Made by a program: the position numbers and the translations under genes
The notes under the pieces: generated by a model
What the model saw: the letters and a program-made list of their open reading frames with translations, nothing else
Told to the model about the DNA's origin: nothing
The model's database searches: none
Part shown: positions 1-64,000 of the stretch, in pieces
Position numbering within the stretch: the first letter of the stretch is position 1
How the letters are laid out: each line of letters opens with the position of its first letter
Source: a virus
Length of the DNA stretch: 64,000 bases
Virus record (IMG/VR): IMGVR_UViG_3300036826_000050
Span: 1 to 64,000 of that record
Reading direction: 5' to 3' (one strand)

Positions 1-176
1 TTCAGGGCTGCAAGCGCCGTGATGGCCGCCATTAGCTCCATTCGTTGATTCGTCGTGTTTGACGTATAGCCGGTGACGATCTTCTCGCGTCCTGGCGACA
101 CGAGGATTGCGCCCCAGCCGCCAGACTTATCGACGGGTGATGCGGAGCCGTCCGTGAAGATTGTTACGTCAGCCAT
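1..176 (-). CDS. rnhA: RNase HI, N-terminal part (gene continues across the window ends)
   Basis: This is the first 58 codons of a ribonuclease HI, which cuts the RNA strand of RNA-DNA hybrids and can remove primers during replication. It starts at ATG 176 and runs off base 1. The sequence shows the first catalytic Asp in FTDGSA (residues 7-12), the G-x-GAIL strand, the YTSNTTNQRMELMAA segment with the catalytic Glu, and then ALAAL. This matches E. coli RNase HI residue for residue in order. The second catalytic Asp (STDS in E. coli) lies in the unseen gap. The remainder of the gene is at 63731-64000. The start overlaps the end of the upstream 96-residue gene by 8 bases, so translation is probably coupled. 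Confidence 0.93.
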   Translation of the reverse strand, partial: MADVTIFTDGSASPVDKSGGWGAILVSPGREKIVTGYTSNTTNQRMELMAAITALAAL

Positions 177-459
177 TGATTACCGGGATTCCCCAGAGTC
201 CGTTGATACGTGCGTCGGCCGGAACGCTTGCGCTCTTCAAGATCATCATCCAATCCTCCGGGTGAATGAGTATCTCGCGCTCGTTGGTCTCCATACAATC
301 GAGCGCCCAGTTGATAATACTCACTTCCTCGGGTATGTACGGCACGACGACGATTGAGTGTCGAGGGCAGTATTGCGTGATGCGAATCTGTTTGATCTCC
401 CGGTTATGGGCTTCCCTGGTTTCCATCAGTTGCATCGCAATGACTGTTATTTCATCCAC
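169..459 (-). CDS. Hypothetical protein, 96 aa
   Basis: I do not recognise this small soluble protein. It starts at GTG 459 and ends inside the RNase H start, an 8-base overlap that suggests one operon with rnhA. No membrane segment or cysteine cluster is visible. The 79 bases upstream hold no convincing gene. Confidence 0.7.
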   Translation of the reverse strand: MDEITVIAMQLMETREAHNREIKQIRITQYCPRHSIVVVPYIPEEVSIINWALDCMETNEREILIHPEDWMMILKSASVPADARINGLWGIPVING

Positions 460-538
460 GGCGGACCCTGCACCTACCCCTTACCCGCCGCCGCCGAGGG
501 CCTTAGGTGGTGCTCTATGGCTTGAGAAAACATGGAAT

Positions 539-1204
539 CTATGCGCTCACGCGGCTCCGCTCGCGCTCGGCCCGCTTCAGACGCCTGGCTCTGGTATCCA
601 TGACACGCGCGATCTCAGAGCGGTATCCGCACAGGAACGACTCGACGATGTCGAGGTTCTTGTCTTGGAAGAACTCAGGCAGGCGCTCGCGGTCGATACA
701 GTAGACACCACGCGGTAGTGCGACGCCGAGCGCTCGCAATCCCTCGGTCACGCCGGCATGGAAGTACAGATGCTCGGGTTCTAGCCCGAGCCAGCCGCCA
801 ATCCGCATGCCGACATCGTACTCGGTGACCGGACCGATCCCGTGCGTCTCAGCCGCCGCCCGCCGCATATAGATCATGAGTTCCCAGAAGTTGCCCGACT
901 CCCCGGACTCCTCAATTGCCTCGAAGTACTCAAACTGGAGTCTCATGTCGAAGCGTTCGAGGTTGACCTGCCAGACGCGACCTTGATGATGCCAGAGCGT
1001 TCCATCCTGGCCGCGCGACATACAGGCGCGATGGATCGCTTCTTCGAGTGTCTCCGCCTTCAGCGTCCAGGGCAGGGCTGGGTCGCCACGGCCGTTGTTC
1101 ACATAGCGCTTCATGTAGTCCTTCCAAAGCGCCGTGATGGTGTTGAGTTCGGTAGACGGCGGACGCGCAGCGAACTCCCGTTCCAAGATCGCTTTGCCCA
1201 TCAT
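539..1204 (-). CDS. Conserved phage protein, 221 aa
   Basis: This is a soluble protein of unknown function. Residues 53-80 (LEEAIHRACMSRGQDGTLWHHQ and after) and the segment around EYDVGMRIGGWLGLEPEHLY, followed by HAGVTEGLRALG, have the look of a family I recall from many bacteria and phages, with a possible helix-hairpin-helix near the C-terminus. No catalytic motif can be named. The ATG at 1204 overlaps the preceding gene's stop (ATGA), so it is translationally coupled to the 99-residue gene upstream. Confidence 0.78.
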   Translation of the reverse strand: MMGKAILEREFAARPPSTELNTITALWKDYMKRYVNNGRGDPALPWTLKAETLEEAIHRACMSRGQDGTLWHHQGRVWQVNLERFDMRLQFEYFEAIEESGESGNFWELMIYMRRAAAETHGIGPVTEYDVGMRIGGWLGLEPEHLYFHAGVTEGLRALGVALPRGVYCIDRERLPEFFQDKNLDIVESFLCGYRSEIARVMDTRARRLKRAERERSRVSA

Positions 1205-1500
1205 GCTCCTTCCAGTAGGTCCCTCATCGCCTTCTTGCCCTCAGGGCTTGCCTTCCAGGCCTCGGACTCGGCCTGCGTGCCGTCGAAGTCGCCGCGCTTG
1301 ACGCGCTCGATCATACGCTTGACTCCGAACTTGTGCTTTACGCTCGGTTGGTTGAGTTCTTCGACGAGCTTCATGATCGGGAACGCATGCGGACTGAAGA
1401 AGTCATTGAACTCGTCGTCCTTGGCTCGCTCGGCTAGATCGTTCAGACCGATCTCATCCAGGGCGTTCGCGAGCTTGATACTACTCTCGTGGTCAGCCAT
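1201..1500 (-). CDS. Hypothetical protein, 99 aa
   Basis: This is a charged, mostly helical-looking protein with no recognised motif. Its stop overlaps the start of the 221-residue gene, and its start overlaps the end of the zinc-ribbon gene upstream. It sits in the middle of a tightly packed minus-strand operon. Confidence 0.72.
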   Translation of the reverse strand: MADHESSIKLANALDEIGLNDLAERAKDDEFNDFFSPHAFPIMKLVEELNQPSVKHKFGVKRMIERVKRGDFDGTQAESEAWKASPEGKKAMRDLLEGA

Positions 1501-1675
1501 CGCAGCAGCTTTCTATGACTTGGTGACAGGTTACGCACTGCTCGTGTCCAGCGACTCGGACCGTGCCCTTGTTCGATCCGCACCAGGGACAGAACGAGTC
1601 GATGTAGGTGACGTATCCGCCAGGCGGGCGCGGGAGGACAGCGTGGCCAGGCTTGACTTCTTCGTCCTTAGCCAC
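1493..1675 (-). CDS. Small zinc-ribbon protein, 60 aa
   Basis: Two CxxC knuckles are visible: FCPWCGS and QCVTCHQ. They are spaced about 15 residues apart, the pattern of a zinc ribbon. A CC pair lies near the C-terminus. Such stand-alone ribbons usually act in nucleic-acid or protein contacts, but no partner can be named. It overlaps both neighbours by 8 bases. Confidence 0.65.
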   Translation of the reverse strand: MAKDEEVKPGHAVLPRPPGGYVTYIDSFCPWCGSNKGTVRVAGHEQCVTCHQVIESCCDG

Positions 1676-2024
1676 AGCCGCTCGTATCCCCGCAGGACGG
1701 ACACGTCAAGCACGTACCCGTCCTAACCATTTCGCTGTCGCACCGCGCGCATAGTTCGCCTGACCAACGAGGCAAATCGGGCGCGTCTGGCGCGGGCAAC
1801 TCGCCCCTTCTGGCTTGGGAGTGCGTGCAGACCTTGATGTCCTTCGTCACGCAATCCGGACAGCGGTATGTCGCCGGAGGGAAGCCGCCGAATGGCTGGA
1901 TCGTTGTTTCCCTGTGAGCGGCCTCGCTTAGACCGCAACCTTCGTGCTTGCATTGATTGAACCACGCCCCGTCTGGTATGAAGGGGTGGTCCGTCACTAC
2001 GCTTGCGTTGATCGTGTCTGTCAT
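1668..2024 (-). CDS. Protein with C-terminal zinc ribbon resembling the tail of class II ribonucleotide reductase
   Basis: This 118-residue cysteine-rich protein begins at the ATG that overlaps the upstream stop (ATGA at 2021-2024). An in-frame GTG lies 12 bases further upstream. The N-terminal half has a CKHEGCG-x5-H cluster and a CPDC pair. The last 27 residues (CARCDSEMVRTGT, then CLTCPSCGDTSGCG) strongly resemble the redox/zinc C-terminal tail of adenosylcobalamin-dependent ribonucleotide reductases. No reductase gene is present in the window. It could be a relic or an independent zinc ribbon; a reductase function cannot be claimed. Confidence 0.7.
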   Translation of the reverse strand: MTDTINASVVTDHPFIPDGAWFNQCKHEGCGLSEAAHRETTIQPFGGFPPATYRCPDCVTKDIKVCTHSQARRGELPAPDAPDLPRWSGELCARCDSEMVRTGTCLTCPSCGDTSGCG

Positions 2025-2206
2025 GGTTTCACCCACACCCCCAATTCTCTTGTCTCGTAGACGACATCGACCGGACCGGGTTGCATGATCATGGCCTTGC
2101 CGTATGTCCAGTGACCGAGGTCCTCGATGGTGATCTTCTCGGGCAACTCGCCCTCGATGATGACCCAGCGCGGATCGGTCGGGTGATCAAGTTGTACGAT
2201 CTGCAT
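2021..2206 (-). CDS. Hypothetical protein, 61 aa
   Basis: This is a small soluble protein with no recognised motif. Its stop overlaps the next gene's ATG (ATGA), and its start overlaps the preceding gene by 20 bases, as expected for a coupled operon. Confidence 0.62.
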   Translation of the reverse strand: MQIVQLDHPTDPRWVIIEGELPEKITIEDLGHWTYGKAMIMQPGPVDVVYETRELGVWVKP

Positions 2207-2537
2207 TCTGACTCATTCCTTCTACGATGCTGAGAAGTCGGTCGCGCGTGCCGCGCGCGTCGGAGACATCCGACAGGAGAATGTCTTGTACGGGGAGCGG
2301 CGCTCGGCGGTCATTTCGCTCTATCCAAGCATCCGCAATGGCGTCGAATAGCTGCTCGTCGCCTTCGATGACCGGCGTGACTTCCGTACCCTGTTCGTAC
2401 GGCTCCCAGAGCGCGAGGCCATCCTCGGTCATACGCAGGACGGTCATCTGGCCGGTGATCTCGTCGCGCCGCCCGATGGCCAAAGCCCAGCCGAACCGAC
2501 GCTCTGGCCTTATGAGCTGAACTTTATACTCCATCAT
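2187..2537 (-). CDS. Hypothetical protein, 116 aa
   Basis: The start was placed at the first of two adjacent ATGs (2537), because AAGGG lies five bases before it and it overlaps the upstream stop; an in-frame start at 2552 is less likely. The protein is soluble, with an acidic middle and no recognisable domain. Confidence 0.65.
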   Translation of the reverse strand: MMEYKVQLIRPERRFGWALAIGRRDEITGQMTVLRMTEDGLALWEPYEQGTEVTPVIEGDEQLFDAIADAWIERNDRRAPLPVQDILLSDVSDARGTRDRLLSIVEGMSQNADRTT

Positions 2538-2746
2538 CGATCCCTTCTCCACAAGATGGTTCGCTCGGAATCCCAGGCGAGGCGCGGGAACCTGATTTCC
2601 ATATCGTTGAGCGGACCGTAGCCGGCACGTTCGAGCAAGATGTCGGCTATCTGCTCCATGAGCGGGTCGATGAGTTCCAACGCCTCGGCCACGCTATCGC
2701 GCGGATTGACGTTGATGCGGCGCGGCTCGGTGATCAGAGTGGCCAT
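2534..2746 (-). CDS. Hypothetical protein, 70 aa
   Basis: This small protein directly follows thyX: its ATG is the base after the thyX stop. It has a central amphipathic helix (around VAEALELIDPLMEQIADILL) and no known motif. Confidence 0.65.
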   Translation of the reverse strand: MATLITEPRRINVNPRDSVAEALELIDPLMEQIADILLERAGYGPLNDMEIRFPRLAWDSERTILWRRDR

Positions 2747-3667
2747 CTACTTCTGCTTCCTGATCCCGTGGCGCTGGGAACGGAACTGACGGTTAGACTC
2801 CCGTGCCCAAGGGAAGTCGCACTGCCCTTCGACCGACTCCCATCCTTGGTACGTACACGTGTGGTCCATCGCGTTGGCGTGCGAGCCGTCCGTGTCGAGC
2901 GCGCCGTGCGTCTTCTCGCAGCTGATCTTCACGTACCGTTCCAGGTACGGGTGCTTCTCGACGAGCACGCTGCGCATTTCGCGGAAGATGTGGGCAATCT
3001 CCCACTGGAACATCGAGCACGCGCGGTAGGCGTACGTGTTGATGAACTCGCGCAACGAGCCTTCCCAGAGGATGAAGTTCGTCGTGCCCTCCAGGAGCGC
3101 GAACCTGGCGTCCTGGTAGCTGACGTCGCGGTCGGTCGCCATCCTGTAGACCTCAGCCGCGTGCTCGGAGAGGTCGTTGAACGCTTCGGCCAGAACCGCA
3201 TCCTTCAGGAACGACTCCGGCATGCGCACGGACGGCATGTCGCCGTAGTAGTGCGCCCTCTGGCTCTGCTGGTGGAAGGCGGCCAGTCGCGTCCTGACGA
3301 TCTGATGGGTGCAGGTTCTGCTGGCGCCGTAGATCGCGAACGCCACGCGGAAGTCCTCCAGCGCCGTCTGGAGTCCGCCCTGAAGCATTTCCTCCCAGTC
3401 CACCGGCTCAGGCGGGTTCTCCGGGTCGATGCCGCGCGTCGCGTTGATCGCGAACGAGCAGACCTTCCGCAAGTCGTCATCGGAGTAGTCCTGGACCAGA
3501 TCGACGCGGATGCCGTCGAGGCCGACCCAGATGTGACCCTGATCCGGGTTCTCGGGCTGGTCGTCTGAGAACGACTTGCGGTTGAAGGCCACGTCCTTGG
3601 TCAGGCCGCGCCTCGGCCCTTCCATATGGCTAATGAGATAGATGTAGTCGTCAATTGGGGTATTCAT
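2747..3667 (-). CDS. thyX: Flavin-dependent thymidylate synthase ThyX
   Basis: ThyX converts dUMP to dTMP using methylene-tetrahydrofolate and FADH2, and supplies dTTP for phage replication in the cytoplasm. The signature R-H-R-x7-S motif appears at residues 125-135 as RTRLAAFHQQS, with Thr in place of His. The following QRAHYY and the later YQDARFALLEGTTNF segment match the family's substrate and flavin binding regions. At 306 residues it is longer than bacterial ThyX (about 220-250), with a long N-terminus and a cysteine-containing C-terminal tail. It lies 8 bases after dnaE, and its start is preceded by TAGGAGG. The His-to-Thr change is, as I recall, shared with some actinophage homologues. 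Confidence 0.93.
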   Translation of the reverse strand: MNTPIDDYIYLISHMEGPRRGLTKDVAFNRKSFSDDQPENPDQGHIWVGLDGIRVDLVQDYSDDDLRKVCSFAINATRGIDPENPPEPVDWEEMLQGGLQTALEDFRVAFAIYGASRTCTHQIVRTRLAAFHQQSQRAHYYGDMPSVRMPESFLKDAVLAEAFNDLSEHAAEVYRMATDRDVSYQDARFALLEGTTNFILWEGSLREFINTYAYRACSMFQWEIAHIFREMRSVLVEKHPYLERYVKISCEKTHGALDTDGSHANAMDHTCTYQGWESVEGQCDFPWARESNRQFRSQRHGIRKQK

Positions 3668-3675
3668 GATACCTC

Positions 3676-6600
3676 CTAGTCGGTTGAGATTACCCAGAGC
3701 CGCTTGGCTAGGATTTGCCGTGCCGTAACATAGCGCGGCCTGATACCTTCGACCAGCAAGAGGTCATGTCCCATGCGGAAGTCGAAGATGGCGTTCTTGA
3801 ACTGCGGGTACTTCCAGCGGTCAATCTTCAGGAGTAGTTGGTCGTCCTCGTCTTCGCAGGTTAGCAGAGCCCATTCGTTCAGTTCCGGATTCCGCACGCT
3901 CTTGGGATCGAGTTCCTCACCCGTCTTCGCGCGGTTGGTCTCGAAGATGTCTCGCACGTTCCTCTGAAGGATCGTCCCAAGCCAACAGACGGTGAACTCG
4001 CGTCCTTGCTCGTACGGGAGGTCGGTGGCCGTATGAGTTGGAGTCGGTAGTCGCGCGCCTCGCGGTTGCATGCCCGTCGGCGCGCGTCGGAGCTTGCCCT
4101 TGCGAATCATCTTCTTGACCTGGGCGATGTTGTCGTCGAGCGTCCGCACGCCAAACGGGTCCTTCTGCATCACCCATTGGTCGATCTTGTCGACCGTCTT
4201 GGGACCGATTCCGCGGATGTCCATAAGGTCCCACCAGGTATCCAGGCCGCCACGCTCGGCGCGGAACTTGACTATCTCGGCGGCGCGCTTGTCAGCGATG
4301 CCGCTGATCTGCTTGAAGCCGGATTGGATGGCTAGCTGACCTGCCGGCTTCCATGTCGCATCCGACTCGCTCGGACTCGGGCTGCGGACGTCAATGCCAT
4401 GCTTGACAGCGTCACGCAGTAGCTGCCGGGTCTTGTCCGGGTTCTCCGTCTGCGCGAGTGAGCAGGCATAGAAGATCGCCGGGTGGTGAACCTTGATCCA
4501 CATCGTCCAGTACGCTAACAGCCCGTAGGCGACGCAGTGGGCGGCGTTGAAGGCATAGGACCCCGACGTGATCATATTGCCCCAAACCTTCTTGGCCTGC
4601 GCGTGGCTGATCGGCGGGTAGTCGGTACGCTCATGTAGCGTCTGGCAACCCTCCCAGAACCGATCCCATTGCCGGTTGAACTCCTGCTCGCCGATTTTGC
4701 GGCTAATGATCTTGCGGATGTAAGCCGCGTGCGTCCAGGGGAAGTCACCGACCTCGCGGACGATGCGGAGAATCTGCTCCTGGTAGACGATCTGGAACTG
4801 CGTCGGCGCGGTAATGATGTCTACCGCCGGATGGAAGCGCTCGGGCTTCTTGACCCCGTGCTTGATCTCGGCGTACTCAGACGCGGCGCCATTGTGGAGC
4901 GGTCCTGGTCTGGCAAGCGCGTTGCAGTCGCATATCTCGCTGAAGTTATCGGGCTTCATCGACCCGCAGACGTACCGCATGGCGCGGCCGTCGAACTGGA
5001 ACACGCCGACGACGTCATTGGCACGGAAGCGGGCGAACACCTTCTGGTCATCGAGCGCGAGCGCGTACAGGTCCTCAATCGTCATGCCGAGTTCTTCGAT
5101 GGCCATCGAGATCATCGACATCGTGGACAGACCGAGGAAGTCCATCTTGACGAGTCCCTGACGCTCAGCGTCGTACTTGTCCAGGGACACGACCTGGATC
5201 GGGTGGTCGTTCACGACGCGCTCGTAGATGGCCGCTACCTCACGCAACGGCTCGTTGCTGATCACGAGGCCCGCCGCGTGGACGCCGAACGCCTTGATGT
5301 TACCTTCGAGTAGCTGGCTCTTGCGGAGGTCAGGGAACTTCTCCATGACCTCGCGCGCCTGCGGGAACTGCTCGATGGTATCCTCGATGGTCGAGGAAGC
5401 TCGCAGGTCACCGGACGACCGCTCGATCAGGAAGTCCTTGATCCGGTTGACCTCGAACTTCGGCACGCGGAAGACGCGCGCTACGTCATCGAGCGCGAGC
5501 TTGTTCTTGAAGTACGTGAACGTCCCGATGTTGTTTACGCACTCGTCGCCGTACTTGCCGGCGTAATAGTCACGTAGTAGCGGGCGAACCTCGCTGGGGA
5601 AATCAAGGTCAATGTCTGGTAGGTCTTCGCGTGTCTCGTCGATGAAGCGCTCGAACACGAGCAGGGGGAACTTGAGTGGATCGACCTCGGTGATCCGCAG
5701 AAGCCAAGCAACCACACTTGCAGCCGCCGAGCCTCGGGCTGGGCCGACTGGCGCCCTGAGATGATCCTTGACATACAGTACGCCCTCACGTACCAGAAGA
5801 AAGTAATCAACGTAGTCCTTGCTCTCGATGAGCGCTTTCTCGTGCGCTAGCTGCTTCTTGTACCGCGCGCGTTCTTGCGCCGGAAGTTTATTGACGCCTC
5901 GATATATCCAACCATCGCGAAGCGCTTGCTCCCAATACGCCTGAACGCCAGCGTAGCCGTATGGGACCTTGAACCTGACCATCGGGAGGCGCGGTAGCTC
6001 AACTGTACATTCTTGCGCAATGTCCTCGGTAGAAACGCAAGCTTGTATTGCTTCCGCGTCCGATAGCCCTGTTCCTCGGAGGCGTCTGTAGAACGATCGG
6101 TCATCGAGCGGCGGACAGAGCGGAACATTGTACCCCCATTCACGTGCTTGTTCCTCGATGGTCTTCTTGCCGCCGCCCCGGAGGTTGTGGAGGATCATCT
6201 GGATCTCAGACTCCTCATACTCCGTGTAGTGGCAGTCCATCGATCCGCAGAGCCGCGCGCCAATAGCTCGCGCGAGCCGTCCTGCGAAGTGAGTATTGAA
6301 CCGGCGGGTCGAATCGAGTTCAGGGAAGGCTTGAACCTCGATGAAGAAGTTCCCGCCAAAGTGTTTCTTGAACCAGCGAGCGACCTTGAGCGCGCGGCGA
6401 TAGTTTGCATGCTCCTTGGGGATGTGCTTCCCGCCGACCGCCGAACAGAACAGGAGCGATCCCTGGCATCCGCTCAGGATGATGAGTCCTTCCTTGTGCT
6501 CCACGAGCATTTGCGGACTTACCGTTGGCTCGTAGTAGAACCCCTCAGCGTACGACTTCGTGATCAGCGCTAGGAGGTTCTTGTAGCCGACCGCGTTCTT

Positions 6601-7011
6601 CGCCAGGACCGTGAGATGGGTCTTCGACTGCATACGGTTCTCTTCATCCGTCGGGCCAAAGTAAATCTCGCAGCCGTATATGACCTTGACGCCGGTCTTC
6701 TCGGCCGCAATCTCAGCCTTGACGTGAGAGTCGGCGTTCCCGTGCTCGGTGAAGGCGATAGCCGACATCTGCAATTCTTGTGCGCGACGAACGTGTGCCT
6801 CCGGTAGGCCATAGCCATCCCGGTAGCTCAACGTCGAGTGGTGATGAAGAGATACCGAACGCATCGGCTTGTGATTACCGTTGCGCCGTCGTCGCTGGAT
6901 AATCGGCGGAGTATGGCCGCCGCCGAGCTTCGCGCGATCAGGACTCTCGCTATGTTGTACCTGACCGCGCGATCCGAGTTTGTCTTCGCCTGGGCTAATC
7001 GCTAACGGCAT
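3676..7011 (-). CDS. dnaE: DNA polymerase III alpha subunit (DnaE-type replicative polymerase)
   Basis: This 1111-residue C-family polymerase makes the phage self-sufficient for chain elongation. The PHP domain starts near residue 52, with HHH (56-58), TEHGN (88-92), GCEIY (113-117) and DCHY (259-262). The metal ligands therefore look intact, and it may proofread by itself. The palm shows GPARGSAAASVVAW (423-436) and PDIDLDF (465-471) with the two catalytic Asp. A helix-hairpin-helix (SGIADKRAAEI, then IRGIGPKTVDKI) and a C-terminal OB-like domain follow. Start 7011 was chosen because it is preceded by AAGGTGAGG and overlaps the upstream stop (TAATG); an internal Met at residue 50 sits right before the PHP domain and has no ribosome site. 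No separate epsilon exonuclease or clamp gene was seen. Confidence 0.96.
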   Translation of the reverse strand: MPLAISPGEDKLGSRGQVQHSESPDRAKLGGGHTPPIIQRRRRNGNHKPMRSVSLHHHSTLSYRDGYGLPEAHVRRAQELQMSAIAFTEHGNADSHVKAEIAAEKTGVKVIYGCEIYFGPTDEENRMQSKTHLTVLAKNAVGYKNLLALITKSYAEGFYYEPTVSPQMLVEHKEGLIILSGCQGSLLFCSAVGGKHIPKEHANYRRALKVARWFKKHFGGNFFIEVQAFPELDSTRRFNTHFAGRLARAIGARLCGSMDCHYTEYEESEIQMILHNLRGGGKKTIEEQAREWGYNVPLCPPLDDRSFYRRLRGTGLSDAEAIQACVSTEDIAQECTVELPRLPMVRFKVPYGYAGVQAYWEQALRDGWIYRGVNKLPAQERARYKKQLAHEKALIESKDYVDYFLLVREGVLYVKDHLRAPVGPARGSAAASVVAWLLRITEVDPLKFPLLVFERFIDETREDLPDIDLDFPSEVRPLLRDYYAGKYGDECVNNIGTFTYFKNKLALDDVARVFRVPKFEVNRIKDFLIERSSGDLRASSTIEDTIEQFPQAREVMEKFPDLRKSQLLEGNIKAFGVHAAGLVISNEPLREVAAIYERVVNDHPIQVVSLDKYDAERQGLVKMDFLGLSTMSMISMAIEELGMTIEDLYALALDDQKVFARFRANDVVGVFQFDGRAMRYVCGSMKPDNFSEICDCNALARPGPLHNGAASEYAEIKHGVKKPERFHPAVDIITAPTQFQIVYQEQILRIVREVGDFPWTHAAYIRKIISRKIGEQEFNRQWDRFWEGCQTLHERTDYPPISHAQAKKVWGNMITSGSYAFNAAHCVAYGLLAYWTMWIKVHHPAIFYACSLAQTENPDKTRQLLRDAVKHGIDVRSPSPSESDATWKPAGQLAIQSGFKQISGIADKRAAEIVKFRAERGGLDTWWDLMDIRGIGPKTVDKIDQWVMQKDPFGVRTLDDNIAQVKKMIRKGKLRRAPTGMQPRGARLPTPTHTATDLPYEQGREFTVCWLGTILQRNVRDIFETNRAKTGEELDPKSVRNPELNEWALLTCEDEDDQLLLKIDRWKYPQFKNAIFDFRMGHDLLLVEGIRPRYVTARQILAKRLWVISTD

Positions 7012-7181
7012 TACCTCACCTTATCAGGTCCCGTCACCAGATGGTAGTCGGAGGCGATCACCCAGGGGAGGTCGCACAGTCGGTTGTGCGACAGAGATTC
7101 GAGAATCATGAGAGCTAGCTCGCTCGGGGCATTGTCCTGGGTGAGACCGTCATTCTTGACTTTGATATCGACTACGACCAT
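7011..7181 (-). CDS. Small hypothetical protein, 56 aa
   Basis: This short ORF fills the gap between the SDR gene and dnaE. It starts at ATG 7181 and its TAA shares a base with the dnaE ATG (TAATG). The product begins MVVVDIKVKNDG and has no known motif. Its exact fit between neighbours supports coding, though its ribosome site is weak. Confidence 0.55.
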   Translation of the reverse strand: MVVVDIKVKNDGLTQDNAPSELALMILESLSHNRLCDLPWVIASDYHLVTGPDKVR

Positions 7182-7193
7182 GAACTTCAAGTG

Positions 7194-7877
7194 CTACCGA
7201 CCTCCGTTGACGGGGATGATCGCCCCGTTGAGATAGTTGGTGGGCATGAGGAGAACCGCGAGGATCACGCTCGCGACCTCATCGACGGTCGCCCGTCGCT
7301 TCATCGGGATTTGTGATTCCTCGTACTCCTTTGCCTGCTTGGGGTCCCAGCCACGGATCAGCGGAACCGTCAGGTCGATGTACTCCTGCATCGCCGTCGG
7401 CTCGGTCATGCCGGGCGCGACGACGTTGATAGCGAAGTCGTCAGAGGCTCGCTCGCGCGCGATCACGCGGACGGCCTGGTGCAGGGCTGCCTTCGACGCG
7501 CAGTACATTGCCGAGGTTCGCATCTCACGCCAGGCCGCGTCCGAGCCGACCACGACGACGCGCTTGACCGACGGAACGAGGTTGAGGACGTTGAACAGTC
7601 CGACGACGTTCACGTGGTACATTTCCAACATCGTCTCAGGGTCGATCTTCTGCGACCATTCGAGCAGGTTGATCCCGGCCGAGTAAATCAGGGCGTCGAG
7701 TTGCTTCTCTGCCTTCTGCAAGGCAAGGAACTCGAACAGAGAGCCGGGGTCGCGCACGTCAGTACCGGACCCGCTTACGATGACTTCGTGACCCTCGATC
7801 TGATCGAGCAAGCGCACACACGCTTCGCCAATTCCGCTCGTTCCTCCGACCACCCAAGTTCTAGGCATCAAGCCCAT
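7194..7877 (-). CDS. Short-chain dehydrogenase/reductase (SDR)
   Basis: This is a complete 227-residue classical SDR, a NAD(P)-dependent oxidoreductase with a Rossmann fold. The cofactor loop is GGTSGIG near the N-terminus, an SAGIN motif follows (NAG-like), then the active-site Ser in VVVVGSDAA, the YCASK catalytic Tyr and Lys, and the PGMTEPTAM segment after strand 6. The substrate cannot be told from sequence. It lies between an Nmad1-like gene and the polymerase gene in a tightly coupled operon, so a role in nucleotide or base chemistry is a reasonable inference, not a demonstration. Start 7877 has AAGGGAG directly upstream; ATG 7868 is an alternative. Confidence 0.9.
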   Translation of the reverse strand: MGLMPRTWVVGGTSGIGEACVRLLDQIEGHEVIVSGSGTDVRDPGSLFEFLALQKAEKQLDALIYSAGINLLEWSQKIDPETMLEMYHVNVVGLFNVLNLVPSVKRVVVVGSDAAWREMRTSAMYCASKAALHQAVRVIARERASDDFAINVVAPGMTEPTAMQEYIDLTVPLIRGWDPKQAKEYEESQIPMKRRATVDEVASVILAVLLMPTNYLNGAIIPVNGGR

Positions 7878-8358
7878 GCTCCCTTCTACCGTATAGTGCT
7901 ATTACAGAGTCAATGATACGGTCAAGCGCAGACCCGGTTCGGCTCGCACCCGCAGCCGCGCTACGGATGGCCGCCAGGACCTCCGGTAGCTCGGGGTAGC
8001 CTAGCGGGTCCGAGGCCGGGAGAGGTGTGCTCTCGTCGCTCTCCGGCGATGAAAAAGCCCCTCGATCCGGGGTCGGCGGGTTCTCCATCAGATACAGCAG
8101 AAGGAGGCAATGACCGATGATGTCCTCTGCGCACTCATCAGCCTGTTCCCCGACGAGCGGCCGGTCAAGCCAGATTGAGTAGTAGAGCTTCCAGAACTTG
8201 CGATTGATGTCGCTGAACTGCCCCTTGGTCCCTAGGAGCTTCCAGGCGTCACCGTAGTCGCCGCCCTTGCTGACGAAGCGTTCTACCACGGCCGGCACGA
8301 TCTGTCGTACAATGTATGCGTACTCGTCCGCCAACTTAGGCGGCTTCTTGATTTCCAT
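7861..8358 (-). CDS. Nmad1/DUF1599-like nucleotide-modification-associated protein
   Basis: This 165-residue, mainly helical protein starts at ATG 8358, preceded by GGGAGAG. An upstream extension in the same frame is only a shadow of the HAD gene. The pattern GGDYGDAWKLLG, then an RKFWKL helix, then ECAEDIIGHCLL fits the all-alpha Nmad1 (DUF1599) family, relatives of MazG-like NTP pyrophosphatases. In phages these occur near enzymes that make modified bases. Its C-terminal third is low-complexity and family-atypical. It overlaps the HAD gene by 23 bases and the SDR gene by 17. Confidence 0.72.
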   Translation of the reverse strand: MEIKKPPKLADEYAYIVRQIVPAVVERFVSKGGDYGDAWKLLGTKGQFSDINRKFWKLYYSIWLDRPLVGEQADECAEDIIGHCLLLLYLMENPPTPDRGAFSSPESDESTPLPASDPLGYPELPEVLAAIRSAAAGASRTGSALDRIIDSVIALYGRREHGLDA

Positions 8359-9007
8359 ATACGCTCTCCCAGTGTTCGACGCACTTTGTGATCCATTCGA
8401 GGATCGAGCCCATGTATCCCTCTCGCGACCAGGCGACGTCGCGGTTATGAACGGTCTTGCGGAGGATCGTGACGGCGTTCGGGAACAGGTCCTCGGCGTC
8501 CTCCAGGACCTCGACCAGATCATCCACGACGACGACGACGCGCATCGGATCGACGCGCTCCGCCAGAGCACCCATCTTGTTGTCGTCGTAGATCAGACCG
8601 GTGAACTCGATCTCATGCTGCCGGAGCCAATGCCGCGTATCGGGGTCTACGCGGTCAAAGCGCTCCCAGGGTCGCGTCGTTGTGAGCCAGACCTCCGCGA
8701 CCTCCGATGCCCGCGCGACCGTCTCAACTGCCTCGCTGAAGATCGGCATCGTCCGCTTCATGCCGCCCTGCCGGTACGCGAGTTTGATAGCGCGGAAGGT
8801 CGTCACATCGACTCCCATCTCACGCGTGAACCATTCGCGGTGCGGCTCGGTGCCGTCGTACGCATTGGCGCCGCGCGGCTTGTTGTAGCCGTGACCGAGC
8901 CAGTTGACCGCGAAGTCGAGGAAGTGACCGTGGTAGTCGCCCAGCGTACCGTCGATGTCGAAGACGACGACCGGGCGGATCACCTCATGACAGTTTGAAC
9001 ACTTCAA
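8336..9007 (-). CDS. HAD-superfamily phosphatase (5'-deoxynucleotidase-like)
   Basis: The nucleophile motif FDIDGTLGD has Asp 17 and Asp 19. Motif II is the LTTTRPW stretch, the Lys of motif III lies in YDDNKMGAL, and the acidic motif IV is VVVDDLVEVL. This is the complete HAD set. The family removes phosphate from small molecules, often 5'-nucleotides in phages. An N-terminal CSNC adds a possible metal site. It is coupled to the FAD oxidoreductase gene upstream (ATGA overlap at 9004-9007), which suggests a shared pathway. Confidence 0.85.
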   Translation of the reverse strand: MKCSNCHEVIRPVVVFDIDGTLGDYHGHFLDFAVNWLGHGYNKPRGANAYDGTEPHREWFTREMGVDVTTFRAIKLAYRQGGMKRTMPIFSEAVETVARASEVAEVWLTTTRPWERFDRVDPDTRHWLRQHEIEFTGLIYDDNKMGALAERVDPMRVVVVVDDLVEVLEDAEDLFPNAVTILRKTVHNRDVAWSREGYMGSILEWITKCVEHWESVYGNQEAA

Positions 9008-9783
9008 GCTAAGTCCTCCAGTAGTTGTACCGTCTGCTTGTACGCATGGTGTAGCAGGATACCCTTCTCCCAGCGACCAAAGCGCCCGATTCGCGCCACC
9101 TCAGCGAAGAAGCAGTCGCAGTCTGTATCAATCGGCTTGTACCCTCGACTCTGCGTAGCGCCGAGTTCTGCTACGCACTCCTTTGTGAACGGTATCGTTG
9201 ACTCCGTCGCCTCCGATCCGAACAACCGGCTTGTACGATACCAGTCGTCGGCTGGATGGCCGTTGTACACCATCCCGTTCTCCAGCGTCGGATCAATCGT
9301 CTTGTCCAGGACGTAGATACTCTGACTCCGGAAGTCATGATTATCGGTCTTGCAGAGGAACGGCGCAGGGATCGTTGAGATGATCAGATCGAACCAGTTC
9401 GCTCTCAGCAACTGCGCGACATGGAACGCCGACAGCTTGTAGTCCGTGACGTACGCCGAGAACCGATCCCAGAGCCAGTCGTATGTCCGATGCATCGACC
9501 ATGCGGGCCGCTCGCCTTCCTCAAACAAGTCCCAGCTACAGTCCGCGTCGCCGTTGCCGTATACCTTCTGCGCGTAGCCCTCGCGCGATCCATGCTTCCT
9601 GAACTCCACCCACCCATCCGGAGTCGGGGCTGTAAGGCCGGGGATGGCCTCGTGGAGGAACACCGCACCGGGAATCACGGACTTTTGCTTCTGGCTAAAG
9701 ATCGAGACATGGTAGTCTCTCTGCGCGACGGCGTACGCAGCCAGCAATCCGGCGGGGCCGCATCCAAGGACCGCTACCTTCAC
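9004..9783 (-). CDS. FAD/NAD(P)-binding oxidoreductase, Rossmann type
   Basis: This is a 259-residue protein whose N-terminus is a dinucleotide-binding fold: VAVLGCGPAGLLAAYAV, followed by an acidic-type strand end (VSIFSQK). The start is GTG 9783, because GGGAG lies seven bases upstream and the codon overlaps the previous stop (GTGA); an upstream ATG in frame would run into the preceding gene. The C-terminal half has several conserved-looking Cys and Trp residues but no family assignment. It is shorter than typical flavin monooxygenases. Substrate unknown; its neighbours are nucleotide enzymes. Confidence 0.78.
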   Translation of the reverse strand: MKVAVLGCGPAGLLAAYAVAQRDYHVSIFSQKQKSVIPGAVFLHEAIPGLTAPTPDGWVEFRKHGSREGYAQKVYGNGDADCSWDLFEEGERPAWSMHRTYDWLWDRFSAYVTDYKLSAFHVAQLLRANWFDLIISTIPAPFLCKTDNHDFRSQSIYVLDKTIDPTLENGMVYNGHPADDWYRTSRLFGSEATESTIPFTKECVAELGATQSRGYKPIDTDCDCFFAEVARIGRFGRWEKGILLHHAYKQTVQLLEDLA

Positions 9784-10049
9784 TTGCTGGCTCCCTTCGC
9801 GACCTTCATGAAGTGGTACAGAGCGTAGCACTCCTCATCGTCCAGCGTCGTGTTGTCGCGAAGATCGACGTGGAGGATTGCCTGGGCCGTGCGTTTGCGC
9901 GGCTTGACCTGCCAGTACGTGACCGAGCTACCGGCCGGGATCGCAATCACATGAACGCTACCGTGGTCTGCATCCTTGACGCAGCGCTGGCCTGGTTGGA
10001 TGACTTCGTTCTCGGGCATAGTCCAATCGCAACGAATCAGATCGCTCAT
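9780..10049 (-). CDS. Hypothetical protein, 89 aa
   Basis: This is a small protein between the primase-helicase and the FAD oxidoreductase, overlapping both by four bases. It carries CDWTMPENEVIQPGQRC near the N-terminus and a His-rich middle. No family was recognised. Confidence 0.68.
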   Translation of the reverse strand: MSDLIRCDWTMPENEVIQPGQRCVKDADHGSVHVIAIPAGSSVTYWQVKPRKRTAQAILHVDLRDNTTLDDEECYALYHFMKVAKGASK

Positions 10050-12832
10050 CTCACTCTCCTTAGCAGGTCATGAAGCGTCGGCTCGACCCAGATGTCGCCT
10101 TTGAGCTTTCGTACCATTCGTGCTTCGTACAGAGTTGAGATGATCGCGTTGGCTTCCTCGCGATCTACATTCAGGACTTCCTCAACGTCCTGGCGGCGGA
10201 ACTTGCCTGCGCTGCGGAGGAACTTCGCCAAGCCCGGCTTATCCGCCAGGTAGCGCCGAATCCTGCGCCTGTTCTTCATCGCCTCTTTGCGGTCATTGAT
10301 TAGCTCGCGCGACCGCTCGGCATATCCGAACCCAGGCATGTCGTAAATCTGATCCATGAACCGGACCGCCGCTTGTACATGCGGTTTACGCACGACGATC
10401 CGTTCATAGGTGGAGTCCGTCGAGAACAGACGCGCTGCGATAGCGACGGCTAGGCGCGCAATCTTCTCACGAACATTTGCCACTTGGACGAGGGGCGGGT
10501 CCTCAACGTACCGCTTCCCCATATCGTTCGCTAACTTGTAGACCTCCTGTTCCGCTGAGTCCATCCAGATTACCTGCTCGGGCGTCCGACTCCAAACCCA
10601 TTGTACGAGAGTCATGCAAGCCTCGGCGTTGAACTTCTGTCGGCCAAGCTTATGCCTGCGGTTGATTACCTCTGCTGGTACGTCACCAGCTTGCACACTC
10701 ATTGCGAGGTCGAACCTGGCTATGTCCTCTGGGTTCCCGATCAGAGGTTGGATCTGTTGTACACCGTACGTCTTGTCCGACATGCGGCCGCCACGCGGAT
10801 TACTCATCCAGATGATCCGTGTCCTCGCATAGGTCCGCTCTTGCTGGATCTTCGTTAGCTCAGCGACGCCGGATGAGCGGACCGACGACATCTGCGCAAT
10901 CTCTTCAGTGGTCAGACCGCCCGCCTCGTCTAGGACAACGAGCCGTCGGTCATTGATCGGAATCGCGCCCCAATTGATCGACCATTCCTTCGCACCGCCG
11001 TACTGCTGCAGACCGCCGATGATGCCCGCGAAGCTTGCTGCCTCACACGACACGACCTCGCCAACGTTGTAGAACCGACAGAGCCTCGTCGCCGCCTCGC
11101 TCTTGCCCGTGCGAGTATCGCCGATGACTAGCATCTCAAGCCAGCCGCGATGAACCCGCTTGCCGTCGAAGTCGAACGCCAGGACCGAGTGGAACGTCAG
11201 ATCGAGCGCCGCGTGCATCTCAGGGAGGCCATAGATATGCGTCACGTGCTGGCTTAGGTCGTTCGCAATCTCGCCCAGCCGCCGGAGAGGGGGCTGTCCC
11301 CTGCGTGGCCGGAATCGCTTCATCTTCTGGATCATCGAGTTGTCGAGTGAGAAGCGGTCGATGGAGGATTCGGTCTTGGCTACATCCCACGCTTGAAACT
11401 CGTTTGTATGCTTGCGGGGATCGGGTTGGAGCGCGCCGACGACTCTGACCGTATTGTTCGGTTGCGTATCGTGACGTCCGACCGATGTGATCTTGATCGA
11501 CTTGTAATCGCCTGCGCCGCCATTCCCGCTCGCAGGACCACTCACGTGCTCAACGGACGGTCGTGCGTACAGAATCTCGACTGACTGGTACTCGGTGATC
11601 TCGACGTGAAGCTTGGGGCACTTGACGATATCAGCCCTGGCGCGAGCGGCGTCTTTGACCTGTTTATCGGTCGAGTCCATCATGGCCAAGATCACCGGGT
11701 CGCTACCGGCGATGATCTGTTCGTCGTCACCAGTCGCGAACAACGGGCAGAAGTTACATTTGACCCCGGCGTCCCGTGTACAGCGGAACCGGACCTTGCG
11801 CGGGATCGAGTATCCAGGCTCGCGCTTGCCCTTGATAGTCACCGTCAGTCTGACCGGCTTACCGACTTGGCGCGAGTCGAGCGCTTCAAGCGCCGTGGTG
11901 TCGGTTGGGTCGAGTCGCTCAGGTTCCTCAGATGCGAGTTCGGGATCGAACAGTTCGGCCTCTTCCAACAAGCGGAGGAAGCTGCCCGAGTCTTGCTCGT
12001 GTTCCATCCACCAGTCCGTGAGGTCCTTGCCGTTCTTCTCGATGATGGGGTAGGGTAGGCGCAGTATCCGTACCTCGCGCGCCGACCGCATGAGCGCTCG
12101 ACCGATCCGGCGGTTGGCGTCCTGGCCGGTCTCATCGCAGTCGTGGCAGAGGTAGACAACCTTGTCCTTGAACTCTGAGTTCCACTTTGCGTTCCAGACC
12201 AGGGCCGCGCCAGTCTTGGTGACAGCTGGGAAACCGTTTTGCGAAGTAATAATTGCATCAAGCTCCCCTTCGCACACAATCAGCTTATCGCTATCCATCG
12301 ACTTGATCGGATAGAGGCGCGGCTGATTCATCCCCTCGATGCCCCAGATTTTCCGCCGACCCTTGGGAGGTCGAAGCTGGTAGCGACGGATGTTGAGGAT
12401 GTCGCCCTCGACTGAGCGGATCGGGATTGTGTAGCACTCGCGCCCTGAGTCCCAGCCGATCTCATAGTCGGACAGGGTCTTGGTAGTGAGTCCGCGCGTC
12501 GTAATCAGTTCTTCGAGCGCGACCTCATTAGCGTGGAGCGCGCCGATCCAACCCGTGATCTTGGCTTCGCTAATGGTTTCCATCGGTTGCCCGCTAACTC
12601 GACCATTCGTACCAGAGGGCGATACCCAATTGTCGATCTGGTCGATGAGTTCGCTGATCTTACCGCCGCCGCAACCGGCGTGGCAGTACCAGACGCCCTT
12701 CTCAAAGTTTATCTGAGCGCTCCGCTTACGGTCAACGTGAAGCGGGCAGTGGAGGTCCCACTCCCCATCCTCGCGCGGTCGCTCACCTACGAGGTAGGGA
12801 CGCAGGAGCCGAATCTGCTCCTTGGTCGACAT
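10046..12832 (-). CDS. Primase-helicase fusion: DnaG-type primase with MCM-like AAA+ helicase
   Basis: This 928-residue protein looks like the whole priming and unwinding machine of the replisome. Domains in order: a CHC2-type zinc finger (C29, H32, C50, C54); a Toprim domain with VCEGELDA (E188, E190) and HDCDETG (D231, D233); a middle region with four cysteines (C351, C359, C362, C405) and an OB-like stretch ending VRVVGALQPDP, reminiscent of the MCM N-terminal domain; and an MCM-like AAA+ core with Walker A GDTRTGKS (571-578), Walker B LVVLDE (631-636), a pre-sensor hairpin, sensor Asn in WMSNPRGG (675-682) and an Arg finger in ARFD (705-708). The C-terminus looks like a winged helix. Bacterial replicative helicases are normally DnaB-type, so an MCM-type motor here is unusual. 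Confidence 0.9.
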   Translation of the reverse strand: MSTKEQIRLLRPYLVGERPREDGEWDLHCPLHVDRKRSAQINFEKGVWYCHAGCGGGKISELIDQIDNWVSPSGTNGRVSGQPMETISEAKITGWIGALHANEVALEELITTRGLTTKTLSDYEIGWDSGRECYTIPIRSVEGDILNIRRYQLRPPKGRRKIWGIEGMNQPRLYPIKSMDSDKLIVCEGELDAIITSQNGFPAVTKTGAALVWNAKWNSEFKDKVVYLCHDCDETGQDANRRIGRALMRSAREVRILRLPYPIIEKNGKDLTDWWMEHEQDSGSFLRLLEEAELFDPELASEEPERLDPTDTTALEALDSRQVGKPVRLTVTIKGKREPGYSIPRKVRFRCTRDAGVKCNFCPLFATGDDEQIIAGSDPVILAMMDSTDKQVKDAARARADIVKCPKLHVEITEYQSVEILYARPSVEHVSGPASGNGGAGDYKSIKITSVGRHDTQPNNTVRVVGALQPDPRKHTNEFQAWDVAKTESSIDRFSLDNSMIQKMKRFRPRRGQPPLRRLGEIANDLSQHVTHIYGLPEMHAALDLTFHSVLAFDFDGKRVHRGWLEMLVIGDTRTGKSEAATRLCRFYNVGEVVSCEAASFAGIIGGLQQYGGAKEWSINWGAIPINDRRLVVLDEAGGLTTEEIAQMSSVRSSGVAELTKIQQERTYARTRIIWMSNPRGGRMSDKTYGVQQIQPLIGNPEDIARFDLAMSVQAGDVPAEVINRRHKLGRQKFNAEACMTLVQWVWSRTPEQVIWMDSAEQEVYKLANDMGKRYVEDPPLVQVANVREKIARLAVAIAARLFSTDSTYERIVVRKPHVQAAVRFMDQIYDMPGFGYAERSRELINDRKEAMKNRRRIRRYLADKPGLAKFLRSAGKFRRQDVEEVLNVDREEANAIISTLYEARMVRKLKGDIWVEPTLHDLLRRVR

Positions 12833-12837
12833 GTCGC

Positions 12838-13098
12838 CTACTCGATGCCGAGATATGCGTACAGTTCGCTGCGAACCCTCGACACGCAGTTCATGAAGTC
12901 CCGCAAGTCGATTGTGACCTCGCCGTTGTTGTACACGGCCACCAGTTGATCGAGCCTGTCGTCCTTCTCGAAGACCCAGTAGCCGTGCCGCCCCCGGCGC
13001 TCCATCGAGACATGGCCAATCTCGTGGAGCGCCAGGTAAGCGGCCAACGGCAGGTCACGAGTCCGGAACAGACCGTTGCTGTGTTCCTGACCAGTCAC
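12838..13098 (-). CDS. DUF5659-like protein, 86 aa
   Basis: The pattern FRTRDLPLAAYLALHEIGHV, a WVFEKDD strand and a C-terminal SRVRSELYAYLG helix fits the small DUF5659 family found in phages and bacteria. Its function is unknown. It lies five bases before the primase-helicase and 22 bases after the SSB-like gene. Confidence 0.68.
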   Translation of the reverse strand: MTGQEHSNGLFRTRDLPLAAYLALHEIGHVSMERRGRHGYWVFEKDDRLDQLVAVYNNGEVTIDLRDFMNCVSRVRSELYAYLGIE

Positions 13099-13120
13099 CT
13101 GACCTCGTTTCGCCCTTCGA

Positions 13121-14200
13121 TCAGAAGGGGTTGTCGTCGTCCTCGTCGTCCTTGCCGAGCCTGCCGGCCAGGACCTTCTTGGACCCCTTCGTGGACAGGC
13201 CGCGCTCCTGCGCCTCCTTCTTGAGCGCGTCCATCGACCAGGAGTTGTAGTCCACGGGCACCTCGTCGTCCTCGGTGTCGGACGCCTCGATGATCGCCTC
13301 GCGGATGTCCTCGTCCTCCATGGACTTCTTGACGCTGATGTCGAGTTCGTTCTCGCGGATGTACGCCTTCAGCTCAGAGCGGTCCATGTCGGCCAACTCG
13401 GCTTCCAGGTCGGACTCGGACTCGGTGTCGTCCTCGTCCTCGTCCTCATCCTCGTCCTCGTCCTCGTCATCCTCGTCGTCGGTGTCCTCGTCGGCCTCGT
13501 CCTCCGTGTCGTCGGCGTCCTCGTCGTCCTGGTCCTCGTCCTCGTCCTCGTCCTCCTGCTCCTCGGCCTGCGCCTCCAGGATGGCGCGGATGAGCCGCTT
13601 CTTCTTCATCGGCGTCATCTTGCCGGAGGGCTTGTCCAGCTCGAACTCGTCGGTGGCGACCTCGACCAGCTCCTTGTCGTCCATCGCCTCCAGGTCGGCG
13701 CGGGTGTACTCGTCGCCGTCCTCGTCCTCGTCAGGCTCCGGCTCGGGCGCGGTCTTGCGCGCCGACGCCTTGGCGCCGTCCTTGCCGGCCAGCTGCAGGA
13801 GCTTGCCGACGCGGGGCCGGTAGTTGTCGTCGAGGTCCGTGTCGGGCTTGAGGTTCATCTGGACCTCGGTGCCGACGATCTTGTCGGTGTCGAGGACGCC
13901 CTTGTCCTTGAGGGCGACGGCCTTGATGAACTCCTTCAGCTTCCAGTCGCTCGGCTCGTGCTCCAGGAGCACGTAGGTGTAGACGCGGGCGACCTGCTTC
14001 TTCTTGTCCTTGACCTTGACGGCCTTGCCGTCCGCCGTCTTGACGGGCTGGAGGATGACCTCCAGCATCGGGCCGTTGCCGGACTTCGACTCCTTGTGGT
14101 TGATCTCGGTGATCTTGCCGATGTACATGCCCGGCGGGACGTGCTCGAAGCCGCCGGAGTCGTCCACGTTGGACACGTCATACTTGAGCTTGGGGCTCAC
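13121..14200 (-). CDS. Single-strand DNA-binding-like protein with SAP/HeH repeats and SSB-type acidic tip
   Basis: This is a 359-residue protein. The N-terminal 140 residues (starting MSPKLKYDVSNVDDSGGFEH, then a PGMY-GKI-E strand pattern) resemble phage DUF669-type single-strand binding proteins. After it come three short helical units that look like SAP, HeH or Rho-N domains: YTRADLEAMDDKELVEV onward, DLEAELADMDRSELKAYIRE, and SWSMDALKKEAQERGLSTKG at the C-terminus. They are separated by a very long Asp/Glu tract. The last residues are DDDNPF, nearly identical to the DDDIPF tip with which bacterial SSB recruits partners. It sits next to the Sak4-type ATPase and the primase-helicase and probably coats ssDNA at the fork. 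Confidence 0.82.
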   Translation of the reverse strand: MSPKLKYDVSNVDDSGGFEHVPPGMYIGKITEINHKESKSGNGPMLEVILQPVKTADGKAVKVKDKKKQVARVYTYVLLEHEPSDWKLKEFIKAVALKDKGVLDTDKIVGTEVQMNLKPDTDLDDNYRPRVGKLLQLAGKDGAKASARKTAPEPEPDEDEDGDEYTRADLEAMDDKELVEVATDEFELDKPSGKMTPMKKKRLIRAILEAQAEEQEDEDEDEDQDDEDADDTEDEADEDTDDEDDEDEDEDEDEDEDDTESESDLEAELADMDRSELKAYIRENELDISVKKSMEDEDIREAIIEASDTEDDEVPVDYNSWSMDALKKEAQERGLSTKGSKKVLAGRLGKDDEDDDNPF

Positions 14201-15003
14201 GCTGCCGACCTCCCACTGCGCCTAGTGCGGGCGCGTCGTGTTTTGGCGCCGTTGCGTCTTCTGCTTCTCGACGCCTCGATTCGCTTCATCAGTTCGGGCA
14301 TGGTCGGCTTCTGGATTGCCCAGTCGTCGCCGCCCTTGTCGAACTGATTCTTGCCATACCAGACATCCGTGCTGGTAGTATGCAGGACGCGCACGAGCTT
14401 GTCCTCGTCGTCCCGCTGGACCTCCAGGAACGTGACCAAGTTCATATAGCCACAGATCTTGTTGGCCATCTGCTTACCCTGAACCCAGGGCATGAGCTTC
14501 ACGATGGGGTCGCCGTCCTCGTCCTTGTCCGGTGAGGCGAGCGGCTCGGAGTGAGCCGTGACGCCAAAGTTGAACAGGTCGGGTCCGACGACGTGACGGA
14601 CCCAGCGAGCCAGGCGCGTCATGTTGATATTGTACTCTTGTCTGTCCAGCCCGTACCGGGCGCGTGCCGGTTTCTCGGCGATCACCGTTTCCCAGATGTC
14701 GTCGAGTCCGGCATCTTGCCAGAGTGAGATCGAGTCGAGCCAGACCCAATCCCAGTCTTTGCCGTCATGGCGGAGGTAGTCGAGCGCCTCATGCATCTCA
14801 TCCCAGTCGTTGATGATCCATTCTTCAGCCGAGTTACCGGCCACGATGATCGAGTCAACGTGCTCGAACGGAGGTCGCAGGATCAGGACCTTCCCCTCTG
14901 ACGTCCCGGCGAACCGCGACTTGCCCGCGCCGGGGTCGCTATGCACGCACAGACGTACGTGCCGCGACCGACCGAGCGGGCGTATGGCGGCTGGTCGAGC
15001 CAC
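14197..15003 (-). CDS. Sak4-type RecA-like ATPase (AAA_24 family)
   Basis: This 268-residue ATPase has Walker A HSDPGAGKSRF (residues 21-31) and Walker B DWVWLDSIS (85-93, Asp 90), followed by a long helical region. The length and motif layout fit Sak4/AAA_24 proteins, phage RecA-like recombinases that stimulate strand annealing with their own SSB. The start is GTG 15003, overlapping the upstream stop (TAGTG). Its end overlaps the SSB-like gene start, so the two are made together, as in many Sak4 loci. The C-terminus is basic (SRSRRRNGAKTRRARTRR). Confidence 0.85.
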   Translation of the reverse strand: MARPAAIRPLGRSRHVRLCVHSDPGAGKSRFAGTSEGKVLILRPPFEHVDSIIVAGNSAEEWIINDWDEMHEALDYLRHDGKDWDWVWLDSISLWQDAGLDDIWETVIAEKPARARYGLDRQEYNINMTRLARWVRHVVGPDLFNFGVTAHSEPLASPDKDEDGDPIVKLMPWVQGKQMANKICGYMNLVTFLEVQRDDEDKLVRVLHTTSTDVWYGKNQFDKGGDDWAIQKPTMPELMKRIEASRSRRRNGAKTRRARTRRSGRSAA

Positions 15004-15263
15004 TACGTGTCTACCTCCTTCTTGTTACGTCGCGCATGTGACCAATCGAGCGACTTTTGGCAAGCCTTCTCCCACTCGCGGATGGAAGTGTTGTACTCGT
15101 ATGACGGACGGAGCGCGGCGCGCTTGCGGTCTAAGTATGCGCTATACGTACTCCGCGCGACCCAGATGCCGAGTAGCACTATGACTACAAGCCAGCCGAG
15201 GATCGCTATGTCTAACCAGCTCACTGGACGCCTGGTTGGTTCCGCGTTCCATCCAACCCGCAC
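15003..15263 (-). CDS. Single-pass membrane protein, 86 aa
   Basis: One strong membrane segment is visible (IAILGWLVVIVLLGIWVA) followed by a basic, helical cytoplasmic tail. GTG 15263 gives 86 residues; a GTG at 15224 would place the start directly before the membrane segment and is also plausible. Neither has a strong ribosome site. Function unknown; it is coupled to the Sak4-type gene. Confidence 0.62.
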   Translation of the reverse strand: MRVGWNAEPTRRPVSWLDIAILGWLVVIVLLGIWVARSTYSAYLDRKRAALRPSYEYNTSIREWEKACQKSLDWSHARRNKKEVDT

Positions 15264-15328
15264 GAAACGGGGGACAGTTGCTTATGGTCAGGTCGTTTAC
15301 ACACGAGGCTCTTCACCTGCGGCCCAGC

Positions 15329-15646
15329 TCAGTTGAACCATGCGGCTTGGCGCCGCAGTTCGGTCGTCGTCAGTTCCGTCAAGACCTTGTGGACGGCCTC
15401 GGCGGTGAGTTGCAACGTGACCTCTGCGGACCCGAGCGCATCCGTTACCGCGCGCCTGATCTCGTCGCGCTCGCCTCGCATCCGCTTCAGTTGCTCGCGC
15501 AACGACTCGACCGCCTGACCGGCGCCCATGAGCGCATGGATGACGATTATGTCTGACAACGCCATGCGCAGCATCGTGCTGGGCGATCCGTCCAGGACGG
15601 CACGCTTCAGCTGATCGACTGTGGGTACAGTCGGAGTCTTGCTCAT
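15329..15646 (-). CDS. Hypothetical coiled-coil protein, 105 aa
   Basis: The middle of the protein (GQAVESLREQLKRMRGERDE onward) has a heptad pattern typical of a coiled coil. No catalytic or binding motif is visible. A GGGAG ribosome site precedes ATG 15646. Confidence 0.65.
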   Translation of the reverse strand: MSKTPTVPTVDQLKRAVLDGSPSTMLRMALSDIIVIHALMGAGQAVESLREQLKRMRGERDEIRRAVTDALGSAEVTLQLTAEAVHKVLTELTTTELRRQAAWFN

Positions 15647-15661
15647 ACTACTTGCTCCCTT

Positions 15662-15901
15662 CTACTTGCGCTTCTTACGTGACTTCGACTTCTTGCGCTT
15701 CCTGCCGCCCTTGCCGGCAGTCTTGCTCATCGTGAGCGCGAGGCGGGCGCGCTGCCCGACCTTCCCCGGCCGTTTGGCCGCCGCTCGGACCTTGCTCTTG
15801 GGGATCTTCTTGCCCTGTGGTACTCCCAAGTCTCGGTGCAGCTGGCCCGGTCGCTTGACCGCGCTCTGCATCCACTTCTTCTTCTTGCGCTTCTTGGCCA
15901 T
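15662..15901 (-). CDS. Small highly basic protein, 79 aa
   Basis: About two fifths of the residues are Lys or Arg, with runs at both ends (KKRKKKK and RKRKKSKSRKKRK). The core VKRPGQLHRDLGVPQGKKIP resembles short phage proteins I recall with an 'IKxPGAL...LGVPxGxKIP' pattern. Strong positive charge suggests nucleic-acid binding or DNA compaction, but this is inference. It lies between the RecB-type nuclease and the coiled-coil gene. Confidence 0.72.
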   Translation of the reverse strand: MAKKRKKKKWMQSAVKRPGQLHRDLGVPQGKKIPKSKVRAAAKRPGKVGQRARLALTMSKTAGKGGRKRKKSKSRKKRK

Positions 15902-15903
15902 GT

Positions 15904-17019
15904 TCAGTATCGCTCCGGTATCTCATGGGCCGCATACGGCTCCCACGTCGTCATCGACGCATCGCGGTACGCTTCCCAGTCATTCCCGGTCTCATGCAAC
16001 TCACACATATCGCGGAACGGGCACCCGCGACAGTTTGGCATGAACAGCGGACCGGGGTTCTTGTAGTACGCCCGTTCGCCCTGACGAATCAGATACATGT
16101 CCGTGTACTCGTCAAGGACACGCTGGTGCATATTGATACGGTCTGCTCGATCACGGTACACCGGCCAGCGCTTGAAGGCTGGAGCCGCCTGCTGCTTTGA
16201 GATCGAACCGTCCTTGTTCAGCTTCCGACCCAGCTCGTCATACTTGTACGCCGGGTCTGGCGCCCACTTGCGCAGGAAGTTGTACATGATATGCGTCGGC
16301 ATCTGATCGGCCCTGAGGATACCTTTACGACGCAACCACTTGGGCGCGTACGTCCAGTACGATCCCGCCTGCTCGTCCATCTGGAGCGCGTCCGTGGCGA
16401 TGGCTTTCGTTGTCTTGTGCTCGGGGAAGAAGATGTCCTTGTTGGACCGATCCTCCCAAACCCCGTCGAGCGTCCCGACAAAGCGGAACCTGACGAGGCC
16501 ATGTCCCTCTATCTCGACCTTGAGCGGAACGTAGAAGATTTGCTCCGACGATATGACCCGATACTGCTCGTCGGCCTCGCGATACGTCTCAACGTAACGC
16601 TCCAACATTGAGACGCCTAGGTGACCAGCTTCGTGCCAATCCCCATCCTCGTCCGTGAAGCCCTCCGCGTACTCAGACTCGCGCTTCGCCTCGAACAGAC
16701 GCTCGAACACCTTAGCTGGATGCGGCCCGCGCTTGACGCCCGGCTTGTAGTAGCGGGCGAGCGCCTGGTGGACAAGGTCGCCGAACTTGAGCGGTGGAGC
16801 CTCTTCAGTCGGCTTGAGAAACTCGTTGAAGTTCCAGTGCCACTGTTGGCCACAACGCTTGAACGTTGTACGCTCCGAGTTCCGCAACAGAGGAAGGCTG
16901 GTACTGTTTCTACTCATGGGCTTCCGGCGTCGGCTGTCTGATCCACCGGCCGACCCCCGGAGTCTACCGGACGACCCCTTGCCTCGTAAAGGCGACACCG
17001 CTACGAGCGAGTTTTTCAT
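15904..17019 (-). CDS. RecB/Cas4-type PD-(D/E)XK nuclease with probable iron-sulfur cluster
   Basis: This 371-residue nuclease contains the RecB-family motifs: GDLVHQAL (80-87), Asp 185 in FVGTLDGVW, E200-H-K202 in FFPEHKTTK, and a QAGSYWTY motif (216-223). One cysteine lies near the N-terminus (C56) and three near the C-terminus (C329, C332, C338 in NCRGCPFRDMC), the spacing expected for the 4Fe-4S cluster of AddB and Cas4 nucleases. It probably processes DNA ends in recombination or packaging. Start 17019 has AAGGTGAG upstream and overlaps the RuvC-like stop (ATGA); the first 34 residues look unstructured, and ATG 16917 may be an alternative start. Confidence 0.88.
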   Translation of the reverse strand: MKNSLVAVSPLRGKGSSGRLRGSAGGSDSRRRKPMSRNSTSLPLLRNSERTTFKRCGQQWHWNFNEFLKPTEEAPPLKFGDLVHQALARYYKPGVKRGPHPAKVFERLFEAKRESEYAEGFTDEDGDWHEAGHLGVSMLERYVETYREADEQYRVISSEQIFYVPLKVEIEGHGLVRFRFVGTLDGVWEDRSNKDIFFPEHKTTKAIATDALQMDEQAGSYWTYAPKWLRRKGILRADQMPTHIMYNFLRKWAPDPAYKYDELGRKLNKDGSISKQQAAPAFKRWPVYRDRADRINMHQRVLDEYTDMYLIRQGERAYYKNPGPLFMPNCRGCPFRDMCELHETGNDWEAYRDASMTTWEPYAAHEIPERY

Positions 17020-17543
17020 ATTAGGTCGCTCACCTTCTTGACCATATGGCGCGTCGCATCACGTTTGTGTTCGGAACCGACCACCCAAGCGCCCCAGCGC
17101 TTCATGCGCTCGTTCGTGACGTACTTCTTGGCGGCCGACGGCGATTGATACTCGATCATGATCCAACGAACCAGATGTACATTCAGAGCGAGTGTCTCCA
17201 TCCCCTCTGCAACCCGGACCGGATCGAGCATTCTCTGGTCGGACCCGGCTCCATGAGCCTTCTTGAGTCGCAAGGCGAACGACTCACAGACAAGGTGTAT
17301 GTCCGGTATCGCGACACCGGCGATGTTCCAGGCTGCTTGGCGGTCGCGGAACTCATCCATGATCTGCCACGCCTGTTCTGCGGGAGTGCCCTCGACCTCC
17401 CAAGCCTCCCAGTCAGCTTGTTCGATGCAACTGGTGATATCGGCGGCTGCGTGGAACAGCCCCGCTACTGCGCCGGATTTGGTTCCAGGATCGACCGCCA
17501 TGACAGCGAACAGACTCGGGACGCGATGGACGAGCGGACTCAT
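17016..17543 (-). CDS. RuvC-like Holliday junction resolvase
   Basis: This 175-residue RNase H-fold nuclease has AVDPGTKSG (Asp 18) as the first strand, VCESFAL (Glu 87) as the second acidic site, and EHKRDATRH (Asp 162) as the C-terminal site, the three-point RuvC arrangement. It would cut four-way junctions during recombination or before packaging. The start is ATG 17543, because it overlaps the upstream stop (ATGA); the longer open frame above it is a shadow of the neighbouring gene. It is coupled to the RecB-type nuclease. Confidence 0.86.
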   Translation of the reverse strand: MSPLVHRVPSLFAVMAVDPGTKSGAVAGLFHAAADITSCIEQADWEAWEVEGTPAEQAWQIMDEFRDRQAAWNIAGVAIPDIHLVCESFALRLKKAHGAGSDQRMLDPVRVAEGMETLALNVHLVRWIMIEYQSPSAAKKYVTNERMKRWGAWVVGSEHKRDATRHMVKKVSDLI

Positions 17544-17830
17544 GTCCGTCCCCTGACCACATCTACCATCCAACCCTCGGGGACGTTGCCGACGTAGCGA
17601 TGGTCGCGCTTGCCCTTGTAGGAGTCGCACGTCCAGGAGCGATGCGTCCGCCGATAGCAAGTCTCGACGGACCCTGTGTGGACACGGATGTACGGAATCT
17701 TGCGTCCGCTGTTCGCGGGCGGGACCGCAAGGATCATGTAGATCAATTCGCGGTGTCCCCATGTCTTGACGAACACGTCACCAGGAGTGACGAACGTGTC
17801 GTCAGTTCCTTGCTTAGCCATCAGGCTCAT
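17540..17830 (-). CDS. Hypothetical protein, 96 aa
   Basis: This is the first gene of the replication/recombination operon after a long palindromic spacer. The start ATG 17830 is preceded by AGGAGCAGGT. The protein is beta-rich with scattered Tyr and Arg and two Cys; no family was recognised. Confidence 0.65.
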   Translation of the reverse strand: MSLMAKQGTDDTFVTPGDVFVKTWGHRELIYMILAVPPANSGRKIPYIRVHTGSVETCYRRTHRSWTCDSYKGKRDHRYVGNVPEGWMVDVVRGRT

Positions 17831-18005
17831 ACCTGCTCCTTGTCTTACGCGGGGGTCCCGGCGACCCCACCTACTCCACTAGTCGAGTCGTGGCCTCCCG
17901 ATCCCGTAGACGACCCCGCACGTACCCCCGTAGCGCGGGGGTGCCTACGCGATCGGGAGGTCACCCGAGCCGAGCCTCGCGCGCGAGCGTGGGGACCCCC
18001 GCGAG
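17831..18005. repeat. Nested inverted repeats in the spacer before the replication operon
   Basis: No gene fits here. Four layers of dyad symmetry are present. The outer 12-base arms lie at 17848-17859 and 17992-18003 (cgcgggggtccc and its complement). Imperfect 16-base arms with one mismatch lie at 17894-17909 and 17945-17960. Inside these is a hairpin 17924-17930/17936-17942 (acccccg, loop tagcg). A perfect 12-base palindrome lies at 17976-17987 (ctcgcgcgcgag). A further small hairpin is ggggtc/gacccc at 17852-17868. It could be an origin, a long structured leader or a terminator; the sequence alone does not decide. Confidence 0.8.
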
Positions 18006-18221
18006 TCATGACCATTCTCCTACAGGTTCTGCGCGCTTGCCGGCGTGCGGCCCTTGTACATCCAAGTCCGGGTCGATGATGAATGACCCGAACTTCATCC
18101 TCGGATTACGAATGACGAGTCCGCAGTCTGCGAAGCCGTTGCGATGCACCCAGCAAATCTCGTCCCAGAAGATCGGCTCGCCGCAATGCCTACAGGGCAC
18201 GCCGTCAGGAGTAGGGGTCAT
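18006..18221 (-). CDS. Small zinc-binding-like protein, 71 aa
   Basis: The N-terminus carries CRHCGEPIFWDEICWVHR, a CxxC plus further Cys and His, the pattern of a treble-clef or zinc ribbon. ATG 18221 was preferred over 18230 because GAGGG lies nine bases upstream. Its end borders the palindromic spacer. Confidence 0.6.
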   Translation of the reverse strand: MTPTPDGVPCRHCGEPIFWDEICWVHRNGFADCGLVIRNPRMKFGSFIIDPDLDVQGPHAGKRAEPVGEWS

Positions 18222-18468
18222 GGAGCGCATCCCTCAATGCGCGCATCGCGACGGCCGCGACTTGTAGGACCTCCTGGCGAGTCTCGGCCCAGTGACCCTC
18301 GAAGCGCTCCATGCGCCAGGCGATCAGCGCTTCTTCAAGCTCATCTTCGATACAGGCGAGCGCGAGCCTTGACTTACCGAGGATGGTCCCCTCGAACGGT
18401 CCGTGCTTATTGTCCTGGCGCTTGATCTCGTCTACGAGACTGCGCAATAGATCGGCTTCATCCATCAT
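18205..18468 (-). CDS. MazG-like nucleotide pyrophosphohydrolase, 87 aa
   Basis: This short all-helical protein has EDELEEALIAWRME and then ETRQEVLQVAAVAMRAL, the E-x-E-E and E-x-x-Q-x-A-A pattern of phage MazG-like enzymes that hydrolyse NTPs or dNTPs to monophosphates. It may clean the nucleotide pool. The start overlaps the previous stop. Confidence 0.72.
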   Translation of the reverse strand: MMDEADLLRSLVDEIKRQDNKHGPFEGTILGKSRLALACIEDELEEALIAWRMERFEGHWAETRQEVLQVAAVAMRALRDALHDPYS

Positions 18469-18788
18469 TGGATCATCCGTTCGATGGCGGCTTGGATATC
18501 TTGCGCCGCTGAGTCCATGTCGTTCGGATCCATGACGACTATCTCGTCAGCGACCTTCTGCAACTTCTGCGGGATGTGCGCGCCTTCTACGACGACGAGG
18601 ATGATCGGCTTCTCATACATGATCGACGCGCCTAGCTCGATCCAGTACTTGGCGTCGCCCTTGTTCGGCTTGTCGCGCGCTCCTGGCATGATGGATACGG
18701 CGAATGCGCTCTCGAACAGCTTTGGGAACATTTCCCTGAGAGCAAGCTCGATGAACTCGTCAACCTCAGGGTCGTCTTCAGGTAGCAC
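18465..18788 (-). CDS. Conserved protein with a Rossmann-like core (deoxyribosyltransferase-like)
   Basis: The start is GTG 18788, with AGGAGG six bases upstream; the longer open frame above it belongs to the next gene's reverse shadow. The 107-residue product has WIELGASIMYEKPIILVVV, a PQKL-KVADEIVVMD segment and a C-terminal helix. This order recalls small nucleoside 2-deoxyribosyltransferase-like proteins of actinobacteria and phages. No catalytic Glu can be assigned with confidence. Confidence 0.62.
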   Translation of the reverse strand: MLPEDDPEVDEFIELALREMFPKLFESAFAVSIMPGARDKPNKGDAKYWIELGASIMYEKPIILVVVEGAHIPQKLQKVADEIVVMDPNDMDSAAQDIQAAIERMIQ

Positions 18789-18954
18789 GGCGGGCCTCCT
18801 TCTGCTCGGCGTACGAGCCGGGGCTGAAGCTATTGTCGATGACAGCCTCAACCCGCAACCTGATCTCTCGTTCAACAACCTCGCGTTCCTCACCGTCATC
18901 CGAGATTGAGAACAGGTATTCGATCACCGCCTTCGTGATATCGTCAGCTAACAC
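18778..18954 (-). CDS. Hypothetical protein, 58 aa
   Basis: This short ORF starts at GTG 18954 with TAGGAGG nine bases upstream and overlaps the next gene by 11 bases. The product (MLADDITKAVIEYLFSISDD at its start) is highly charged and helical. It is the first gene after the intergenic element at 18989-19080. Confidence 0.6.
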   Translation of the reverse strand: MLADDITKAVIEYLFSISDDGEEREVVEREIRLRVEAVIDNSFSPGSYAEQKEARRAT

Positions 18955-18988
18955 TCCGAGCCGCCTCCTACGGGTAGTCGATTCATCG

Positions 18989-19080
18989 CGTACGACCCGT
19001 GCTCCGGCCCCTCTCCGTGGATGAGAGGCCGGGGCTAAGGGTCGGGGTAGGGTAGCTACCCATCATGGGTTCTCCGGGCC
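18989..19080. repeat. Intergenic structured element, copy 1
   Basis: This is one of three related non-coding elements (others at 23571-23668 and 34969-35046). It contains a strong hairpin at 19004-19032 (ccggcccctctc / gagaggccgg) whose minus-strand loop reads CCACGGAG, then a run like aagggtcggggtaggg, a perfect palindrome gggtagctaccc, and catcatggg. It lies directly after one minus-strand gene's stop and before the next gene, where a terminator or processing site would be expected. Confidence 0.6.
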
Positions 19081-19081
19081 T

Positions 19082-19417
19082 TTACGACCCCTGGCCTCCG
19101 GGGCCTTCATCGCCCTCGCGAAGCATGGAACCGCGCAGCTCACCGACTTCGTGACGCAGGCGACGCACCTGGTCATAGACATCTTCCTCGGGAGTGTCCT
19201 CGTCGGCATATCCGATTGCCGAGTCCATCGTCATCGCCTTGCAGGGGTGGGTGTTGAACCCGACGAAGTCAAAGCGCGCGGCGGGGAAGTTGCCGATGGC
19301 GTTGGCGACGGCGACGTTGATGTCGTCCATGATCTGGCCGACGTTGCGGTAGGTCGTCAGAGGCATCGTCAGACGCATCTGGATATCGACCACCGGTTCG
19401 CGATTGTCCCTCTTCAT
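19082..19417 (-). CDS. Hypothetical protein, 111 aa
   Basis: This is a soluble protein with no recognised family. Residues 12-60 look like a compact alpha/beta segment; the C-terminus is Gly-rich. Last gene of its operon, followed by structured element copy 1. Confidence 0.65.
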   Translation of the reverse strand: MKRDNREPVVDIQMRLTMPLTTYRNVGQIMDDINVAVANAIGNFPAARFDFVGFNTHPCKAMTMDSAIGYADEDTPEEDVYDQVRRLRHEVGELRGSMLREGDEGPGGQGS

Positions 19418-19644
19418 CGTTCCTCCATGTCTTCCGCTTTGGCGTAGCGATTGATGCTCCAGCCGCTGTGAGTGCCGCCGCCCTCGGTCTGGACCCGCCA
19501 GTTGCCGTCGCGCTGCGGACGCTCAGCGCCGTAGTCCGAGTTGCTGACAACCCGCTCCCAGCGACTGCCGATCTTGACATAGTCGCCAGGTCCGATCTCA
19601 GTGACGCCTCGGCTCGGCGCGTCGTGCCGTCTGCTCAGGCTCAT
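19414..19644 (-). CDS. Hypothetical protein, 76 aa
   Basis: This is a small beta-rich, SH3-like-looking protein (GPGDYVKIGSRWERVV near its start). It has ATGA overlaps with both neighbours. No family was recognised. Confidence 0.62.
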   Translation of the reverse strand: MSLSRRHDAPSRGVTEIGPGDYVKIGSRWERVVSNSDYGAERPQRDGNWRVQTEGGGTHSGWSINRYAKAEDMEER

Positions 19645-19928
19645 CCTTTCCTCACACTGCCTCGGTCAGTTCCCCCACGCGGTCCGATACGGACAAAGTC
19701 GTGGTGGTCCGCGAAAGTGCGCCGAACCCAGAGCGCCCCTTCGTCATCCTTGCGGCCGGGGTCCGGTGCGATCAGATCGACGTTGAGTATGCCATCCATA
19801 AGGAGGACCTTGACCAACGACTCGATCTGGCGCTCATTCGCGGGGACCACGGTCGTGAGCTGGTAGGGCGGCTGGAAGTGCAACGTCTGAGTCAGACGCT
19901 CGGGCACCTGAATGGTAATGGTCTTCAT
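19641..19928 (-). CDS. Hypothetical protein, 95 aa
   Basis: The start is ATG 19928 by overlap with the upstream stop (ATGA). The product opens MKTITIQVPERLTQ, a strand typical of small regulatory or binding proteins, and ends with a basic segment. Function unknown. Confidence 0.62.
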   Translation of the reverse strand: MKTITIQVPERLTQTLHFQPPYQLTTVVPANERQIESLVKVLLMDGILNVDLIAPDPGRKDDEGALWVRRTFADHHDFVRIGPRGGTDRGSVRKG

Positions 19929-20215
19929 CCTCTGACCTCCAGACACTTGATTGCGGCACGCGCGCGAGCGGCTTCCGCATCGCAGGCCTTGGCGTAGTCC
20001 TCTAGCTCGCGCATGAGACCGATGTCCTTCCGCATCTCATCGTTCGCGCGCTGACCGTAGGTCCTCTGGCGCTTGTACTGTGGCTTGGGCGGCAACGGTG
20101 CGTGCCTCCTTGCGGGCTGTTCCTCCGTGTCGACGATCCGCAAAGACGGGTCGCCGCGATGGACATCGCCCTCGTCGAGATTGATACGCCTACGAGTGAT
20201 ACTATCGATGCTCAC
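19925..20215 (-). CDS. Hypothetical protein, 96 aa
   Basis: The start is GTG 20215, which shares bases with the upstream TAG (TAGTG) and has GGAGG upstream. A longer open frame in the same phase overlaps the neighbouring basic-protein gene and was rejected. The C-terminal half (DYAKACDAEAARARAAIKCL) is helical. Confidence 0.6.
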   Translation of the reverse strand: MSIDSITRRRINLDEGDVHRGDPSLRIVDTEEQPARRHAPLPPKPQYKRQRTYGQRANDEMRKDIGLMRELEDYAKACDAEAARARAAIKCLEVRG

Positions 20216-20454
20216 TACTTCTGCCCCCTCCTGTTCTTCTTCTTGTTCCTGATACGTCGTATGCGCAAGCGTCGCATAGCGATACGCTGTTCCTCCCTGA
20301 AGCAAGGAGTGCACAAGCCTCGGCGCTCGCCTGTCTTCGCCTCCGTGAAGGCGTAGTCGGCGTGTCTGTCGGGATGGTTGTCGCATACCGTCTTGTACGT
20401 TGGTACGTACTCCGACAGCTTACGCGGCGGTCTGCGCTTCGGCTTCCTTGGCAT
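20215..20454 (-). CDS. Small basic zinc-finger-like protein, 79 aa
   Basis: This is an Arg/Lys-rich protein with VCDNHPDRHAD and LCTPCFREEQ, a possible C-x2-H/C-x2-C zinc site, between two strongly basic ends (RKPKRRPPRK and RRIRNKKKNRRGQK). Nucleic-acid binding is likely by composition. It overlaps the upstream gene by 35 bases. Confidence 0.62.
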   Translation of the reverse strand: MPRKPKRRPPRKLSEYVPTYKTVCDNHPDRHADYAFTEAKTGERRGLCTPCFREEQRIAMRRLRIRRIRNKKKNRRGQK

Positions 20455-20671
20455 CGAGGTAGGTCTTGTCGTCGTTGCGTATGACGATCACCTGGCTCGT
20501 GCGGATGATGTGCTCCTTACCGCGCTGGTATCCGTTCTGGGGAACGAACTTGACCCACTGGACCGATTGCTCGTCCATGAAGAACTCCGCACCCTTGGGA
20601 GCGTGGAACTGCTCGTCGCTCGCTGGGTAGCGGATGATCAAGGGGTACTTCAACTCGATGTTCTCGTACAT
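20420..20671 (-). CDS. Hypothetical protein, 83 aa
   Basis: This is a small beta-rich protein with an Ala/Glu-rich tail. No family was recognised. It lies nine bases after the 127-residue gene. Confidence 0.62.
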   Translation of the reverse strand: MYENIELKYPLIIRYPASDEQFHAPKGAEFFMDEQSVQWVKFVPQNGYQRGKEHIIRTSQVIVIRNDDKTYLDAKEAEAQTAA

Positions 20672-20679
20672 GACTACTC

Positions 20680-21063
20680 CTATCGTTGGTACTGCTGGAC
20701 ATATCCGGGCACGCTCATGACGCGCCCGTCCTTCAAGCTTTTGACCGGGGTCTTGACGTCGGCGGGATCGCCGCTCTTCGTCAACGCCCAGGCTCGGACC
20801 TGGCCGAGGTCCAGCCCCTGAACGACGGGCCGGTTGTTGTCATCCATGCCGAGAATCGGATGCGGCGGGATTGTGACTCCCATATGCTCGTTGCTTACCG
20901 CGACCTCGCGCTTCCACCAGAGCGAGGCGACAACGCGGCGCTGTTGCATCGTCAGCACGTTCAGCTGCGGGTGTCGCCCGAGTTCGCGCGCCCATGACTC
21001 GATGAGTTCGTGGCGCTTGTCCGCGAGCGTACCGGGCGTTGCCTTCGTAAGGAACTGCGTCAT
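20680..21063 (-). CDS. Hypothetical protein, 127 aa
   Basis: This is a soluble protein following the SNF2-type helicase and sharing one base with its stop codon. The ending DGRVMSVPGYVQQYQR and a central SLWWKREVAV are distinctive, but no domain could be named. Confidence 0.65.
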   Translation of the reverse strand: MTQFLTKATPGTLADKRHELIESWARELGRHPQLNVLTMQQRRVVASLWWKREVAVSNEHMGVTIPPHPILGMDDNNRPVVQGLDLGQVRAWALTKSGDPADVKTPVKSLKDGRVMSVPGYVQQYQR

Positions 21064-23108
21064 TATACTTCCTCCATCTTCTGTCGCAGGAGGCGACGGA
21101 TGTCTAGGATGTTCTTGTTAGTCACGGCCTTGCCTTGCGTGACCTCTGCGATGTACTGTTGGATCGTTCCGCGCGTCCTGTAGTAGTAGACGCGCAAGCT
21201 CTCCGTCCGCGAGCCACGGTCGCCGCGATCCTCCAACTGCTCCTGATCGTCTGGGTTCCATGTTTCGTCAAGGATATGGATCGACCCGGCTTCCTCCAGG
21301 TTGAGGCTCACGCCGCCGGTCGTCGTCGTCATGACGATTACGTACGGCCGCTCGTCACCCTCCTTGAACTTCTTGAGGATCGAGCGCGAGTCCTTGGTCT
21401 CGCCGGTTAGCGCATCGCAGTGGATACCGGCCTTCCGCAAGACCGGCACGAGCATGTCGACCATTCGCTTCGACTCGCTTGCTACGATAGCTCGCGCCCG
21501 AGGCTCTGGGTCCGTCTTGCGGATACCCTCGTTGTCGAGCTTCTCCAAGAGGTCCTGGACCTTGCCGCTATCGGGCGTCGGCGTGACGATGATCTCCTCA
21601 TCGCCGTTGCGCTTAGTCCTGGTCTCCAACGTACAGGTCGCGTTAGCGAACTGCTTCAGGCGCGCGTACTCGGCAAGTACGTTCGTCGCGCTCAAGCGCT
21701 GTTCCTCGATCCTGATCTCCGCGTCGCGTTGGAACGCCTCGTACTGCTTACTCTGCTTGGGAGTCATCGAGCAGGCGACATCGATGATCGTCTTCTCGGG
21801 CAGACCGGGTAGCGCCTCGCGCTTCAGGCGCCTGACCATATGCTTCGCGTGCGCCTCGTAGAACTGATCCTCGCGACCGGGCTGGATGCCGAGTATGTCC
21901 TTGCCGAACCCGTTGTCGTCTATGACGAGCCACTGCTCAGCCCAGCGCCACTTGGACGTATAGCTCTGCGGCTCAAGCCATTGGAGGATCGGGAACAACT
22001 TGATCGGCTTACCGCCCATCGGCGTCCCGCTCATCGCGCAACGCTTCTGCGCTTTGACGAGGCCGACGCTGATCCTGAAGAGCGAGTCCGGATTGCCGAG
22101 TCCCGCCTTGTGGAACTCGTCGATGTTGAACGTAGCGAACTCAGTCTTGAGTAGTCGCTTCTGTAGCTCGGAGCGGTACGTGTAGATGTTACCCTTGCGG
22201 TCACGGTGGCAGACCTCCGCACCTGACCATTTCATGTCCCACTCGGCGTAGTCCTCGGCATAGAACTCGTCAGGCGGCTCTGGGACCTTCTTGACGCGGA
22301 TGAAGTCCGGGTTGAGACAGATGAACATCGGAGGGTGGTCCTTGACCGTCGCATGCTCCGTGAGCGCCTCATTGACCTCGTACTCGCGCTCTGCTAGGTC
22401 CTCAGCCGTGTAGACCCAGGCGTCGGGGAGGAAGCGGTCAATCTCCTCAAGCCAGACGTTCTCCAGCGAGCGGACCGGCGCGCAGACGAGATGGATCGAA
22501 CCGGGTTGGAACAGGTCGGCCTCCACGACCGCGCCGAGCCACTCCAACGTCTTGCCGGTTCCCATCTGGTTCGCGTTGAGCGTATTCGTCTGCGCCATCA
22601 TGGCGATGTCCGCTCGCTGGTACGGTCGCGGATCGCGCTTGGTCATGAGCGGATGCGGCTTACCATCCGGCCCCGGCGGCAGGCTGAGTTCCGTCAGCGG
22701 CTCGCCCGCGATTGCTCGCGCGATCCGGTCGGCGCGCGAGGGGACGATGCTCAGTTCGGCATCGCTTGCGCTGGTAAGCGACTTGAGGTTCCGTTCCTTG
22801 CGGCGCTCGGCGCGACCCCAGGACCTGAGACCTTCGCCGATCTCAAGCCCCATGCCGAACTCCTCACGCAGACGCTCGCCGCTGACGAGGTCGAGCGGGA
22901 GTCGCCAGAGCGGACCGCCCTTGTCGAGCGGGACGAACCGCGCGCCAGGGACGCGCTTGACCGCCGCGACCGCATCGGGGCTGTACTTGAAGTACACGTC
23001 GATACGGTCACCGGCCTCGTTGAGTTCTGCGAAGCATCTCATGACCCAAGCCTCCGCGCGTCGCGCTTTGCCGATGAGACGGAACTGGAACGGCAGATCA
23101 TCAGTCAT
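21063..23108 (-). CDS. SNF2-type DEAD-like helicase
   Basis: This is a superfamily 2 ATPase of 681 residues. It has a Q/RPYQ element before motif I, Walker A NQMGTGKT (about residue 180), motif II NIDEFHKAG, motif III AMSGTPMG, and a second RecA-like lobe with ALTGETKDSR and the motif VI arginines in QLEDRGDRGSR. Such phage enzymes remodel protein-DNA complexes or unwind short duplexes during replication and recombination. About 110 N-terminal residues precede the helicase core. ATG 23108 was chosen by overlap with the upstream gene; an earlier in-frame start would overlap that gene by 65 bases. Confidence 0.9.
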   Translation of the reverse strand: MTDDLPFQFRLIGKARRAEAWVMRCFAELNEAGDRIDVYFKYSPDAVAAVKRVPGARFVPLDKGGPLWRLPLDLVSGERLREEFGMGLEIGEGLRSWGRAERRKERNLKSLTSASDAELSIVPSRADRIARAIAGEPLTELSLPPGPDGKPHPLMTKRDPRPYQRADIAMMAQTNTLNANQMGTGKTLEWLGAVVEADLFQPGSIHLVCAPVRSLENVWLEEIDRFLPDAWVYTAEDLAEREYEVNEALTEHATVKDHPPMFICLNPDFIRVKKVPEPPDEFYAEDYAEWDMKWSGAEVCHRDRKGNIYTYRSELQKRLLKTEFATFNIDEFHKAGLGNPDSLFRISVGLVKAQKRCAMSGTPMGGKPIKLFPILQWLEPQSYTSKWRWAEQWLVIDDNGFGKDILGIQPGREDQFYEAHAKHMVRRLKREALPGLPEKTIIDVACSMTPKQSKQYEAFQRDAEIRIEEQRLSATNVLAEYARLKQFANATCTLETRTKRNGDEEIIVTPTPDSGKVQDLLEKLDNEGIRKTDPEPRARAIVASESKRMVDMLVPVLRKAGIHCDALTGETKDSRSILKKFKEGDERPYVIVMTTTTGGVSLNLEEAGSIHILDETWNPDDQEQLEDRGDRGSRTESLRVYYYRTRGTIQQYIAEVTQGKAVTNKNILDIRRLLRQKMEEV

Positions 23109-23385
23109 CGTCGCCCGGTCGCGGCCAGCCAGCGCGAGTCTCGCCAGCGAGCGAATCGTCGTCATCGGTCGGCAGTTCGGCCGCGTCTTTGTTGATCAGA
23201 TCGACGACATTGACGAGGTTCTTGAGCAGCTCGTCGGGGAAGAGCATGACGTCGCCAAAAACATTCAGCTCGCCGCTTGGGACATCGAACTGCTCGTCGC
23301 GCGGAACTCGCCAGACAGCGATGTCGAACTCGGGCATATCGCTCTCTTTGAGCGAGGCCAAGTGAAGTCCGATTAGATACATCAT
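23101..23385 (-). CDS. Hypothetical protein, 94 aa
   Basis: This is the first gene of the helicase operon. The leader has the short hairpin with embedded ribosome site (23393-23408), eight bases before ATG 23385. The product has an acidic C-terminus and no known motif. Confidence 0.66.
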   Translation of the reverse strand: MMYLIGLHLASLKESDMPEFDIAVWRVPRDEQFDVPSGELNVFGDVMLFPDELLKNLVNVVDLINKDAAELPTDDDDSLAGETRAGWPRPGDDD

Positions 23386-23392
23386 GTTACTT

Positions 23393-23408
23393 GATCCTCC
23401 TAGGGATC
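23393..23408 (-). promoter_or_regulatory. Start-associated hairpin holding the ribosome-binding site
   Basis: On the minus strand GATCC-CTAGGA-GGATC forms a five-base-pair stem whose loop and 3' arm contain the AGGAGG ribosome site of the 94-residue gene. Equivalent hairpins with different paired bases precede other operon-leading genes. Confidence 0.6.
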
Positions 23409-23447
23409 GGCTTGATAGATATGCGGGGCGACGGCTTCAGGGTCACC

Positions 23448-23470
23448 GCTCCCTGGAACGGCCAGGGAGC
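23448..23470. terminator. Perfect 9-bp hairpin in the 5' leader of the helicase operon
   Basis: The arms gctccctgg and ccagggagc enclose the loop aacgg. It lies between the promoter-like box at 23495-23500 and the start codon at 23385, so it could act as an attenuator or RNA stabiliser. No T-tract follows. Confidence 0.5.
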
Positions 23471-23494
23471 AATTACCGCCGCCCCGCCCTACGG

Positions 23495-23506
23495 AGTCTA
23501 GCGCGC
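23495..23506 (-). promoter_or_regulatory. Promoter-like box GCGCGCTAGACT
   Basis: On the minus strand a TAGACT hexamer (TAnnnT, like a sigma-A -10 box) follows CAGGAAGCGCGC. Related boxes occur before four other minus-strand operons (25418, 27587, 30647, 33728). No clear -35 hexamer is visible. Confidence 0.5.
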
Positions 23507-23570
23507 TTCCTGTGGAAGCGTATGCCGGTGACACGACGAGTTTCGGCTCGCGCGCCCGAGCGGAGCATCG

Positions 23571-23668
23571 CGTACGAGGCTTGTTCCGGCCCGCCTCCGT
23601 GGCTGCGCCGCCGGATCGAAGGGTAGGGGTCGGATCGCCTGGCATCATGTACTCTCGCGGCCTTCTAG
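23571..23668. repeat. Intergenic structured element, copy 2
   Basis: This is related to 18989-19080: it shares cgtacgag, a GC-rich hairpin (23585-23614) whose minus-strand loop contains CAGCCACGGAG, the run aagggtaggggtcgg, and gcatcatg followed by ctctcgcgg. It lies between the stop of the 92-residue gene and the promoter-like box of the helicase operon. Confidence 0.6.
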
Positions 23669-23943
23669 CGGCCTGGCTTCTTCTCGTCAGGATGCTCGCC
23701 GGGGAGCCATGACGCCTTGAAGCAGTACGTGCAAGGCCGGGTCTTGAAGACGCGCCCCTGAAAGTCGCCCTTGCTACGAGCGAGCAGGAGCGCGTCCTCT
23801 GCGGGCTGCATCGCGCGCCAGGCCTTGTTGACCAGCGCCTTGCCTCCGCACTGCGGGCAGGTAATCCCCAGGAGCTTGCGCTTGCCCTGGACGACCTCCT
23901 TGACCTCCCAGGTCTTCATCGTAGACTTGACGCTGGTCTCCAT
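23665..23943 (-). CDS. Zinc-ribbon protein, 92 aa
   Basis: ATG 23943 starts a protein with ITCPQCGGKA and, 30-odd residues later, CTYCFKA, two CxxC knuckles of a zinc ribbon. The C-terminus is basic. Last gene of its operon. The open frame extends upstream into the neighbouring gene, which was not accepted. Confidence 0.65.
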   Translation of the reverse strand: METSVKSTMKTWEVKEVVQGKRKLLGITCPQCGGKALVNKAWRAMQPAEDALLLARSKGDFQGRVFKTRPCTYCFKASWLPGEHPDEKKPGR

Positions 23944-23945
23944 GG

Positions 23946-24275
23946 CTATGCCCCGTTGTTGACGGTGACCTCGGCGTTGTCGACATAGTCCCACGCCAGA
24001 TCGTCGTCGCCGTCGAACACGACACCGATGGTATCGTTGCCGTCGCGGTAGACGCAGATGAGGCCGTACTTGTCGTTGATGCGGACTCGATCACCGACAT
24101 CGGGACGGTCCGGGTTCTGCTCGGCCGGCACGTCGGTCGAGAGTACGGTCACGCCCTCGTCCTGCGCCATGACGTGAACGACTCTGCGCGCTTCGTCATC
24201 GCTGACGATGAGCGCGCCTTCGCCGGGGTAGACGCGCATGAGTGCGTCCACGACGGTCTTCTGCCGAAGGTTCAC
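23946..24275 (-). CDS. Hypothetical protein, 109 aa
   Basis: The start is GTG 24275 in a GTGA overlap with the upstream stop. The second half (GDRVRINDKYGLICVYRDGN) looks like a small beta-barrel. Function unknown. Confidence 0.64.
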   Translation of the reverse strand: MNLRQKTVVDALMRVYPGEGALIVSDDEARRVVHVMAQDEGVTVLSTDVPAEQNPDRPDVGDRVRINDKYGLICVYRDGNDTIGVVFDGDDDLAWDYVDNAEVTVNNGA

Positions 24276-24514
24276 TTGACCTTCTCCGACAAGCGGTACG
24301 AGTCACCGCTGTGCTCGACGAGAGTCATGGGCATGCCCCGTCCGCCGACGACGACAGTGTCGCCCAGGTTGGTTTCCTCGATGTAGATCATCGGGACCGG
24401 CTGGCGAGTCTCGGCTTCCTCGCCACTGAGCTGATCCATGATGATGCGAGCGAACTCCGCAGCCGCCGCCGCGCTCAGCTCGATGCGCGCTTGGTTGTTG
24501 TTTACGATGGGCAT
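24272..24514 (-). CDS. Hypothetical protein, 80 aa
   Basis: This is a small protein with an Ala-rich helix (SAAAAAEFARIIMDQL) and a beta-rich C-terminus. No family was recognised. Its stop overlaps the next start. Confidence 0.64.
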   Translation of the reverse strand: MPIVNNNQARIELSAAAAAEFARIIMDQLSGEEAETRQPVPMIYIEETNLGDTVVVGGRGMPMTLVEHSGDSYRLSEKVK

Positions 24515-24515
24515 C

Positions 24516-24821
24516 CTACCGTTCCTCCTTTGTTGGTACGAGTCCGGTACTGCCGCAGTAAGAGCAAGGGAAGTCGCCGGGATGGAGCCGGTCGATCCTG
24601 CTCATGAACGGCGCGTCGGCTACGCTCATGATCTGGAACGACTGATTCAACTCGCGTGGGCAAACTCCCTCGGTGCCGTGACAGCCCCGCACGGGACAGG
24701 GCTGGGTCGGTCCGCAACAGAGCACCTGAAGGTAGCGAAGCCGCGCTTGGAGGTAGCGCCCGCCCTGGCGGACGATCTGCCGACGTACCTCGAACATCGC
24801 GCGGTTATGTTCACCGATCAT
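24516..24821 (-). CDS. Cysteine-rich hypothetical protein, 101 aa
   Basis: Eight cysteines are clustered as LCCGPTQPCPVRGC, VCP and PCSYCGSTG, which suggests one or two zinc sites. No family was recognised. Confidence 0.62.
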   Translation of the reverse strand: MIGEHNRAMFEVRRQIVRQGGRYLQARLRYLQVLCCGPTQPCPVRGCHGTEGVCPRELNQSFQIMSVADAPFMSRIDRLHPGDFPCSYCGSTGLVPTKEER

Positions 24822-24936
24822 CGAGTCTCGCCTCCACTTCCTTGAGGACGCGCTTGCACCAGAAGTACTGATACGTGTTGAACGCGATAGCCGCGACTGA
24901 CATGACGATCGTAGCTATCAGAATCGCGTAGTGCAT
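24811..24936 (-). CDS. Small membrane protein, 41 aa
   Basis: The product begins MHYAILIATIVMSVAAIAF, a single membrane segment, followed by a charged tail. It begins directly after the SLOG-type gene's stop (TGAATG) and overlaps the next gene by 11 bases. Confidence 0.58.
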   Translation of the reverse strand: MHYAILIATIVMSVAAIAFNTYQYFWCKRVLKEVEARLDDR

Positions 24937-25365
24937 TCAGATGACGGTGACATCGACGGGGACACCGAGCTTGCGAGCGATGTTGATAGTCATCCACTCG
25001 CCGCTCCTGTAGAAATGCTCCGACCTGACGAACGCGATCAGTAGGTCCGCTCCCTCGACCATGAGGTTGTTGCGGATACGGTACGGCTCGTTGCCGGACG
25101 GGCAGCGAATGATCGTTGCGCGCGGTGCGAGTTCCTCAACGAGGTCGGCGTTGTGAGGCGCGGCCGGGACGTACAGCTCAACGATCAGGACATCGCCCAT
25201 GATCGCTTGGCGGGCAGCGATGGTATCGACGCCGTGCGCGCAACCCGAGCGCCAGGTGTCGAGCGTCGCATTCCGCTCTTGGTAGTCCTGTTGTTCCAAC
25301 CGCTCAACGACGGGGAACTCCTGTTGTCGAGTTAGCTCACTTGGTCCGGTGAACGCTACGATCAT
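24937..25365 (-). CDS. SLOG/DprA-like Rossmann nucleotide-binding protein
   Basis: This 142-residue protein has the layout of the SLOG superfamily: FTGPSELTRQQ at the N-terminus, a RSGCAHGVDTIAA helix-start motif, ELYVPAAPHN, IIRC and YRIRNNLMVEGADLLIAF, ending in SGEWMTINIARKLG. SLOG domains bind nucleotides or nucleotide-derived signals; DprA relatives bind ssDNA. In a phage accessory region it could sense or neutralise a host signal, which is speculative. It heads its operon, with the start-associated hairpin at 25372-25387. Confidence 0.75.
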   Translation of the reverse strand: MIVAFTGPSELTRQQEFPVVERLEQQDYQERNATLDTWRSGCAHGVDTIAARQAIMGDVLIVELYVPAAPHNADLVEELAPRATIIRCPSGNEPYRIRNNLMVEGADLLIAFVRSEHFYRSGEWMTINIARKLGVPVDVTVI

Positions 25366-25371
25366 ACCGTT

Positions 25372-25387
25372 TGACCTCCTTGGGTCA
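25372..25387 (-). promoter_or_regulatory. Start-associated hairpin holding the ribosome-binding site
   Basis: On the minus strand TGACC-CAAGGA-GGTCA gives a five-base-pair stem with the AAGGAGG ribosome site in the loop and 3' arm, six bases before ATG 25365. Confidence 0.6.
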
Positions 25388-25418
25388 TAGCTTGATGAAC
25401 AGGTACGGCGTCGGGGTA

Positions 25419-25450
25419 GTCTAGCGCGCGCTGGATGACGCGCGCTAGAC
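25419..25450. terminator. Perfect 12-bp hairpin overlapping a promoter-like box
   Basis: The arms gtctagcgcgcg (25419-25430) and its exact complement (25439-25450) enclose the loop ctggatga. It follows the stop of the 72-residue gene at 25459 and precedes the SLOG-type gene. On the minus strand the 3' arm reads CGCGCGCTAGAC, then T, matching the promoter-like box seen at other operon heads, so terminator and promoter may be combined. Confidence 0.65.
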
Positions 25451-25458
25451 CCCTTGGT

Positions 25459-25677
25459 TCAGGCGGCGGCGGCTTCCTGGTCGCGTCCTGCGATCCAGTT
25501 CATCGCCTCAGGTCGCAGGCTATCGCGACTGCCCACCATCGTCGAGTACATGACCTTGTTACCGTCATTCGACAGGACGGCGAGGGTCCAGAGATCATCG
25601 CGCTGCGCGATGCCGGCGATGATGTGCTCGACACCGGAGTCCGATTGTACGACCTCGATGTAAATGTTACTTGTCAA
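25459..25677 (-). CDS. Hypothetical protein, 72 aa
   Basis: The start is TTG 25677, because GGGAGGTG lies six bases upstream; an ATG at 25695 overlaps that ribosome site. The product (MTSNIYIEVVQSDSG at its start) is a small beta-rich protein with an Ala tail. No family was recognised. Confidence 0.62.
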   Translation of the reverse strand: MTSNIYIEVVQSDSGVEHIIAGIAQRDDLWTLAVLSNDGNKVMYSTMVGSRDSLRPEAMNWIAGRDQEAAAA

Positions 25678-25691
25678 CTTTTCACCTCCCT

Positions 25692-26780
25692 TCATGATCC
25701 GATTTCCGGAGTGCGTCGTAGGCCGCGCGACGGGTTGCCGTGAAGGTTCGCCTCGGCTCCGGCACGCGCGCCCGCATTGCGGGCTGACCAGTCGATCTTG
25801 CGAGTGTCGGTCTTGTAGCGGACCGGCTTGCGTCGCGCGACGCAACGCGGACGCGAGCACTTCGGGTCGTTGCACTTGGCCGTGTGACAGTTGTCGCACT
25901 CGCAGTTGGCCGGGTGCGGCCGCAGGTCAGGGAAGAACTCCCAGAGCGCCTCCTTGACGAGCGCGTTGATATCTCGGAGCGCGAGCGCCGCCGAGTTGCC
26001 GGTGTGGGCGGCATCGTACGACTGCTCGCTCTCGCGCCTCATGCGAGCGAGGCGACTGTCGATCTCGTAGGCGAAGCCGGCAGCGAAGTGCTCGCGGTAC
26101 GTCTTAACGTTCGTGTACGTCTGCGGCCTGCCGGTTTCCTTGCACCAGGCGCGGTAGCGGCGGACCAAGCGCTCGCTGAGCAGAAAGCGCTCGCGACAGA
26201 AGTGCTTCCAGTCGGCGCGCTCGCGCGGGAAGGCAACGCCGGGGTTGGGGTCCTCGATGTGGCCAGCCTCGATGAGGCGGCGGGTGACGGTGTCCCAGCC
26301 GTACCCGGCCTCGCGCATCGCGGCGAGGTTCTCCTCAAGGCTCAGCGACTCCTGCGGGCGCGGGTCGGCCTTGGACGTCAGCTGGAGTAGCAGGCTCGTG
26401 AAGAGCATGTCGAAGTAGTCGATGTCGGCCTCCATGCCGACCACCGGGATCGTCTTCTGGTTCAGGTCCCAGTGCTTCGATACCGAGATCACGCGACAGT
26501 GTCGCGCGGTCGCGCCCCAGAGCGTCCAGCACGCCGCCCTGAGCCAGGACTCGTGCGTATCCGACCACCAGCTGAAGTCGAACTCGCGCTTGACGGGAAG
26601 GATGTTCTGTCCCTCCTTCGCCATCTCAACTTCCCACGACTCAATCGCGTAGGCGGTCATGAGTTCGTCGGCCTTCTGCCGGAAGACCTCGGCCTCCGCG
26701 TCACCGACCGCCGAGTCGTTGGCCTTGGCGAGCAGCTTGCGGACCGTCTCAAGCATCTTGTTCTTACGTTCGTCCGTCAT
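25692..26780 (-). CDS. DUF2786-containing protein with C-terminal cysteine cluster
   Basis: The N-terminal 50 residues (NKMLETVRKLLAKANDSAVG, then a Q-x-A-x-E-L-M helix) fit the DUF2786 domain, found in many phage and plasmid proteins of unknown function, usually followed by a helical DUF7168-type region as here. Near the C-terminus CECDNCHTAKC and CSRPRC form a six-cysteine metal cluster, which is not typical as far as I recall. A nucleic-acid role is possible. A ribosome site AAGGAGG within a weak start-associated hairpin precedes ATG 26780. Confidence 0.78.
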   Translation of the reverse strand: MTDERKNKMLETVRKLLAKANDSAVGDAEAEVFRQKADELMTAYAIESWEVEMAKEGQNILPVKREFDFSWWSDTHESWLRAACWTLWGATARHCRVISVSKHWDLNQKTIPVVGMEADIDYFDMLFTSLLLQLTSKADPRPQESLSLEENLAAMREAGYGWDTVTRRLIEAGHIEDPNPGVAFPRERADWKHFCRERFLLSERLVRRYRAWCKETGRPQTYTNVKTYREHFAAGFAYEIDSRLARMRRESEQSYDAAHTGNSAALALRDINALVKEALWEFFPDLRPHPANCECDNCHTAKCNDPKCSRPRCVARRKPVRYKTDTRKIDWSARNAGARAGAEANLHGNPSRGLRRTPEIGS

Positions 26781-26810
26781 GTTACTTTGACCTCCTTGGG
26801 TCGCTTGCGT

Positions 26811-27530
26811 TTAGAGGATCGGCTGGGAGTAGTCGTACTTGTCGGTGTCTTCGACGTCACCGGCAGGGTCGAGTCCCGCGTCGCTGATCGCGCGGCGAGC
26901 CGCGCTGACGCGACGCTTCCACTCGTCCTCCTCATGCCAGTAGCCGCCGCAGACCGGGCCGATGGAGAGCGCGCGGCTGATCCGGTTCGTGAGCCGGAGG
27001 CCGCATCGTGAGCAACATCCGATCTCAGCGCCGTAGCGGTGGGCGCACTCCCAGGCCCCCGCCTCCTTGATCTTGCTGACGATACTGAGCGCCGACTTGA
27101 ACGGTATCTCACTCTCGTCGGGGCCATGCTCGACGTAGAGCTTGAAGTAGTTGGGGTTGCGGGTCCCGCGCCAGAGGCGGTAGAACCGCAGCTCACCGTC
27201 CTCGTTCTCGATGGCGTACCGGCCGGTGGGCAGGTCATCCGCTGACGGGACGGTCGCGCTCGCGCCGCCGCGCTGAACGTTACGCTCGCGCGGTAGCTGC
27301 GGGAACGTCAGTAGGTGCTCGATCCAGCGGCTCGCGGTCGGCTTGTCGAGGTCGGCCGCGCGCTCCTTGAGGTCCGCGATTGCGGCGGCGTACTCTTCGT
27401 CAGTCGCGGCGAGGACCTTGGGGGACTGACGGAGGTCGCGCTCATCGAGCAGGTCGGTGAGGAACTTCAGCTGAGGCGCGGTGATTCCATTCTCGGCGGC
27501 GAACTCAGCGGGCACAGGCGTCCTTCTCAT
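26811..27530 (-). CDS. Protein with DUF6011-like zinc finger, 239 aa
   Basis: The N-terminal part is helical (LKFLTDLLDERDLRQ). The middle has GRYAIENEDGELRFYRLWRG, a small beta domain. The C-terminal CSRCGLRLTNRISRALSIGP plus VCGGYW fits the DUF6011 zinc knuckle. Such proteins are widespread in actinophages and unexplained. It heads its operon, with the hairpin at 27538-27553. Confidence 0.74.
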   Translation of the reverse strand: MRRTPVPAEFAAENGITAPQLKFLTDLLDERDLRQSPKVLAATDEEYAAAIADLKERAADLDKPTASRWIEHLLTFPQLPRERNVQRGGASATVPSADDLPTGRYAIENEDGELRFYRLWRGTRNPNYFKLYVEHGPDESEIPFKSALSIVSKIKEAGAWECAHRYGAEIGCCSRCGLRLTNRISRALSIGPVCGGYWHEEDEWKRRVSAARRAISDAGLDPAGDVEDTDKYDYSQPIL

Positions 27531-27537
27531 CTTACTT

Positions 27538-27553
27538 GATCCTCCTTAGGATC
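27538..27553 (-). promoter_or_regulatory. Start-associated hairpin holding the ribosome-binding site
   Basis: On the minus strand GATCCT-AAGG-AGGATC forms a six-base-pair stem with a four-base loop; the ribosome site AAGGAGG spans loop and 3' arm. ATG 27530 follows eight bases later. Confidence 0.62.
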
Positions 27554-27586
27554 GGCTTGATTAGCGGGGCGGTTCCCCTACGGGGG

Positions 27587-27598
27587 AGTATAGCGCGG
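27587..27598 (-). promoter_or_regulatory. Promoter-like box ACCGCGCTATACT
   Basis: On the minus strand TATACT follows CCAGCAAGAACCGCGC. It belongs to the family of CGCGCTAnnCT boxes and lies 57 bases before ATG 27530. Confidence 0.52.
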
Positions 27599-27655
27599 TT
27601 CTTGCTGGTAGCCTGCCCTGCGGGCGAAACTCGTGGCCACAGCCCAGAACGAGGC

Positions 27656-27698
27656 GGGGCCGCCAAGGGGAGGAACGTCAGCCAGCCCTGGCGGCCCC
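27656..27698. terminator. Hairpin after the 27759 gene
   Basis: The ten-base arms ggggccgcca (27656-27665) and tggcggcccc (27689-27698) form a GC-rich stem. It lies between the stop of the preceding minus-strand gene and the next promoter-like box, so it is probably a terminator. No T-tract is present. Confidence 0.5.
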
Positions 27699-27758
27699 AC
27701 GGGGCGGGGCCACCCGACTCTGGCGGGCGAGCCGGGCAGCCCCACGTCTTGCGAGGAC

Positions 27759-28007
27759 TTACCGAATGTCTACGATGTCCTTCACCCTCACGGTCCTCAG
27801 TCCGCCCTTCGATGAGATGAACTGAATGAGGTCATCCTTGCGCTCGCCGTGAGAGTCAGTCGGTCCGGCGGGAAGCCAGCGCCGGACCGACGTGACGTGG
27901 TGTTCCCCTTCGACCATCGGCATGCGGGTTCCGTCGCCGCGTGTATGGTGAGGAGATATGACGTAGACCTTTCTGCCCTTGAGCAGATGGTAGTTGCGCT
28001 CGGTCAG
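27759..28007 (-). CDS. Hypothetical protein, up to 82 aa, start uncertain (possible CTG)
   Basis: The frame stays open and reads like protein (ERNYHLLKGRKVYVISPHHT, then RWLPAGPTDSHGERKDDLIQ). It has no ATG, GTG or TTG until codon 29 (ATG 27923). A CTG at 28007 overlaps the upstream stop as CTGA, exactly where a coupled start would be expected. Either CTG is used or the gene is the shorter 54-residue form. Function unknown. Confidence 0.5.
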   Translation of the reverse strand: MTERNYHLLKGRKVYVISPHHTRGDGTRMPMVEGEHHVTSVRRWLPAGPTDSHGERKDDLIQFISSKGGLRTVRVKDIVDIR

Positions 28008-28618
28008 TCCTCGCTTGAAGGGCGGGAGCGACGGCGCTTGCCGGCGGTCTTGGGCTTGTCGGCCGTCTTGGTCGCCGTGCCGGACTTGGAGCGCGAGCGC
28101 TTGGGCTTGGGGGCCTCCTCCTGCTCGTCCTCGTCCTCCATGTCCTCGTCCTCGTCGTCAGCGCCGCCGTTGCTCGTGTAGATGCGGCCCTCGACGTCAG
28201 CGCCGCCCTCGGCCGCCAGCTCCTTGGCCTCGGCGACGGTGATCCCGAGCGACGTGGCGATGGAGTACCAGGCGACGCCCGCGTTGCGGGCCTCGGCCAC
28301 CGACTCCGGATCGTCGGTCAGGCCCTCGACCTTGGCGTTCGTGAGGCGGGCGATGTGCGGTCGCAGCTGGGCGCCGTTGAAGCCGAGTTCCTCCTGGACC
28401 TCGACCCAGGTGGCGCCTTCCTCGCGCATGTCGGCCGCGCGCTGGGCGATGTCCTCGGTGATCCGTCGGCGCGTCGATGCCGGCTCGTCGTCCTCGTCCT
28501 CGTCATCCTCGTCCTCGTCAGCCTCGGCCTCGGCGGCCTTGGCCTTCGCCCGACGGGATGTCCCGGTCTTCTTGGCGGCGGCGGTATCCGCTGCCTTCTT
28601 CCTACGTGCCTGGGGCAT
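28004..28618 (-). CDS. DNA-binding-like protein with two helix-turn-helix units and charged tails (paralogue of 36063-36539)
   Basis: This 204-residue protein has a basic, then acidic N-terminal tail. Two short helical units follow: TWVEVQEELGFNGAQLRPHI (about residues 75-94) and GVAWYSIATSLGITVAEAKE. A GRIYTS strand comes next, and the protein ends in a Lys/Arg/Ser-rich tail. The same order is seen in the 158-residue gene at 36063-36539 (FNGATLRPHIAKH, AWYSIADALG, SRVYRA). These look like helix-turn-helix repeats with histone-like tails, suggesting a regulator or nucleoid-type protein. Not assigned to a family. Confidence 0.72.
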   Translation of the reverse strand: MPQARRKKAADTAAAKKTGTSRRAKAKAAEAEADEDEDDEDEDDEPASTRRRITEDIAQRAADMREEGATWVEVQEELGFNGAQLRPHIARLTNAKVEGLTDDPESVAEARNAGVAWYSIATSLGITVAEAKELAAEGGADVEGRIYTSNGGADDEDEDMEDEDEQEEAPKPKRSRSKSGTATKTADKPKTAGKRRRSRPSSED

Positions 28619-28676
28619 TAGCCCTCCTTTGTTACGGTGCCCACCCCCTTGGCAGGCTCCCTATTGGCATAGCCGA

Positions 28677-29339
28677 CTATACTGGAAACTCTTTGAGAAG
28701 TCTAGCGATCCGTTCGGACAAACGTTCGGCCTGGACAGAGGCACCGATGATGGAGCCTGCGTCCTCTGCGAAGAACGTCAGCTCATGCATGAGTCGTTCA
28801 GCATCGGCTCGTGTCTTGATCTCCAGTATGACCTCGCGCGGAGAAAGTGCGTGGACGCTCAGGATTTGCAGGACGCGCGCGATACCGTCATCATTGAGCC
28901 GGTTGTACGCAACGAGCCAGGAGACCATCATGCGACAAAGATCGCCGGTTGTCTCGATTGTTGGCAGACTCTCAGCCTGAGTCGAAGGCGTCTGGTCTGA
29001 TCGCTTACCAACGGGCATGGGCGCGGGCTTGAGCTTACGCGGACTCCAAGTGAGCGGATGTTCAGCGACGGGTCGGCCCTGGGCGTCGAGGATCACTTGC
29101 CAGAAGCCTGTCCTGCGGATACCGTCCGCCGCCTGGACCAGGGCTGTCCTCACAACCCCATCCGCGCTCGGGACGAGGGTGACGTGAAGGTTCCGGCGCG
29201 TGACCCAGAAGCGCCTCATGACCAGTAGCTTGACGCCCGGCCCGACGACCCGCATCAAGCTATCAGTCTGCTCGTTGAACTCGAAGTCCTTGCCGGGTCG
29301 GAGGCCGAACCTGAGCAGAGTGTCGTACAGGTACGGCAT
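28677..29339 (-). CDS. Hypothetical protein, 220 aa
   Basis: This is a soluble protein with a beta-rich N-terminal half and a helical C-terminal half (SERIARLLKEF at the end). No catalytic motif or family was recognised. It directly follows the 159-residue gene. Confidence 0.68.
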   Translation of the reverse strand: MPYLYDTLLRFGLRPGKDFEFNEQTDSLMRVVGPGVKLLVMRRFWVTRRNLHVTLVPSADGVVRTALVQAADGIRRTGFWQVILDAQGRPVAEHPLTWSPRKLKPAPMPVGKRSDQTPSTQAESLPTIETTGDLCRMMVSWLVAYNRLNDDGIARVLQILSVHALSPREVILEIKTRADAERLMHELTFFAEDAGSIIGASVQAERLSERIARLLKEFPV

Positions 29340-29819
29340 CTACCCGTAGATCATGAGCCAGCGTTCGTCGTCATCGGTCGCGGAGGCGGGATGCTCTGTC
29401 GCGAACCGCTCCCATGTCGGTCGGCCGAGCGCCTTGGCGCAACGAATGATATCGTCGGCCGAGTACAGGACGCGGGTGGCGCCGACATCCTCCATGCAGA
29501 AGCGGTCGATGTTGTACGCGAGGTCGTTCCATGCGGGCGTATTGTCGAACAACCAGGTGACGTTTACGAACCCCATGTACGACGGATCGCCTTCGTCAGA
29601 GAACGAGCGCCAGCGGACGCGCGCCTCCTCAGGGATCATGTGCTCGGTGAGGCTCGTGTCCATGAAGATCGTTCGGCCGACGATGCGCTCGAACGACGAC
29701 TCTGTCTCTGCGGCGTGGACGCGCAGCTGGCCCCAGCCGGTTCGCCCCGGCTCGCCGGCAATCTCTGCGCCGTCGGCGGTGATGACCCAGCCGACCTCGC
29801 GGTTCATGAGGTCAGGCAT
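29340..29819 (-). CDS. Hypothetical protein, 159 aa
   Basis: This is an acidic, Trp-rich soluble protein. No known motif is visible. It overlaps the 73-residue gene by eight bases and abuts the next gene's start. Confidence 0.68.
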   Translation of the reverse strand: MPDLMNREVGWVITADGAEIAGEPGRTGWGQLRVHAAETESSFERIVGRTIFMDTSLTEHMIPEEARVRWRSFSDEGDPSYMGFVNVTWLFDNTPAWNDLAYNIDRFCMEDVGATRVLYSADDIIRCAKALGRPTWERFATEHPASATDDDERWLMIYG

Positions 29820-30033
29820 ACTTCCCGCCCAGCTTGCTCAGGCCCGGTACGACGAGCTTGTTGACCGTCACGCGCGTGCCGAGTAGCTCTATGCCGTGAA
29901 GCGGAGCGTTGCGGTCGATGACTCCGAACACGACATCGCCGAGAATCTCGGCATCGTTCTCGTTCGGCGGCGGGTCATTCTCGTCGGACGTCATCGGCAC
30001 GGCGAGGTAGATGATCGCGTACTTGGTGACCAT
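29812..30033 (-). CDS. Hypothetical protein, 73 aa
   Basis: This is a small protein with a hydrophobic N-terminus (MVTKYAIIYLAVPM) that is too short for a confident membrane segment. Unknown function. It starts on the base after the upstream stop. Confidence 0.6.
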   Translation of the reverse strand: MVTKYAIIYLAVPMTSDENDPPPNENDAEILGDVVFGVIDRNAPLHGIELLGTRVTVNKLVVPGLSKLGGKYA

Positions 30034-30372
30034 CTACTCCACCACCATGAGTTCTTCGCACTTGCCGGTCGCGGCGTTCCACTCCGGCTCCGGGTCGCCA
30101 TCGGGTCCGGGGATCATCCGGCCCTCCTTGAACTCCCACTCGCTTGTCGAGTATTCCTCGACGCTGCCCTCTCCGTACTTGATCTTGATCGACGGCGGGT
30201 TCATGATCGACTGGCCGGTGTTGTCGTCGACGTCACCCTCGAAGTCGCTGATCTCGATGACCTCGGCGATGTTCCAGTTCGGCGTCGGCGGGTCCTCATA
30301 GAACCTCACCTTGGTGCCGACCTTGATCTCCTTGCCCTCGAAGTCGAGGACTGTTACTGTGAACTCGGTCAT
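30034..30372 (-). CDS. Hypothetical protein, 112 aa
   Basis: This is an acidic beta-rich protein; the N-terminal VTVLDFEGKEIKVGTKVRFY suggests an SH3-like barrel. No family was recognised. ATGA overlap with the 79-residue gene. Confidence 0.65.
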   Translation of the reverse strand: MTEFTVTVLDFEGKEIKVGTKVRFYEDPPTPNWNIAEVIEISDFEGDVDDNTGQSIMNPPSIKIKYGEGSVEEYSTSEWEFKEGRMIPGPDGDPEPEWNAATGKCEELMVVE

Positions 30373-30608
30373 AGCTTCCTTTCATAGTCGCGCTTGATAC
30401 GTTCGTCCGCGAGGCGGAATGCCTCTGTTACTTTGGCGAGGCCCTCGTACATCATCCGCCGCTCGCGCTCGCTGAGTCCTGGGTACTCCAACGGGCACTC
30501 GACCGACACGGTGCGCGTCTTATTGATCATGTCCGTGAAGTCTCGGACTTTGATCGTACGCGGAGGACCCTCATGTTTCCTCCCCAGTCTTGCTAGATAC
30601 TTTCGCAT
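30369..30608 (-). CDS. Hypothetical protein, 79 aa
   Basis: ATG 30608 was chosen because AAAGGAAGGAG precedes it; an upstream extension covers the promoter-like box. The protein has a basic N-terminus (RKYLARLGRKHEG) and a helical C-terminus. Unknown function. First gene of its operon. Confidence 0.64.
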   Translation of the reverse strand: MRKYLARLGRKHEGPPRTIKVRDFTDMINKTRTVSVECPLEYPGLSERERRMMYEGLAKVTEAFRLADERIKRDYERKL

Positions 30609-30646
30609 ACTCCTTCCTTTGTTGTACGTTCCCCGACCTACCCGAA

Positions 30647-30658
30647 AGACTAGCGCGG
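30647..30658 (-). promoter_or_regulatory. Promoter-like box TTCCGCGCTAGTCT
   Basis: On the minus strand TAGTCT follows CAACAGCTTCCGCGC. It is a member of the CGCGCTAnnCT family, 39 bases before ATG 30608. Confidence 0.48.
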
Positions 30659-30680
30659 AAGCTGTTGCGCAGCTTGATCT

Positions 30681-30702
30681 GACATCGCGGATTCGCGTTG
30701 TC
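30681..30702. terminator. Hairpin after the 30706 gene
   Basis: The minus-strand arms GACATCGCG and CGCGTTGTC pair with one central mismatch around the loop GATT. It is placed just after the stop of the 44-residue membrane gene and before the next promoter-like box. Confidence 0.45.
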
Positions 30703-30705
30703 ACG

Positions 30706-30840
30706 TCAGACCTCCCCGAATATCAGCAGCCACAGTAACCCGAGCGCAACGGCGACGAGGACGATGACCGCGACGATCTGAAGCGGAAGTGGTAAGTGAT
30801 CCCAGAGAATGTCGCTCAGCAGAAGAGGATGAGTGTGCAT
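30706..30840 (-). CDS. Small membrane protein, 44 aa
   Basis: The start is ATG 30840, inside the previous gene (25-base overlap). One membrane segment is seen (LQIVAVIVLVAVALGLLWLL). No clear ribosome site, so the call rests on the hydrophobic profile and tight packing. Confidence 0.45.
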   Translation of the reverse strand: MHTHPLLLSDILWDHLPLPLQIVAVIVLVAVALGLLWLLIFGEV

Positions 30841-30938
30841 GCGAGGATGACGTTGATGAGGATTGAGATTATCAGAACCAGGTACAGCAAGCTTGCGCTA
30901 AGTCCGGGCTTGCCTCCGTTGTAAGGATCGGGGTACAT
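30816..30938 (-). CDS. Small membrane protein, 40 aa
   Basis: ATG 30938 is preceded by AAGGGAGG. The product starts MYPDPYNGGKPG and continues as one membrane segment (SLLYLVLIISILINVILACT). Function unknown. Confidence 0.55.
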   Translation of the reverse strand: MYPDPYNGGKPGLSASLLYLVLIISILINVILACTLILFC

Positions 30939-30992
30939 GAACCTCCCTTGGGACAGCTGAGGGCGAGCGGTTGCCCGCCCGCCCTCCGCTTG

Positions 30993-31550
30993 TTAGCAGT
31001 TCGGCCAGGCGTCGTACGTGACGCGCGATGCTACCTGGTCCTGGATCCACTCAGGCGCATTTCCGTATGCGCCAGGGTCGCCTCCGTGCGCCACCCAGGT
31101 CCCATAGTCGAACTGATACTTGCCCCAGTACTGTCCACTGGGACTGACTACTTGCGGGTTCCCTCCCGACTCGCAGTCAGGGTTCACCATCGAGTTGCTA
31201 GACCCGCCATTGGCGACGGTCTGGTCGGTCCGCACCCCGGCAGGGGGCTGGGGCGGTGGGACGGCTTCGCTGTGAGAGTAGGCGGGCGACCTGAGCAGCT
31301 TGACTAGCTGCCGGTTGCTTCGTCGTATCTCAGAGCAGACCGCGTTGAACGTCACGCCCTTGAATCGGACGCCGTTCTTGCGGATGTTACGTCCCGGCGC
31401 TCTGGTCCCGAGCCGGTGCGCTACTTGACGGTAGTGCTTTGAGTACGACCGCTCCAACTTGCTTGGGCAGTCCGAGCGGTCGGCCATGGCCTCTGGGGCC
31501 GTGGCAAGCACCGCGAGCGACGCCAGCGGTACTAGCAATACATAACGCAT
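30993..31550 (-). CDS. Secreted Rpf-type transglycosylase
   Basis: This 185-residue protein has a signal peptide (RYVLLVPLASLAVLATAPEA, probable cleavage after AMA). The C-terminus is a resuscitation-promoting-factor-like lysozyme fold: PDCESGGNPQVVSPSGQYWG (catalytic Glu 127), KYQFDYGTWVAHGG, and a terminal DAWPNC. A proline-rich linker and a small Cys-containing N-domain precede it. These enzymes cut peptidoglycan glycan strands outside the cell and can wake dormant actinobacteria. Its place among early minus-strand genes, far from the lysis cassette, suggests a role other than lysis. Confidence 0.85.
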   Translation of the reverse strand: MRYVLLVPLASLAVLATAPEAMADRSDCPSKLERSYSKHYRQVAHRLGTRAPGRNIRKNGVRFKGVTFNAVCSEIRRSNRQLVKLLRSPAYSHSEAVPPPQPPAGVRTDQTVANGGSSNSMVNPDCESGGNPQVVSPSGQYWGKYQFDYGTWVAHGGDPGAYGNAPEWIQDQVASRVTYDAWPNC

Positions 31551-31658
31551 AAGCCTTGATCAGCACGCCTTGTCGGTACGTGACTTCCCCGAGCCGCCTC
31601 CCCAGCGGCAGCGCGCAGACCAGTAGCTCACCTCCTTGGGTTGTGGGTTGACGGGAAG

Positions 31659-31832
31659 TTAGCGGGAGCGAAACAAGTCTTTGACTAGGTCGTTCATCGC
31701 TCCGTGCGAGTCGTGATCGACTGGTATCCAGGCGCCATCGACCCGAGCGTACGTTGACTTGCCCTTGTCGTGCCAGATGACAAGATAGACGCGCCCTGCT
31801 TCTTCCTCGATATGCGCCTGAACCTCAATCAT
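31659..31832 (-). CDS. Hypothetical protein, 57 aa
   Basis: The start is ATG 31832, overlapping the previous gene by eight bases; the longer frame is a shadow. The product (MIEVQAHIEEEAGRVYLVIW at its start) is a small alpha/beta protein with no known family. Confidence 0.58.
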   Translation of the reverse strand: MIEVQAHIEEEAGRVYLVIWHDKGKSTYARVDGAWIPVDHDSHGAMNDLVKDLFRSR

Positions 31833-32076
31833 TCTCGGTCGTGTCGTGCGCGAGGCAATCATCCTCGGCCGCTTGGTGCGTGTCGCGGACGGGGCCGACC
31901 CAACCGCACTTGCAGTATGCTTGCCAATGGACAGGTCCACCGACCTTCTGGCGCTTGATCGGCTCGGCTCGATGGTAGTCGAACGGAACGCTCATGGCAG
32001 CCTCGATGTAATCGTGGATGGGGTTGTTTGGGTCCTGCAGCGCCAGTTGGACCTCCCAGTCCTTGTCCCAACTCAT
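31825..32076 (-). CDS. Hypothetical protein with CxC-type metal site, 83 aa
   Basis: The start is ATG 32076, overlapping the upstream stop. The C-terminal half contains YCKCGWVGPVRDTHQAAEDD followed by a Cys and His, a pattern resembling short zinc-binding actinobacterial proteins. Function unknown. Confidence 0.6.
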   Translation of the reverse strand: MSWDKDWEVQLALQDPNNPIHDYIEAAMSVPFDYHRAEPIKRQKVGGPVHWQAYCKCGWVGPVRDTHQAAEDDCLAHDTTEND

Positions 32077-32366
32077 GAGACGCGGGCGATGTTGACGTCG
32101 CCGTCGGGATTGACACTGATCATGACGCGACGCTCGCCGCCGAACAGCCCGGCAAGGAGCCAGACGATGAGCCAGAGGCCAAACGTCACGCAACTCAGCA
32201 GAAGGTGCAGGATGTGGTTGACAGGGCGACCGATGACTATGACAGCATCGTACTCGCTCTGGCTCTCGATCCGCGCGACCCAGCGCGTCACCTGGAATGA
32301 CGGAGCCGCCGTCATCTGCGCATAGACAGCGGCGGCGAGTCGCTGCTTGCGGATGTCAGGAGTCAT
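32073..32366 (-). CDS. Membrane protein, 97 aa
   Basis: Residues about 52-75 (ILHLLLSCVTFGLWLIVWLL) form a membrane hairpin or single span, followed by AGLFGGERRVMISV. This pattern is common in small actinobacterial and phage membrane proteins of unknown role. ATGA overlaps on both sides. Confidence 0.65.
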   Translation of the reverse strand: MTPDIRKQRLAAAVYAQMTAAPSFQVTRWVARIESQSEYDAVIVIGRPVNHILHLLLSCVTFGLWLIVWLLAGLFGGERRVMISVNPDGDVNIARVS

Positions 32367-32608
32367 CGTGCTACCCAGGCACCACGGATGAACGGTTCCT
32401 CATCGACCGCGCCGTCGGACTTGACTGCGTAGATCGCGCCGGTCGCACGCCACATGGCGATCTTGCGCTCGCCTTCCAGGTGGACCCAGACATCGACCAG
32501 GAGCCAGGGTGACGCGCGCTCGATCTTGAAGGTGACGGACTCGACGTCAAGGCGGACGAGCGCCTGGTGCAGCTGATTGAGCTCACGCTCAGACGGGTAT
32601 CGGATCAT
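32363..32608 (-). CDS. Hypothetical protein, 81 aa
   Basis: The start is ATG 32608 by overlap with the upstream stop. The protein is alpha/beta with WLLVDVWVHLEGERKIAMWR in the middle. No family was recognised. Confidence 0.6.
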   Translation of the reverse strand: MIRYPSERELNQLHQALVRLDVESVTFKIERASPWLLVDVWVHLEGERKIAMWRATGAIYAVKSDGAVDEEPFIRGAWVAR

Positions 32609-32829
32609 CCGATGCCCCGGTAGTAGTTGATCGTAGGGATCAGCGCCTCGACCTCGTGCATCAGCCACTCCTGGCTTGGGTTGCTGGGCTGCACGAGGCA
32701 GGACTCGATGTATCCCTCGGCGATGTCGCGGCTACTGACCTTGCGTTCCTCGACGGTGTCCATGTAGTCGCTGACGAACTGCGCGAGGTCGGCGTTGTAC
32801 GCGACGCCGTGGTGGGCATCTTCGCTCAT
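32605..32829 (-). CDS. Hypothetical protein, 74 aa
   Basis: This is a small helical acidic protein, coupled to both neighbours by four-base overlaps. No motif was recognised. Confidence 0.62.
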   Translation of the reverse strand: MSEDAHHGVAYNADLAQFVSDYMDTVEERKVSSRDIAEGYIESCLVQPSNPSQEWLMHEVEALIPTINYYRGIG

Positions 32830-33107
32830 GAGACCTTGACCTCCCCGTTCTTGACCTTGACGTTCGCGTACCAGCGGCGGTTCTGGTACGGGTCGGGACC
32901 GACGACCGACAACTCCCAGTCGGTCGAGTGCTCGGCGAGGCTGAGCAGATCGTCCAGCTCGATGAAGCCGGGGAGGAAGTCAGCGTGGACCATCGCCGTC
33001 TGGTCGAAGACGACGTTGCCCTTCTCGCGGACCGCCGCCTTGAGGGCTGCCTTGGTCAGCAGGCGCGTGCCTTCATTGGTCATCGCGCCGACGTTTACGT
33101 AGAGCAT
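32826..33107 (-). CDS. Hypothetical protein, 93 aa
   Basis: This is a soluble alpha/beta protein with the distinctive stretch GNVVFDQTAMVHADFLPGFI. No family was recognised. ATGA overlap with the following gene. Confidence 0.63.
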   Translation of the reverse strand: MLYVNVGAMTNEGTRLLTKAALKAAVREKGNVVFDQTAMVHADFLPGFIELDDLLSLAEHSTDWELSVVGPDPYQNRRWYANVKVKNGEVKVS

Positions 33108-33117
33108 TGTACTCCTT

Positions 33118-33279
33118 TCAGTCGTGGACGTAGGGTTGGGGAAGGCCGGTGTGCAGCAGGCAGCTCGGGCCGTACCAGGGCTGCCCGTTGAGGCGGACGC
33201 GCCCCGACCAGGAGCGCGCGTAGTACCAGGAGCTGACGGTCCAGCTGCCGTTGACTTCGAGTTCCCAGACCTCGGTCAT
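33118..33279 (-). CDS. Small Trp/Tyr-rich protein, 53 aa
   Basis: This short ORF starts at ATG 33279 in an ATGA overlap with the upstream stop. The product is rich in Trp and Tyr (WELEVNGSWTVSSWYYARSW), suggesting a small beta-sheet protein. Unknown function. Confidence 0.55.
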   Translation of the reverse strand: MTEVWELEVNGSWTVSSWYYARSWSGRVRLNGQPWYGPSCLLHTGLPQPYVHD

Positions 33280-33398
33280 CGGTGGAACATCCTCCACACG
33301 AGGTTGCGGACAAGCGCGACAGCGAGCGGCGCGCGTCTGTAAAAGACGCGCGTACCGATTCGCAGCGGGAGCGGGCGGAACAGAACGGGCCTAGTCAT
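33276..33398 (-). CDS. Small basic protein, 40 aa
   Basis: This short ORF overlaps both neighbours (8 and 4 bases). It has a hydrophobic, Arg-rich composition (LPLRIGTRVFYRRAPLAVAL) and may be membrane-associated. Confidence 0.48.
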   Translation of the reverse strand: MTRPVLFRPLPLRIGTRVFYRRAPLAVALVRNLVWRMFHR

Positions 33399-33672
33399 TG
33401 AAGACCCGGACGATGAAGCGGTTGTGGAACGTAGCCGCGATGGGCTGGTAGTCCCAGTGGGCGATCCCGTCCTCGCTGCGCTCGACGTGCTCCAGCGCGA
33501 TGACGAGTTCCTCTCCGGTTCGCTCGCTCACGAGCGTGTAGCCTTCGTCGCACGCGTCATCCCAGACGCGCGACGGGCGGGGCAGCGATGAGTCCTCGGC
33601 GACGAACAGGGACTTGTCGGGGACCCAAGTGAAGTGCTGGGTTCCGATTCGGGTTGGGGACAGTAGAGCCAT
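33391..33672 (-). CDS. Hypothetical protein, 93 aa
   Basis: This is a beta-rich soluble protein and the head gene of its operon. The ribosome site is in the short hairpin at 33681-33693. No family was recognised. Confidence 0.64.
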   Translation of the reverse strand: MALLSPTRIGTQHFTWVPDKSLFVAEDSSLPRPSRVWDDACDEGYTLVSERTGEELVIALEHVERSEDGIAHWDYQPIAATFHNRFIVRVFND

Positions 33673-33680
33673 CTTACTTT

Positions 33681-33693
33681 GACCTCCTAGGTC
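33681..33693 (-). promoter_or_regulatory. Start-associated hairpin holding the ribosome-binding site
   Basis: On the minus strand GACCT-AGG-AGGTC forms a five-base-pair stem with a three-base loop. The ribosome site TAGGAGG spans the loop and 3' arm, eight bases before ATG 33672. Confidence 0.6.
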
Positions 33694-33727
33694 GCTTGAG
33701 TTCAGCGGGCCGATCCCGCTCGCGCTA

Positions 33728-33739
33728 AGGGTAGCGCGT
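33728..33739 (-). promoter_or_regulatory. Promoter-like box AAACGCGCTACCCT
   Basis: On the minus strand TACCCT follows TTCAGCAGGAAACGCGC. It belongs to the CGCGCTAnnCT family, 56 bases before ATG 33672. The hexamer is the least -10-like of the group. Confidence 0.45.
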
Positions 33740-33779
33740 TTCCTGCTGAAGGCATACCCTGCTCGACGATGATGTCATG

Positions 33780-33902
33780 TCACCTTCGCTTCGTCATGAT
33801 TACGAGTAGCACGGCGACGATCATCAGGACAACGACGCCACAGAGGATCGCGATGATGAGCAGGTCGTGGAGCGTGAGCGAGTCTATGCTGGTTGATGTC
33901 AT
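33780..33902 (-). CDS. Small membrane protein, 40 aa
   Basis: The product has one strong membrane segment (LLIIAILCGVVVLMIVAVLL) and a basic end (MTKRR). ATG 33902 has no ribosome site but lies only nine bases after a TAGACT box, so its mRNA would be leaderless, which actinobacteria translate well. Confidence 0.58.
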   Translation of the reverse strand: MTSTSIDSLTLHDLLIIAILCGVVVLMIVAVLLVIMTKRR

Positions 33903-33910
33903 AGGCCGGT

Positions 33911-33939
33911 AGTCTACCGGCTGGTGTCAATCAAGTCGC
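33911..33939 (-). promoter_or_regulatory. Probable leaderless promoter
   Basis: On the minus strand GCGACT, a 17-base spacer and TAGACT are found directly before the 40-residue membrane gene. Similar -35 and -10 hexamers with the same spacing occur at 34532-34560 and 36610-36638. Confidence 0.5.
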
Positions 33940-34148
33940 TCGATATACATCGCCACATCGTCGTTGTAGTCCATGGCCTGACCGACGCCATCGATCCAAC
34001 CATCAATCACGGCCTTGTTGTCCTTGCCGTCCTCGCCTTGACAGGCAGGATCGTTGTCGGCTATGTCCTGGAGGAACTTAGCTAGCAGATTCAAGAAGCG
34101 TTGGTTCTTGCGAACCTTGCGATGTATCTTCCTCGCATACTTATCCAT
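33927..34148 (-). CDS. Hypothetical protein, 73 aa
   Basis: This is a helical protein with a basic N-terminus (KYARKIHRKVRKNQR) and an acidic C-terminus. Its stop codon region contains the promoter for the next gene. Unknown function. Confidence 0.6.
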   Translation of the reverse strand: MDKYARKIHRKVRKNQRFLNLLAKFLQDIADNDPACQGEDGKDNKAVIDGWIDGVGQAMDYNDDVAMYIERLD

Positions 34149-34525
34149 CAGTCCTCCGCCCTGAGGTATCGCTTTGCCTGGATATTGAGAATGATGCGCT
34201 GGCGCTGGAGGTTGTCCTCGACTGTCTGCTCCAATAGCTTCTCAAGTCTGCTGTTGAACCTCGTGCCCTTATCCTCATAGTCCTCTGCGGCATCTACCAG
34301 GAGATCGCAAGTGAACTCGACGAATGGTTTGTCGTACGGCAGGCGACCCTCCTTGTCGAGGTAGGCCGCTTTGTAGAAACCCAGGAGCATGATGAGCCTG
34401 TAGCGATCCAGCCTGTACTCGGCGGCGGGTGTGATGTGAGTGAGTGCCATCTTGAGCGCTCGCTGGATCGCTATGTTGGGAGCAAGTTTGCGGAACTCGA
34501 CTGTGGTGACAGGGTTCTGTGACAT
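34148..34525 (-). CDS. Hypothetical protein, 125 aa
   Basis: This is a helical protein with no recognised family. The start ATG 34525 lies six bases after a TAGAAT box and has no ribosome site, so a leaderless transcript is expected. Confidence 0.64.
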   Translation of the reverse strand: MSQNPVTTVEFRKLAPNIAIQRALKMALTHITPAAEYRLDRYRLIMLLGFYKAAYLDKEGRLPYDKPFVEFTCDLLVDAAEDYEDKGTRFNSRLEKLLEQTVEDNLQRQRIILNIQAKRYLRAED

Positions 34526-34531
34526 GAGTAG

Positions 34532-34560
34532 ATTCTACCGGACGAATCGTTGAGAGTCGA
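34532..34560 (-). promoter_or_regulatory. Probable leaderless promoter
   Basis: On the minus strand TCGACT, 17 bases, TAGAAT, and then ATG six bases later. The -35 matches TTGACA at four positions and the -10 matches TATAAT at four. Confidence 0.55.
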
Positions 34561-35086
34561 GTCTGAAGTGCCATCAGCGCTGCGACAGTCTTGGCAAGGG
34601 GCTGACAATATGACGAGTGATGACTGTTGGTGGACTCGCGTACGTCGGGGATGCGCGCGCGTATCCCCGCATCCCCGCGCGCGCGAGGGCTATTGTGCCC
34701 ATGGGAAGCAATTGACTCAGAACTGACTATGTCGTGATGGCTATACGCGCGCGGGGCTTTCCGAGCGGGGGTGTTGTCAGTAGGTCGCGAAGAAGTGAGT
34801 GGGAGCAGGAGAGGGGAGGGAACGAGGCGAGAGAGGTCGGGCATCGCGCTGGCGCGGATAGCTCCGCGCGAGACATCATGTTGTGGTGGTGTTGAAAGGC
34901 GGTGCTGCTTGATGTAGGCGCGGCGCTCGCGCGAGAGCGTGGCCGCGGAGCATTAGCTCTCAGGTGTGTTCCGTGGGCGCTCCGTGGCTGCGCGGGACTC
35001 TGGAAGGGGTAGGGTAGGGTCGGGTGCATCATGGGCTCTCGTGGGCGCGTATGGGTTGGTGGTTCGCAGATGTGAGTGCAGATGTG
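34561..35086. other. Long non-coding region between two minus-strand operons
   Basis: No ORF here looks coding: frames that stay open are Arg/Ser/Pro-rich reversals. The region contains runs of alternating cg (gcgcgcgtatccccgcatcccc near 34655), a purine-rich stretch (gggagcaggagaggggaggg near 34800), a palindrome-rich part near 34920-34945 and the third structured element at 34969-35046. It is the longest non-coding stretch besides 36540-36984. Confidence 0.6.
34969..35046. repeat. Intergenic structured element, copy 3
   Basis: This copy shares ctccgtggctgcgcgg (minus-strand loop CAGCCACGGAG), the run aaggggtagggtagggtcgg, and gcatcatgggctctcg with the copies at 18989-19080 and 23571-23668. 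It lies just beyond the strong terminator at 35087-35116. Confidence 0.58.
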
Positions 35087-35116
35087 AAAAGGCCCGGCAC
35101 TTTGGCCGGGCCTTTT
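35087..35116. terminator. Bidirectional intrinsic terminator
   Basis: aaaaggcccggc, loop actttg, gccgggcctttt: an eight-base-pair GC stem extended by four A-T pairs and flanked by A and T tracts on both sides. It lies four bases after the stop of the last gene of the 36539-to-35120 operon. Confidence 0.88.
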
Positions 35117-35119
35117 GCG

Positions 35120-35182
35120 CTACTTGCGGAGCTTGGGCAGCAGGAACAAGAGCGTGATGAACAGGAGGGTCGCGAGCGTCAT
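35120..35182 (-). CDS. Tiny hydrophobic peptide, 20 aa
   Basis: MTLATLLFITLLFLLPKLRK is a single membrane-spanning stretch with a basic end. Its ATG overlaps the previous stop (ATGA) and it ends just before the terminator, so it is likely to be translated. Function unknown. Confidence 0.5.
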   Translation of the reverse strand: MTLATLLFITLLFLLPKLRK

Positions 35183-35394
35183 CGCTGGTCGAGTAGGTCG
35201 ACAGCGGCAGCGAGGGTTGAGACGGTGGCGATCCTCTTGTCGATGATTCGGCCGGTCTCTGTCGCGCGGTAGACGGCCCACTCGATGTCGTTGTCTGTCT
35301 GGGACGGGGCGATCTGACCGATGCGGTCGTCGCCTTGGTAGACGTTGAGCGTGTCGTCGAACGCGACCGTCAGGGTAGGCGGGGACTGGATCAT
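35179..35394 (-). CDS. Hypothetical protein, 71 aa
   Basis: The start is ATG 35394, overlapping the upstream stop; the longer open frame is a shadow. The product (TLTVAFDDTLNVYQGDDRIG near its start) is a small beta-rich protein. Unknown function. Confidence 0.6.
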   Translation of the reverse strand: MIQSPPTLTVAFDDTLNVYQGDDRIGQIAPSQTDNDIEWAVYRATETGRIIDKRIATVSTLAAAVDLLDQR

Positions 35395-35561
35395 GAGACT
35401 GGGCCAGTCCACTTGTTGCCGCGGACCTTGCGGAGTGTCCTTCTGGGAGACAGGACGACACCGTTGGTGCGGTACGGCTCGGGCTTGCTGTACTCGGTGC
35501 GGCGGCTTTGCCCGTTGGGGTGTTGCGGGTTGAAGGGCTTGCGCCGCTGGGGGCGGGGCAT
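35391..35561 (-). CDS. Small basic protein, 56 aa
   Basis: The start is ATG 35561, sharing a base with the upstream TGA (TGATG). The composition is Arg/Pro/Asn-rich (MPRPQRRKPFNPQHPNGQSR) and probably flexible. No family was recognised. Confidence 0.56.
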   Translation of the reverse strand: MPRPQRRKPFNPQHPNGQSRRTEYSKPEPYRTNGVVLSPRRTLRKVRGNKWTGPVS

Positions 35562-35794
35562 CAGTTGACCTCCAGGTACTCGGCAACGATGTTCATGCCG
35601 GTTGTCGTCAGGGTTCCGCCGGGGCACTGGCCCGCGTCGGTTGCGGCGGCGATGGCGCCGCGCTGAACGCTGTTGAAGCGGTCGGGGTCGCCATCGACCT
35701 TGCGCCAGGCCTCCTGGAGCGCGTGGCCGAGGCGCGAGGCCGCCATGTCGCGGACGACCTCGCTGAGGGGTCGGAACTTGTCGTCGGGGGTCAT
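35561..35794 (-). CDS. Hypothetical protein, 77 aa
   Basis: The start is ATG 35794 with GAGGT upstream; the protein is helical (SEVVRDMAASRLGHALQEAW). It ends EVN, the same as the gene upstream, because both contain GAGGTCAACT before the stop, which also serves as a ribosome site for the next gene. No family was recognised. Confidence 0.6.
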   Translation of the reverse strand: MTPDDKFRPLSEVVRDMAASRLGHALQEAWRKVDGDPDRFNSVQRGAIAAATDAGQCPGGTLTTTGMNIVAEYLEVN

Positions 35795-35795
35795 G

Positions 35796-35945
35796 CTAGT
35801 TGACCTCAACGGTTGCGGTCTGCGGGACGAAGACGCCCCAGTACATGCCGACCGGGCGGACGCGGGCGGTGATGCCGTCGGCCTTGAGGCTCTGCTTGAG
35901 GAGCAGGGCGGACTGGCGGCGGGGGAACTTGACGAGCAGGGTCAT
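35796..35945 (-). CDS. Hypothetical protein, 49 aa
   Basis: The start is ATG 35945, eight bases after AAGGAGG, which lies in a start-associated hairpin. The product (MTLLVKFPRRQSALLLKQSL at its start) is a small alpha/beta protein. Unknown function. Confidence 0.6.
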   Translation of the reverse strand: MTLLVKFPRRQSALLLKQSLKADGITARVRPVGMYWGVFVPQTATVEVN

Positions 35946-35952
35946 TCGGGTT

Positions 35953-35965
35953 GCCTCCTTGAGGC
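35953..35965 (-). promoter_or_regulatory. Start-associated hairpin holding the ribosome-binding site
   Basis: On the minus strand GCCTC-AAG-GAGGC gives a five-base-pair stem; the ribosome site AAGGAGG is loop plus 3' arm. Its stem bases differ from those of the other four strong copies while pairing is kept. Confidence 0.58.
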
Positions 35966-35978
35966 GCTTGAGGGTTGA

Positions 35979-36052
35979 TCGGGGGTTCCCGATCCGTCAA
36001 CCTCGCGGGTTGGCGCGAGATTGGCGGATCGGGCGGGGCTTGCGCCCCGCCC
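35979..36052. terminator. Array of hairpins after the 36063 gene
   Basis: Three stems are adjacent. gggcggggc/gccccgccc (36031-36052) is perfect, with minus-strand loop GCAA. gatccg...cggatc (35991-36030) is a long imperfect stem that includes cctcgcg/cgcgag. A small tcggg/cccga stem lies at 35979-35992. The first follows the stop codon at 36063 and is probably a terminator; the others may be leader structures for the 49-residue gene. Confidence 0.65.
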
Positions 36053-36062
36053 TTTCCTTGGG

Positions 36063-36539
36063 CTAGGCCGCCTTCTTGGCGGCGCGGCGGGCGCGGGCCT
36101 TGGGGGCGGGCTTCGGCTTGGCCTCGGCCTTGGGCTCCGGCTTGACCTCCGCCTTGGCGGCGGGCTTGGCGCGGTAGACGCGGGACTCGGCCGGCATCTT
36201 GTCCGACTGGGCGCCGAGCATGCGGCACTTCGCCTCGCTGACCCCGAGCGCGTCCGCGATCGAGTACCAGGCCATGCCTCGCGCCCTCGCGAGGGCGATG
36301 GAGTCCGCGTCGAGCTTGACCGGCTCGACGAAGGCGTAGGGGCTGTCGACCCGGTCGCCCTTCTGGACCGGCGCGCGGTTCAGTTCGACCTGGTGGAGGT
36401 GCTTCGCGATGTGGGGCCGGAGGGTCGCGCCGTTGAAGCCGGTGGCCTCGATGACCTGGGCCCAGGACCCGCCGCCCTCGCGGATGCGGAGGGCCTTGAT
36501 GACGTCGTCCTTGCCGACGGTACGCTTGCTGCTAGACAT
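36063..36539 (-). CDS. DNA-binding-like protein with two helix-turn-helix units and basic tail (paralogue of 28004-28618)
   Basis: This 158-residue protein has two units, SWAQVIEATGFNGATLRPHI (about residues 25-44) and MAWYSIADALGVSEAKCR, followed by SRVYRA and a Lys/Ala/Pro-rich histone-H1-like tail. Unit order and sequence match the 204-residue gene at 28004-28618. It is the first minus-strand gene left of the divergent control region, with AAGGA eight bases before its ATG. A regulator of early/late expression or a DNA-packing protein are both possible. Confidence 0.72.
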   Translation of the reverse strand: MSSSKRTVGKDDVIKALRIREGGGSWAQVIEATGFNGATLRPHIAKHLHQVELNRAPVQKGDRVDSPYAFVEPVKLDADSIALARARGMAWYSIADALGVSEAKCRMLGAQSDKMPAESRVYRAKPAAKAEVKPEPKAEAKPKPAPKARARRAAKKAA

Positions 36540-36984
36540 GATACGTTCCTTCCGGTTGCGCCGTTCCCGGGCGCGCGGGGCAGGAGGGCCGTTCCCTCCT
36601 TACACCTCTATTATCGGCTCGCGGGCGGTGCGGGTCGATAGAACGAACGTCCGTCTTTGCTTGAGGGGTAAGATGTTTCCCGGGAAGCATTCCATCTGCC
36701 TGGAAGCCGGTGTGGGTGGGGATGCAACGCGCGAGTAGGCGCGCGGGTTGGCGAGCGCGCGTTGGTTCCGTCGCTGTGCTAGGGGGCCATGTCCATGGCA
36801 GCTGAGGGCGGGCCTGCAGGTAGAGTAGGGGTCGTGTGGTGGAGCACGTACGTGGGCGTAGATGTGTGTTGGACTGGATTCCAGTCCATCACCCCTGCAA
36901 TCCGGTGTAATGGCACACCGGATGGCGCCCGCACTCCCCTGCTCCGAAACTTGTTTCCCCTGGGGCATGATCGAAAAAGGTAAG
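36540..36984. promoter_or_regulatory. Divergent control region between early and late arms
   Basis: There is no convincing gene here. It contains a minus-strand promoter (36610-36638); two copies of ggtaagatgttt (36667-36678 and 36979-36990, the second covering the start of the 33-residue gene); a near-palindrome tttcccgggaa after the first; a perfect inverted repeat tggactgga-t-tccagtcca (36870-36888); and a perfect nine-base-arm hairpin atccggtgt/acaccggat with loop aatggc (36900-36923). The last two are good operator or riboregulator candidates for the late arm. A plus-strand promoter was not convincingly seen. Confidence 0.65.
36610..36638 (-). promoter_or_regulatory. Probable promoter for the 36063-36539 operon
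   Basis: On the minus strand TCGACC, a 17-base spacer and GATAAT (five of six matches to TATAAT), about 70 bases before ATG 36539. The -35 resembles those at 33934 and 34555. Confidence 0.58.
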
Positions 36985-37086
36985 ATGTTTGCCGTTACAA
37001 CAGAAATGACCCTCCTCATCGTCGCCGTCGTCCTCCTGGCGATCATCGTGATCTGGCTCATTGCCGGCCGTCGAAGGGGCCTCTGA
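36985..37086 (+). CDS. Small membrane protein, 33 aa
   Basis: ATG 36985 follows AAAAAGGTAAG. The product (MFAVTTEMTLLIVAVVLLAI, then VIWLIAGRRRGL) is a single span with a basic cytoplasmic end. First plus-strand gene; role unknown. Confidence 0.58.
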   Translation: MFAVTTEMTLLIVAVVLLAIIVIWLIAGRRRGL

Positions 37087-37093
37087 CTTAGTC

Positions 37094-37876
37094 ATGCCGA
37101 AACGTCCGCCCCCAGACGACGGACAGCCTGGCTCGGGCCGAGGCTCAGGCCAAGACTCCAGGCCCCATGCCGAGGTATACGACCTGAGCACGCGGCGCGG
37201 GCGGTCCAACCAGCGACAGGCCAACCGCGCCGCCAGGCTCGCCCGCAAGGCAAAACGCCAAGCCGCCGCCAAGCAAGCCGACGAGCCACCGACCAAGCGA
37301 ATCAGGAAGCCCCGCTGCAAGGGCACGACGACACTCGGCCGCCGCTGTCGGGCTGCAGCCCAGCGCAACGGCTTCTGTATCATGCACTCGCCCGAGAAAC
37401 AGAAGCATTTGGAGTTGATGGCCGAGGCGAAACGGGTCCACTCACAGTTCAAACGGTCGCCACATGAACTCATGCGGACGGTCATCGAGTCGAACCCGCT
37501 CGCGTTCATGCAGCCGTACCTCGACGCCCTCGGCATCAGAGTGGTCTTCGTGCCGGACGCTGAGAACCCTGACATCTTCCATCCGACAGCCATTGTCGAC
37601 CCCAACTCAGCGGGCGCGGTCCTCTACGGCGTCAGTAAGGATGGCGACGTGGTGATCTCGAAGCACAAGGACGTGGAGGCGCAACAGCGCGCCGCCGAGC
37701 GTCTGTTCGACCGCGTGTACGGCAAGCCCAAGCAGACCAACATCTTGGCGTCCGCCGCCAGCTCAAACGACCCGCAACTGGTCCCGTTTGACGACAAGCG
37801 CCAGGCCGAGATTGCTGCGATCCTCGAAGCCGCAAAGTCCCCGTCCCACGCGATGCCGCCGAACTCGCAGAACTGA
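37094..37876 (+). CDS. Putative small terminase subunit / packaging-region protein, 260 aa
   Basis: The N-terminus is disordered and basic. A zinc-type cluster follows, CKGTTTLGRRCRAAAQRNGF with a further FCIMH. The later RAAERLFDRVYGKPKQTN resembles the DNA-binding region ends of small terminase-like (DUF5681-type) phage proteins. Position four genes before the large terminase supports this, but no classic small-terminase helix-turn-helix is obvious. ATG 37094 was chosen; an in-frame TTG at 37061 is possible. Confidence 0.6.
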   Translation: MPKRPPPDDGQPGSGRGSGQDSRPHAEVYDLSTRRGRSNQRQANRAARLARKAKRQAAAKQADEPPTKRIRKPRCKGTTTLGRRCRAAAQRNGFCIMHSPEKQKHLELMAEAKRVHSQFKRSPHELMRTVIESNPLAFMQPYLDALGIRVVFVPDAENPDIFHPTAIVDPNSAGAVLYGVSKDGDVVISKHKDVEAQQRAAERLFDRVYGKPKQTNILASAASSNDPQLVPFDDKRQAEIAAILEAAKSPSHAMPPNSQN

Positions 37877-38061
37877 TGCCCATCATCCGCTCCAAAGCCC
37901 ATCGCGTCCGCCGCGACCTGACGGCATTTCGGAGCAACGCCCTCTCGATCTTCCAGCGCGACCCGACAGCCCCGGACCCGACGGCCAAGCCGATCCACCA
38001 GATCATCCGGCGGCGCAAAGAGCGTCAACAGCGACTGCAAATACTCAACCGACAAAAGTGA
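37876..38061 (+). CDS. Small basic protein, 61 aa
   Basis: The ATG overlaps the upstream TGA (TGATG). The protein is Arg-rich and helical (IIRRRKERQQRLQILNRQK at its end). Unknown; possibly a packaging accessory. Confidence 0.55.
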   Translation: MPIIRSKAHRVRRDLTAFRSNALSIFQRDPTAPDPTAKPIHQIIRRRKERQQRLQILNRQK

Positions 38062-38063
38062 CC

Positions 38064-38258
38064 ATGGATCCCGACGGACAGACATACATGGACGTTGATG
38101 GTCATACGAACGACCTCGACCGTCAACGATTCACCAAGGCCGAGCGCGAGTTCGAGCAGCGCGAGCGTCGCCAGCTCGAAGCGCAGCAGAGGCGGCTCGT
38201 CGAGGCAAGCCTCCGCACCCACGCCAAGGAACTCAAGCCGAGGGGAGCATCAAGTTGA
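38064..38258 (+). CDS. Hypothetical helical protein, 64 aa
   Basis: ATG 38064 starts a protein with a long charged helix (RFTKAEREFEQRERRQLEAQ). A longer open frame upstream is a shadow of the putative small terminase gene. Function unknown. Confidence 0.57.
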   Translation: MDPDGQTYMDVDGHTNDLDRQRFTKAEREFEQRERRQLEAQQRRLVEASLRTHAKELKPRGASS

Positions 38259-38506
38259 GCGGGCACGAACTCCATCGCGTCATCGGCGTTCTCGGCGACC
38301 ATGTCCGAGTCGCCAAGGAGGGGCTTCAGGCGAACCCTGACCTCAACCAGAGGCCGCAGACGTACGAGTCATCAGAGGAACGGTTCCTGTACGTCAACGG
38401 CTCGGGTTGCCTCCTGGCCCTCACCGAGGCGCAGATCGCAGCGCGACTCGGGCTGGAACCGCAGGCGCAGTCAGCCACCCCTGTGAAGGACGAGCCGCAG
38501 GCCTAG
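38255..38506 (+). CDS. Hypothetical protein, 83 aa
   Basis: The start is TTG 38255, overlapping the upstream stop (TTGA), with GGGGAG seven bases upstream. The product is small and mixed alpha/beta. No family was recognised. Confidence 0.6.
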   Translation: MSGHELHRVIGVLGDHVRVAKEGLQANPDLNQRPQTYESSEERFLYVNGSGCLLALTEAQIAARLGLEPQAQSATPVKDEPQA

Positions 38507-38519
38507 AACGTGACTCTCC

Positions 38520-39917
38520 ATGCCGTATTGGTACAGTCCAGGCAATCGCGGTCCCCTGGACATCCGCATGCCCGACGGGTATTGTCCGCACAGCCCGACG
38601 ACGAAGCAGCATGCGGCGCTCCTGCCCGAGTGGATGCTGGAGCTACTGTACGGTGGTCAAGCAGGCGGCGGCAAGTCGGACTGGCTCCTCATGGGCGCGC
38701 TTCAGTACGTCGATGTGCGGGAGTACGCAGCCCTGATCCTGCGGCGGTCGTTCCAGGACTTGCGCCGACCGGGCGCGATCATGTCACGCGCCAAGGCCTG
38801 GCTCTCGGACACCGATGCCGTCTGGAACGAGAACAACCATGAGTTCACGTTTCCCTCAGGCGCAAAGCTGGAGTTTGGCTTCCTCAAGTCCGACGATGAC
38901 GTCTTCAACTACCAGTCAGCGGAGTACCAGTACATCGGCATCGATGAGCTCACGCAGTTCACGGAGTTCCAGTACACCTACCTCATGTCGCGCCTCCGTC
39001 GCCCCAGCGGCGTCGAGGATGACCACCCACTCGCCAAAGTTCCACTCCGCTGCCGTACAGCGAGCAATCCGGGCGGTCGCGGCCATCAGTGGGTCCGTCG
39101 TCGCCTCGTTGAAGCGGATCATCCGGAGCGTATGTTCATTCCTGCGGGCTTGGCGGACAACCCGCATCTTGACATGGTCTCGTACCGCCGAGCGCTTGCG
39201 ATGCTCGACGATCATACGCGCGCACAACTTGAGTTCGGCGACTGGACAGCCCGCCCGCCAGGGCCGTGGTGCTTCAACCACAAACACATCGACGCAGCCA
39301 TCGAGCGCGGGGCTGTACTCGATCAGAAACGCAAGGACGGTCTACTACCAGAGCCGGTTGGTGGATACCTCAAGGTCGGTGCAGACTTTGGCGAGGCCGC
39401 GCACTTTGTGGTTGGGTGGCCGCTAGAGCGTAAGGGCATGTACCTCTGCGCTGAACATACCTTCGAGCATGGCGAGCCTGACGTCGAGGCGTACAAGGTC
39501 ATCGATAAGTGCGATGGACTTGGCTGGCTCATGGACCGGATGCGCTACGACGCCAGCAAGCCCGAGTCAGCCCGGCTCGCGCGCCGGACGTTTGCGCGTG
39601 AACGCGGCGAGGGATACGGCAAGCCGTCCGCGATCTCATTCGCAAAGTACAAGCGGGCAGCCATCCTGCACCAACGTCGCATGCTGCGACTGGCATGGAA
39701 GGCGCTCTCGAATCCAGACGTGCTGGGATATCTGGCGATCAGCCCGACGCTGGAGCACTATATCAAGCAGATTTATGAACTTCAGTTCAAGGGCGAGGAC
39801 ACGGAAGACCTGGTCAAGCTCGACGATCACGGCCCGGACGCCGGTTTTGCCCTGATAACGCCGCTGACGAAGGCGTACGACAGCGTCCAAGAGGAACGCG
39901 AGGCGGTGCACCCGTGA
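38520..39917 (+). CDS. terL: Terminase large subunit
   Basis: This 465-residue motor and nuclease packages DNA into the prohead. The ATPase has Walker A LYGGQAGGGKS (43-53), Walker B YIGIDE (138-143) and the coupling segment ASNPGGRGHQW. The RNase H-like nuclease shows VGADFG (Asp 289), an acidic Asp in RYDASKPES, and LDDHGPDAGFAL near the C-terminus. The length and order are normal for siphophage TerL. The stop overlaps the portal start (GTGA). Confidence 0.95.
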   Translation: MPYWYSPGNRGPLDIRMPDGYCPHSPTTKQHAALLPEWMLELLYGGQAGGGKSDWLLMGALQYVDVREYAALILRRSFQDLRRPGAIMSRAKAWLSDTDAVWNENNHEFTFPSGAKLEFGFLKSDDDVFNYQSAEYQYIGIDELTQFTEFQYTYLMSRLRRPSGVEDDHPLAKVPLRCRTASNPGGRGHQWVRRRLVEADHPERMFIPAGLADNPHLDMVSYRRALAMLDDHTRAQLEFGDWTARPPGPWCFNHKHIDAAIERGAVLDQKRKDGLLPEPVGGYLKVGADFGEAAHFVVGWPLERKGMYLCAEHTFEHGEPDVEAYKVIDKCDGLGWLMDRMRYDASKPESARLARRTFARERGEGYGKPSAISFAKYKRAAILHQRRMLRLAWKALSNPDVLGYLAISPTLEHYIKQIYELQFKGEDTEDLVKLDDHGPDAGFALITPLTKAYDSVQEEREAVHP

Positions 39918-41506
39918 CGATTGAGCTGCTCAGAGAGGAACTTGAGACCGGGCAGCAGAAGATGGCCTGGGCTTTCAACGCTGCTACCAGCGAACTCCCC
40001 AAGTGGATTGCGTTCCGCGAGAGCAACCGCGACTACCTGGCGTCGATCCACCCCGGCGGATGGAAGGGCGGGCGCATCTACCACCACGATCCCATGGCGA
40101 GCAAGATCAGCAACGCCTTCGCTGACTTCCTCTATGGCGAGGACCCCGCTTACAAGCCGTTCGACACCGCCGACTCTGAGCTTCTCGACAACCTTCTGAT
40201 CGCAAACGAGTTCACGACGGAGATTCACCAGGCCGTTCGTGTCTTCTCGTCAGAGGGCGAGGTCTGGTTCCGCATCTACACGGACCCCGAGCAGTCCGAC
40301 TACCCACTGATCGAGTGGCATTCGCGTGCGACGGTGTTCCCGTACTGGCGAGGCCGGTCACTTTCGGCAGTAGCATTCGTGTATGAGCTGTCGCGCTCGG
40401 AGAACGAGGTCTGGCGATACGTCCAGTACCATGAAAAGTTCCGTGCCGAGAACGCTTTGTACAAGTCAACGGCAGGTACGAGTGGCGCCGGCAGCAAGGG
40501 CAAGGACGACATACCAGAGTTGGACATCACTGAGCTGCAGAAGTTGGGCAAGCCGCAGCCTTTGACCGCGAACCCATACACGGCTGAGTTGGATGATGAG
40601 TGGAATCACGACATTCCCGCCATCCTCGCTGGCCGTTACATCAACAACGTGCCACGCAGCCGCCAGATCGGCAAGTCCGACTATGATGGCGTCGAGGATT
40701 TGCTGTTCGACCTCAACGAGGCGCACAGCGTCGATGCCGAAAACTTCAAACTGGCCGGCAAGAAGCGCGCGATCATGCCGCGCAAGTACCAGAACCAGGC
40801 GGGCGATGCCGAGATCAGTGAGGAAATCTTCTGGGTCGAAGAAGGCACAGACGAAATGGAGCCGGATCAGGGTCCGTTCAAGATCCTTGAGTACGACTAC
40901 GACGCCGACTCAAGCATCAAGCGCAAGGAGGACCTGGAACGTACCATCGTCACGCGCGTCGGCCTTGTTCGACAGTTTGTCGACAGCAGCACGGCAGACG
41001 GTTGGGCGCAATCCGGCACCGCGCTCCGTACCAGGCTGTTGCCGACGGCACTCGCCGCGCACGGCAAGGCGCGCGAGTGGGACGAACTTCTGCCCAAGAC
41101 GCTCGGCCTGTTGCAACAGGTTGACGCCTTGCCAGAAGGACAAGGCGGATTTGGACGGCCGTGGAAGCAGCCTGCGGGCCTCCCGAGCATCACACGTGCG
41201 ACCGTCCTGCCTGAGGACCCGGCCGATCAGGCGGCGCGTCATCAGACGCTGATCGCCAACGAGCTAGAGTCCATCGAGACTGCAGTTGACGACCTACACC
41301 CGGACTGGACCCCGGATCGCAAGATGCTGGAGGTCAGACGGATTCTCGCCAACCGCAACGGAGAAGCCTTGGATGACCAGGGCAACGTGATCGTTGTCGA
41401 GGGCGGTGGCGGTCTGGTGCAAAAGATCGCACCCGAACCCTCAGCAGCGGATCAGAAGCACTCGACATCCAACGGCGCAACCGCCCCGGCGGGGAGTGGG
41501 GCATGA
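39914..41506 (+). CDS. Portal protein
   Basis: This 530-residue protein directly follows TerL and starts at GTG 39914. The pattern HHDPMASKISNAFADFLYGE, then GEVWFRIYTDPE and a long helical C-terminal region, fits SPP1 gp6-type portals, the dodecameric ring at the capsid vertex through which DNA passes. The C-terminus is low-complexity. Confidence 0.9.
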   Translation: MTIELLREELETGQQKMAWAFNAATSELPKWIAFRESNRDYLASIHPGGWKGGRIYHHDPMASKISNAFADFLYGEDPAYKPFDTADSELLDNLLIANEFTTEIHQAVRVFSSEGEVWFRIYTDPEQSDYPLIEWHSRATVFPYWRGRSLSAVAFVYELSRSENEVWRYVQYHEKFRAENALYKSTAGTSGAGSKGKDDIPELDITELQKLGKPQPLTANPYTAELDDEWNHDIPAILAGRYINNVPRSRQIGKSDYDGVEDLLFDLNEAHSVDAENFKLAGKKRAIMPRKYQNQAGDAEISEEIFWVEEGTDEMEPDQGPFKILEYDYDADSSIKRKEDLERTIVTRVGLVRQFVDSSTADGWAQSGTALRTRLLPTALAAHGKAREWDELLPKTLGLLQQVDALPEGQGGFGRPWKQPAGLPSITRATVLPEDPADQAARHQTLIANELESIETAVDDLHPDWTPDRKMLEVRRILANRNGEALDDQGNVIVVEGGGGLVQKIAPEPSAADQKHSTSNGATAPAGSGA

Positions 41507-41570
41507 CGACTCCCCAGCGCGCAAGCGTACCCTCACGGTGGGTGGTAAAACATAACCAGGAAGGAACAGC

Positions 41571-42452
41571 ATGACCAGTAAGACACGTCGTCGTTATCAC
41601 CGCGTCATGACGCTCGCAGAGTCGCAGGGGCTTCCTCCTGAGATGATCGAGCAGCTCAAGGCGCAGGGCGTTCTGCCGCCGATTGCCGGCGGCGCGCCAG
41701 ATGACGACTCCGGGCGCAAGTCCAAGCGACGGACGAAGCGCCGCGCCAAGGCAGGCAGCAAGGACGACGATGCCGATGACGACGATTCGTCAGATGATGA
41801 CGACTCGTCGGATGACGATGCCGACGACGACGCTGCCGACGACGACGACAACACCGACGACGACGATCAGACTCCTGACGACAAGAAGGACAACGCGGAC
41901 GATGACGGTGATGGGTTCGTCCGCTTGCCCCGATCCGAGGTCCAGCGCCTGCGCCGTGAGGCGCGCGAGGCCCGCAAGCGCGAGAAGCAGCGCGACCGCG
42001 AGGATCGTGAGCGCCGGGAGAAGGACTTGGCCGACAACGAGAAGTGGAAGGACCTGGCCGAGTCCCGTGAGGAGCGCATCAACGAGCTTGAGGGAGAAAT
42101 CGAGTCCCTCAGGATGGAGGGGTCGGCCAACGAGCGCAAGGCCACGACCATCAAGGTCGCCAAGCGCTTGGGGTTCGAGTACCCCGAGGATGCGCACCGA
42201 TATCTGGACGCCGACGACATGGAGGACGAACAGACCATCGAAACGGCTCTCAAGGCCGTTCTGAGGGACCGTCCCAAGTTGAAGTCGAAGCGCCGTGGGT
42301 CGGGCGCACCGATCCCCGGCGAATCTGGCGATGACGGCACCGGCGGCGAGATCACGGTCGATGACATCCAGAAGATGTCCCCGGACGAGATCAACAAGCG
42401 CTGGGACGAGGTTCAGGCCGTCCTACGACGCCAGGAGGTCGCGAAGTCATGA
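41571..42452 (+). CDS. Scaffold protein
   Basis: This 293-residue protein is dominated by an Asp-rich tract (residues about 60-115) and a long charged coiled coil (RREAREARKREKQRDREDRE onward), with a C-terminal region after GFEYPEDAHRYLDADDME. This composition and its place between portal and capsid genes are typical of internal scaffolds. No protease was seen, so the scaffold probably exits or is host-cleaved. GGAAGGAACAGC precedes the ATG. Confidence 0.84.
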   Translation: MTSKTRRRYHRVMTLAESQGLPPEMIEQLKAQGVLPPIAGGAPDDDSGRKSKRRTKRRAKAGSKDDDADDDDSSDDDDSSDDDADDDAADDDDNTDDDDQTPDDKKDNADDDGDGFVRLPRSEVQRLRREAREARKREKQRDREDRERREKDLADNEKWKDLAESREERINELEGEIESLRMEGSANERKATTIKVAKRLGFEYPEDAHRYLDADDMEDEQTIETALKAVLRDRPKLKSKRRGSGAPIPGESGDDGTGGEITVDDIQKMSPDEINKRWDEVQAVLRRQEVAKS

Positions 42453-42481
42453 CCAACGAACGGGAAGGATGAATCGGCTCC

Positions 42482-43339
42482 ATGTCGATCAACAACTTCA
42501 TCCCGGTCATCTGGTCGGCACGAATCGCGCTCGGTCTGGAGAAGGCGTTCGTGTACGGTCAGCCCGGGGTGATCAACCGCGATTTCGAGGGCGAGATCAG
42601 CGAAGCGGGCGACACGGTCTACATCAACAGCATCGGCGATCCGACGATCTTCACCTACACGAAGAACACGGACATGCCGGTGCCGGAGACCCTGTCGGAC
42701 GCGCGGGTCACGCTCCTCATCGATCAGGCCAAGGGCTTCAACTTCCAGGTCGATGACGTGGACCGGGCGCAGACCCGGCCCGACGTCATGGACACGGCGA
42801 TGCAGCGCGCGGCCTACAAGCTGTCCGACATCACCGACCAGTACGTCGCCGGCAAGATGGCGGCGGGCGCGGATGCGTCCAACGCGCTGGGATCGACGGC
42901 CACGCCGTTGGTTCCGACGCTCGGGACGTACACCGATCCGCTCAACGTCTACAACATCCTCGTGGACGCCAGCACGAAGCTCAACCAGAACAACGTGCCG
43001 CGCGACGGGCGGTTCGTGATCATCCCGCCGTGGTACGAGGGCCTCCTGCGCAAGGACGAGCGCTTCGTGCCGACCGACGATGTCCGACTCAACGGCGTGA
43101 TCGGTCGCGCCGCCGGGTTCGACATCCTCGTGTCGAACAACGTGCCGACGGTGACCGGCACGAAGTACCAGATCGTCTTCGGCCACTCGATGGCCATGAC
43201 GTTCGCCGACCAGATCAACAAGACCGAGGCGTACCGTCCGGAGCGCAGGTTCGGCGACGCGGTGAAGGGGCTGCACCTGTACGGTGGCGGCGTCACCCAG
43301 CCGCTGGCTCTCGGCCTCCTGACCGTCTCCCAGACCTGA
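42482..43339 (+). CDS. Major capsid protein
   Basis: This 285-residue protein is in the canonical major-capsid position. The N-terminal NNFIPVIWSARIALGLEKA, then a beta hinge (GDTVYINSIGDP), a spine helix region with DVMDTAMQRAAYKLSDITDQ and a PxxYEGLLRKDERF turn with the FDILVSNNVP P-domain fit an HK97-fold coat protein of the P22-like group. No cleavable N-terminal delta domain is apparent, consistent with a separate scaffold. Confidence 0.93.
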   Translation: MSINNFIPVIWSARIALGLEKAFVYGQPGVINRDFEGEISEAGDTVYINSIGDPTIFTYTKNTDMPVPETLSDARVTLLIDQAKGFNFQVDDVDRAQTRPDVMDTAMQRAAYKLSDITDQYVAGKMAAGADASNALGSTATPLVPTLGTYTDPLNVYNILVDASTKLNQNNVPRDGRFVIIPPWYEGLLRKDERFVPTDDVRLNGVIGRAAGFDILVSNNVPTVTGTKYQIVFGHSMAMTFADQINKTEAYRPERRFGDAVKGLHLYGGGVTQPLALGLLTVSQT

Positions 43340-43355
43340 GAAAGGAGGGATGAAT

Positions 43356-43904
43356 ATGGCAATCGCTACGATGCGCAACCGCGTCACGACCGAGTTCCGC
43401 AAGGTCGAGAAGGACAGCGACGAGTACCTGGAACTCCAGGCTCAGCGCGACGCCAACGATGGTCGGCCTGTCTGGGAAGAGACGGGCATCCACGACGCCA
43501 TCGAGCAGAGCAAGCGCCTGGAGGACGGCGTGCCGCTCGCGACCGACATCGGCGACGCGCAGCAGCCCGTTTCGACCATCGCTGGCGGATCCAACATCGT
43601 GCCGGCGTCAGCGGTCCAGCATATGGATCCGCTGCCGTCCGAGCGCGAGGCCGGTGTCGAGCCGTTCGAGGGGTTCAGCGGTCTGCCCGCGTCGAATCCG
43701 CCTGACGAGGAAGTCGTGCTCGTTCCGGGCGCGATGGAGGACTCGACCGACACCGGCACCGACGGCACGGAACCGGACCTGACCGAGCACAAGGCCGGCA
43801 AGTCCGCCGACGACGAGGGCGGCAGCGGCAAGAAGCGCTCCCGCAAGAAGTCGGACAGCGGCGGCAGCGGCAGCGGCTCGTCCAGCGAGGGCTCAACCTC
43901 GTAG
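43356..43904 (+). CDS. Head-associated protein with low-complexity tail, 182 aa
   Basis: ATG 43356 follows AAAGGAGG with seven-base spacing. The N-terminal 60 residues look folded; the rest is acidic and then Ser/Gly/Lys-rich (GSGKKRSRKKSDSGGSGSGS). It lies right after the capsid gene, where decoration or head-joining proteins are found, but no family can be named. Confidence 0.68.
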   Translation: MAIATMRNRVTTEFRKVEKDSDEYLELQAQRDANDGRPVWEETGIHDAIEQSKRLEDGVPLATDIGDAQQPVSTIAGGSNIVPASAVQHMDPLPSEREAGVEPFEGFSGLPASNPPDEEVVLVPGAMEDSTDTGTDGTEPDLTEHKAGKSADDEGGSGKKRSRKKSDSGGSGSGSSSEGSTS

Positions 43905-43910
43905 GTCATC

Positions 43911-44219
43911 ATGCCTTCCTCTCGGTCACTGCCTGATCTGCCTAACAAGCCCGGTAAGACCAACTGGGTGGAAGAGGCAGGCGGCTTGCCCAAGTACATC
44001 GAGCGCATCGCCAAGCACCTTCACTTCGAGAAGGGCATGACGGTGAGTCACGCTATCGCGACGGCGGTCAACGTCGTCAAGAGGATGTGCGAATCCGGCG
44101 ACACCAACTGGCCTGGTATTCAACAGGTCGGTCCCAAGTCGCGGGAGCAAGCCTGCAAGGCGGTGGCCGAGTGGGAGGCCAAGAAGGCGAAGACAAAGAC
44201 AAAGCGAGCGGCGAAATGA
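43911..44219 (+). CDS. Conserved small phage protein (DUF6582-like), 102 aa
   Basis: The pattern NWVEEAGGLPKYIERIAKHL, then MTVSHAIATAVNVVKRMC and WPGIQQVGPKS is familiar from head regions of actinophages; a relation to DUF6582 is likely. The tail is basic (KKAKTKTKRAAK). Function unknown. Confidence 0.74.
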   Translation: MPSSRSLPDLPNKPGKTNWVEEAGGLPKYIERIAKHLHFEKGMTVSHAIATAVNVVKRMCESGDTNWPGIQQVGPKSREQACKAVAEWEAKKAKTKTKRAAK

Positions 44220-44980
44220 CCGAGGTAATCTTCAGCAGCTGGTGGGATTACTCCGTCCAGGTGGCGCCGCCTCCGGCCAACGGTCAGATCAGGACCGCAC
44301 CTGATCCGCCGGTTGTCGGTCAGACGTACACGATTTACCTCTCAGAGGAAGATCGCGATGGCGTGATCTGGGCGTTCGATGAACTCATGCTGGATGACCA
44401 GGTCTGGCTGCGCGATACCCAAGGCAACAAGCAGGTCTGCATCGTGACGGGCATAGCCCTCCCGGGCGCAGGGCTGCCGTTTGCAACGGTCATGACAACG
44501 ATGGCGTCGTCTACCGGCGACATCGCCAAGAACTCGAAGGTGCGCATCGATTTGATCCGGTCGGCGGATGCCCCGCCGGTGCCAACACCGGGTCCTGGGT
44601 CGGCCTCGTACGCCACGGTCGCCGATCTGCGCGCCTACAGCGGTGACCTAGTTGCCAACTACAGCGACGACGAGCTGAACACAACGCTCCTTGACGCGCA
44701 ACGTTGGATCGACTACTACGTGCCGCCCGGTGATCTGCTGGACTCGGGTCTGAAGTACGACCCCACGACTTTCGACACTGGCCAGGCGACCCATCTGAAT
44801 CGCGCGACTTGCGCGCAGGCCGAGTACATCCTCATGATGGGACCGGGGTTTTTCATCAGCGGCTCCACGACGGTCACCGGCTCGGACTACCAGGAGACCA
44901 AGGCTCCCAAGGTCGCGCCCAAGGCGAAGATGGAGCTGATCTCCGGAGGATTCAACCAGTTGACCGGGCAGGCGACGTGA
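44216..44980 (+). CDS. Head-tail connector with extra N-terminal domain, 254 aa
   Basis: The start is ATG 44216 in an ATGA overlap; the longer frame upstream is a shadow. The C-terminal half (ATVADLRAYSGDLVANYSDD, then LLDAQRWIDYYVPP) is a gp6/gp15-type head-tail connector. About 120 residues before it form a beta-rich domain not usual in the family as I recall. It should join the portal to the tail. Confidence 0.78.
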   Translation: MTEVIFSSWWDYSVQVAPPPANGQIRTAPDPPVVGQTYTIYLSEEDRDGVIWAFDELMLDDQVWLRDTQGNKQVCIVTGIALPGAGLPFATVMTTMASSTGDIAKNSKVRIDLIRSADAPPVPTPGPGSASYATVADLRAYSGDLVANYSDDELNTTLLDAQRWIDYYVPPGDLLDSGLKYDPTTFDTGQATHLNRATCAQAEYILMMGPGFFISGSTTVTGSDYQETKAPKVAPKAKMELISGGFNQLTGQAT

Positions 44981-45780
44981 ACACGAAGTCGCAGAAGCAA
45001 CTCGACGCGCTCGCCAAGGACTTCGCTCAGGCAGAGGCTTGGCTCATTGCGCTCGTGAACCGCGTTCTGATCGAAGGGAAGCTGGGCAGCCTTCGTGCCA
45101 GGCGGCGGGCGTCCAATGATGCGTCGGCGATCCTCGATCAGCTGCGTGGCCTGACCGAGAAGAAGGCAGCTGACCTGGTCAAGTCGAGTTACCTGGCCGG
45201 TCGCGAGGTCTCAGGCGTCACCAACAAGTCGCTTGCCGAAGCAGATCGGCAATCGCTCCAACTTCTGATCGACAACCTCGGCGGACGCCTGGAGGACTCG
45301 ACAACCATCGTCGGTCGCCGCGTCGATGACGTGTTCCGGCGCGAGGGCCTGCGCGCAACGGCCTTGGCGATCTCAGGTCCCGGCGTTGTTGACGAGAAAT
45401 CGGTCACTGCGTTCCGCAAGCGCCTGTTGAAGGAGGGCGCGACGGCATTCGTGGACGCGACCGGACGGACATGGCATCTGGAGACATACGCCCGCATGGC
45501 GCTCAAGACGACCATGATGGAGGCCGTCAACACAGGAGCCGAGAACCTGATCAGGGAGCGCGGCTTCGATATCATCGAAATCGGGCATCTGGGGAAGTAT
45601 GAGCCCGATCCGATCTGCGACGTTCATCATGGCAAGAAGTACAGCCTGACAGGGCGCGCAAAGGACTTCCCTCTGTTCGGTCCTACCGACAAGCCTCCAT
45701 ACCATCCGAACTGCGAGCATTACATCAAGCTGGCTCGGGAAGCGACTGCCGAGCGCCGCCGCGCATTGAGGGCTGCATGA
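44977..45780 (+). CDS. Minor capsid / head morphogenesis protein (MuF-like), 267 aa
   Basis: The start is GTG 44977 (GTGA overlap). A long helical N-terminal part is followed by a MuF-type C-terminal region: PDPICDVHHGKKYSL and PPYHPNCEHYIK, the C-x2-H/C...H-P-N-C pattern of minor capsid proteins. Such proteins sit at the portal vertex or inside the head. Confidence 0.8.
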   Translation: MNTKSQKQLDALAKDFAQAEAWLIALVNRVLIEGKLGSLRARRRASNDASAILDQLRGLTEKKAADLVKSSYLAGREVSGVTNKSLAEADRQSLQLLIDNLGGRLEDSTTIVGRRVDDVFRREGLRATALAISGPGVVDEKSVTAFRKRLLKEGATAFVDATGRTWHLETYARMALKTTMMEAVNTGAENLIRERGFDIIEIGHLGKYEPDPICDVHHGKKYSLTGRAKDFPLFGPTDKPPYHPNCEHYIKLAREATAERRRALRAA

Positions 45781-46406
45781 CCACGCCAGCCCTAGCCGCC
45801 GCATCCAACTTCCGTATGCGGATCAATCGGACGGTGGATGTCAGCAACGGACAGGTCGTCATCGACCCCGTTCCTGACTATCCGTACTTCTGGGCAAGCG
45901 TGACGCCACCAGACTCCCCGGCGGCTCCCGGCGACGACCCGAGACAAGCGCCTACTGCCATGCTCCGCCACGCCTCCCGCTTGACAGGCCCGGCGCTCGA
46001 CCTCCGGGCCGGGTTCCGCGTCGAAAATGATTCTGGCACGCTGATCGAGATACTCGATAACGGCACTCCGGTCACAACGGGGTCACGCCTCGTTGGAATG
46101 TCATTCGCATGTCTTCCAGTCGACTGGTTGTATCCGTTGACTGGAGTTATCAGCGACATGGACGGCAACCCAACCGGGATTGCCTCGTTGGCGATCTGGG
46201 GCGCGAGCGAGAGCCACGACGTGTCTGCTGGCGAGTTTGAAGATTACGACGGCTCGGCGGCCATCGAGTACGCAAGCGGTTTGATGCGCAACGTCGATCT
46301 CATGGTCGGCACAACGCGCTACAGAATCCTGGCGGCCGAAACTGATATGGGATCGATGTACGTCCGTCTGCGTCTACGGAAGGCGGATGATCCTCTTGCC
46401 CCGTAA
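45777..46406 (+). CDS. Probable head-completion protein, 209 aa
   Basis: This is a beta-rich soluble protein between MuF-like and neck genes. No family could be named; position suggests an adaptor or stopper. It overlaps both neighbours. Confidence 0.68.
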   Translation: MTTPALAAASNFRMRINRTVDVSNGQVVIDPVPDYPYFWASVTPPDSPAAPGDDPRQAPTAMLRHASRLTGPALDLRAGFRVENDSGTLIEILDNGTPVTTGSRLVGMSFACLPVDWLYPLTGVISDMDGNPTGIASLAIWGASESHDVSAGEFEDYDGSAAIEYASGLMRNVDLMVGTTRYRILAAETDMGSMYVRLRLRKADDPLAP

Positions 46407-46947
46407 GGCGGCCAAGGTCAGCGCGAAGGTGACGGGAGCAGGAGCACAGGCGCGGCGCGCTCGCGGCGTCGCGGCAATCGTCGATGATGATTTGGCCAAG
46501 AGCGTACGCAACGTGGGCGACGACGCCGAACTCATCTACCAGGCGCACGCGCTCCGACGTTCAGGTCGCCTAGCGCGCGGCATCAAAGCGCGCGCCACCG
46601 GCGATACGGTGATCGTGTCGGCCGTCGCCGTCGATCCTGATTCTGGGTTCGATTACGTCAGGGTGACGCGCTTCGGTCACAAGAAGGCGATCATTCGTCC
46701 GGTTGGTGCTGGCGGTCGCCCGCGCCGAGCCAGGACCGTGGCCAGGTCGTCTGCTGGTCAGTTCTCCCGGCGTGGCGCTCCAGCGCTTGTGTTCGAGAGT
46801 CTCGGTCAAGTCTGGAAGCTGCCGTACGTGCGCGGGTTCCGTCCGACAAGCGACTGGGTTGCCGACGCACTCCCCGAGGTCGAGGCTGCGGCCGCAACTG
46901 AGATGGAGCAGACGGGTAATCGCATAGCGGTCAGGTGGGCCAAGTGA
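46387..46947 (+). CDS. Neck / tail-completion protein (HK97 gp10-like), 186 aa
   Basis: A basic N-terminus, a helix with ALRRSGRLARGIKARATGD (typical of gp10-type proteins that read 'TGxLRxSI...'), then beta strands and a HGG-like loop region. Place in the gene order supports the call; the family match is approximate. Confidence 0.7.
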   Translation: MILLPRKAAKVSAKVTGAGAQARRARGVAAIVDDDLAKSVRNVGDDAELIYQAHALRRSGRLARGIKARATGDTVIVSAVAVDPDSGFDYVRVTRFGHKKAIIRPVGAGGRPRRARTVARSSAGQFSRRGAPALVFESLGQVWKLPYVRGFRPTSDWVADALPEVEAAAATEMEQTGNRIAVRWAK

Positions 46948-47396
46948 CGACTGAAGAAGTCGCTAAGGCATGCGAGGCTTGGGCCTCTGCGACGGTCGCC
47001 GGTCTCAATTCGTACGAGCATATGCCTCGCAGCCTCAAGCAGTCACTTCCGCTCGTGCTTGCCGAGGTCCAGAGGAAGACGCATCAAAACCTCGGCGTTG
47101 GCGAATCAAACTTCCAGCAGTACCAGTTCCAACAGACATCGGTCAGCGAATGGACTGTCGCGCTCCTGATCCTTGTCGATCCTGCCGACTCTTGGACGGC
47201 CAGCCAGGTCTTGTACCAGATGACTGATCAACTCGGCGATGAGATCAGCAAGGACCCGACGCTCGGTGAGAGAGTCAGCTTTGCCTCTGAGGACTACGAG
47301 GTCAGCTTCACTCCGCCAGAGTTTGAGTACGCCGATGGTACAATCGCAAGGGCCGCGACGATGACCATGACAGTCGGGCATCAAAAGGAGGTATAG
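46944..47396 (+). CDS. Tail terminator-like protein, 150 aa
   Basis: GTG 46944 overlaps the upstream stop (GTGA); an in-frame GTG at 46935 is possible. The alpha/beta pattern with VALLILVDPADSWTASQVLY fits tail-terminator proteins in this position before the major tail protein. Assignment is mainly by gene order. Confidence 0.66.
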   Translation: MTTEEVAKACEAWASATVAGLNSYEHMPRSLKQSLPLVLAEVQRKTHQNLGVGESNFQQYQFQQTSVSEWTVALLILVDPADSWTASQVLYQMTDQLGDEISKDPTLGERVSFASEDYEVSFTPPEFEYADGTIARAATMTMTVGHQKEV

Positions 47397-47575
47397 TGCC
47401 CAAGGACGAAAAGCAGAAGCGGTACGTCTTGGCCGACGAGTCCAAGTACAACGAGGTCGTCGTCGGAGGCAAGACGGTCAGCAAGGGTGGCGAGTCTGTC
47501 GCCCTGACGGAAGGGCAGTACGAACGAGCAAGCGCCATCGACGGCGTCACCCTGGAAGAAGCAGAGGAGGAATAG
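47396..47575 (+). CDS. Small hypothetical protein, 59 aa
   Basis: GTG 47396 shares a base with the upstream TAG and has AAAAGGAGG five bases before it. The product (MPKDEKQKRYVLADESKYNE at its start) is very acidic at its end. Unknown; such small genes often precede the major tail gene. Confidence 0.62.
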   Translation: MPKDEKQKRYVLADESKYNEVVVGGKTVSKGGESVALTEGQYERASAIDGVTLEEAEEE

Positions 47576-47578
47576 TTC

Positions 47579-48271
47579 ATGAGTCCAGTCTCAGGCGGAC
47601 GGATGCCGTACGACGCAGCAGGAGCGCTTGCCGGTCCTGCACGTGTCCTGTACGCCGATCCGACGGTGGCCGCCGTCCCTGCCGACCTTTGGGACATCAT
47701 CCCGGCGGTCGCGGATGTGGACGGCGAGTACCCGCCGCAGCCCGATTGGAGCGACTTTGGCCTCGCGGCCGACGCTCCGACCTACACCCACTCCAAGGAC
47801 ACCGAGGGCCTGGAGTACCAGCAGCCGCGTGGCGTGCTGTTCGAGGCGATCAGCGAGATCACGCGCACCTTCACGGCGCAGATCGCGCAGATCCAGCCGG
47901 AGAACATGCTCATCGTGGAGAACGCTGACGCCATCGTGCCCATCGCCGCCGCTGCCGGCGTGTCGGCGCAGAAGAAGGTGGCGTTCGGCCTGTACCCCGA
48001 GTTCAAGTCGCTGCGGATCGCGCTGATCTCCTACCGCCCGTCCGGCACGCCGACGGTGACCGAGCCGGCACCGTCAGATCGGACGCGGCCCTGCGCGGTC
48101 GGCCTCGTCCTGCCGCTCTGTGTCCTGTCGGCCGAGGACTCTGAGTTCGAGTTCGACGCCGGCAGCCCGGTCAACGCCGCGATCACGTTCACCGCCCTCG
48201 CCGACCAGACCGCCGGTGCCAACAAGGAGCACGGGTTCTGGATCTTCGAGGACCCGGGCGTCATCGCCTAG
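47579..48271 (+). CDS. Major tail protein
   Basis: This 230-residue protein has GPARVLYADPTVAAVP at the N-terminus and a beta-sandwich pattern including GEYPPQPDWSDFGLAADAPT and a C-terminal AITFTALADQ. It precedes the frameshifted chaperone pair, as the tail-tube gene does in siphophages. It should form the tail tube rings. Confidence 0.85.
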   Translation: MSPVSGGRMPYDAAGALAGPARVLYADPTVAAVPADLWDIIPAVADVDGEYPPQPDWSDFGLAADAPTYTHSKDTEGLEYQQPRGVLFEAISEITRTFTAQIAQIQPENMLIVENADAIVPIAAAAGVSAQKKVAFGLYPEFKSLRIALISYRPSGTPTVTEPAPSDRTRPCAVGLVLPLCVLSAEDSEFEFDAGSPVNAAITFTALADQTAGANKEHGFWIFEDPGVIA

Positions 48272-48290
48272 TACAAGGGGAGGAAGTCGC

Positions 48291-48803
48291 ATGGAAACAA
48301 TCAACGTTGGAGAGCGCTTGATTCCGGTGGTGGCGCAGAAGCACGCACGCCTGCGCCACTACCTGAGCGCCGAGGACTTCAACAAGGTCCTCACGATGGA
48401 CTACGGGCATGAGACGTACCGCATCCTGTCCGTTCTGGTGCCGGCGATCCCGCACGGCGTCCGGGCGCTCGACAACCCGGATCGCTGGTCGTGCAAGCCA
48501 TTCCCCGAGTGGGAGTGGGAGGGCTTCGGCAGCGAGGAAGCCTGGGAGAAGTACAAGTCTGGCGACCGCGAGGCGTACGTCGAGGATGACGACAACTCGC
48601 CAACCGGCGCGGAGATCATTTCCCTGTTCGAGGCCGCTCTGATGGTCAACGGAGCGGATCGCTTGGGAAAGATCATCGGCCTCATTCGCAGCGGAGCTAC
48701 GCTCGTCGAGGCTCAGTCGAGGGGCACCTCGCAAGAGTCGCCTGGCGCGAATGGGGCATCAGCAACGCCGAGTTCTGGGACACCAGCCCCAACATCGAAG
48801 TAG
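48291..48803 (+). CDS. Tail assembly chaperone, short form (gpG-like)
   Basis: This 170-residue helical protein is made without frameshift and chaperones the tape measure protein. A slippery heptamer at 48665-48671 lies in its last third. ATG 48291 is preceded by GGGGAGGAAG. Beyond the slip site the short form has an SER/PRO/GLY-rich tail. Confidence 0.84.
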   Translation: METINVGERLIPVVAQKHARLRHYLSAEDFNKVLTMDYGHETYRILSVLVPAIPHGVRALDNPDRWSCKPFPEWEWEGFGSEEAWEKYKSGDREAYVEDDDNSPTGAEIISLFEAALMVNGADRLGKIIGLIRSGATLVEAQSRGTSQESPGANGASATPSSGTPAPTSK

Positions 48804-49042
48804 AACAAGGACTCACGGTTCCCAAGATCAATGACCTCGCTGATGTGTACATGGACTCTCATGACGTCGAACTGTTCGAGTTCGGAGTAGCCATGTACTA
48901 CGCGGTCAACGCTCCCAAGGAACTCAGGAAGATGGAGCCGAAGCGTGTCGTAGCCGAGGCTACTGCCGAGGAACTTCCGAGCATGCTGCGGATTCCCAAG
49001 GACCGTACCAAGCGGGCGCCTGCGAGGCATGATGGCGGATAG
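48291..49042 (+). CDS. Tail assembly chaperone, long form (gpGT-like) made by -1 frameshift
   Basis: After codon 127 a slip of one base backwards on G-GGA-AAG leads into a frame that stays open to TGA 49040-49042, adding 123 residues (for example HLARVAWREWGISNAEFWDT and VYMDSHDVELFEFG). The downstream domain has no good start of its own and resembles the T part of lambda gpGT. Total length would be about 250 residues. Its end overlaps the tape measure start. Confidence 0.75.
48665..48671 (+). other. Programmed -1 frameshift site GGGAAAG
   Basis: In frame it reads TTG-GGA-AAG, a G-GGA-AAG heptamer identical to the one used in lambda G/GT. Another weaker possibility is the GGGG run at about 48719-48723. 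Confidence 0.75.
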
Positions 49043-51902
49043 CGTCGCCAATCTATTCCTCAGGATCTTCTCCGACAAGGGCGACGCGGCCTCGGATGTT
49101 GGCGAGGTCGCCGCCGCCCTGGAGGCGCTCGATCACGTCAAGGCCGAGGCCGAGGCCAACGTCGATGTCCAAGAGGGTCAGCTTGACCTCTTCATGGCAC
49201 AACTTGAGGAGTTTGACGGGAAGAAGTACACCGCTGAGGCCGACATCAAGACCGACCAACTGAAGCTGTTCCAGAAGGAACTGGAAGGCGTCGTCGCCAC
49301 GGATTGGCGTTCGAGGTTCATGAAGAGCTTCGACATCGGCGAGTTCACGCAACTTCCTCCGCATCAACAGATGCAGATGGACGTTGACGTGGATACGGGG
49401 AAAGCCGAGTCAGAGCTACATGCCTTCCAGCTGGAACTCGATTTTGCGACGAGGGATCGAACCGTCAACATTGACGTTGATAAGGGTCGAGGGTTGGGCA
49501 ACTTCAGCAAGATCGGCGGGCTAATCACATCGGCGTTCGGAAGTCTTGCCGAAGATGCTGCCGGGGCCAAGGATGCGCTCAGTTCAATGGGCCAGGGGAT
49601 CGGCCGCGTGACAGTCAACCTCGGTATGTTCGGCGCGCGCTTGGGTCCGGTCGTGGTCCTCGTGCTCGGACTCGGGGCTGCCATCGCAATCTCGCTCGTT
49701 GCCGCGCTTGCTGCTCTTGCCTCATCAGCAGCGCTCGCCGCTGCAGCTCTCGGCGCACTCGCCATAGCCCTCGCTGGCGCTCTGGGTCCGATGCTCGCAA
49801 TCGCGATCCCTGCCTTCCTAGCGCTAAGCAAGGTTCTGAAGGTCCTGTCGACGCAACAGCAGGATGCCGCGACAGCCGCGCAGAGGAAGGCGCGAGCGGA
49901 TCAACAAGCCGCGCAGTACGCGCAGCAGCACGCGGATGCTGAACGAACTCTTCAGCAAGCGGTCAGGGCGCGCAAAGACGCGACGGTCGCTGCTTATCGT
50001 GAGATGCAGGACGCGATTGAGCGCGTCGCCGACTCATATCGGGACCTTGAGCATGCAGAGCTATCCGAGCAGCGTGCTCAACTCAACATAAAGCTTGCGA
50101 AGAAGGCACTCTCCGACTTCCGCAAGGAGGCGGGACTCACCGGCGATGTGCTCGATAAGGCGTTCACTAAGTTCACCGACGTTGACTTCCGAGGCACGGC
50201 GACCGATCTCACCAAGGAGATTGAAGCCGCAAGCGGGAAGAACCTGAGCCTGGATGACCAGCTCAAACTCCAGGGCCTCATTCTTGACGTCAAGGATGCC
50301 AAGCTTGCCGAGAAGGACGCGACCGACGGCGTCAGCGATGCCGAGCGCGAGAACGCGCGGGCAAAGCAAGATGTCGCGAAGTTCTACAAGGATGGCATCA
50401 AAGCCTCGGACCAGTACAGGGCTGCACTTGAGCGCGTAGCAGACGCACAGCGCTCCCTTGCCAGGCTGAAGCAGGGTCGGCAGTTTGAGCTTCAGAATCA
50501 GGCGATGGAGAATGCGAAGTCGAAGACGGCGCAACTGTCGTCCGAGGAACGCAAGCTGCTCGAAGCTATCAAGAAGCTCTATGGAGCCTTCAAGACGGCA
50601 TTCGGCCCGGCCGTCACCGCTCTACTCGACGGAGTGATCAGCGGGTTGGAAGGCATCGATACGGCCATGATCGGTCTGAAGGGAAGCCTGAAGACGCTCG
50701 GCCGTGCCATGGGCAAGTCTATCGGTGGGTTCCTCAAGTTGCTTTCCAGCCCTGAAGCCGGGGCGTTGTTCCAGGCACTGATCGATGGCGCGACACAGCT
50801 GGCGCCGTTCATCGGCTCGGTCTTTGGCTCTCTGTTCGAACTGCTCACGAAGATCGCCGTTGCCGCGATGCCGTTCCTGGTCAAGATGTTCGGTGATTTT
50901 GCCGGTTGGCTAGCCGACATAGCCAAGAACACGTCGCTCCAGGACATCACCGACTTCATTATGCAGTTGATCCCGCACTTGCAGACTTGGCTCGGGATCG
51001 CCGGTGCCTTGGCCGAGGGGTTCTTCGGCATGATAATGGCTATGGCGCCGCAGGGGCAGGAACTCGCCACTGCGATTGGTGACATAGCGAGGGACCTGGC
51101 CGAGTGGGCAAACTCGGCGCAGGGGCGTGAGGAGATCAAGGCATTCCTCCGCGATGCGATCCCGAACGCGGTCAGATTCGTCAAGGCCGTCTTCAAAATC
51201 GTCACGTTCCTCGGCAAGCTTGTTCCAGTCGCAAATGGCGTTGGATCGGCAATGGACTTCCTCTGGCAGGCATTGCTTCCGGTCCGACTCATCATCCGTG
51301 GGATTGTTTGGGTCATCCAGAAGCTCGCGGGCCTGGCTGGCACTCTGTCCGTCAAGCTTGAGAACTTCGCCAACAAGATTCCTGGAATGTTCAGTAGCGT
51401 CTTTGAGACGGTCAAGGGCGTCTGGGAGGATATCAAGGGTCTCTTCTCAGGACTGTGGAACACATTCTACGACTTCGGCAAGAATATCATCAATGGCCTG
51501 AAGGATGGCGTCCTGGCCGTTGCGCAAGACCTCTTCAACGCCATCAAGGACACCGTCATGGCGCCGGTCGATTGGGTCAAGGGCAAGCTCCATATCGGCT
51601 CGCCGTCCAAGCTCATGATGGAAATGGGCCACAATGTCGGGCGCGGCTTTGAAATCGGGATCCAGCGCGCCGGTGGTCGTGTCATGACCGCTGCAGCTGG
51701 ATCACTCGTGGCGCCCGTCGCTGCTGCAGGGGCTGCGGGCGCAGGTGCAGGTGCTGGATTCATAATCCAGAATCAGAACGTCAATCTTCCGCCCGCGCCT
51801 GGTCATGGGCAGATGGGCGATCCGCGTCATCAGGCGGCGCAATTCGCTGCCGAGCTACGACGACGCGGCGGACAGGGCCTCGGTGGAGGGGGTGTGCGGT
51901 AA
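49029..51902 (+). CDS. Tape measure protein
   Basis: This 957-residue protein sets tail length. Helical repeats and two hydrophobic stretches (VVLVLGLGAAIAISLVAALA and, later, FFGMIMAMAPQGQEL) are seen, plus a coiled coil (AQRKARADQQAAQYAQQHAD) and a C-terminal VKGKLHIGSPSKLMMEMGHN motif typical of siphophage tape measures. By the usual 0.15 nm per residue the tail would be about 140 nm. ATG 49029 and 49032 are adjacent alternatives. Confidence 0.93.
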   Translation: MMADSVANLFLRIFSDKGDAASDVGEVAAALEALDHVKAEAEANVDVQEGQLDLFMAQLEEFDGKKYTAEADIKTDQLKLFQKELEGVVATDWRSRFMKSFDIGEFTQLPPHQQMQMDVDVDTGKAESELHAFQLELDFATRDRTVNIDVDKGRGLGNFSKIGGLITSAFGSLAEDAAGAKDALSSMGQGIGRVTVNLGMFGARLGPVVVLVLGLGAAIAISLVAALAALASSAALAAAALGALAIALAGALGPMLAIAIPAFLALSKVLKVLSTQQQDAATAAQRKARADQQAAQYAQQHADAERTLQQAVRARKDATVAAYREMQDAIERVADSYRDLEHAELSEQRAQLNIKLAKKALSDFRKEAGLTGDVLDKAFTKFTDVDFRGTATDLTKEIEAASGKNLSLDDQLKLQGLILDVKDAKLAEKDATDGVSDAERENARAKQDVAKFYKDGIKASDQYRAALERVADAQRSLARLKQGRQFELQNQAMENAKSKTAQLSSEERKLLEAIKKLYGAFKTAFGPAVTALLDGVISGLEGIDTAMIGLKGSLKTLGRAMGKSIGGFLKLLSSPEAGALFQALIDGATQLAPFIGSVFGSLFELLTKIAVAAMPFLVKMFGDFAGWLADIAKNTSLQDITDFIMQLIPHLQTWLGIAGALAEGFFGMIMAMAPQGQELATAIGDIARDLAEWANSAQGREEIKAFLRDAIPNAVRFVKAVFKIVTFLGKLVPVANGVGSAMDFLWQALLPVRLIIRGIVWVIQKLAGLAGTLSVKLENFANKIPGMFSSVFETVKGVWEDIKGLFSGLWNTFYDFGKNIINGLKDGVLAVAQDLFNAIKDTVMAPVDWVKGKLHIGSPSKLMMEMGHNVGRGFEIGIQRAGGRVMTAAAGSLVAPVAAAGAAGAGAGAGFIIQNQNVNLPPAPGHGQMGDPRHQAAQFAAELRRRGGQGLGGGGVR

Positions 51903-52774
51903 TGCCAGCTGACGTCCAACATGGCGTCCTCGGCCTGGAAGCGATTCATAACATCACGGGCCGGATCGACATGAATGTCCAGGGATCGCTTCCGCGCATC
52001 AAGCTCGACCGCATCGGCGGACTCCATTCGCTCAATGACGCTGATGACTTCCGCGAGGACAACTACGCGCGGTCAGGTGAGACGGCATATATCTCGCACA
52101 ACCGTGGTCGAACGATCACGTACGAGGGGCGTTTGTTCGCACGCAACGTGCTTGAGTTACGCGAACTCGGCAATGACCTTCGACGCGCCTGCGCTTTCAG
52201 CCGCCAGACCGAGGGCGACTTTGAGATTCGCCCGCATCCGTTCATGGGCGGCTATGCGAGCAGGTATCGCGGTCGGACGTTGGCGCTCGAGATTGACGAC
52301 GAGTGGACGACCAACTACGGGTCGGTGATTCCGTACCAGCGGCACTTCGTCCTCACCATCCGTTGCGGTGATCATCGCTTCTACATTGTCGGCAAGGACG
52401 TCAATATGACGGCCGCTAACGCCGCCACGCTCGCCGTGAACAACGAGGGTTCGACCGGCGCACTTCCTGCGATCATCGTCAATGGACCGATTGCGGGGAC
52501 GCTTCTGTTCGAGCGCCTGGACAACTTCGTCTACCGCAACCTGACATATGATCTCAGCGACGACAACCTCGCGGCCGGTCAGCAGATCAAGCTTGACTTC
52601 TACGACCGCTCACTACGGCGGGTGAGCGATGACGCTTCGTACGAGCATCTGCGCGTGTTCGATGAGTCCAACTGGTTCGACTCCAGCGCGGCAGCCCTGA
52701 ACCCCGGACTCTCGCACGTCAAGGTGTCGGGTGGCGGAAACTGGAACATCCAATTCTCCCCAGCGAACGGGTAG
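51902..52774 (+). CDS. Distal tail protein
   Basis: This 290-residue beta-rich protein right after the tape measure. The middle (RTITYEGRLFARNVLELREL, then an IPYQRHFVLTIRC strand) fits Dit-like proteins, which form the hexameric ring that starts the tail tip. The start overlaps the tape measure stop (TAATG). Confidence 0.8.
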   Translation: MPADVQHGVLGLEAIHNITGRIDMNVQGSLPRIKLDRIGGLHSLNDADDFREDNYARSGETAYISHNRGRTITYEGRLFARNVLELRELGNDLRRACAFSRQTEGDFEIRPHPFMGGYASRYRGRTLALEIDDEWTTNYGSVIPYQRHFVLTIRCGDHRFYIVGKDVNMTAANAATLAVNNEGSTGALPAIIVNGPIAGTLLFERLDNFVYRNLTYDLSDDNLAAGQQIKLDFYDRSLRRVSDDASYEHLRVFDESNWFDSSAAALNPGLSHVKVSGGGNWNIQFSPANG

Positions 52775-52777
52775 GCC

Positions 52778-53959
52778 ATGGCGCCGCCTATGCTAGAGGC
52801 CCAGATTTGCGACGCCTGGGGAGTCGCGCTCGCTGGTGGGACAATCTACTACACATCGAGCGGCGGCGGGCTGGAGGTCATCGATCCGCTCAACGACTCG
52901 CGTACAGCCCGGCTTACCGTGTCGATGTATGACCGCTGCTCCAAGTTCGCGCGGCCGCTTGACCGCGTGCTCTCGGTGACGTACGGAACGCATCTGATCT
53001 TCAAGGGTCCGATCCTGTCGGTCAGTCGCGACTTTCAAGAAGGCAAGGTCACGATCTTCGCGCACGATCCGACAATCAAGCTGAAGCACCACTACCACCG
53101 CTACGGCGACTGGGCTGTGGACGCAGGCTACACGCTTGATGGTAGAGGGATGCAGACATTGGTCGAGTCGAGTCTTGACTGGGAGTCTGAGACTGACTCA
53201 GGAATCCCGCCCAACGGCATACTCTGGGGATATGACAACACGACGCATCGTGACGACAAGACGGCGGCTAAGCGTGGGCAGAACGTTTGGGATTCGGTCG
53301 TGAGTCTCTCGCAGATTGTCGGAGGACCGGACTTCAGGTTCCGACCAGTCGACAAGTACCATGACGGTAAGTACCCGGCGTCATTGGGAATTCACGATCT
53401 GGGTTTCATGGTCGAACTCGACACGAACGATCATCTTGGGACGGACAAACAAGATGAGGTCATCTTCGAGGCTCAGATAGGACAGGATAACGCCGAGAAC
53501 ATTCTCCATGAGCCGGATGGCGACGTTGTCCGCAATTACTTCACACAGGTCGCTCCTGGCGGTCCTCGCAACCGTAATGATGAAGAGAAGTCGGCCACGG
53601 TCAAGGCGGGCGGCTCGATCCATGACTATGGCTTCTACGAGGGCTATGAAAGTTCCGGCAATGCGAAAGACCCCGTGTCGGTTCTGAGAGCCAGAGCGCA
53701 GGATTGGGTTGGCGCTTATGCTCGTCCGCCTGCTTTCTTCACCGTCACGCCGCGGATTGCGAACGAAGGCGTGCCGAGATATCCTGCTGACGTCGTGGTC
53801 GGTGATACGATCAGGGCGCGAGCGCGCAAGGGTGAATGCTCGTTTGACGGAATCGGTCGGATCGTGAAGGCGACCGTGAAGTCAATTGATCAGTCAGGGA
53901 ACTCGCGAGTTGACCTTGACTGCGTGCCGACGATTCTGGAGACAATCGACGATGCCTGA
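52778..53959 (+). CDS. Tail hub / baseplate protein (Gp37-like)
   Basis: This 393-residue protein has DSRTARLTVSMYDRCSKFAR and LIFKGPILSVSRDF in its N-terminal domain, as in phage hub (Tal/gp27-type) proteins and ReqiPepy6 Gp37-like minor tail proteins. It should close the tail tip and hold fibres. Confidence 0.78.
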   Translation: MAPPMLEAQICDAWGVALAGGTIYYTSSGGGLEVIDPLNDSRTARLTVSMYDRCSKFARPLDRVLSVTYGTHLIFKGPILSVSRDFQEGKVTIFAHDPTIKLKHHYHRYGDWAVDAGYTLDGRGMQTLVESSLDWESETDSGIPPNGILWGYDNTTHRDDKTAAKRGQNVWDSVVSLSQIVGGPDFRFRPVDKYHDGKYPASLGIHDLGFMVELDTNDHLGTDKQDEVIFEAQIGQDNAENILHEPDGDVVRNYFTQVAPGGPRNRNDEEKSATVKAGGSIHDYGFYEGYESSGNAKDPVSVLRARAQDWVGAYARPPAFFTVTPRIANEGVPRYPADVVVGDTIRARARKGECSFDGIGRIVKATVKSIDQSGNSRVDLDCVPTILETIDDA

Positions 53960-54434
53960 GTTCTTCGGCAAGATCGACTACTTGGGTCTTCATCGCAATA
54001 TCTCGCGCCGCGTGAGCAATCTGGAGACAGGCGAGCACCCTGTCCGCTCCGAGGGCGGGTACGATGACGTGTATACACCGACAGCTGTCGTCATGACGAG
54101 TACAATAATGGAACAGGGAACCGGCGGCGTCACTGATGTGCGTTGGAAGTGGCAACGTCGTATGGGACTCGTATCATCATTCGGCCAGGTACAATTCAAG
54201 ACAGGTAAGACGCATGCAGACCTGCCTGCAGAAGAAGTGCTTGCCGTTCTCCCTGGAGCGGCGAAACCGACGATGCCTCTGGTTATGCGTGGACAGATGA
54301 GCGTTGACCCTTGGTTCTTCAGGTATCGCATAGATCCTGACGGCACGGTTACTCTCATCAAGCCGTCTGGACCGGCCGCTGGCGGTACATACCGTCTGTA
54401 CTTCGAGAATTGTTCTTGGGCGGCGATAGCGTAA
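53952..54434 (+). CDS. Minor tail protein, 160 aa
   Basis: ATG 53952 lies inside the previous gene's end. The N-terminal helix (LHRNISRRVSNLETGEH) looks like a short trimerisation element and the rest is beta-rich (FFRYRIDPDGTVTLIKPSGP), suggesting a fibre-base protein. The family is not recognised. Confidence 0.68.
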   Translation: MPEFFGKIDYLGLHRNISRRVSNLETGEHPVRSEGGYDDVYTPTAVVMTSTIMEQGTGGVTDVRWKWQRRMGLVSSFGQVQFKTGKTHADLPAEEVLAVLPGAAKPTMPLVMRGQMSVDPWFFRYRIDPDGTVTLIKPSGPAAGGTYRLYFENCSWAAIA

Positions 54435-55966
54435 TGGCGAATACCGGCACCGGTAAGGACATTGTCGGTCAGCATATCGACCTGACTGAGCGAATTCGCA
54501 AGCTTGAGGTTCTGCCGCAGCCCGCCATCCAGCGTGCCTACTGGCGCCCAAACCAGGAGGAACTTGACGCCATCGCTTGTCATGTGCTCATGGCGGGCAT
54601 CTGGAATGGTCCCGATCTTGGTTCACCACTCATGGCCTCGATGGGACCGGCTGCGCAGTATCTCTGGGCGATGACCGATCAGTACGGGTTTGGTAGCATA
54701 AGTGCGTGTCAGGACTGGACACGCTTCTTCCAATATGTTGGAGCGTTCCCTCCCACGCGTGCATTCTCAAACTTGAACATGTCGGAGACTAGTCCGGCAA
54801 TACCTGGCGTTCTGGGCGGCGCACCCTGTCAGAGAATTTGGTGGGGACCGAATGTTGGCGGTGGCGCCTTCACTGAGGTACCAAATCCGGACAGTTGGAA
54901 GGAGTTTTGGCTGGCAGGTCTGCCTGGCAAGGGAACTTGGCATCACTGGGATGTGGGTGAAGGTGTCGATGTTGCAGCCGAGGATGAGAATGATGGCGGC
55001 TTGCAGGTCTGGAACAAAGATGATCCTCGTGTTTTCATTGATCCGCGTGATGTAGTCACTCCCGGTGGCTTACGAGGATCATTTGTGACCGGCGATCCGG
55101 TCATGGGACGAGACAATACATTTGGGTTCCTGACGCAAACTGATTGCGAGGGGCCGAATACTCCAAAGTACAATGCATATGAGTATCCTGGAAGACCAAG
55201 GCAATATCTGACTGGTCCGCAACCATGTCCCAAGGGTAATGAGCAAGCCGCTGTGTTCTACGCCGGTAACGTAGCACGCGCCTCGCTCTGGCTATCCGAG
55301 TTGGATCTTTATATGCTTGGACCGGCGAAGCCATTGTACATAACTGCGTACAATAACCAAGTCATTGGAGCTGGCGTAGACTTCGCGGTCTGGGATCGTG
55401 CTCGTTGGCCAGGGATGGAATGGTTGATCGACACGATTGAGATGGTTCTTCCGTATCACCCTGCGCCACTCTCGTTCTACAACGCTTGCCTGCCAGCCGC
55501 AATGGGTATGCAGAAGATTGATAATCATAACAAGATGCTGTCTATGCGTCTTGGATATGGTTGGTACGGCAGAGTCGAGGTACAAATCAGAGAACAATTG
55601 GCCGTACTACAAGGACAAGCATCTGCATGGTCAACAGAGTTCCGTACTGCACTTGCGGGCGAAGTCGCAGCTTGGCCGACGGCATATGGCGGATCATGGC
55701 CCGAGTGGTACGGCTATGTTCTGCCGGATGCAGCAGGCGGGCCTGGCGTTCAAGTAACATTTGAAGGTCGTTTGCCGGATGGGACTCCGGTTCCTTGTCT
55801 TTTGACCACGCAGATCAATGGTGTCCGTAGACTCGGCATCGATACGACTTGGTTGACAGACTGGCAAGCAGATAACATCCCTGGCGAGGATATGCCGGTA
55901 GAACTTACAGTATCATTCGATGGTGCGCAAATCCCGATTCAGTACCCGTTCGTGGAGCACGAGTAG
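54434..55966 (+). CDS. Minor tail / receptor-region protein, 510 aa
   Basis: ATG 54434 overlaps the upstream TAA (TAATG). The protein is Trp-, Pro- and Gly-rich with no recognised catalytic motif. Its middle part is visibly more AT-rich than the neighbouring structural genes, as host-range genes often are. A role in host binding is likely from position only. Confidence 0.7.
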   Translation: MANTGTGKDIVGQHIDLTERIRKLEVLPQPAIQRAYWRPNQEELDAIACHVLMAGIWNGPDLGSPLMASMGPAAQYLWAMTDQYGFGSISACQDWTRFFQYVGAFPPTRAFSNLNMSETSPAIPGVLGGAPCQRIWWGPNVGGGAFTEVPNPDSWKEFWLAGLPGKGTWHHWDVGEGVDVAAEDENDGGLQVWNKDDPRVFIDPRDVVTPGGLRGSFVTGDPVMGRDNTFGFLTQTDCEGPNTPKYNAYEYPGRPRQYLTGPQPCPKGNEQAAVFYAGNVARASLWLSELDLYMLGPAKPLYITAYNNQVIGAGVDFAVWDRARWPGMEWLIDTIEMVLPYHPAPLSFYNACLPAAMGMQKIDNHNKMLSMRLGYGWYGRVEVQIREQLAVLQGQASAWSTEFRTALAGEVAAWPTAYGGSWPEWYGYVLPDAAGGPGVQVTFEGRLPDGTPVPCLLTTQINGVRRLGIDTTWLTDWQADNIPGEDMPVELTVSFDGAQIPIQYPFVEHE

Positions 55967-58135
55967 ATGCCGAACGTGACACTGGTAGGAGGACCGGACA
56001 ACGGGACCGTTATCAACCTCGGGAACCCTTGGCCCAGGGACACCTTCCAGTACAACGGCTTTGCTTATCAGGTCAACCCTGGCGGCCCGCCTTACTCGGC
56101 AGCCTGGCTCGACCCCGCCTCGTCAACATTTACGGGTGATGATACAACTGGCTCCGAGGGCGCGCAAGGTCCGCCTGGGCCGATGGGTCCGCCTGGCGAT
56201 CCCGGCATCGAGGGTCCGCCTGGTAAGGGTATCGACCATAAGGGCGTCTGGGACCCGGCGACAACCTACGCGCTCAATGATGTTGTGAACTGGGGCGGCG
56301 ACGCTTCATATATCTCGCTGACCGATGAGAACCTGAACCATCAGCCCGACGACCCAGCCTCATCACCCAACTGGGGCCTCCTAGCTGAGGGGCTGCCGGG
56401 TCCCATCGGTCCGCCTGGTGTTGTTGAAGTCTTCGAGCAGCCTGAGGAGCCTCCTGAGCCGCCGGTGGTCGAAATTGGCGCGATCTGGATCGACACAGAC
56501 GAGCCGCCGCCGAGCGGAGGGAGCGTGGTTGGCCCCGAGGGTCCGCCTGGCCCAGAGGGTCCCGCTGGTCCCGAGGGGCCTGAAGGTCCTGCCGGTCCTG
56601 CCGGTCCTGCCGGCGCAGACGGGGCTGCAGGCCCTGCTGGCGCGGCCGGTCCAGAAGGTCCTGAAGGTCCGCCCGGTGATGACGGACCTCCCGGCGCAGA
56701 TGGACCAGCTGGCGCCCAGGGACCACCCGGCGCGGATGGTGCAGATGGCGCTGCCGGTCCTGCGGGTCCCGCTGGCCCTGCTGGTCCTACTGGCCCACAA
56801 GGCGAGGTCGCTGCAACTTGGATGGGTCCTTGGAATGCAGCTACGATGTACAATTATCGTGATGTTGTTCAGTATCAGGGATCAAGTTATCTGCTCATTG
56901 ATGCCCATGCAATCGGTGCTGGGCAATCGCCTGGCTCGGGCACCGGACAATGGGAGCTACTAGCGGCCAAGGGCGACGCCGGGGCCGCTGGGCCTGCTGG
57001 ACCCAACGTTCGGATCGACCAGCTAGTCCAGCCCGCGCTCGGTAGCTACAACATGGGCGGCAATGGTGTCCTGACGAACCTAGCCGATCCGAATAACAGT
57101 AGCGATTCGGCTAACAAGGGCTATGTTGATCGTATCACCGATTTGCTTGGATTCAAGAAGCCTTGTCGTGCTGTTGCGACTACGAATCAGGCACTTGTAG
57201 GATTCCCGACCATCGATGGCGTGAATCTTATGGGGCTCAATCGTGTCCTCGTCGTCGGGCAGACCGATCCCAAGCAGAACGGCATCTATGTCGTGCCCGG
57301 CGACGCGAGCGCATGGACACGACCGAGCGATGCTGACGCGATCAGTAAACTTGCAGCGGCATTTGTTTGGGTCGAGGAAGGTACGGCAAGTGCCGATACC
57401 GCCTGGGAATGCACAAACGACCGCACCGGCTCCGTTGGCGCAACTAATATTGCGTTCACAAAGGTTCTGCCGGTCACCGGCAGCGGCGGTGGGTTGACAG
57501 AAGTCTACACCGGTGCGGCCGCTCCTTCGCCACGTGGTGACTCGGTCATCTGGATCGACACTGATGAGTCTCCGACTCTGATCTATCCGCCGCCGCTTGT
57601 TTCAACTTTGCCCTCATCACCTGCAGATGGGCAAGAGGTCTACTACCAGAGCGCGGCGATGGCATTGTTGGGTATCGTCTGGCATCTCAAGTTTCGCGAC
57701 ACTATGGGCTTGACCTTCTTCAACTGGGAGTTCTTGGGTGGCGGTTCCTTGTTCGATTCGATTGCGGCGACCCAGTCTTCATCAAATGTAAGCTATGTTG
57801 ATCTCGCGACCGTAGGACCATCCATTCCCTTGCCGCTGAGCGGTGACTATATTGTCGAATGGGGCGCGGACGTGCAAGAATACAGCACAGCGCAATACAT
57901 GGGCATCGGAGTCTGGAATGGTAGCGTCTGGACGCAAGTCGGTAATCCGATGTACGCGCAGGTAAATGCTACTGGAATCAGTGGCGTGCGGGCTTCACGC
58001 TCGAAGGCCGCAAAGATGACTGGTATAGTTGGAGGGGCGGCTAACAGCCTCAGAGCGCGCTATGCTACGAGCGCGGCCACTAGTCTGGCTTGGTCAGATA
58101 GATGGCTGAAGGCAACTCCGGTGAGGGTGAACTGA
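55967..58135 (+). CDS. Collagen-like tail fibre, 722 aa
   Basis: The protein begins with a short head domain. A first Gly-X-Y block covers about residues 62-88. Then comes a [20 protein letters not shown] module resembling small carbohydrate-binding (CBM5/12-like) units, and a second Gly-X-Y block at residues 189-279 (about 30 triplets, mostly GPA, GPE and GAD). A second similar module ([20 protein letters not shown]) follows. The C-terminal third contains [26 protein letters not shown] and a beta-sandwich shared with the next gene. It should form a trimeric fibre for cell-surface binding. Confidence 0.88.
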
Positions 58136-58136
58136 C

Positions 58137-59240
58137 GTGACTGTCGCTAAAGTCTGGGATGGCTCGACTTGGGTAACTATCGGCGGGATGGGGTCGCCCG
58201 GCGCACTCCTGCAGCCTGAGCCGCCAACCCTGCATGACGTACTCTGGATCGACTCGGATGAACAACAAGTTCCAGCCATCCCGATTCCGCGTTGCAAGGC
58301 AATTCGTAACGCAGCGCTATCGCATACAAGTGGCAGTCCTGGTGGGTGGCAGAAGATTCCGTTTGATACAGTCGTGTTTGATGACGCGACAAATCCGATG
58401 TTTGATTTGGCGAACGGGCGAATTGTAGCACGTGTTGCGGGTGTTTTTGACATTTCAACAGTCGTTACATTCATCACTCAAGGGACCGGCGTTCGTGCTA
58501 GCCTGATTTACAAAAACGGCAATCCGGTTGCTTATGGAACCATTGCTGCGACGCCTCCTGCTACCCTTGGTGGCGTGACTGTTGCTTCCACGTCGCTGGC
58601 TTTGATAGCCGGAGACTATCTAGAGTTGTTCGCTTTTCAGAACTCTGGTGCAAACTTAGCATACGGAGTTGGCGAGCCAGCGCTCGCTATGACGGTATCA
58701 TTGCGCTCTGCCGATATATGGGTGAATGGAGCGCTACCACCGCTAGTCGCAAATCTGCCCGCGCTCCCGGTTGATGGTCAAGAGGTCTACTACCGCGCAG
58801 GCACGAACGGGCCGATCTGGCACCTGCGTTATAGCGCGGCGATGAACACGCTTGACGGTTATGGTTGGGAGTTCGTTGGTGGTAGCCAGATAGCGACTTC
58901 TGCGCAGACATCAACTGCGCTGTCGGCAACTATCACCGGCGCTCTTGTATCACTTACCCCGCCTTTGTCCGGTCTGTATGAGATCGACTTTGGCGCGAAC
59001 CTCTACATCTCAACCGCTGGTCAAAACGCCGACTGTCTGCTATATCTCGGCGGTGCGCCGGTGACTAACGCGATTTGCCGTGGTACAACCGTCAATACTT
59101 ACACATCTGCAATGAGTATGTGGTCTCCACTTACTGTTGCTGTAGGAAATAACATCGACCTACGAGGAATCACCAGCTCTGGTGCGGGGTCGATGGGGAA
59201 TCGCTGGCTACGTGCTCGACCGATTCGGGTGAAGCGATGA
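58137..59240 (+). CDS. Tail fibre tip protein with C1q-like domain, 367 aa
   Basis: The start is GTG 58137. MTVAKVWDGSTWV opens the protein. Residues about 70-190 look like a C1q/TNF-type jelly roll (FDLANGRIVARVAGVFDIST, ASLIYKNGNPVAY, LIAGDYLELFAFQNSG). The C-terminal 165 residues repeat the end of the collagen-like fibre (LPALPVDGQEVYYRAGTNGP, IWHLRY, WEFVGGS, LSGLYEIDFGA). It was probably created by duplication of a fibre tip module. Confidence 0.8.
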   Translation: MTVAKVWDGSTWVTIGGMGSPGALLQPEPPTLHDVLWIDSDEQQVPAIPIPRCKAIRNAALSHTSGSPGGWQKIPFDTVVFDDATNPMFDLANGRIVARVAGVFDISTVVTFITQGTGVRASLIYKNGNPVAYGTIAATPPATLGGVTVASTSLALIAGDYLELFAFQNSGANLAYGVGEPALAMTVSLRSADIWVNGALPPLVANLPALPVDGQEVYYRAGTNGPIWHLRYSAAMNTLDGYGWEFVGGSQIATSAQTSTALSATITGALVSLTPPLSGLYEIDFGANLYISTAGQNADCLLYLGGAPVTNAICRGTTVNTYTSAMSMWSPLTVAVGNNIDLRGITSSGAGSMGNRWLRARPIRVKR

Positions 59241-59653
59241 CAGTAGCAAAAGTTTGGGACCAGACGACTAGCTCCTGGATTCCCGTCACAGGTCCGGTCA
59301 GTCGTGCTGATTTCAACGCGCTTGCTTGGGGTACGCCGGTTTGGACCGATCTGCCCGCGTTGCAGAACGGTTTCACGCACTATGATCAGGGCCAGTACAC
59401 CATCGACCCCTGGGGCTACGTGCGGATGCGCGGCGAACTCCGCTCGCCTGCATCGGCGACCGGTGCCGATGTGCTGTTGTTCACGATGCCTGCCGGCTAC
59501 CGCCCGCCCAAGCGCTGCTACTGCATCCTGTTCGAGAACACGACGACCTACCGCACCGGTTACATCAGCACCGATGGCACCGTGCGTCTGTCGTTCGGAC
59601 TCGCGGCGAACAGCGTCACGAACATCGGCCTCGTGACATATCCGACTCGATGA
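59237..59653 (+). CDS. Minor fibre protein, 138 aa
   Basis: The N-terminus MTVAKVWDQTTSSWIPVTG repeats that of the previous gene. The rest is a beta-rich tip domain (DPWGYVRMRGELRSP, AGYRPPKRCY) like those found at the ends of phage fibres. ATGA overlap with the previous gene. Confidence 0.74.
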   Translation: MTVAKVWDQTTSSWIPVTGPVSRADFNALAWGTPVWTDLPALQNGFTHYDQGQYTIDPWGYVRMRGELRSPASATGADVLLFTMPAGYRPPKRCYCILFENTTTYRTGYISTDGTVRLSFGLAANSVTNIGLVTYPTR

Positions 59654-59662
59654 GGAGATAGA

Positions 59663-59977
59663 ATGGCTGACGCTTATCTCGCAATCTCGCAAATCGCTGC
59701 TGATGAAGCGATGAACAACCGCGTTCGTGCCTGTGTGACGCAACAGGACCATCTGGGCGCTATCGACATCAATAGCGCCGCGCCCGCGTTCTGGGCTGCA
59801 GACAATGCCTACCTCTGGGCATCATCACCGACGTGGGGCGAGAAGTGGGACTACGCACTGAGCACTGGCAACGACAATCCTGGCGCAGATGCCGCAGTGA
59901 TCACCGATGGTGACATCCTCGCGACCATCCAAGCGCTCGCGCCGCTGCCGCCGCCGCCTGAGGAGCCGGCAACTTGA
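59663..59977 (+). CDS. Hypothetical tail-region protein, 104 aa
   Basis: GAGGAGATAG lies just before ATG 59663. The product has a helical N-terminus (SQIAADEAMNNRVRACVTQQ) and a C-terminal Pro-rich end. Function unknown; homologues appear beside fibre genes as I recall. Confidence 0.66.
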   Translation: MADAYLAISQIAADEAMNNRVRACVTQQDHLGAIDINSAAPAFWAADNAYLWASSPTWGEKWDYALSTGNDNPGADAAVITDGDILATIQALAPLPPPPEEPAT

Positions 59978-60456
59978 GTCCGGTCGCCTCTCCCAAGGCA
60001 GTTCGCGTCAAGACGAGCGACGGCTGGCAAGACATCGCTCTTGTCGGACCGGCCGGTCCTCCTGGCTCACCGCTTCCGCTGCGTGATACCGAGGTCCTGA
60101 CTACAGCCTCGCTCGCGGCGGGTGGATTTGAGACCGGACTTGTCACCTTGGCCAAGGGCTACCGGCTCCTGCGAGTAGAGGCTGACCGTGCATGCTGGAT
60201 TCGTTTGTACACGACGACGGACAAGCGCACGGCGGACGGCGGACGCGCTATCAATGTCGATCCGGCGGGCGATCACGGCTGCGTCTGCGAGTTCATTTTC
60301 TCGGTCGCTCTGCTTGGCGTCGATTGCTCTCCTGTTCCGCAAGGGTACTCGATGGAGTCATCGCCGTCGGAGGACATTCCGTATCGAATCGACAATCTGT
60401 CGGGCGCGGCGCATACCGTGACCGTGACGTTCACCTGGCAAGCTCAGGAGACATAA
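59974..60456 (+). CDS. Minor tail protein with short collagen-like segment, 160 aa
   Basis: The start is TTG 59974 (TTGA overlap). A GPAGPPGSP segment near residue 25 is followed by a beta-rich domain (CWIRLYTTTDKRTADGGRAI). Probably a fibre or surface protein. Confidence 0.7.
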   Translation: MSPVASPKAVRVKTSDGWQDIALVGPAGPPGSPLPLRDTEVLTTASLAAGGFETGLVTLAKGYRLLRVEADRACWIRLYTTTDKRTADGGRAINVDPAGDHGCVCEFIFSVALLGVDCSPVPQGYSMESSPSEDIPYRIDNLSGAAHTVTVTFTWQAQET

Positions 60457-61322
60457 TGGCGACCGACCAACGCAACCTACCCGCTTACTTCAACTCGGAC
60501 GCCGACTTCCAGACTTGGGCGCAAGGAGTCGAGGCGCAGCTGGTTGCGTGCGGACTCGTCAACACGGCCGACACCGGACAGGTCAACCTCGCGACGATGG
60601 TGCGTCCGGCAGCGAATGGTTTTGCGGGCTATCGCATTTACCGCTTCAACGATGCGATGCAGGCGTCCAAGCCCGTCTTCATCAAGTGGGAGTACGGCGT
60701 TGCTTCGGCGACAAATATGCCATCTTGGCGTATCTCGCTCGGGACCGGGACAAATGGAGCCGGTACCTTGACTGGTACCGTAATTGGGACCTACCAGGCA
60801 GCCGCGTCATCTAGCAAGAGTGCTGGCATCCAACTGCCGTCATATTGCCAAGGTGACGGCGGCGGTATCCGGATCGTCAACAACTTCGATATCGCAACCG
60901 GCGGATTTCGCATCTACTGCTTCATCGAGCGGTTCCGCAATCCGGATGGGACGCCGAATCCCAACGGCGTTTTCATCTTCATGGGCGGCCAGTCGATCTC
61001 AAGTAACGTCTTGCCGTTCACCGGCGCGGCTCCGAGCAGCAACGGTAGCGGAAGCGGATTGCCGACGCCGCCTATCAACAACGCCCAGGGTGCGCTGTCG
61101 GCCGCAGGCTCTGAGGTTGCGATGTCGCCGTTCTACGGCATTTGGGGTCGCTTGTATCAGATACTCGGTATCATGCAATACTGGAGCGCGGACATCGGCG
61201 CTGGTGTAGCATTTAGTAGCTCATCCTGGCTCGGCGCGGCGCATACCTGGATGCCGTTCGGATCGGTTGGTGGCCCGCCAGGCTCCGGGTCGAGCGCCGC
61301 AATTGCGATGTTGTGGGAGTAA
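60456..61322 (+). CDS. Conserved minor tail protein, 288 aa
   Basis: ATG 60456 overlaps the upstream TAA; the longer open frame is a shadow. The pattern FNSDADFQTWAQGVEAQL, then GFAGYRIYRF and PVFIKWEYG recurs in fibre regions of actinophages. The C-terminus is Gly/Ser-rich. Probably a receptor-region protein. Confidence 0.75.
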   Translation: MATDQRNLPAYFNSDADFQTWAQGVEAQLVACGLVNTADTGQVNLATMVRPAANGFAGYRIYRFNDAMQASKPVFIKWEYGVASATNMPSWRISLGTGTNGAGTLTGTVIGTYQAAASSSKSAGIQLPSYCQGDGGGIRIVNNFDIATGGFRIYCFIERFRNPDGTPNPNGVFIFMGGQSISSNVLPFTGAAPSSNGSGSGLPTPPINNAQGALSAAGSEVAMSPFYGIWGRLYQILGIMQYWSADIGAGVAFSSSSWLGAAHTWMPFGSVGGPPGSGSSAAIAMLWE

Positions 61323-61325
61323 CGG

Positions 61326-61448
61326 ATGGCTGGACCAACTACACCGACCGGAACCGCCCTGCCCGCCATGATCAAGACGCCGATGGCGCCGCAGGAAGGT
61401 GGTGGGAACAAGCGGCCGACCATCGGGCAAATCTGGCCACGTAGCTAG
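61326..61448 (+). CDS. Small hypothetical protein, 40 aa
   Basis: This short ORF after the fibre genes starts at ATG 61326. The product is Pro/Thr-rich (MAGPTTPTGTALPAMIKTPM) and ends QIWPRS. No domain is visible. Confidence 0.48.
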   Translation: MAGPTTPTGTALPAMIKTPMAPQEGGGNKRPTIGQIWPRS

Positions 61449-61449
61449 C

Positions 61450-61686
61450 ATGCCACTAGAAGCCCGCCTAATGCCATGTTCAGGTCGAACCCGAGTCCTA
61501 CCCCTCGGAACCCCCTGGCATCCACGGAGAAGCCGCGGAACAAGCCTCGTAGTGGGTGATCGGGGAGGCCGCGAGAGGCGCTATCCTAGGCGAGCCGCCC
61601 GCGACCCTTTCAGGGCTGAGAAGTGCTATGAGCTTGAATTCCTAGAGGATGGGGACGACTTCGACTGGGATTGGGAGGAAGCATGA
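61450..61686 (+). CDS. Hypothetical protein, 78 aa
   Basis: ATG 61450 begins an Arg-rich protein with a very acidic end (LEFLEDGDDFDWDWEEA). There is no strong ribosome site, and the composition is unusual, so the start and even the coding nature are uncertain. It overlaps the holin gene by four bases. Confidence 0.45.
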   Translation: MPLEARLMPCSGRTRVLPLGTPWHPRRSRGTSLVVGDRGGRERRYPRRAARDPFRAEKCYELEFLEDGDDFDWDWEEA

Positions 61687-61877
61687 AGGTAATAATCAAC
61701 AAACTCTGGAATGAGCCAGCTGCGTTCATCGGTTTGCTGACGACGCTCGGGTTGCTGGTCCTGAACCTGATCGGTACGCCGGATTGGAGCTTGCAGTCGA
61801 TCATCGCGATCCTCGCTCCGCTCACCAGCGCGCTCGGTATCCGTCAACTAGTGTCGCCAGACAAGAAGGTTCGATGA
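61683..61877 (+). CDS. Holin-like protein, 64 aa
   Basis: GGGAGGAAGC precedes ATG 61683. Two membrane segments (PAAFIGLLTTLGLLVLNLIG and LQSIIAILAPLTSALGI) and a basic C-terminus match small actinophage holins, which open the membrane for the endolysin. It heads the lysis cassette. Confidence 0.8.
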   Translation: MKVIINKLWNEPAAFIGLLTTLGLLVLNLIGTPDWSLQSIIAILAPLTSALGIRQLVSPDKKVR

Positions 61878-62478
<601 letters not shown>

Positions 62479-62486
62479 GAGGTCTT

Positions 62487-62717
62487 ATGACCGAGGAAGA
62501 AGAACGCATCCCCATCCCCAACGGCCACGAGTCGATGGAGGCGACCGGCGACTTTGCCGAGGGCGACGACATCGATGACATGGAGGACATCGACGGCACG
62601 GAGCCTGACGAGTACGACGGCGATATGGACGAAGACGCCTCCAACCCTGACGAGGTCGAGTCGTTCAATCTCGCCGACCCTCCCGACGATCTGGTGGCCA
62701 ACAATGTCGATGACTAA
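62487..62717 (+). CDS. Very acidic small protein, 76 aa
   Basis: AGGAGG lies just before ATG 62487. Asp and Glu make up about 40 % (GDDIDDMEDIDGTEPDEYDG). Likely unstructured; no family. Confidence 0.6.
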   Translation: MTEEEERIPIPNGHESMEATGDFAEGDDIDDMEDIDGTEPDEYDGDMDEDASNPDEVESFNLADPPDDLVANNVDD

Positions 62718-63210
62718 GGAGCAGCGCACAAGAGCGCGTCGCGCCGCCGTCAACGCCGCCTGGATCGGCTACAACCATCGCGGTGCCGTTCACTACACGC
62801 AGGGTAGCTCGCGCTGGCAGGGCATCGCCGACACGCGCTACTCAGCCAAGGGCCAATACCCCAACGAGGCCGACTGCTCGGCGTACGCGACGTGGTGTCT
62901 CTGGAACGGCCTGTATGTCATCTACAAGAAGCCCGACGTGGTCAACGGCGCCAGCTGGAAGGCGGGCTTCACCGGCACGATGCTCGAACACGGCCGTGCC
63001 ATCGAGCACATCAAGAATGTGCGGTGGGCGGATTGCGTGATCTACGGCGTCCCCGGCACCGTCGGCAAGCACGTGGCGATCATCGTCGGCAAGAAGAACG
63101 GCGTGCCGATGGTCATCAGCCATGGCTCGGAGGGCGGGCCGTACTACCTGCCCTACAACTACCGCAAGGACATCCAGTCGATCCGGCGTTACATCCACTG
63201 GAAGGCATAG
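62704..63210 (+). CDS. Endolysin (NlpC/P60-type cysteine peptidase)
   Basis: This 168-residue enzyme degrades peptidoglycan at lysis. The catalytic Cys is in NEADCSAYATW (Cys 58) and the catalytic His in GKHVAIIVG (His 123), followed by MVISHGSEGGPYY. No signal peptide or separate wall-binding domain is present, so it needs the holin. ATG 62704 has GGTGG upstream; ATG 62710 is an alternative. The longer frame upstream is a shadow of the acidic gene. Confidence 0.84.
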   Translation: MSMTKEQRTRARRAAVNAAWIGYNHRGAVHYTQGSSRWQGIADTRYSAKGQYPNEADCSAYATWCLWNGLYVIYKKPDVVNGASWKAGFTGTMLEHGRAIEHIKNVRWADCVIYGVPGTVGKHVAIIVGKKNGVPMVISHGSEGGPYYLPYNYRKDIQSIRRYIHWKA

Positions 63211-63214
63211 CAAG

Positions 63215-63245
63215 CCTCGCGCGCCGAGTGCGCGGCGCGTCGAGG
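63215..63245. terminator. Terminator-like hairpin after the endolysin gene
   Basis: cctcgcgcgccg, loop agtgcg, cggcgcgtcgagg pairs with one bulged base. It begins five bases after the endolysin stop and ends the late arm. A smaller stem (aggcc/ggcct) lies at 63250-63263. Confidence 0.7.
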
Positions 63246-63282
63246 GGACAGGCCATACGGCCTTCCTCCCACCCCCAAGCGG

Positions 63283-63308
63283 AGCGCCTCGTCAGATGAC
63301 GGGGCGCT
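63283..63308. terminator. Terminator-like hairpin over the end of the 63292 gene
   Basis: agcgcctcgtc, loop agat, gacggggcgct form an 11-pair stem with one G-T pair. It overlaps the stop of the convergent minus-strand gene and probably serves both directions. Confidence 0.62.
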
Positions 63309-63834
63309 TCGTCATAAAGTCCAGGATTCTGAACAGACACTCTCGCTCCCAGTCGAGCAGCATATCGTGCTTGTTGTACCAGGGACGCAGAGTGTTTCTC
63401 CACGTCAACTGATCGTACTCGTCCGCCAGCCGCTCCATGCGGCGCTCGACGCAATCGACCAGGATTGGTAGCTGCCGTTCCCAGATCACCGTCGAGCCGA
63501 CCTGGCGCATGAGCGGGTCGATGATGGTGATCGGCCAATCGCTCCAATCTGGCGGTTCAGGGACGCTCGTGTTCTGATGGTACAAGAGCCACAGCTGTCG
63601 GTAGCCGTTACAGACCTTCCGACTGATGCGCTTATCGAACGTCTGCTGGCGTGGTGTCGCGTCACCGAGGCGGCGCGGGAACTTGACCGTGACCGACGAG
63701 GCTAGACACCAGAAGCGTGTACGTTGGAAGTCAACGTTCCCGAACGTGTTGCACGTTGCGCGATGCTCGGCGGCTTCTTTGCGAGTGAGTTTGACTCTTT
63801 CCTCTTGACGTAGCAATTCCCTGTCTCCTTGCAT
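63292..63834 (-). CDS. Hypothetical protein, 180 aa
   Basis: This is a Trp/Arg-rich protein of unknown function, convergent with the endolysin. It overlaps the RNase H end. ATG 63834 follows GTG 63837; a TTG at 63816 has AAGGAG eight bases upstream and may be the true start, giving 174 residues. Two Cys-containing stretches (RFWCLASS and RKVCNGYRQLWLLYHQ) do not form an obvious metal site. Confidence 0.68.
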   Translation of the reverse strand: MQGDRELLRQEERVKLTRKEAAEHRATCNTFGNVDFQRTRFWCLASSVTVKFPRRLGDATPRQQTFDKRISRKVCNGYRQLWLLYHQNTSVPEPPDWSDWPITIIDPLMRQVGSTVIWERQLPILVDCVERRMERLADEYDQLTWRNTLRPWYNKHDMLLDWERECLFRILDFMTKRPVI

Positions 63835-64000
63835 CACTGGCGAGCCTATCTACACGCTCATTGACAGCGTGCCCAGCGTGGCCTTTGACATGAATGAATT
63901 CTACGTCGTACAATACCACGAGTGATTCTAAAGTTTCCCACAACTCGCGATTGGCGACGGGTTTGTTACGGTAGTTGCGCCATCCGTTGGCGACCCAATT
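63731..64000 (-). CDS. rnhA: RNase HI, C-terminal part (gene continues at base 1-176)
   Basis: From base 64000 downward the frame reads NWVANGWRNYRNKPVANREL, then a helix, then FIHVKGHAGHAVNERVDRLA, which matches E. coli NWKKRGWK...KNVDLW...WVKGHAGHPENERCDELA. The HAG-H and N-E-R-V-D-x-LA motifs include the last catalytic acid. A basic tail of about 30 residues follows. The stop is at 63731. It completes the gene that runs off base 1. Confidence 0.92.
   Translation of the reverse strand, partial: NWVANGWRNYRNKPVANRELWETLESLVVLYDVEFIHVKGHAGHAVNERVDRLASDARRQGIATSRGKSQTHSQRSRRASRNVQHVRER

Follow-up and report, generated by a model that had tools for sequence, protein, structure and literature searches.

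Metagenomic viral contigs of the direct terminal repeat (DTR) class, as handled by CheckV and IMG-VR, are closed contigs with an end repeat of k-mer length, a random cut, and one genome equivalent. The lengths of their repeats pile up at odd k-mer lengths (55, 77, and 99 bp are named), and the reason given is that circular templates are broken at a random location, with a k-mer left at both ends; concatemer intermediates are also named among the causes of DTR contigs (CheckV; PMC8116208). End overlaps of length maxK are left by metaSPAdes and MEGAHIT (COBRA; PMC10914622). In gene layout, the described phages considered here are those of the Streptomyces BN cluster, Wentworth (MH019216) and phiRKBJ001 (MT936332). 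In Wentworth (68,260 bp), the rightward structural genes extend to 28.5 kb, and next comes a convergent leftward arm, which carries ThyX (33.6–34.7 kb), DnaE (36.1–39.3 kb), then phosphatase-like, oxidoreductase-like, RecA-like, and Cas4-like genes, and a helicase (48.4–50.3 kb). The assembly of its close relative phiRKBJ001 closed into a circle, and the genome of that phage is reported to be circularly permuted (PMC8852317).

The window analysed here, i.e., the whole stretch of 64,000 nucleotides, is G000:C1:1-64000 of a parent record (G000, a virus contig) of 64,206 bases. Past base 64,000, the parent record runs for 206 bases, of which 79 are new and the rest are an exact copy of record bases 1–127. 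This direct repeat (exact overlap length measured; chance of such an identity approximately 10^-74) exceeds the 20 bp from which a DTR is counted, is not low-complexity, and is found at the two ends of the record only, with no third place in it. One turn of the genome is 64,206 minus the 127-base end overlap, i.e., 64,079 bp. The window covers 99.9% of this turn and is short of the complete circle by 79 bases, which lie outside it as bases 64001–64079 of the record and bridge its last base (64,000) and its first. A single genome equivalent is present, with one TerL, one portal, one major head protein, and one tape measure (PHROGs), and no long internal repeats or large duplication were found in the genome. 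Thus, the window is a near-whole closed full-turn contig of a tailed-phage genome of 64,079 bp, a reading to which we give a probability of about 0.96. It does not differ from the DTR-class contigs described above and is a standard case of them. A circular assembly is what the data show, as distinct from a physically circular genome in the virion, and the wording "circular or permuted" of the first-pass annotation was an apt hedge.

The cut lies within rnhA, and the features at the seam are as follows.

1–176, minus strand: rnhA (RNase HI), 5′ portion comprising codons 1–58 and two further bases, with the ATG at 176–174 (translation, joined ORF, Pfam search of the joined protein).
63731–64000, minus strand: rnhA, 3′ portion beginning with residue 86 (NWVANGW) and closed by the stop codon at 63731–63733, with the VKGH and NERVD motifs (translation, joined ORF).
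63292–63837, minus strand: ORF of 181 aa with a GTG start; it shares bases with rnhA at the 3′ end of the latter, and the leftward arm continues with it (ORF list).
1–127, strand not applicable: direct repeat of 127 bp at the record ends, left-hand copy; its right-hand counterpart, record bases 64080–64206, lies outside the window (100% identity over 127 bases).

On the minus strand, bases 1–176 read MADVTIFTDGS...MAAITALAAL, i.e., 58 codons and two bases (N-terminal letters MADVTIFTDGSASP), and from base 64,000 downwards the reading continues in frame to the stop as NWVANGWRNYRNKPVANRELWE... (likewise NWVANGWRNYRNKPVANRELWETLESLVVLYDVEFIHVKGHAGHAVNERVDRLASDARRQ...). The 27 codons absent from the window, KPTRRWKVQLYSDSAYLVNCFKQGWIE, include the catalytic Asp motif YSDS. 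The joined gene runs on the minus strand from 176 to base 1, through the 79 bases, and on to 63,731, and encodes 174 aa without an internal stop. The first-pass annotation had taken the two window ends for halves of one rnhA on a molecule of about 64.07 kb that had been opened at an arbitrary point and ran through a full turn, and had expected about 70 missing bases (24 residues) that would keep the frame and contain an STDSxYV-like segment with the second catalytic Asp. The parent record bears this out: the missing stretch is 79 bases or 27 codons long, the frame is kept (79 + 2 = 81 = 27 codons), YSDSAYLV lies within it, the measured circle agrees with the predicted size, and the contig closes on itself through its overlap with the cut inside the gene.

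The joined protein matches the Pfam model RNase_H (PF00075) over residues 3–142 (model positions 3–139 of 141; 3.8e-39), so that the domain is covered end to end, as in a type 1 RNase HI. Among solved structures, the best match is the deposited "Rnh (Ribonuclease H)" 3h08 (9.1e-40), and the E. coli RNase HI structure is matched at approximately 1e-30. The catalytic D-E-D-H-D set is complete by motif positions and structure alignment: D9 in TDGS, E47 in MEL, D71 in YSDS, H126 in VKGH, and D136 in NERVD. The full-length domain and all five active-site residues are shared with the type 1 enzymes (E. coli rnhA, PDB 3h08), whereas a basic C-terminal extension of approximately 30 residues, overlapped by the next ORF, is particular to the enzyme of the window; a Pfam search of that ORF of 181 aa gave no match. 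By its sequence, rnhA is predicted to encode an ordinary RNase HI. Removal of RNA primers in replication is a role of the RNase HI family, and in the phage the enzyme would probably serve DNA replication as an accessory with this same task. In the viral collection, relatives of this rnhA were found at 16 loci, at most 45% identical and in unrelated phages. No neighbour genes are shared around these 16 loci, which therefore have no bearing on the seam by way of synteny.

The leftward arm of the window occupies approximately 1–37 kb and the rightward structural arm approximately 38–63.2 kb. On the circle, the 3′ end of the leftward arm is at approximately 63.3 kb, from which the arm passes through the seam and on to approximately 37 kb.

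38520–63210, plus strand: rightward structural arm (PHROGs, Pfam, ORF list).
38520–39917, plus strand: TerL.
39914–41506, plus strand: portal.
42482–43339, plus strand: major head protein.
49029–51902, plus strand: tape measure.
55967–58135, plus strand: collagen-like protein, also with a CBM5/12 carbohydrate-binding module, in the tail region.
62062–62478, plus strand: second collagen-like repeat protein, in the tail region.
62554–63210, plus strand: last rightward ORF (ORF list).
2747–27530, minus strand: leftward replication arm, colinear with that of Wentworth (Pfam; tblastn against Wentworth and its annotation).

The replication arm encodes ThyX, DnaE, a phosphatase-like and an oxidoreductase-like protein, a RecA-like ATPase, a Cas4-like nuclease, an SNF2 helicase, and a DUF2786 protein. 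By tblastn, the genes between 2.7 and 27.5 kb match Wentworth genes in the same order, the exceptions being a small gene at 17.0–17.8 kb, the match of which is out of order, and two neighbouring genes at 25.7–27.5 kb, which have changed places in the match list. Thus, the window has in common with the BN-cluster phages the two-arm layout and the colinear leftward replication arm, and it is of similar size (64 versus 68–69 kb); the assembly of phiRKBJ001 is also circular. The position corresponding to the seam is unbroken in Wentworth, where the convergent structural arm is followed by the replication arm, and the start and end of the Wentworth record (before the terminase) correspond to a place in the middle of the window where the sequence is continuous. 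Since the adjacency that is made by closing the window is unbroken in the Wentworth layout, the latter lends independent support to the join. At this place, the Wentworth annotation has no rnhA and instead has a DNA helicase gene at the convergent end.

Several further features were observed in the leftward arm. A protein of 928 aa (10046–12832, minus strand) has matches to a DnaG-type zinc ribbon, Toprim, and an MCM-like P-loop and is a probable primase-helicase. A long, repetitive Asp/Glu-rich tract (GAC/GAG; 13410–13569, minus strand) lies in a SAP-domain protein of 359 aa. A sequence of 35 bp is present in two copies (23382–23416 and 27527–27561, minus strand), which are 91% identical and directly upstream of two ATG codons; it holds AGGAGG within inverted repeat arms GATCC/GGATC and resembles the start-associated repeats of some actinophages, and its 19-bp core pattern has exactly two occurrences, with none expected by chance. 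Two stretches of 81 bp (28350–28430 and 36406–36486) are 73% identical in DNA and lie within the leftward ORFs 28004–28618 and 36063–36539, which both match the same place in the related fragment L024 and are probable paralogues. A Transglycosylase-like domain (Rpf-type, PF06737; 30993–31550, minus strand) is situated away from the structural and lysis genes, and suggests an actinobacterial host.

The likeness to Wentworth (103 annotated features) is confined to the replication arm, in which about a dozen genes of the window match at 27–48% identity, DnaE being 43% identical. Neither the terminase nor the structural genes of the window had a match in Wentworth at E 1e-4 (tblastn), and neither the nucleotide similarity nor the large share of common genes by which BN-cluster membership is judged was found. 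The major head protein is closest to those of Aeribacillus phage AP45 and phage D6E and, together with that of Streptomyces phage phiSASD1, they are 44–54% identical over the whole length; the comparison covered the capsid gene alone, and the genomes of these three phages are 37–52 kb. For the ATPase part of TerL, the nearest relatives are in Gordonia DQ-cluster phages and methanogen phage psiM2. By these comparisons, the genome is read as a mosaic, with a BN-like replication arm and differently related head and terminase genes. Relatives with close TerL and capsid genes (L021, L022, and L024) are fragments of 5.9–17 kb that stop short of the seam. A megablast search of the last 1.5 kb against the phage collection gave no DNA match, and the best identities to named phages are 54% for the capsid and 44% for DnaE; the phage is therefore a new one. 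It is tailed and probably actinobacterial. It is likely that it represents a new genus-level tailed phage, in which a BN-like replication arm goes with an unrelated capsid and packaging arm, and to which an RNase HI has been added.

Exact direct repeats at contig ends can also belong to the phage itself, as short terminal repeats are known in some linear phages. A T7-like repeat of 127 bp would place the physical ends of a linear genome inside rnhA, i.e., the whole repeat would lie within the coding sequence of a conserved enzyme, with approximately 25–26 kb between it and the terminase genes, whereas Wentworth, with its related gene layout, has its record ends before the terminase. Ten other IMG/VR records, located by an RNase H, capsid, or terminase gene, were compared at their ends: in four unrelated ones (G001, G008, G010, and G019) the end repeat is exactly 127 bp long, and the other six have no such repeat. 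Because a repeat of biological origin would not be of exactly 127 bp in several unrelated phages, and DTR lengths cluster at k-mer lengths (PMC8116208), the T7-like repeat was ruled out and retains scarcely any probability. Two of the four records, L005 (G001) and L012 (G008), are phage contigs of approximately 169 kb from the same metagenome (IMG 3300021399), and each carries an RNase HI and a DnaE-type polymerase. The largest k in common use by SPAdes-type assemblers is 127, and the repeat is almost certainly an overlap of the largest k-mer used in assembly rather than a terminal repeat of the phage. False joins can also arise from k-mer overlaps (PMC10914622), and two different molecules or strains might have been fused through a shared rnhA segment. 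Such a misassembly is highly improbable: the joined rnhA is intact, in frame, and conserved over its whole length, the gene order through the join matches that of Wentworth, and G+C is similar on either side of the seam (0.59 and 0.61). In the viral collection, which possibly lacks the window's own record, an exact search with the last 42 bases of the window gave no match, and the collection yielded no complete close relative that is cut at another point.

For the closed full-turn contig, the following course of events is proposed. The assembler would have met a closed loop in its graph, opened it at an arbitrary point within rnhA, and written its 127-base k-mer at both contig ends; the later cut to 64,000 bases took off this overlap together with 79 bases of rnhA, so that the gene is left in two halves. 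Most likely, the loop came from circularly permuted, terminally redundant packaged DNA (headful packaging), or from concatemers or circles inside cells, as permuted or concatemeric DNA would give reads over every junction, whereby the assembly graph would close. Headful packaging of circularly permuted DNA is the probable physical basis of the closure. TerL carries a T4-like Terminase_6N domain (Pfam), a type often linked with headful packaging, and a phage with the same replication arm was reported as circularly permuted (PMC8852317), although this bears only indirectly on the present phage, whose structural arm and TerL do not match those of BN phages. The rival to headful packaging (and not to the closed full turn) is that the virion DNA has fixed ends elsewhere, either cohesive or as collapsed long terminal repeats, e.g., upstream of the terminase at approximately 37–38 kb, with the circle arising only through DNA that is redundant, concatemeric, or ligated. 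In short-read assembly, a closed loop is likewise obtained from a long DTR, a concatemer, or a cos site after ligation, and concatemer intermediates are among the causes named for DTR contigs (PMC8116208). The TerL type and the permutation reported for phiRKBJ001 speak against fixed ends without being decisive, and we regard fixed ends as rather unlikely.

Thus, the seam is nothing unusual for a complete phage contig from a metagenome, and its novelty goes no further than the completeness of the genome. The window ends should be regarded as neighbours, and the half genes found there are neither pseudogenes nor split genes. The window may be taken as a complete phage genome, in which case genes that are absent from it (e.g., tRNAs) are truly lacking.

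Follow-up and report, generated by a model that had tools for sequence, protein, structure and literature searches.

The window analysed here (64,000 nucleotides, positions 1 to 64,000 of the IMG/VR virus record IMGVR_UViG_3300036826_000050) encodes a protein that is very probably the replicative primase-helicase of a tailed phage, with an MCM subunit as its C-terminal two thirds and a DnaG-type primase as its N-terminal third. Fusions of Toprim primases to MCM are widespread, and they are already present, unnamed, in public phage genomes. Counting similar fusions too, such an enzyme is found in hundreds of related phages, where one would have looked for a helicase of the DnaB type.

The fusion gene and its carriers

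The gene lies inside a replication operon on the minus strand (Table 1). The open reading frame upstream of it ends at 12838, a few bases away, while on the other side the stop codon of the fusion gene and the start codon of the following gene share the 4 bases ATGA. A chance or antisense reading frame was ruled out by conservation in relatives. A previous, sequence-only reading of this DNA had given the extent and the 928 residues of the frame correctly and left its strand unstated. It had also placed the frame in a bacteriophage, in agreement with the terminase, portal, major head protein and tape measure encoded in the 64,206-base record, which is a tailed-phage genome or a large piece of one. 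The minus-strand module comprises ThyX, a DnaE-type polymerase, an SDR protein, a HAD/PNK-like protein, the fusion gene, an acidic SAP-domain protein, a Sak4-type ATPase, a PD-(D/E)XK exonuclease and an SNF2 helicase, and the order helicase, exonuclease, RecA-like protein, unknown, primase and DnaE is shared with Microbacterium phage Krampus and Arthrobacter phage Wollypog. The DnaE-type polymerase is the likely replisome partner of the fusion protein, while the acidic-tailed SAP protein is a possible ssDNA-binding partner. Repeats in the window are mainly coding ones, in acidic tracts and collagen-like stretches.

Table 1. Features of the fusion gene and its replication module. Residues are those of the 928-residue protein, domain assignments are predictions, and counts are out of 75 diverse Toprim-MCM fusion relatives.
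Feature	Coordinates	Strand	Basis or remark
Toprim primase-MCM helicase fusion gene (P0001)	10046..12832	minus	928 aa, ATG to stop, stop included
CHC2 zinc-binding domain, residues 24-67 (C29, H32, C50, C54)	12632..12763	minus	PF01807 and Cys/His conservation
N-subdomain of primase RNA-polymerase core, residues 87-182	12287..12574	minus	pLDDT mostly 92-98; Foldseek to DnaG catalytic cores
Toprim domain, residues 183-278, catalytic E190, D231, D233 (D231xD233)	11999..12286	minus	PF13155 E 2.4e-6
Linker, residues 291-326	11855..11962	minus	25-43 residues in relatives
MCM N-terminal domain, OB-type barrel with inserted Cys4 zinc site, residues 327-486	11375..11854	minus	Model; Foldseek to whole MCM subunits
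Cys4 zinc site C351, C359, C362, C405	11618..11782	minus	75/75, 75/75, 75/75, 72/75
AAA+ motor, residues 515-722	10667..11290	minus	PF00493 E 3.4e-10 (residues 524-713); profile to PDB MCMs E 5e-19
Walker A GDTRTGKS, residues 571-578	11099..11122	minus	K577 75/75
Helix-2 insert beta-hairpin, residues 606-621	10970..11017	minus	Model strands 606-611 and 616-621 between two helix-2 pieces; aligns with that of MCM
Walker B LVVLDE, residues 631-636	10925..10942	minus	E636 75/75
Pre-sensor-1 beta-hairpin, residues 656-668, K661 at tip	10829..10867	minus	Model strands 656-659 and 665-668; K661 69/75
Sensor-1 Asn678	10799..10801	minus	75/75
Arginine finger R706 (ARFD)	10715..10717	minus	75/75
MCM lid / C-terminal helical region, residues 736-830	10343..10627	minus	Helices in model
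C-terminal winged helix, residues 855-928	10049..10270	minus	Helices then beta hairpin in model
DnaE-type DNA polymerase III alpha (C family)	3676..7011	minus	PF07733 E 6e-59, PHP domain
Acidic-tailed protein, C-terminal SAP domain	13121..14200	minus	PF02037; phrog_3724
Sak4-type RecA-like ATPase	14197..15003	minus	phrog_124 E 2e-29
PD-(D/E)XK exonuclease	15904..17019	minus	phrog_1218 E 4e-64; PF12705
SNF2-type superfamily 2 helicase	21063..23165	minus	PF00176 E 9e-18

Regarding its distribution, full-length homologues were found in independent phages, at 35% identity and an E of 4e-149. In the collection of named phages, the MCM half occurs in 50 records, 48 with a Toprim primase and 2 with an archaeal-eukaryotic-type primase (AEP), the latter being both records of Bacillus phage vB_BboS-125. 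Annotations of the named carriers range from DNA primase and primase/helicase to 'DNA primase small subunit' and even DNA polymerase, without any mention of MCM. Searches of IMG/VR from three seeds gave at least 298, at least 166 and at least 85 confirmed places, in overlapping sets. After removing identical copies and counting in the named phages, we obtained at least 162 Toprim forms, at least 12 AEP forms and at least 7 with neither (mostly cut contigs), and with genome contigs, not dereplicated, at least 231, at least 18 and at least 13, respectively, tallies that reflect the choice of seeds and should not be read as frequencies. The Toprim-MCM fusion is found in these 48 named records and in considerably more than 150 distinct proteins of IMG/VR, and the arrangement is common, not a one-off. 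The sequence-only reading held that known MCM-primase fusions use AEP; such fusions do exist, and they also occur on this very MCM half, as in the relative L008. We also found AEP-MCM proteins in Paenibacillus, Brevibacillus and Sutcliffiella genomes, and Toprim-MCM ones in a few MAGs. Besides, little of the primase half is left in two relatives (L191 and L198), which lack its zinc and Toprim parts, so the helicase chain does not always have to include the priming function.

Probable role in phage replication

We scanned 47 carrier records, chosen for carrying the gene and some of them maybe incomplete, and none of them gave a match to DnaB_C, whereas control genomes do match. A DnaE polymerase was encoded in 32 of the records and PolA in another 14, with neither of them in the remaining one; the five Bacillus-type AEP carriers in the set all had PolA. 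For the record of the window, the absence of DnaB applies to the 64 kb covered, which may not be the whole genome, and there is a small chance that a second helicase lies outside. Because carriers without DnaB bring their own polymerase, we infer that the fusion protein is likely to serve both as fork helicase and as primase.

One could argue that the MCM half is mainly an origin-melting or loading factor, with the host DnaB unwinding the fork and the Toprim half priming only at the origin. It is true that AAA+ proteins of mobile elements, those of the MCM type among them, can act as initiators, that the winged helix might contact an origin, and that a host DnaB can be borrowed by phages. We nevertheless consider this scenario unlikely, given that 46 of the 47 records have a replicative polymerase of their own and none has DnaB, that the genes scanned included no recognisable loader or initiator of another kind, and that no iteron array or iteron-like origin was seen in the window. 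Moreover, BcMCM, a protein from a Bacillus cereus prophage, is reported as a 3'-5' helicase in PMC4538821.

The two halves of the protein

The model of residues 1-300 had a pLDDT of 94.8, and its best PDB matches by Foldseek were the Aquifex primase (E 2e-13) and DnaG catalytic cores (E about 1e-8), with T4 gp61, Twinkle and T7 gp4 also among the best. The Toprim_2 match in Pfam (PF13155) spans residues 185-271. The PF01807 (CHC2) match of the window protein (E 8e-4) is below the curated cut-off, whereas four out of seven scanned relatives exceed it. Among 75 diverse relatives with the Toprim-MCM fusion, the CHC2 residues are mostly kept (C29 in 73, H32 in 68, C50 in 74 and C54 in 68), as are the catalytic residues of Toprim (E190 and D231 in 75, D233 in 74). 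No match to AEP was found in the window protein by Pfam and PHROG comparison. According to these results, residues 1-300 are predicted to be a DnaG/T7-type primase consisting of a CHC2 zinc finger, an RNA-polymerase core and Toprim. It seems very unlikely that this half is instead a nuclease-like or regulatory Toprim, for example, and that the MCM half works alone. Toprim does occur in nucleases too, two relatives lack the zinc and Toprim parts, and the CHC2 match falls under the Pfam cut-off, but here a zinc domain, an RNA-polymerase core and Toprim are found together, with true primases as best matches and the catalytic residues invariant or, for D233, nearly so. Furthermore, AEP replaces the Toprim half in relatives, suggesting that priming is what the two forms have in common.

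For residues 300-928, the AlphaFold2 model (110 sequences) reached a mean pLDDT of 95.4 and a pTM of 0.92. The best 50 PDB matches by Foldseek were all MCM subunits, SsoMCM included, with a best E of 2e-22 over 641 columns. These alignments run over 555-700 columns at about 14% identity, and hence cover the N-tier, the motor and the C-terminus. When a profile of 110 relatives was compared with the PDB, all of the 60 matches listed were MCM chains (best E 5e-19), in alignments that pair the helix-2 insert, the lysine of the pre-sensor-1 hairpin, the sensor-1 Asn and the arginine finger with those of MCM. Likewise, only MCM chains stood above noise in a phmmer search of the PDB (MCM2 at 3e-8, archaeal MCM at 3e-6). 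Pfam MCM was matched by 49 of 51 diverse relatives, Mg_chelatase weakly by seven, and AAA_5 weakly by a few. The window protein itself scores 39.8 bits with PF00493, against a cut-off of 23.3, and the same model matches all 14 control genomes, E. coli included; in bacteria without MCM, these matches presumably come through chelatase/ComM-type relatives. Since PF00493 matches such bacteria, we set the Pfam match alone aside and tested the clade by the profile of relatives. The protein scores 17.8 bits with the NCBIfam MCM model NF040949 (curated cut-off 940) and 47.3 bits with the NCBIfam DnaG model (curated cut-off 283.6), and is therefore a remote relative of the cellular enzymes.

Taken together, the comparisons of fold and profile support an MCM helicase fold for residues 300-928, predicted to contain the N-tier, an AAA+ motor with helix-2 insert and pre-sensor-1 (PS1) hairpin, and a winged helix. 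The helical A subdomain of the MCM N-terminus appears to be missing in the model, which has a single short helix ahead of the first OB strand, and the primase would stand in its place. The sequence-only reading had named the CHC2 zinc finger, Toprim and a series of MCM motifs (four-Cys, Walker A and B, pre-sensor hairpin, sensor, ARFD and winged helix), all of which were located. It had also proposed comparing the fold of this half, with an SF3 or RuvB-type clade devoid of MCM inserts as the contrary outcome, and the comparison returned MCM subunits, with the inserts and the MCM N-tier in place. Because catalytic and metal sites are kept across the 75 relatives, both halves are taken to be maintained by selection as enzymes.

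SF3 and RuvB proteins have no helix-2 insert, and chelatases have no zinc/OB N-tier. Despite the matches of PF00493 in bacterial genomes without MCM and the weak Mg_chelatase or AAA_5 matches in a few relatives, it is extremely improbable that the AAA+ part belongs to another helix-2-insert or PS1 clade (Mg-chelatase, ComM or MoxR type, SF3, RuvB), as the best 50 folds and the 60 profile matches listed are MCM over N-tier, motor and C-terminus, the insert excludes SF3 and RuvB, and the N-tier excludes chelatases; the SF3, RuvB and Mg-chelatase clades were accordingly rejected on profile, Pfam and fold comparisons.

Primase exchange, proposed mechanism and known systems

When 28 rows of the MCM half were placed in a tree, the AEP forms occupied at least two separate positions between Toprim forms, and constraining them to one clade was rejected (p-AU 1.2e-5). 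A 75-row tree gave the same scatter of AEP forms, in topology only. The MCM-half tree is unrooted (no outgroup), and the order of the primase types is not given by it. As the AEP forms do not make up one clade, unrelated primases were exchanged at least twice on one MCM lineage.

Two further relatives (L215 and L254) have the gene divided in two, with the break between the N-tier and the motor. The first reading frame holds the Zn-Toprim part and the MCM N-tier (515 and 562 aa, respectively) and is followed by two small overlapping genes and then by a frame with the AAA+ motor plus C-terminus (433 and 451 aa). The active-site motifs are intact and the frame overlaps resemble those of ordinary operon genes. 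Rfam revealed no intron at the split loci, and no other match there or in the window. This arrangement suggests a two-subunit form.

MCM hexamers travel 3'-5' along the template of the leading strand, N-tier first. By analogy with them and with BcMCM, the MCM half of the window protein would assemble as a hexamer and presumably move in the same direction on the same strand. The primase, joined to the N-tier by a linker of about 35 residues where cellular MCMs have the helical A subdomain, would then ride on the N-tier side, adjoining the excluded lagging strand, and could make RNA primers there for the phage's own DnaE polymerase. Such a strand geometry would be opposite to that of T7 gp4 and DnaG-DnaB. 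On balance, we think it probable, with somewhat less confidence than for the function of the window protein itself, that these phages represent an undescribed and widespread class of replisome. It would combine a DnaG-type primase, an MCM motor and a DnaE polymerase without DnaB; an N-tier primase on a 3'-5' helicase would prime the excluded strand, two unrelated primase folds would have been swapped repeatedly, and in two lineages N-tier and motor would be separate gene products.

Regarding known systems, AEP-MCM fusions and MCMs of bacterial mobile elements have already been described (PMC5862659, PMC4538821). The closest is BcMCM, an AEP-MCM fusion with 3'-5' helicase and primase activity (PMC4538821), whose origin papers, McGeoch & Bell 2005 and Samuels 2009, are cited in PMC4538821 and PMC5862659. 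BcMCM-type proteins resemble the window protein in being phage replication genes with primase first and MCM second in one chain, and that of Bacillus phage vB_BboS-125 shares the MCM half, aligning with 95% of the window protein at 28% identity, but their primase is of the unrelated AEP fold instead of Toprim and, in the AEP forms examined here, is paired with PolA and not with DnaE. T7 gp4, Twinkle, DnaG-DnaB and T4 gp61-gp41 share the primase fold and the coupling of primase to helicase, in a single chain in gp4. However, their motor is of the RecA type (superfamily 4) and moves 5'-3' on the lagging strand, whereas an AAA+ MCM motor is expected to move 3'-5' on the leading strand. The contrast with the motor of T7 gp4 had been drawn from the sequence alone, and it holds, as the window protein has the AAA+ MCM motor and DnaB_C has no match in the record. 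Cellular MCMs (archaeal MCM, eukaryotic MCM2-7) share the zinc/OB N-tier, the AAA+ motor with helix-2 insert and PS1 hairpin, and the winged helix, but in the window protein, which belongs to a phage and not to a cell, the helical A subdomain is not visible and the primase is found there.

We found no description of a Toprim-MCM fusion in the literature searched, a scope that left out the key survey (Kazlauskas 2016) and many subscription papers, and the form is apparently undescribed so far. MCM is commonly taken as an archaeal/eukaryotic helicase, with bacterial-world exceptions in elements with AEP primases (PMC5862659). In the carriers examined here, the MCM motor is paired with a bacterial-type primase and mostly with a bacterial-type polymerase. 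This raises the questions of how a DnaG-type primase cooperates with a helicase of presumably opposite polarity, and of whether priming depends on any contact particular to one type of primase, since unrelated ones stand in for each other on one helicase. Both can be put to the test, as the fusion is carried by cultured phages whose hosts (Microbacterium, Arthrobacter, Bacillus) are tractable.

Finally, among the PHROG families, phrog_239, phrog_47 and similar ones ('DNA primase/helicase') have a related Zn-Toprim N-terminal half, but the match is limited to that half and their C-terminal half is not this MCM. Conversely, phrog_18685 (unknown function) matches window residues 319-913 (E 3e-84), but the match starts at profile position 392 and the roughly 390 preceding residues differ; this family is likely to be AEP-MCM. 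One BFVD match carries the name TOPRIM primase, and phage Toprim proteins fused to other AAA+ motors may thus already exist.

Split and reduced forms of the fusion gene

Two distant loci of relatives, L215 and L254, show the same kind of split of the fusion gene, with the motifs retained in each part. Their MCM could possibly have motor and N-tier (the zinc/OB N-terminal part) as separate chains. Two small genes lie between these parts at both loci. The MCM-half proteins of L191 and L198 lack the zinc finger as well as the Toprim core.

Coordinates of variant fusion genes and of window genes near the fusion gene
Sequence	Position	Strand	Feature
L215	4080-7601		Split fusion gene, broken between MCM N-tier and AAA+ motor
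L254	2679-6332		Split fusion gene, broken between MCM N-tier and AAA+ motor
L191	4626-6884		MCM half, primase reduced to N-subdomain remnant
L198	4707-6893		MCM half, primase reduced to N-subdomain remnant
Window	3676-7011	-	DnaE polymerase, single 1111-aa chain
Window	13121-14200	-	Acidic protein with a SAP domain at its C-terminus and a long repeat rich in Asp/Glu; directly upstream of fusion gene

Polymerases and neighboring genes

Among the 47 records carrying the fusion gene, PolA and DnaE never occurred together: PolA was present in every tested carrier of AEP-MCM, the minority form with an archaeo-eukaryotic primase (AEP), while DnaE was paired with Toprim-MCM only. The carrier record of relative L104 (G026, 64,128 bases) gave no match to either DnaE or PolA. 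The DnaE of the window is one chain, whereas Microbacterium phage Krampus and Arthrobacter phage Wollypog each have two separate annotated DnaE-like genes. The SAP-domain product is possibly an ssDNA-binding protein.

Public records of relatives

In the phage records of L005, L006, L007 and L008, the public label of the fusion gene varies between DNA primase, DNA polymerase and primase small subunit. Of these names, ‘small subunit’ is correct for vB_BboS-125, whose primase is an AEP; it is incorrect for Youna2, whose primase is Toprim, and, judging from its match, for BSTP5. Finally, IMG/VR contig 3300046533_000294 (129,757 bases) may join two phages, since it bears two fusion-gene copies (L025 and L047).
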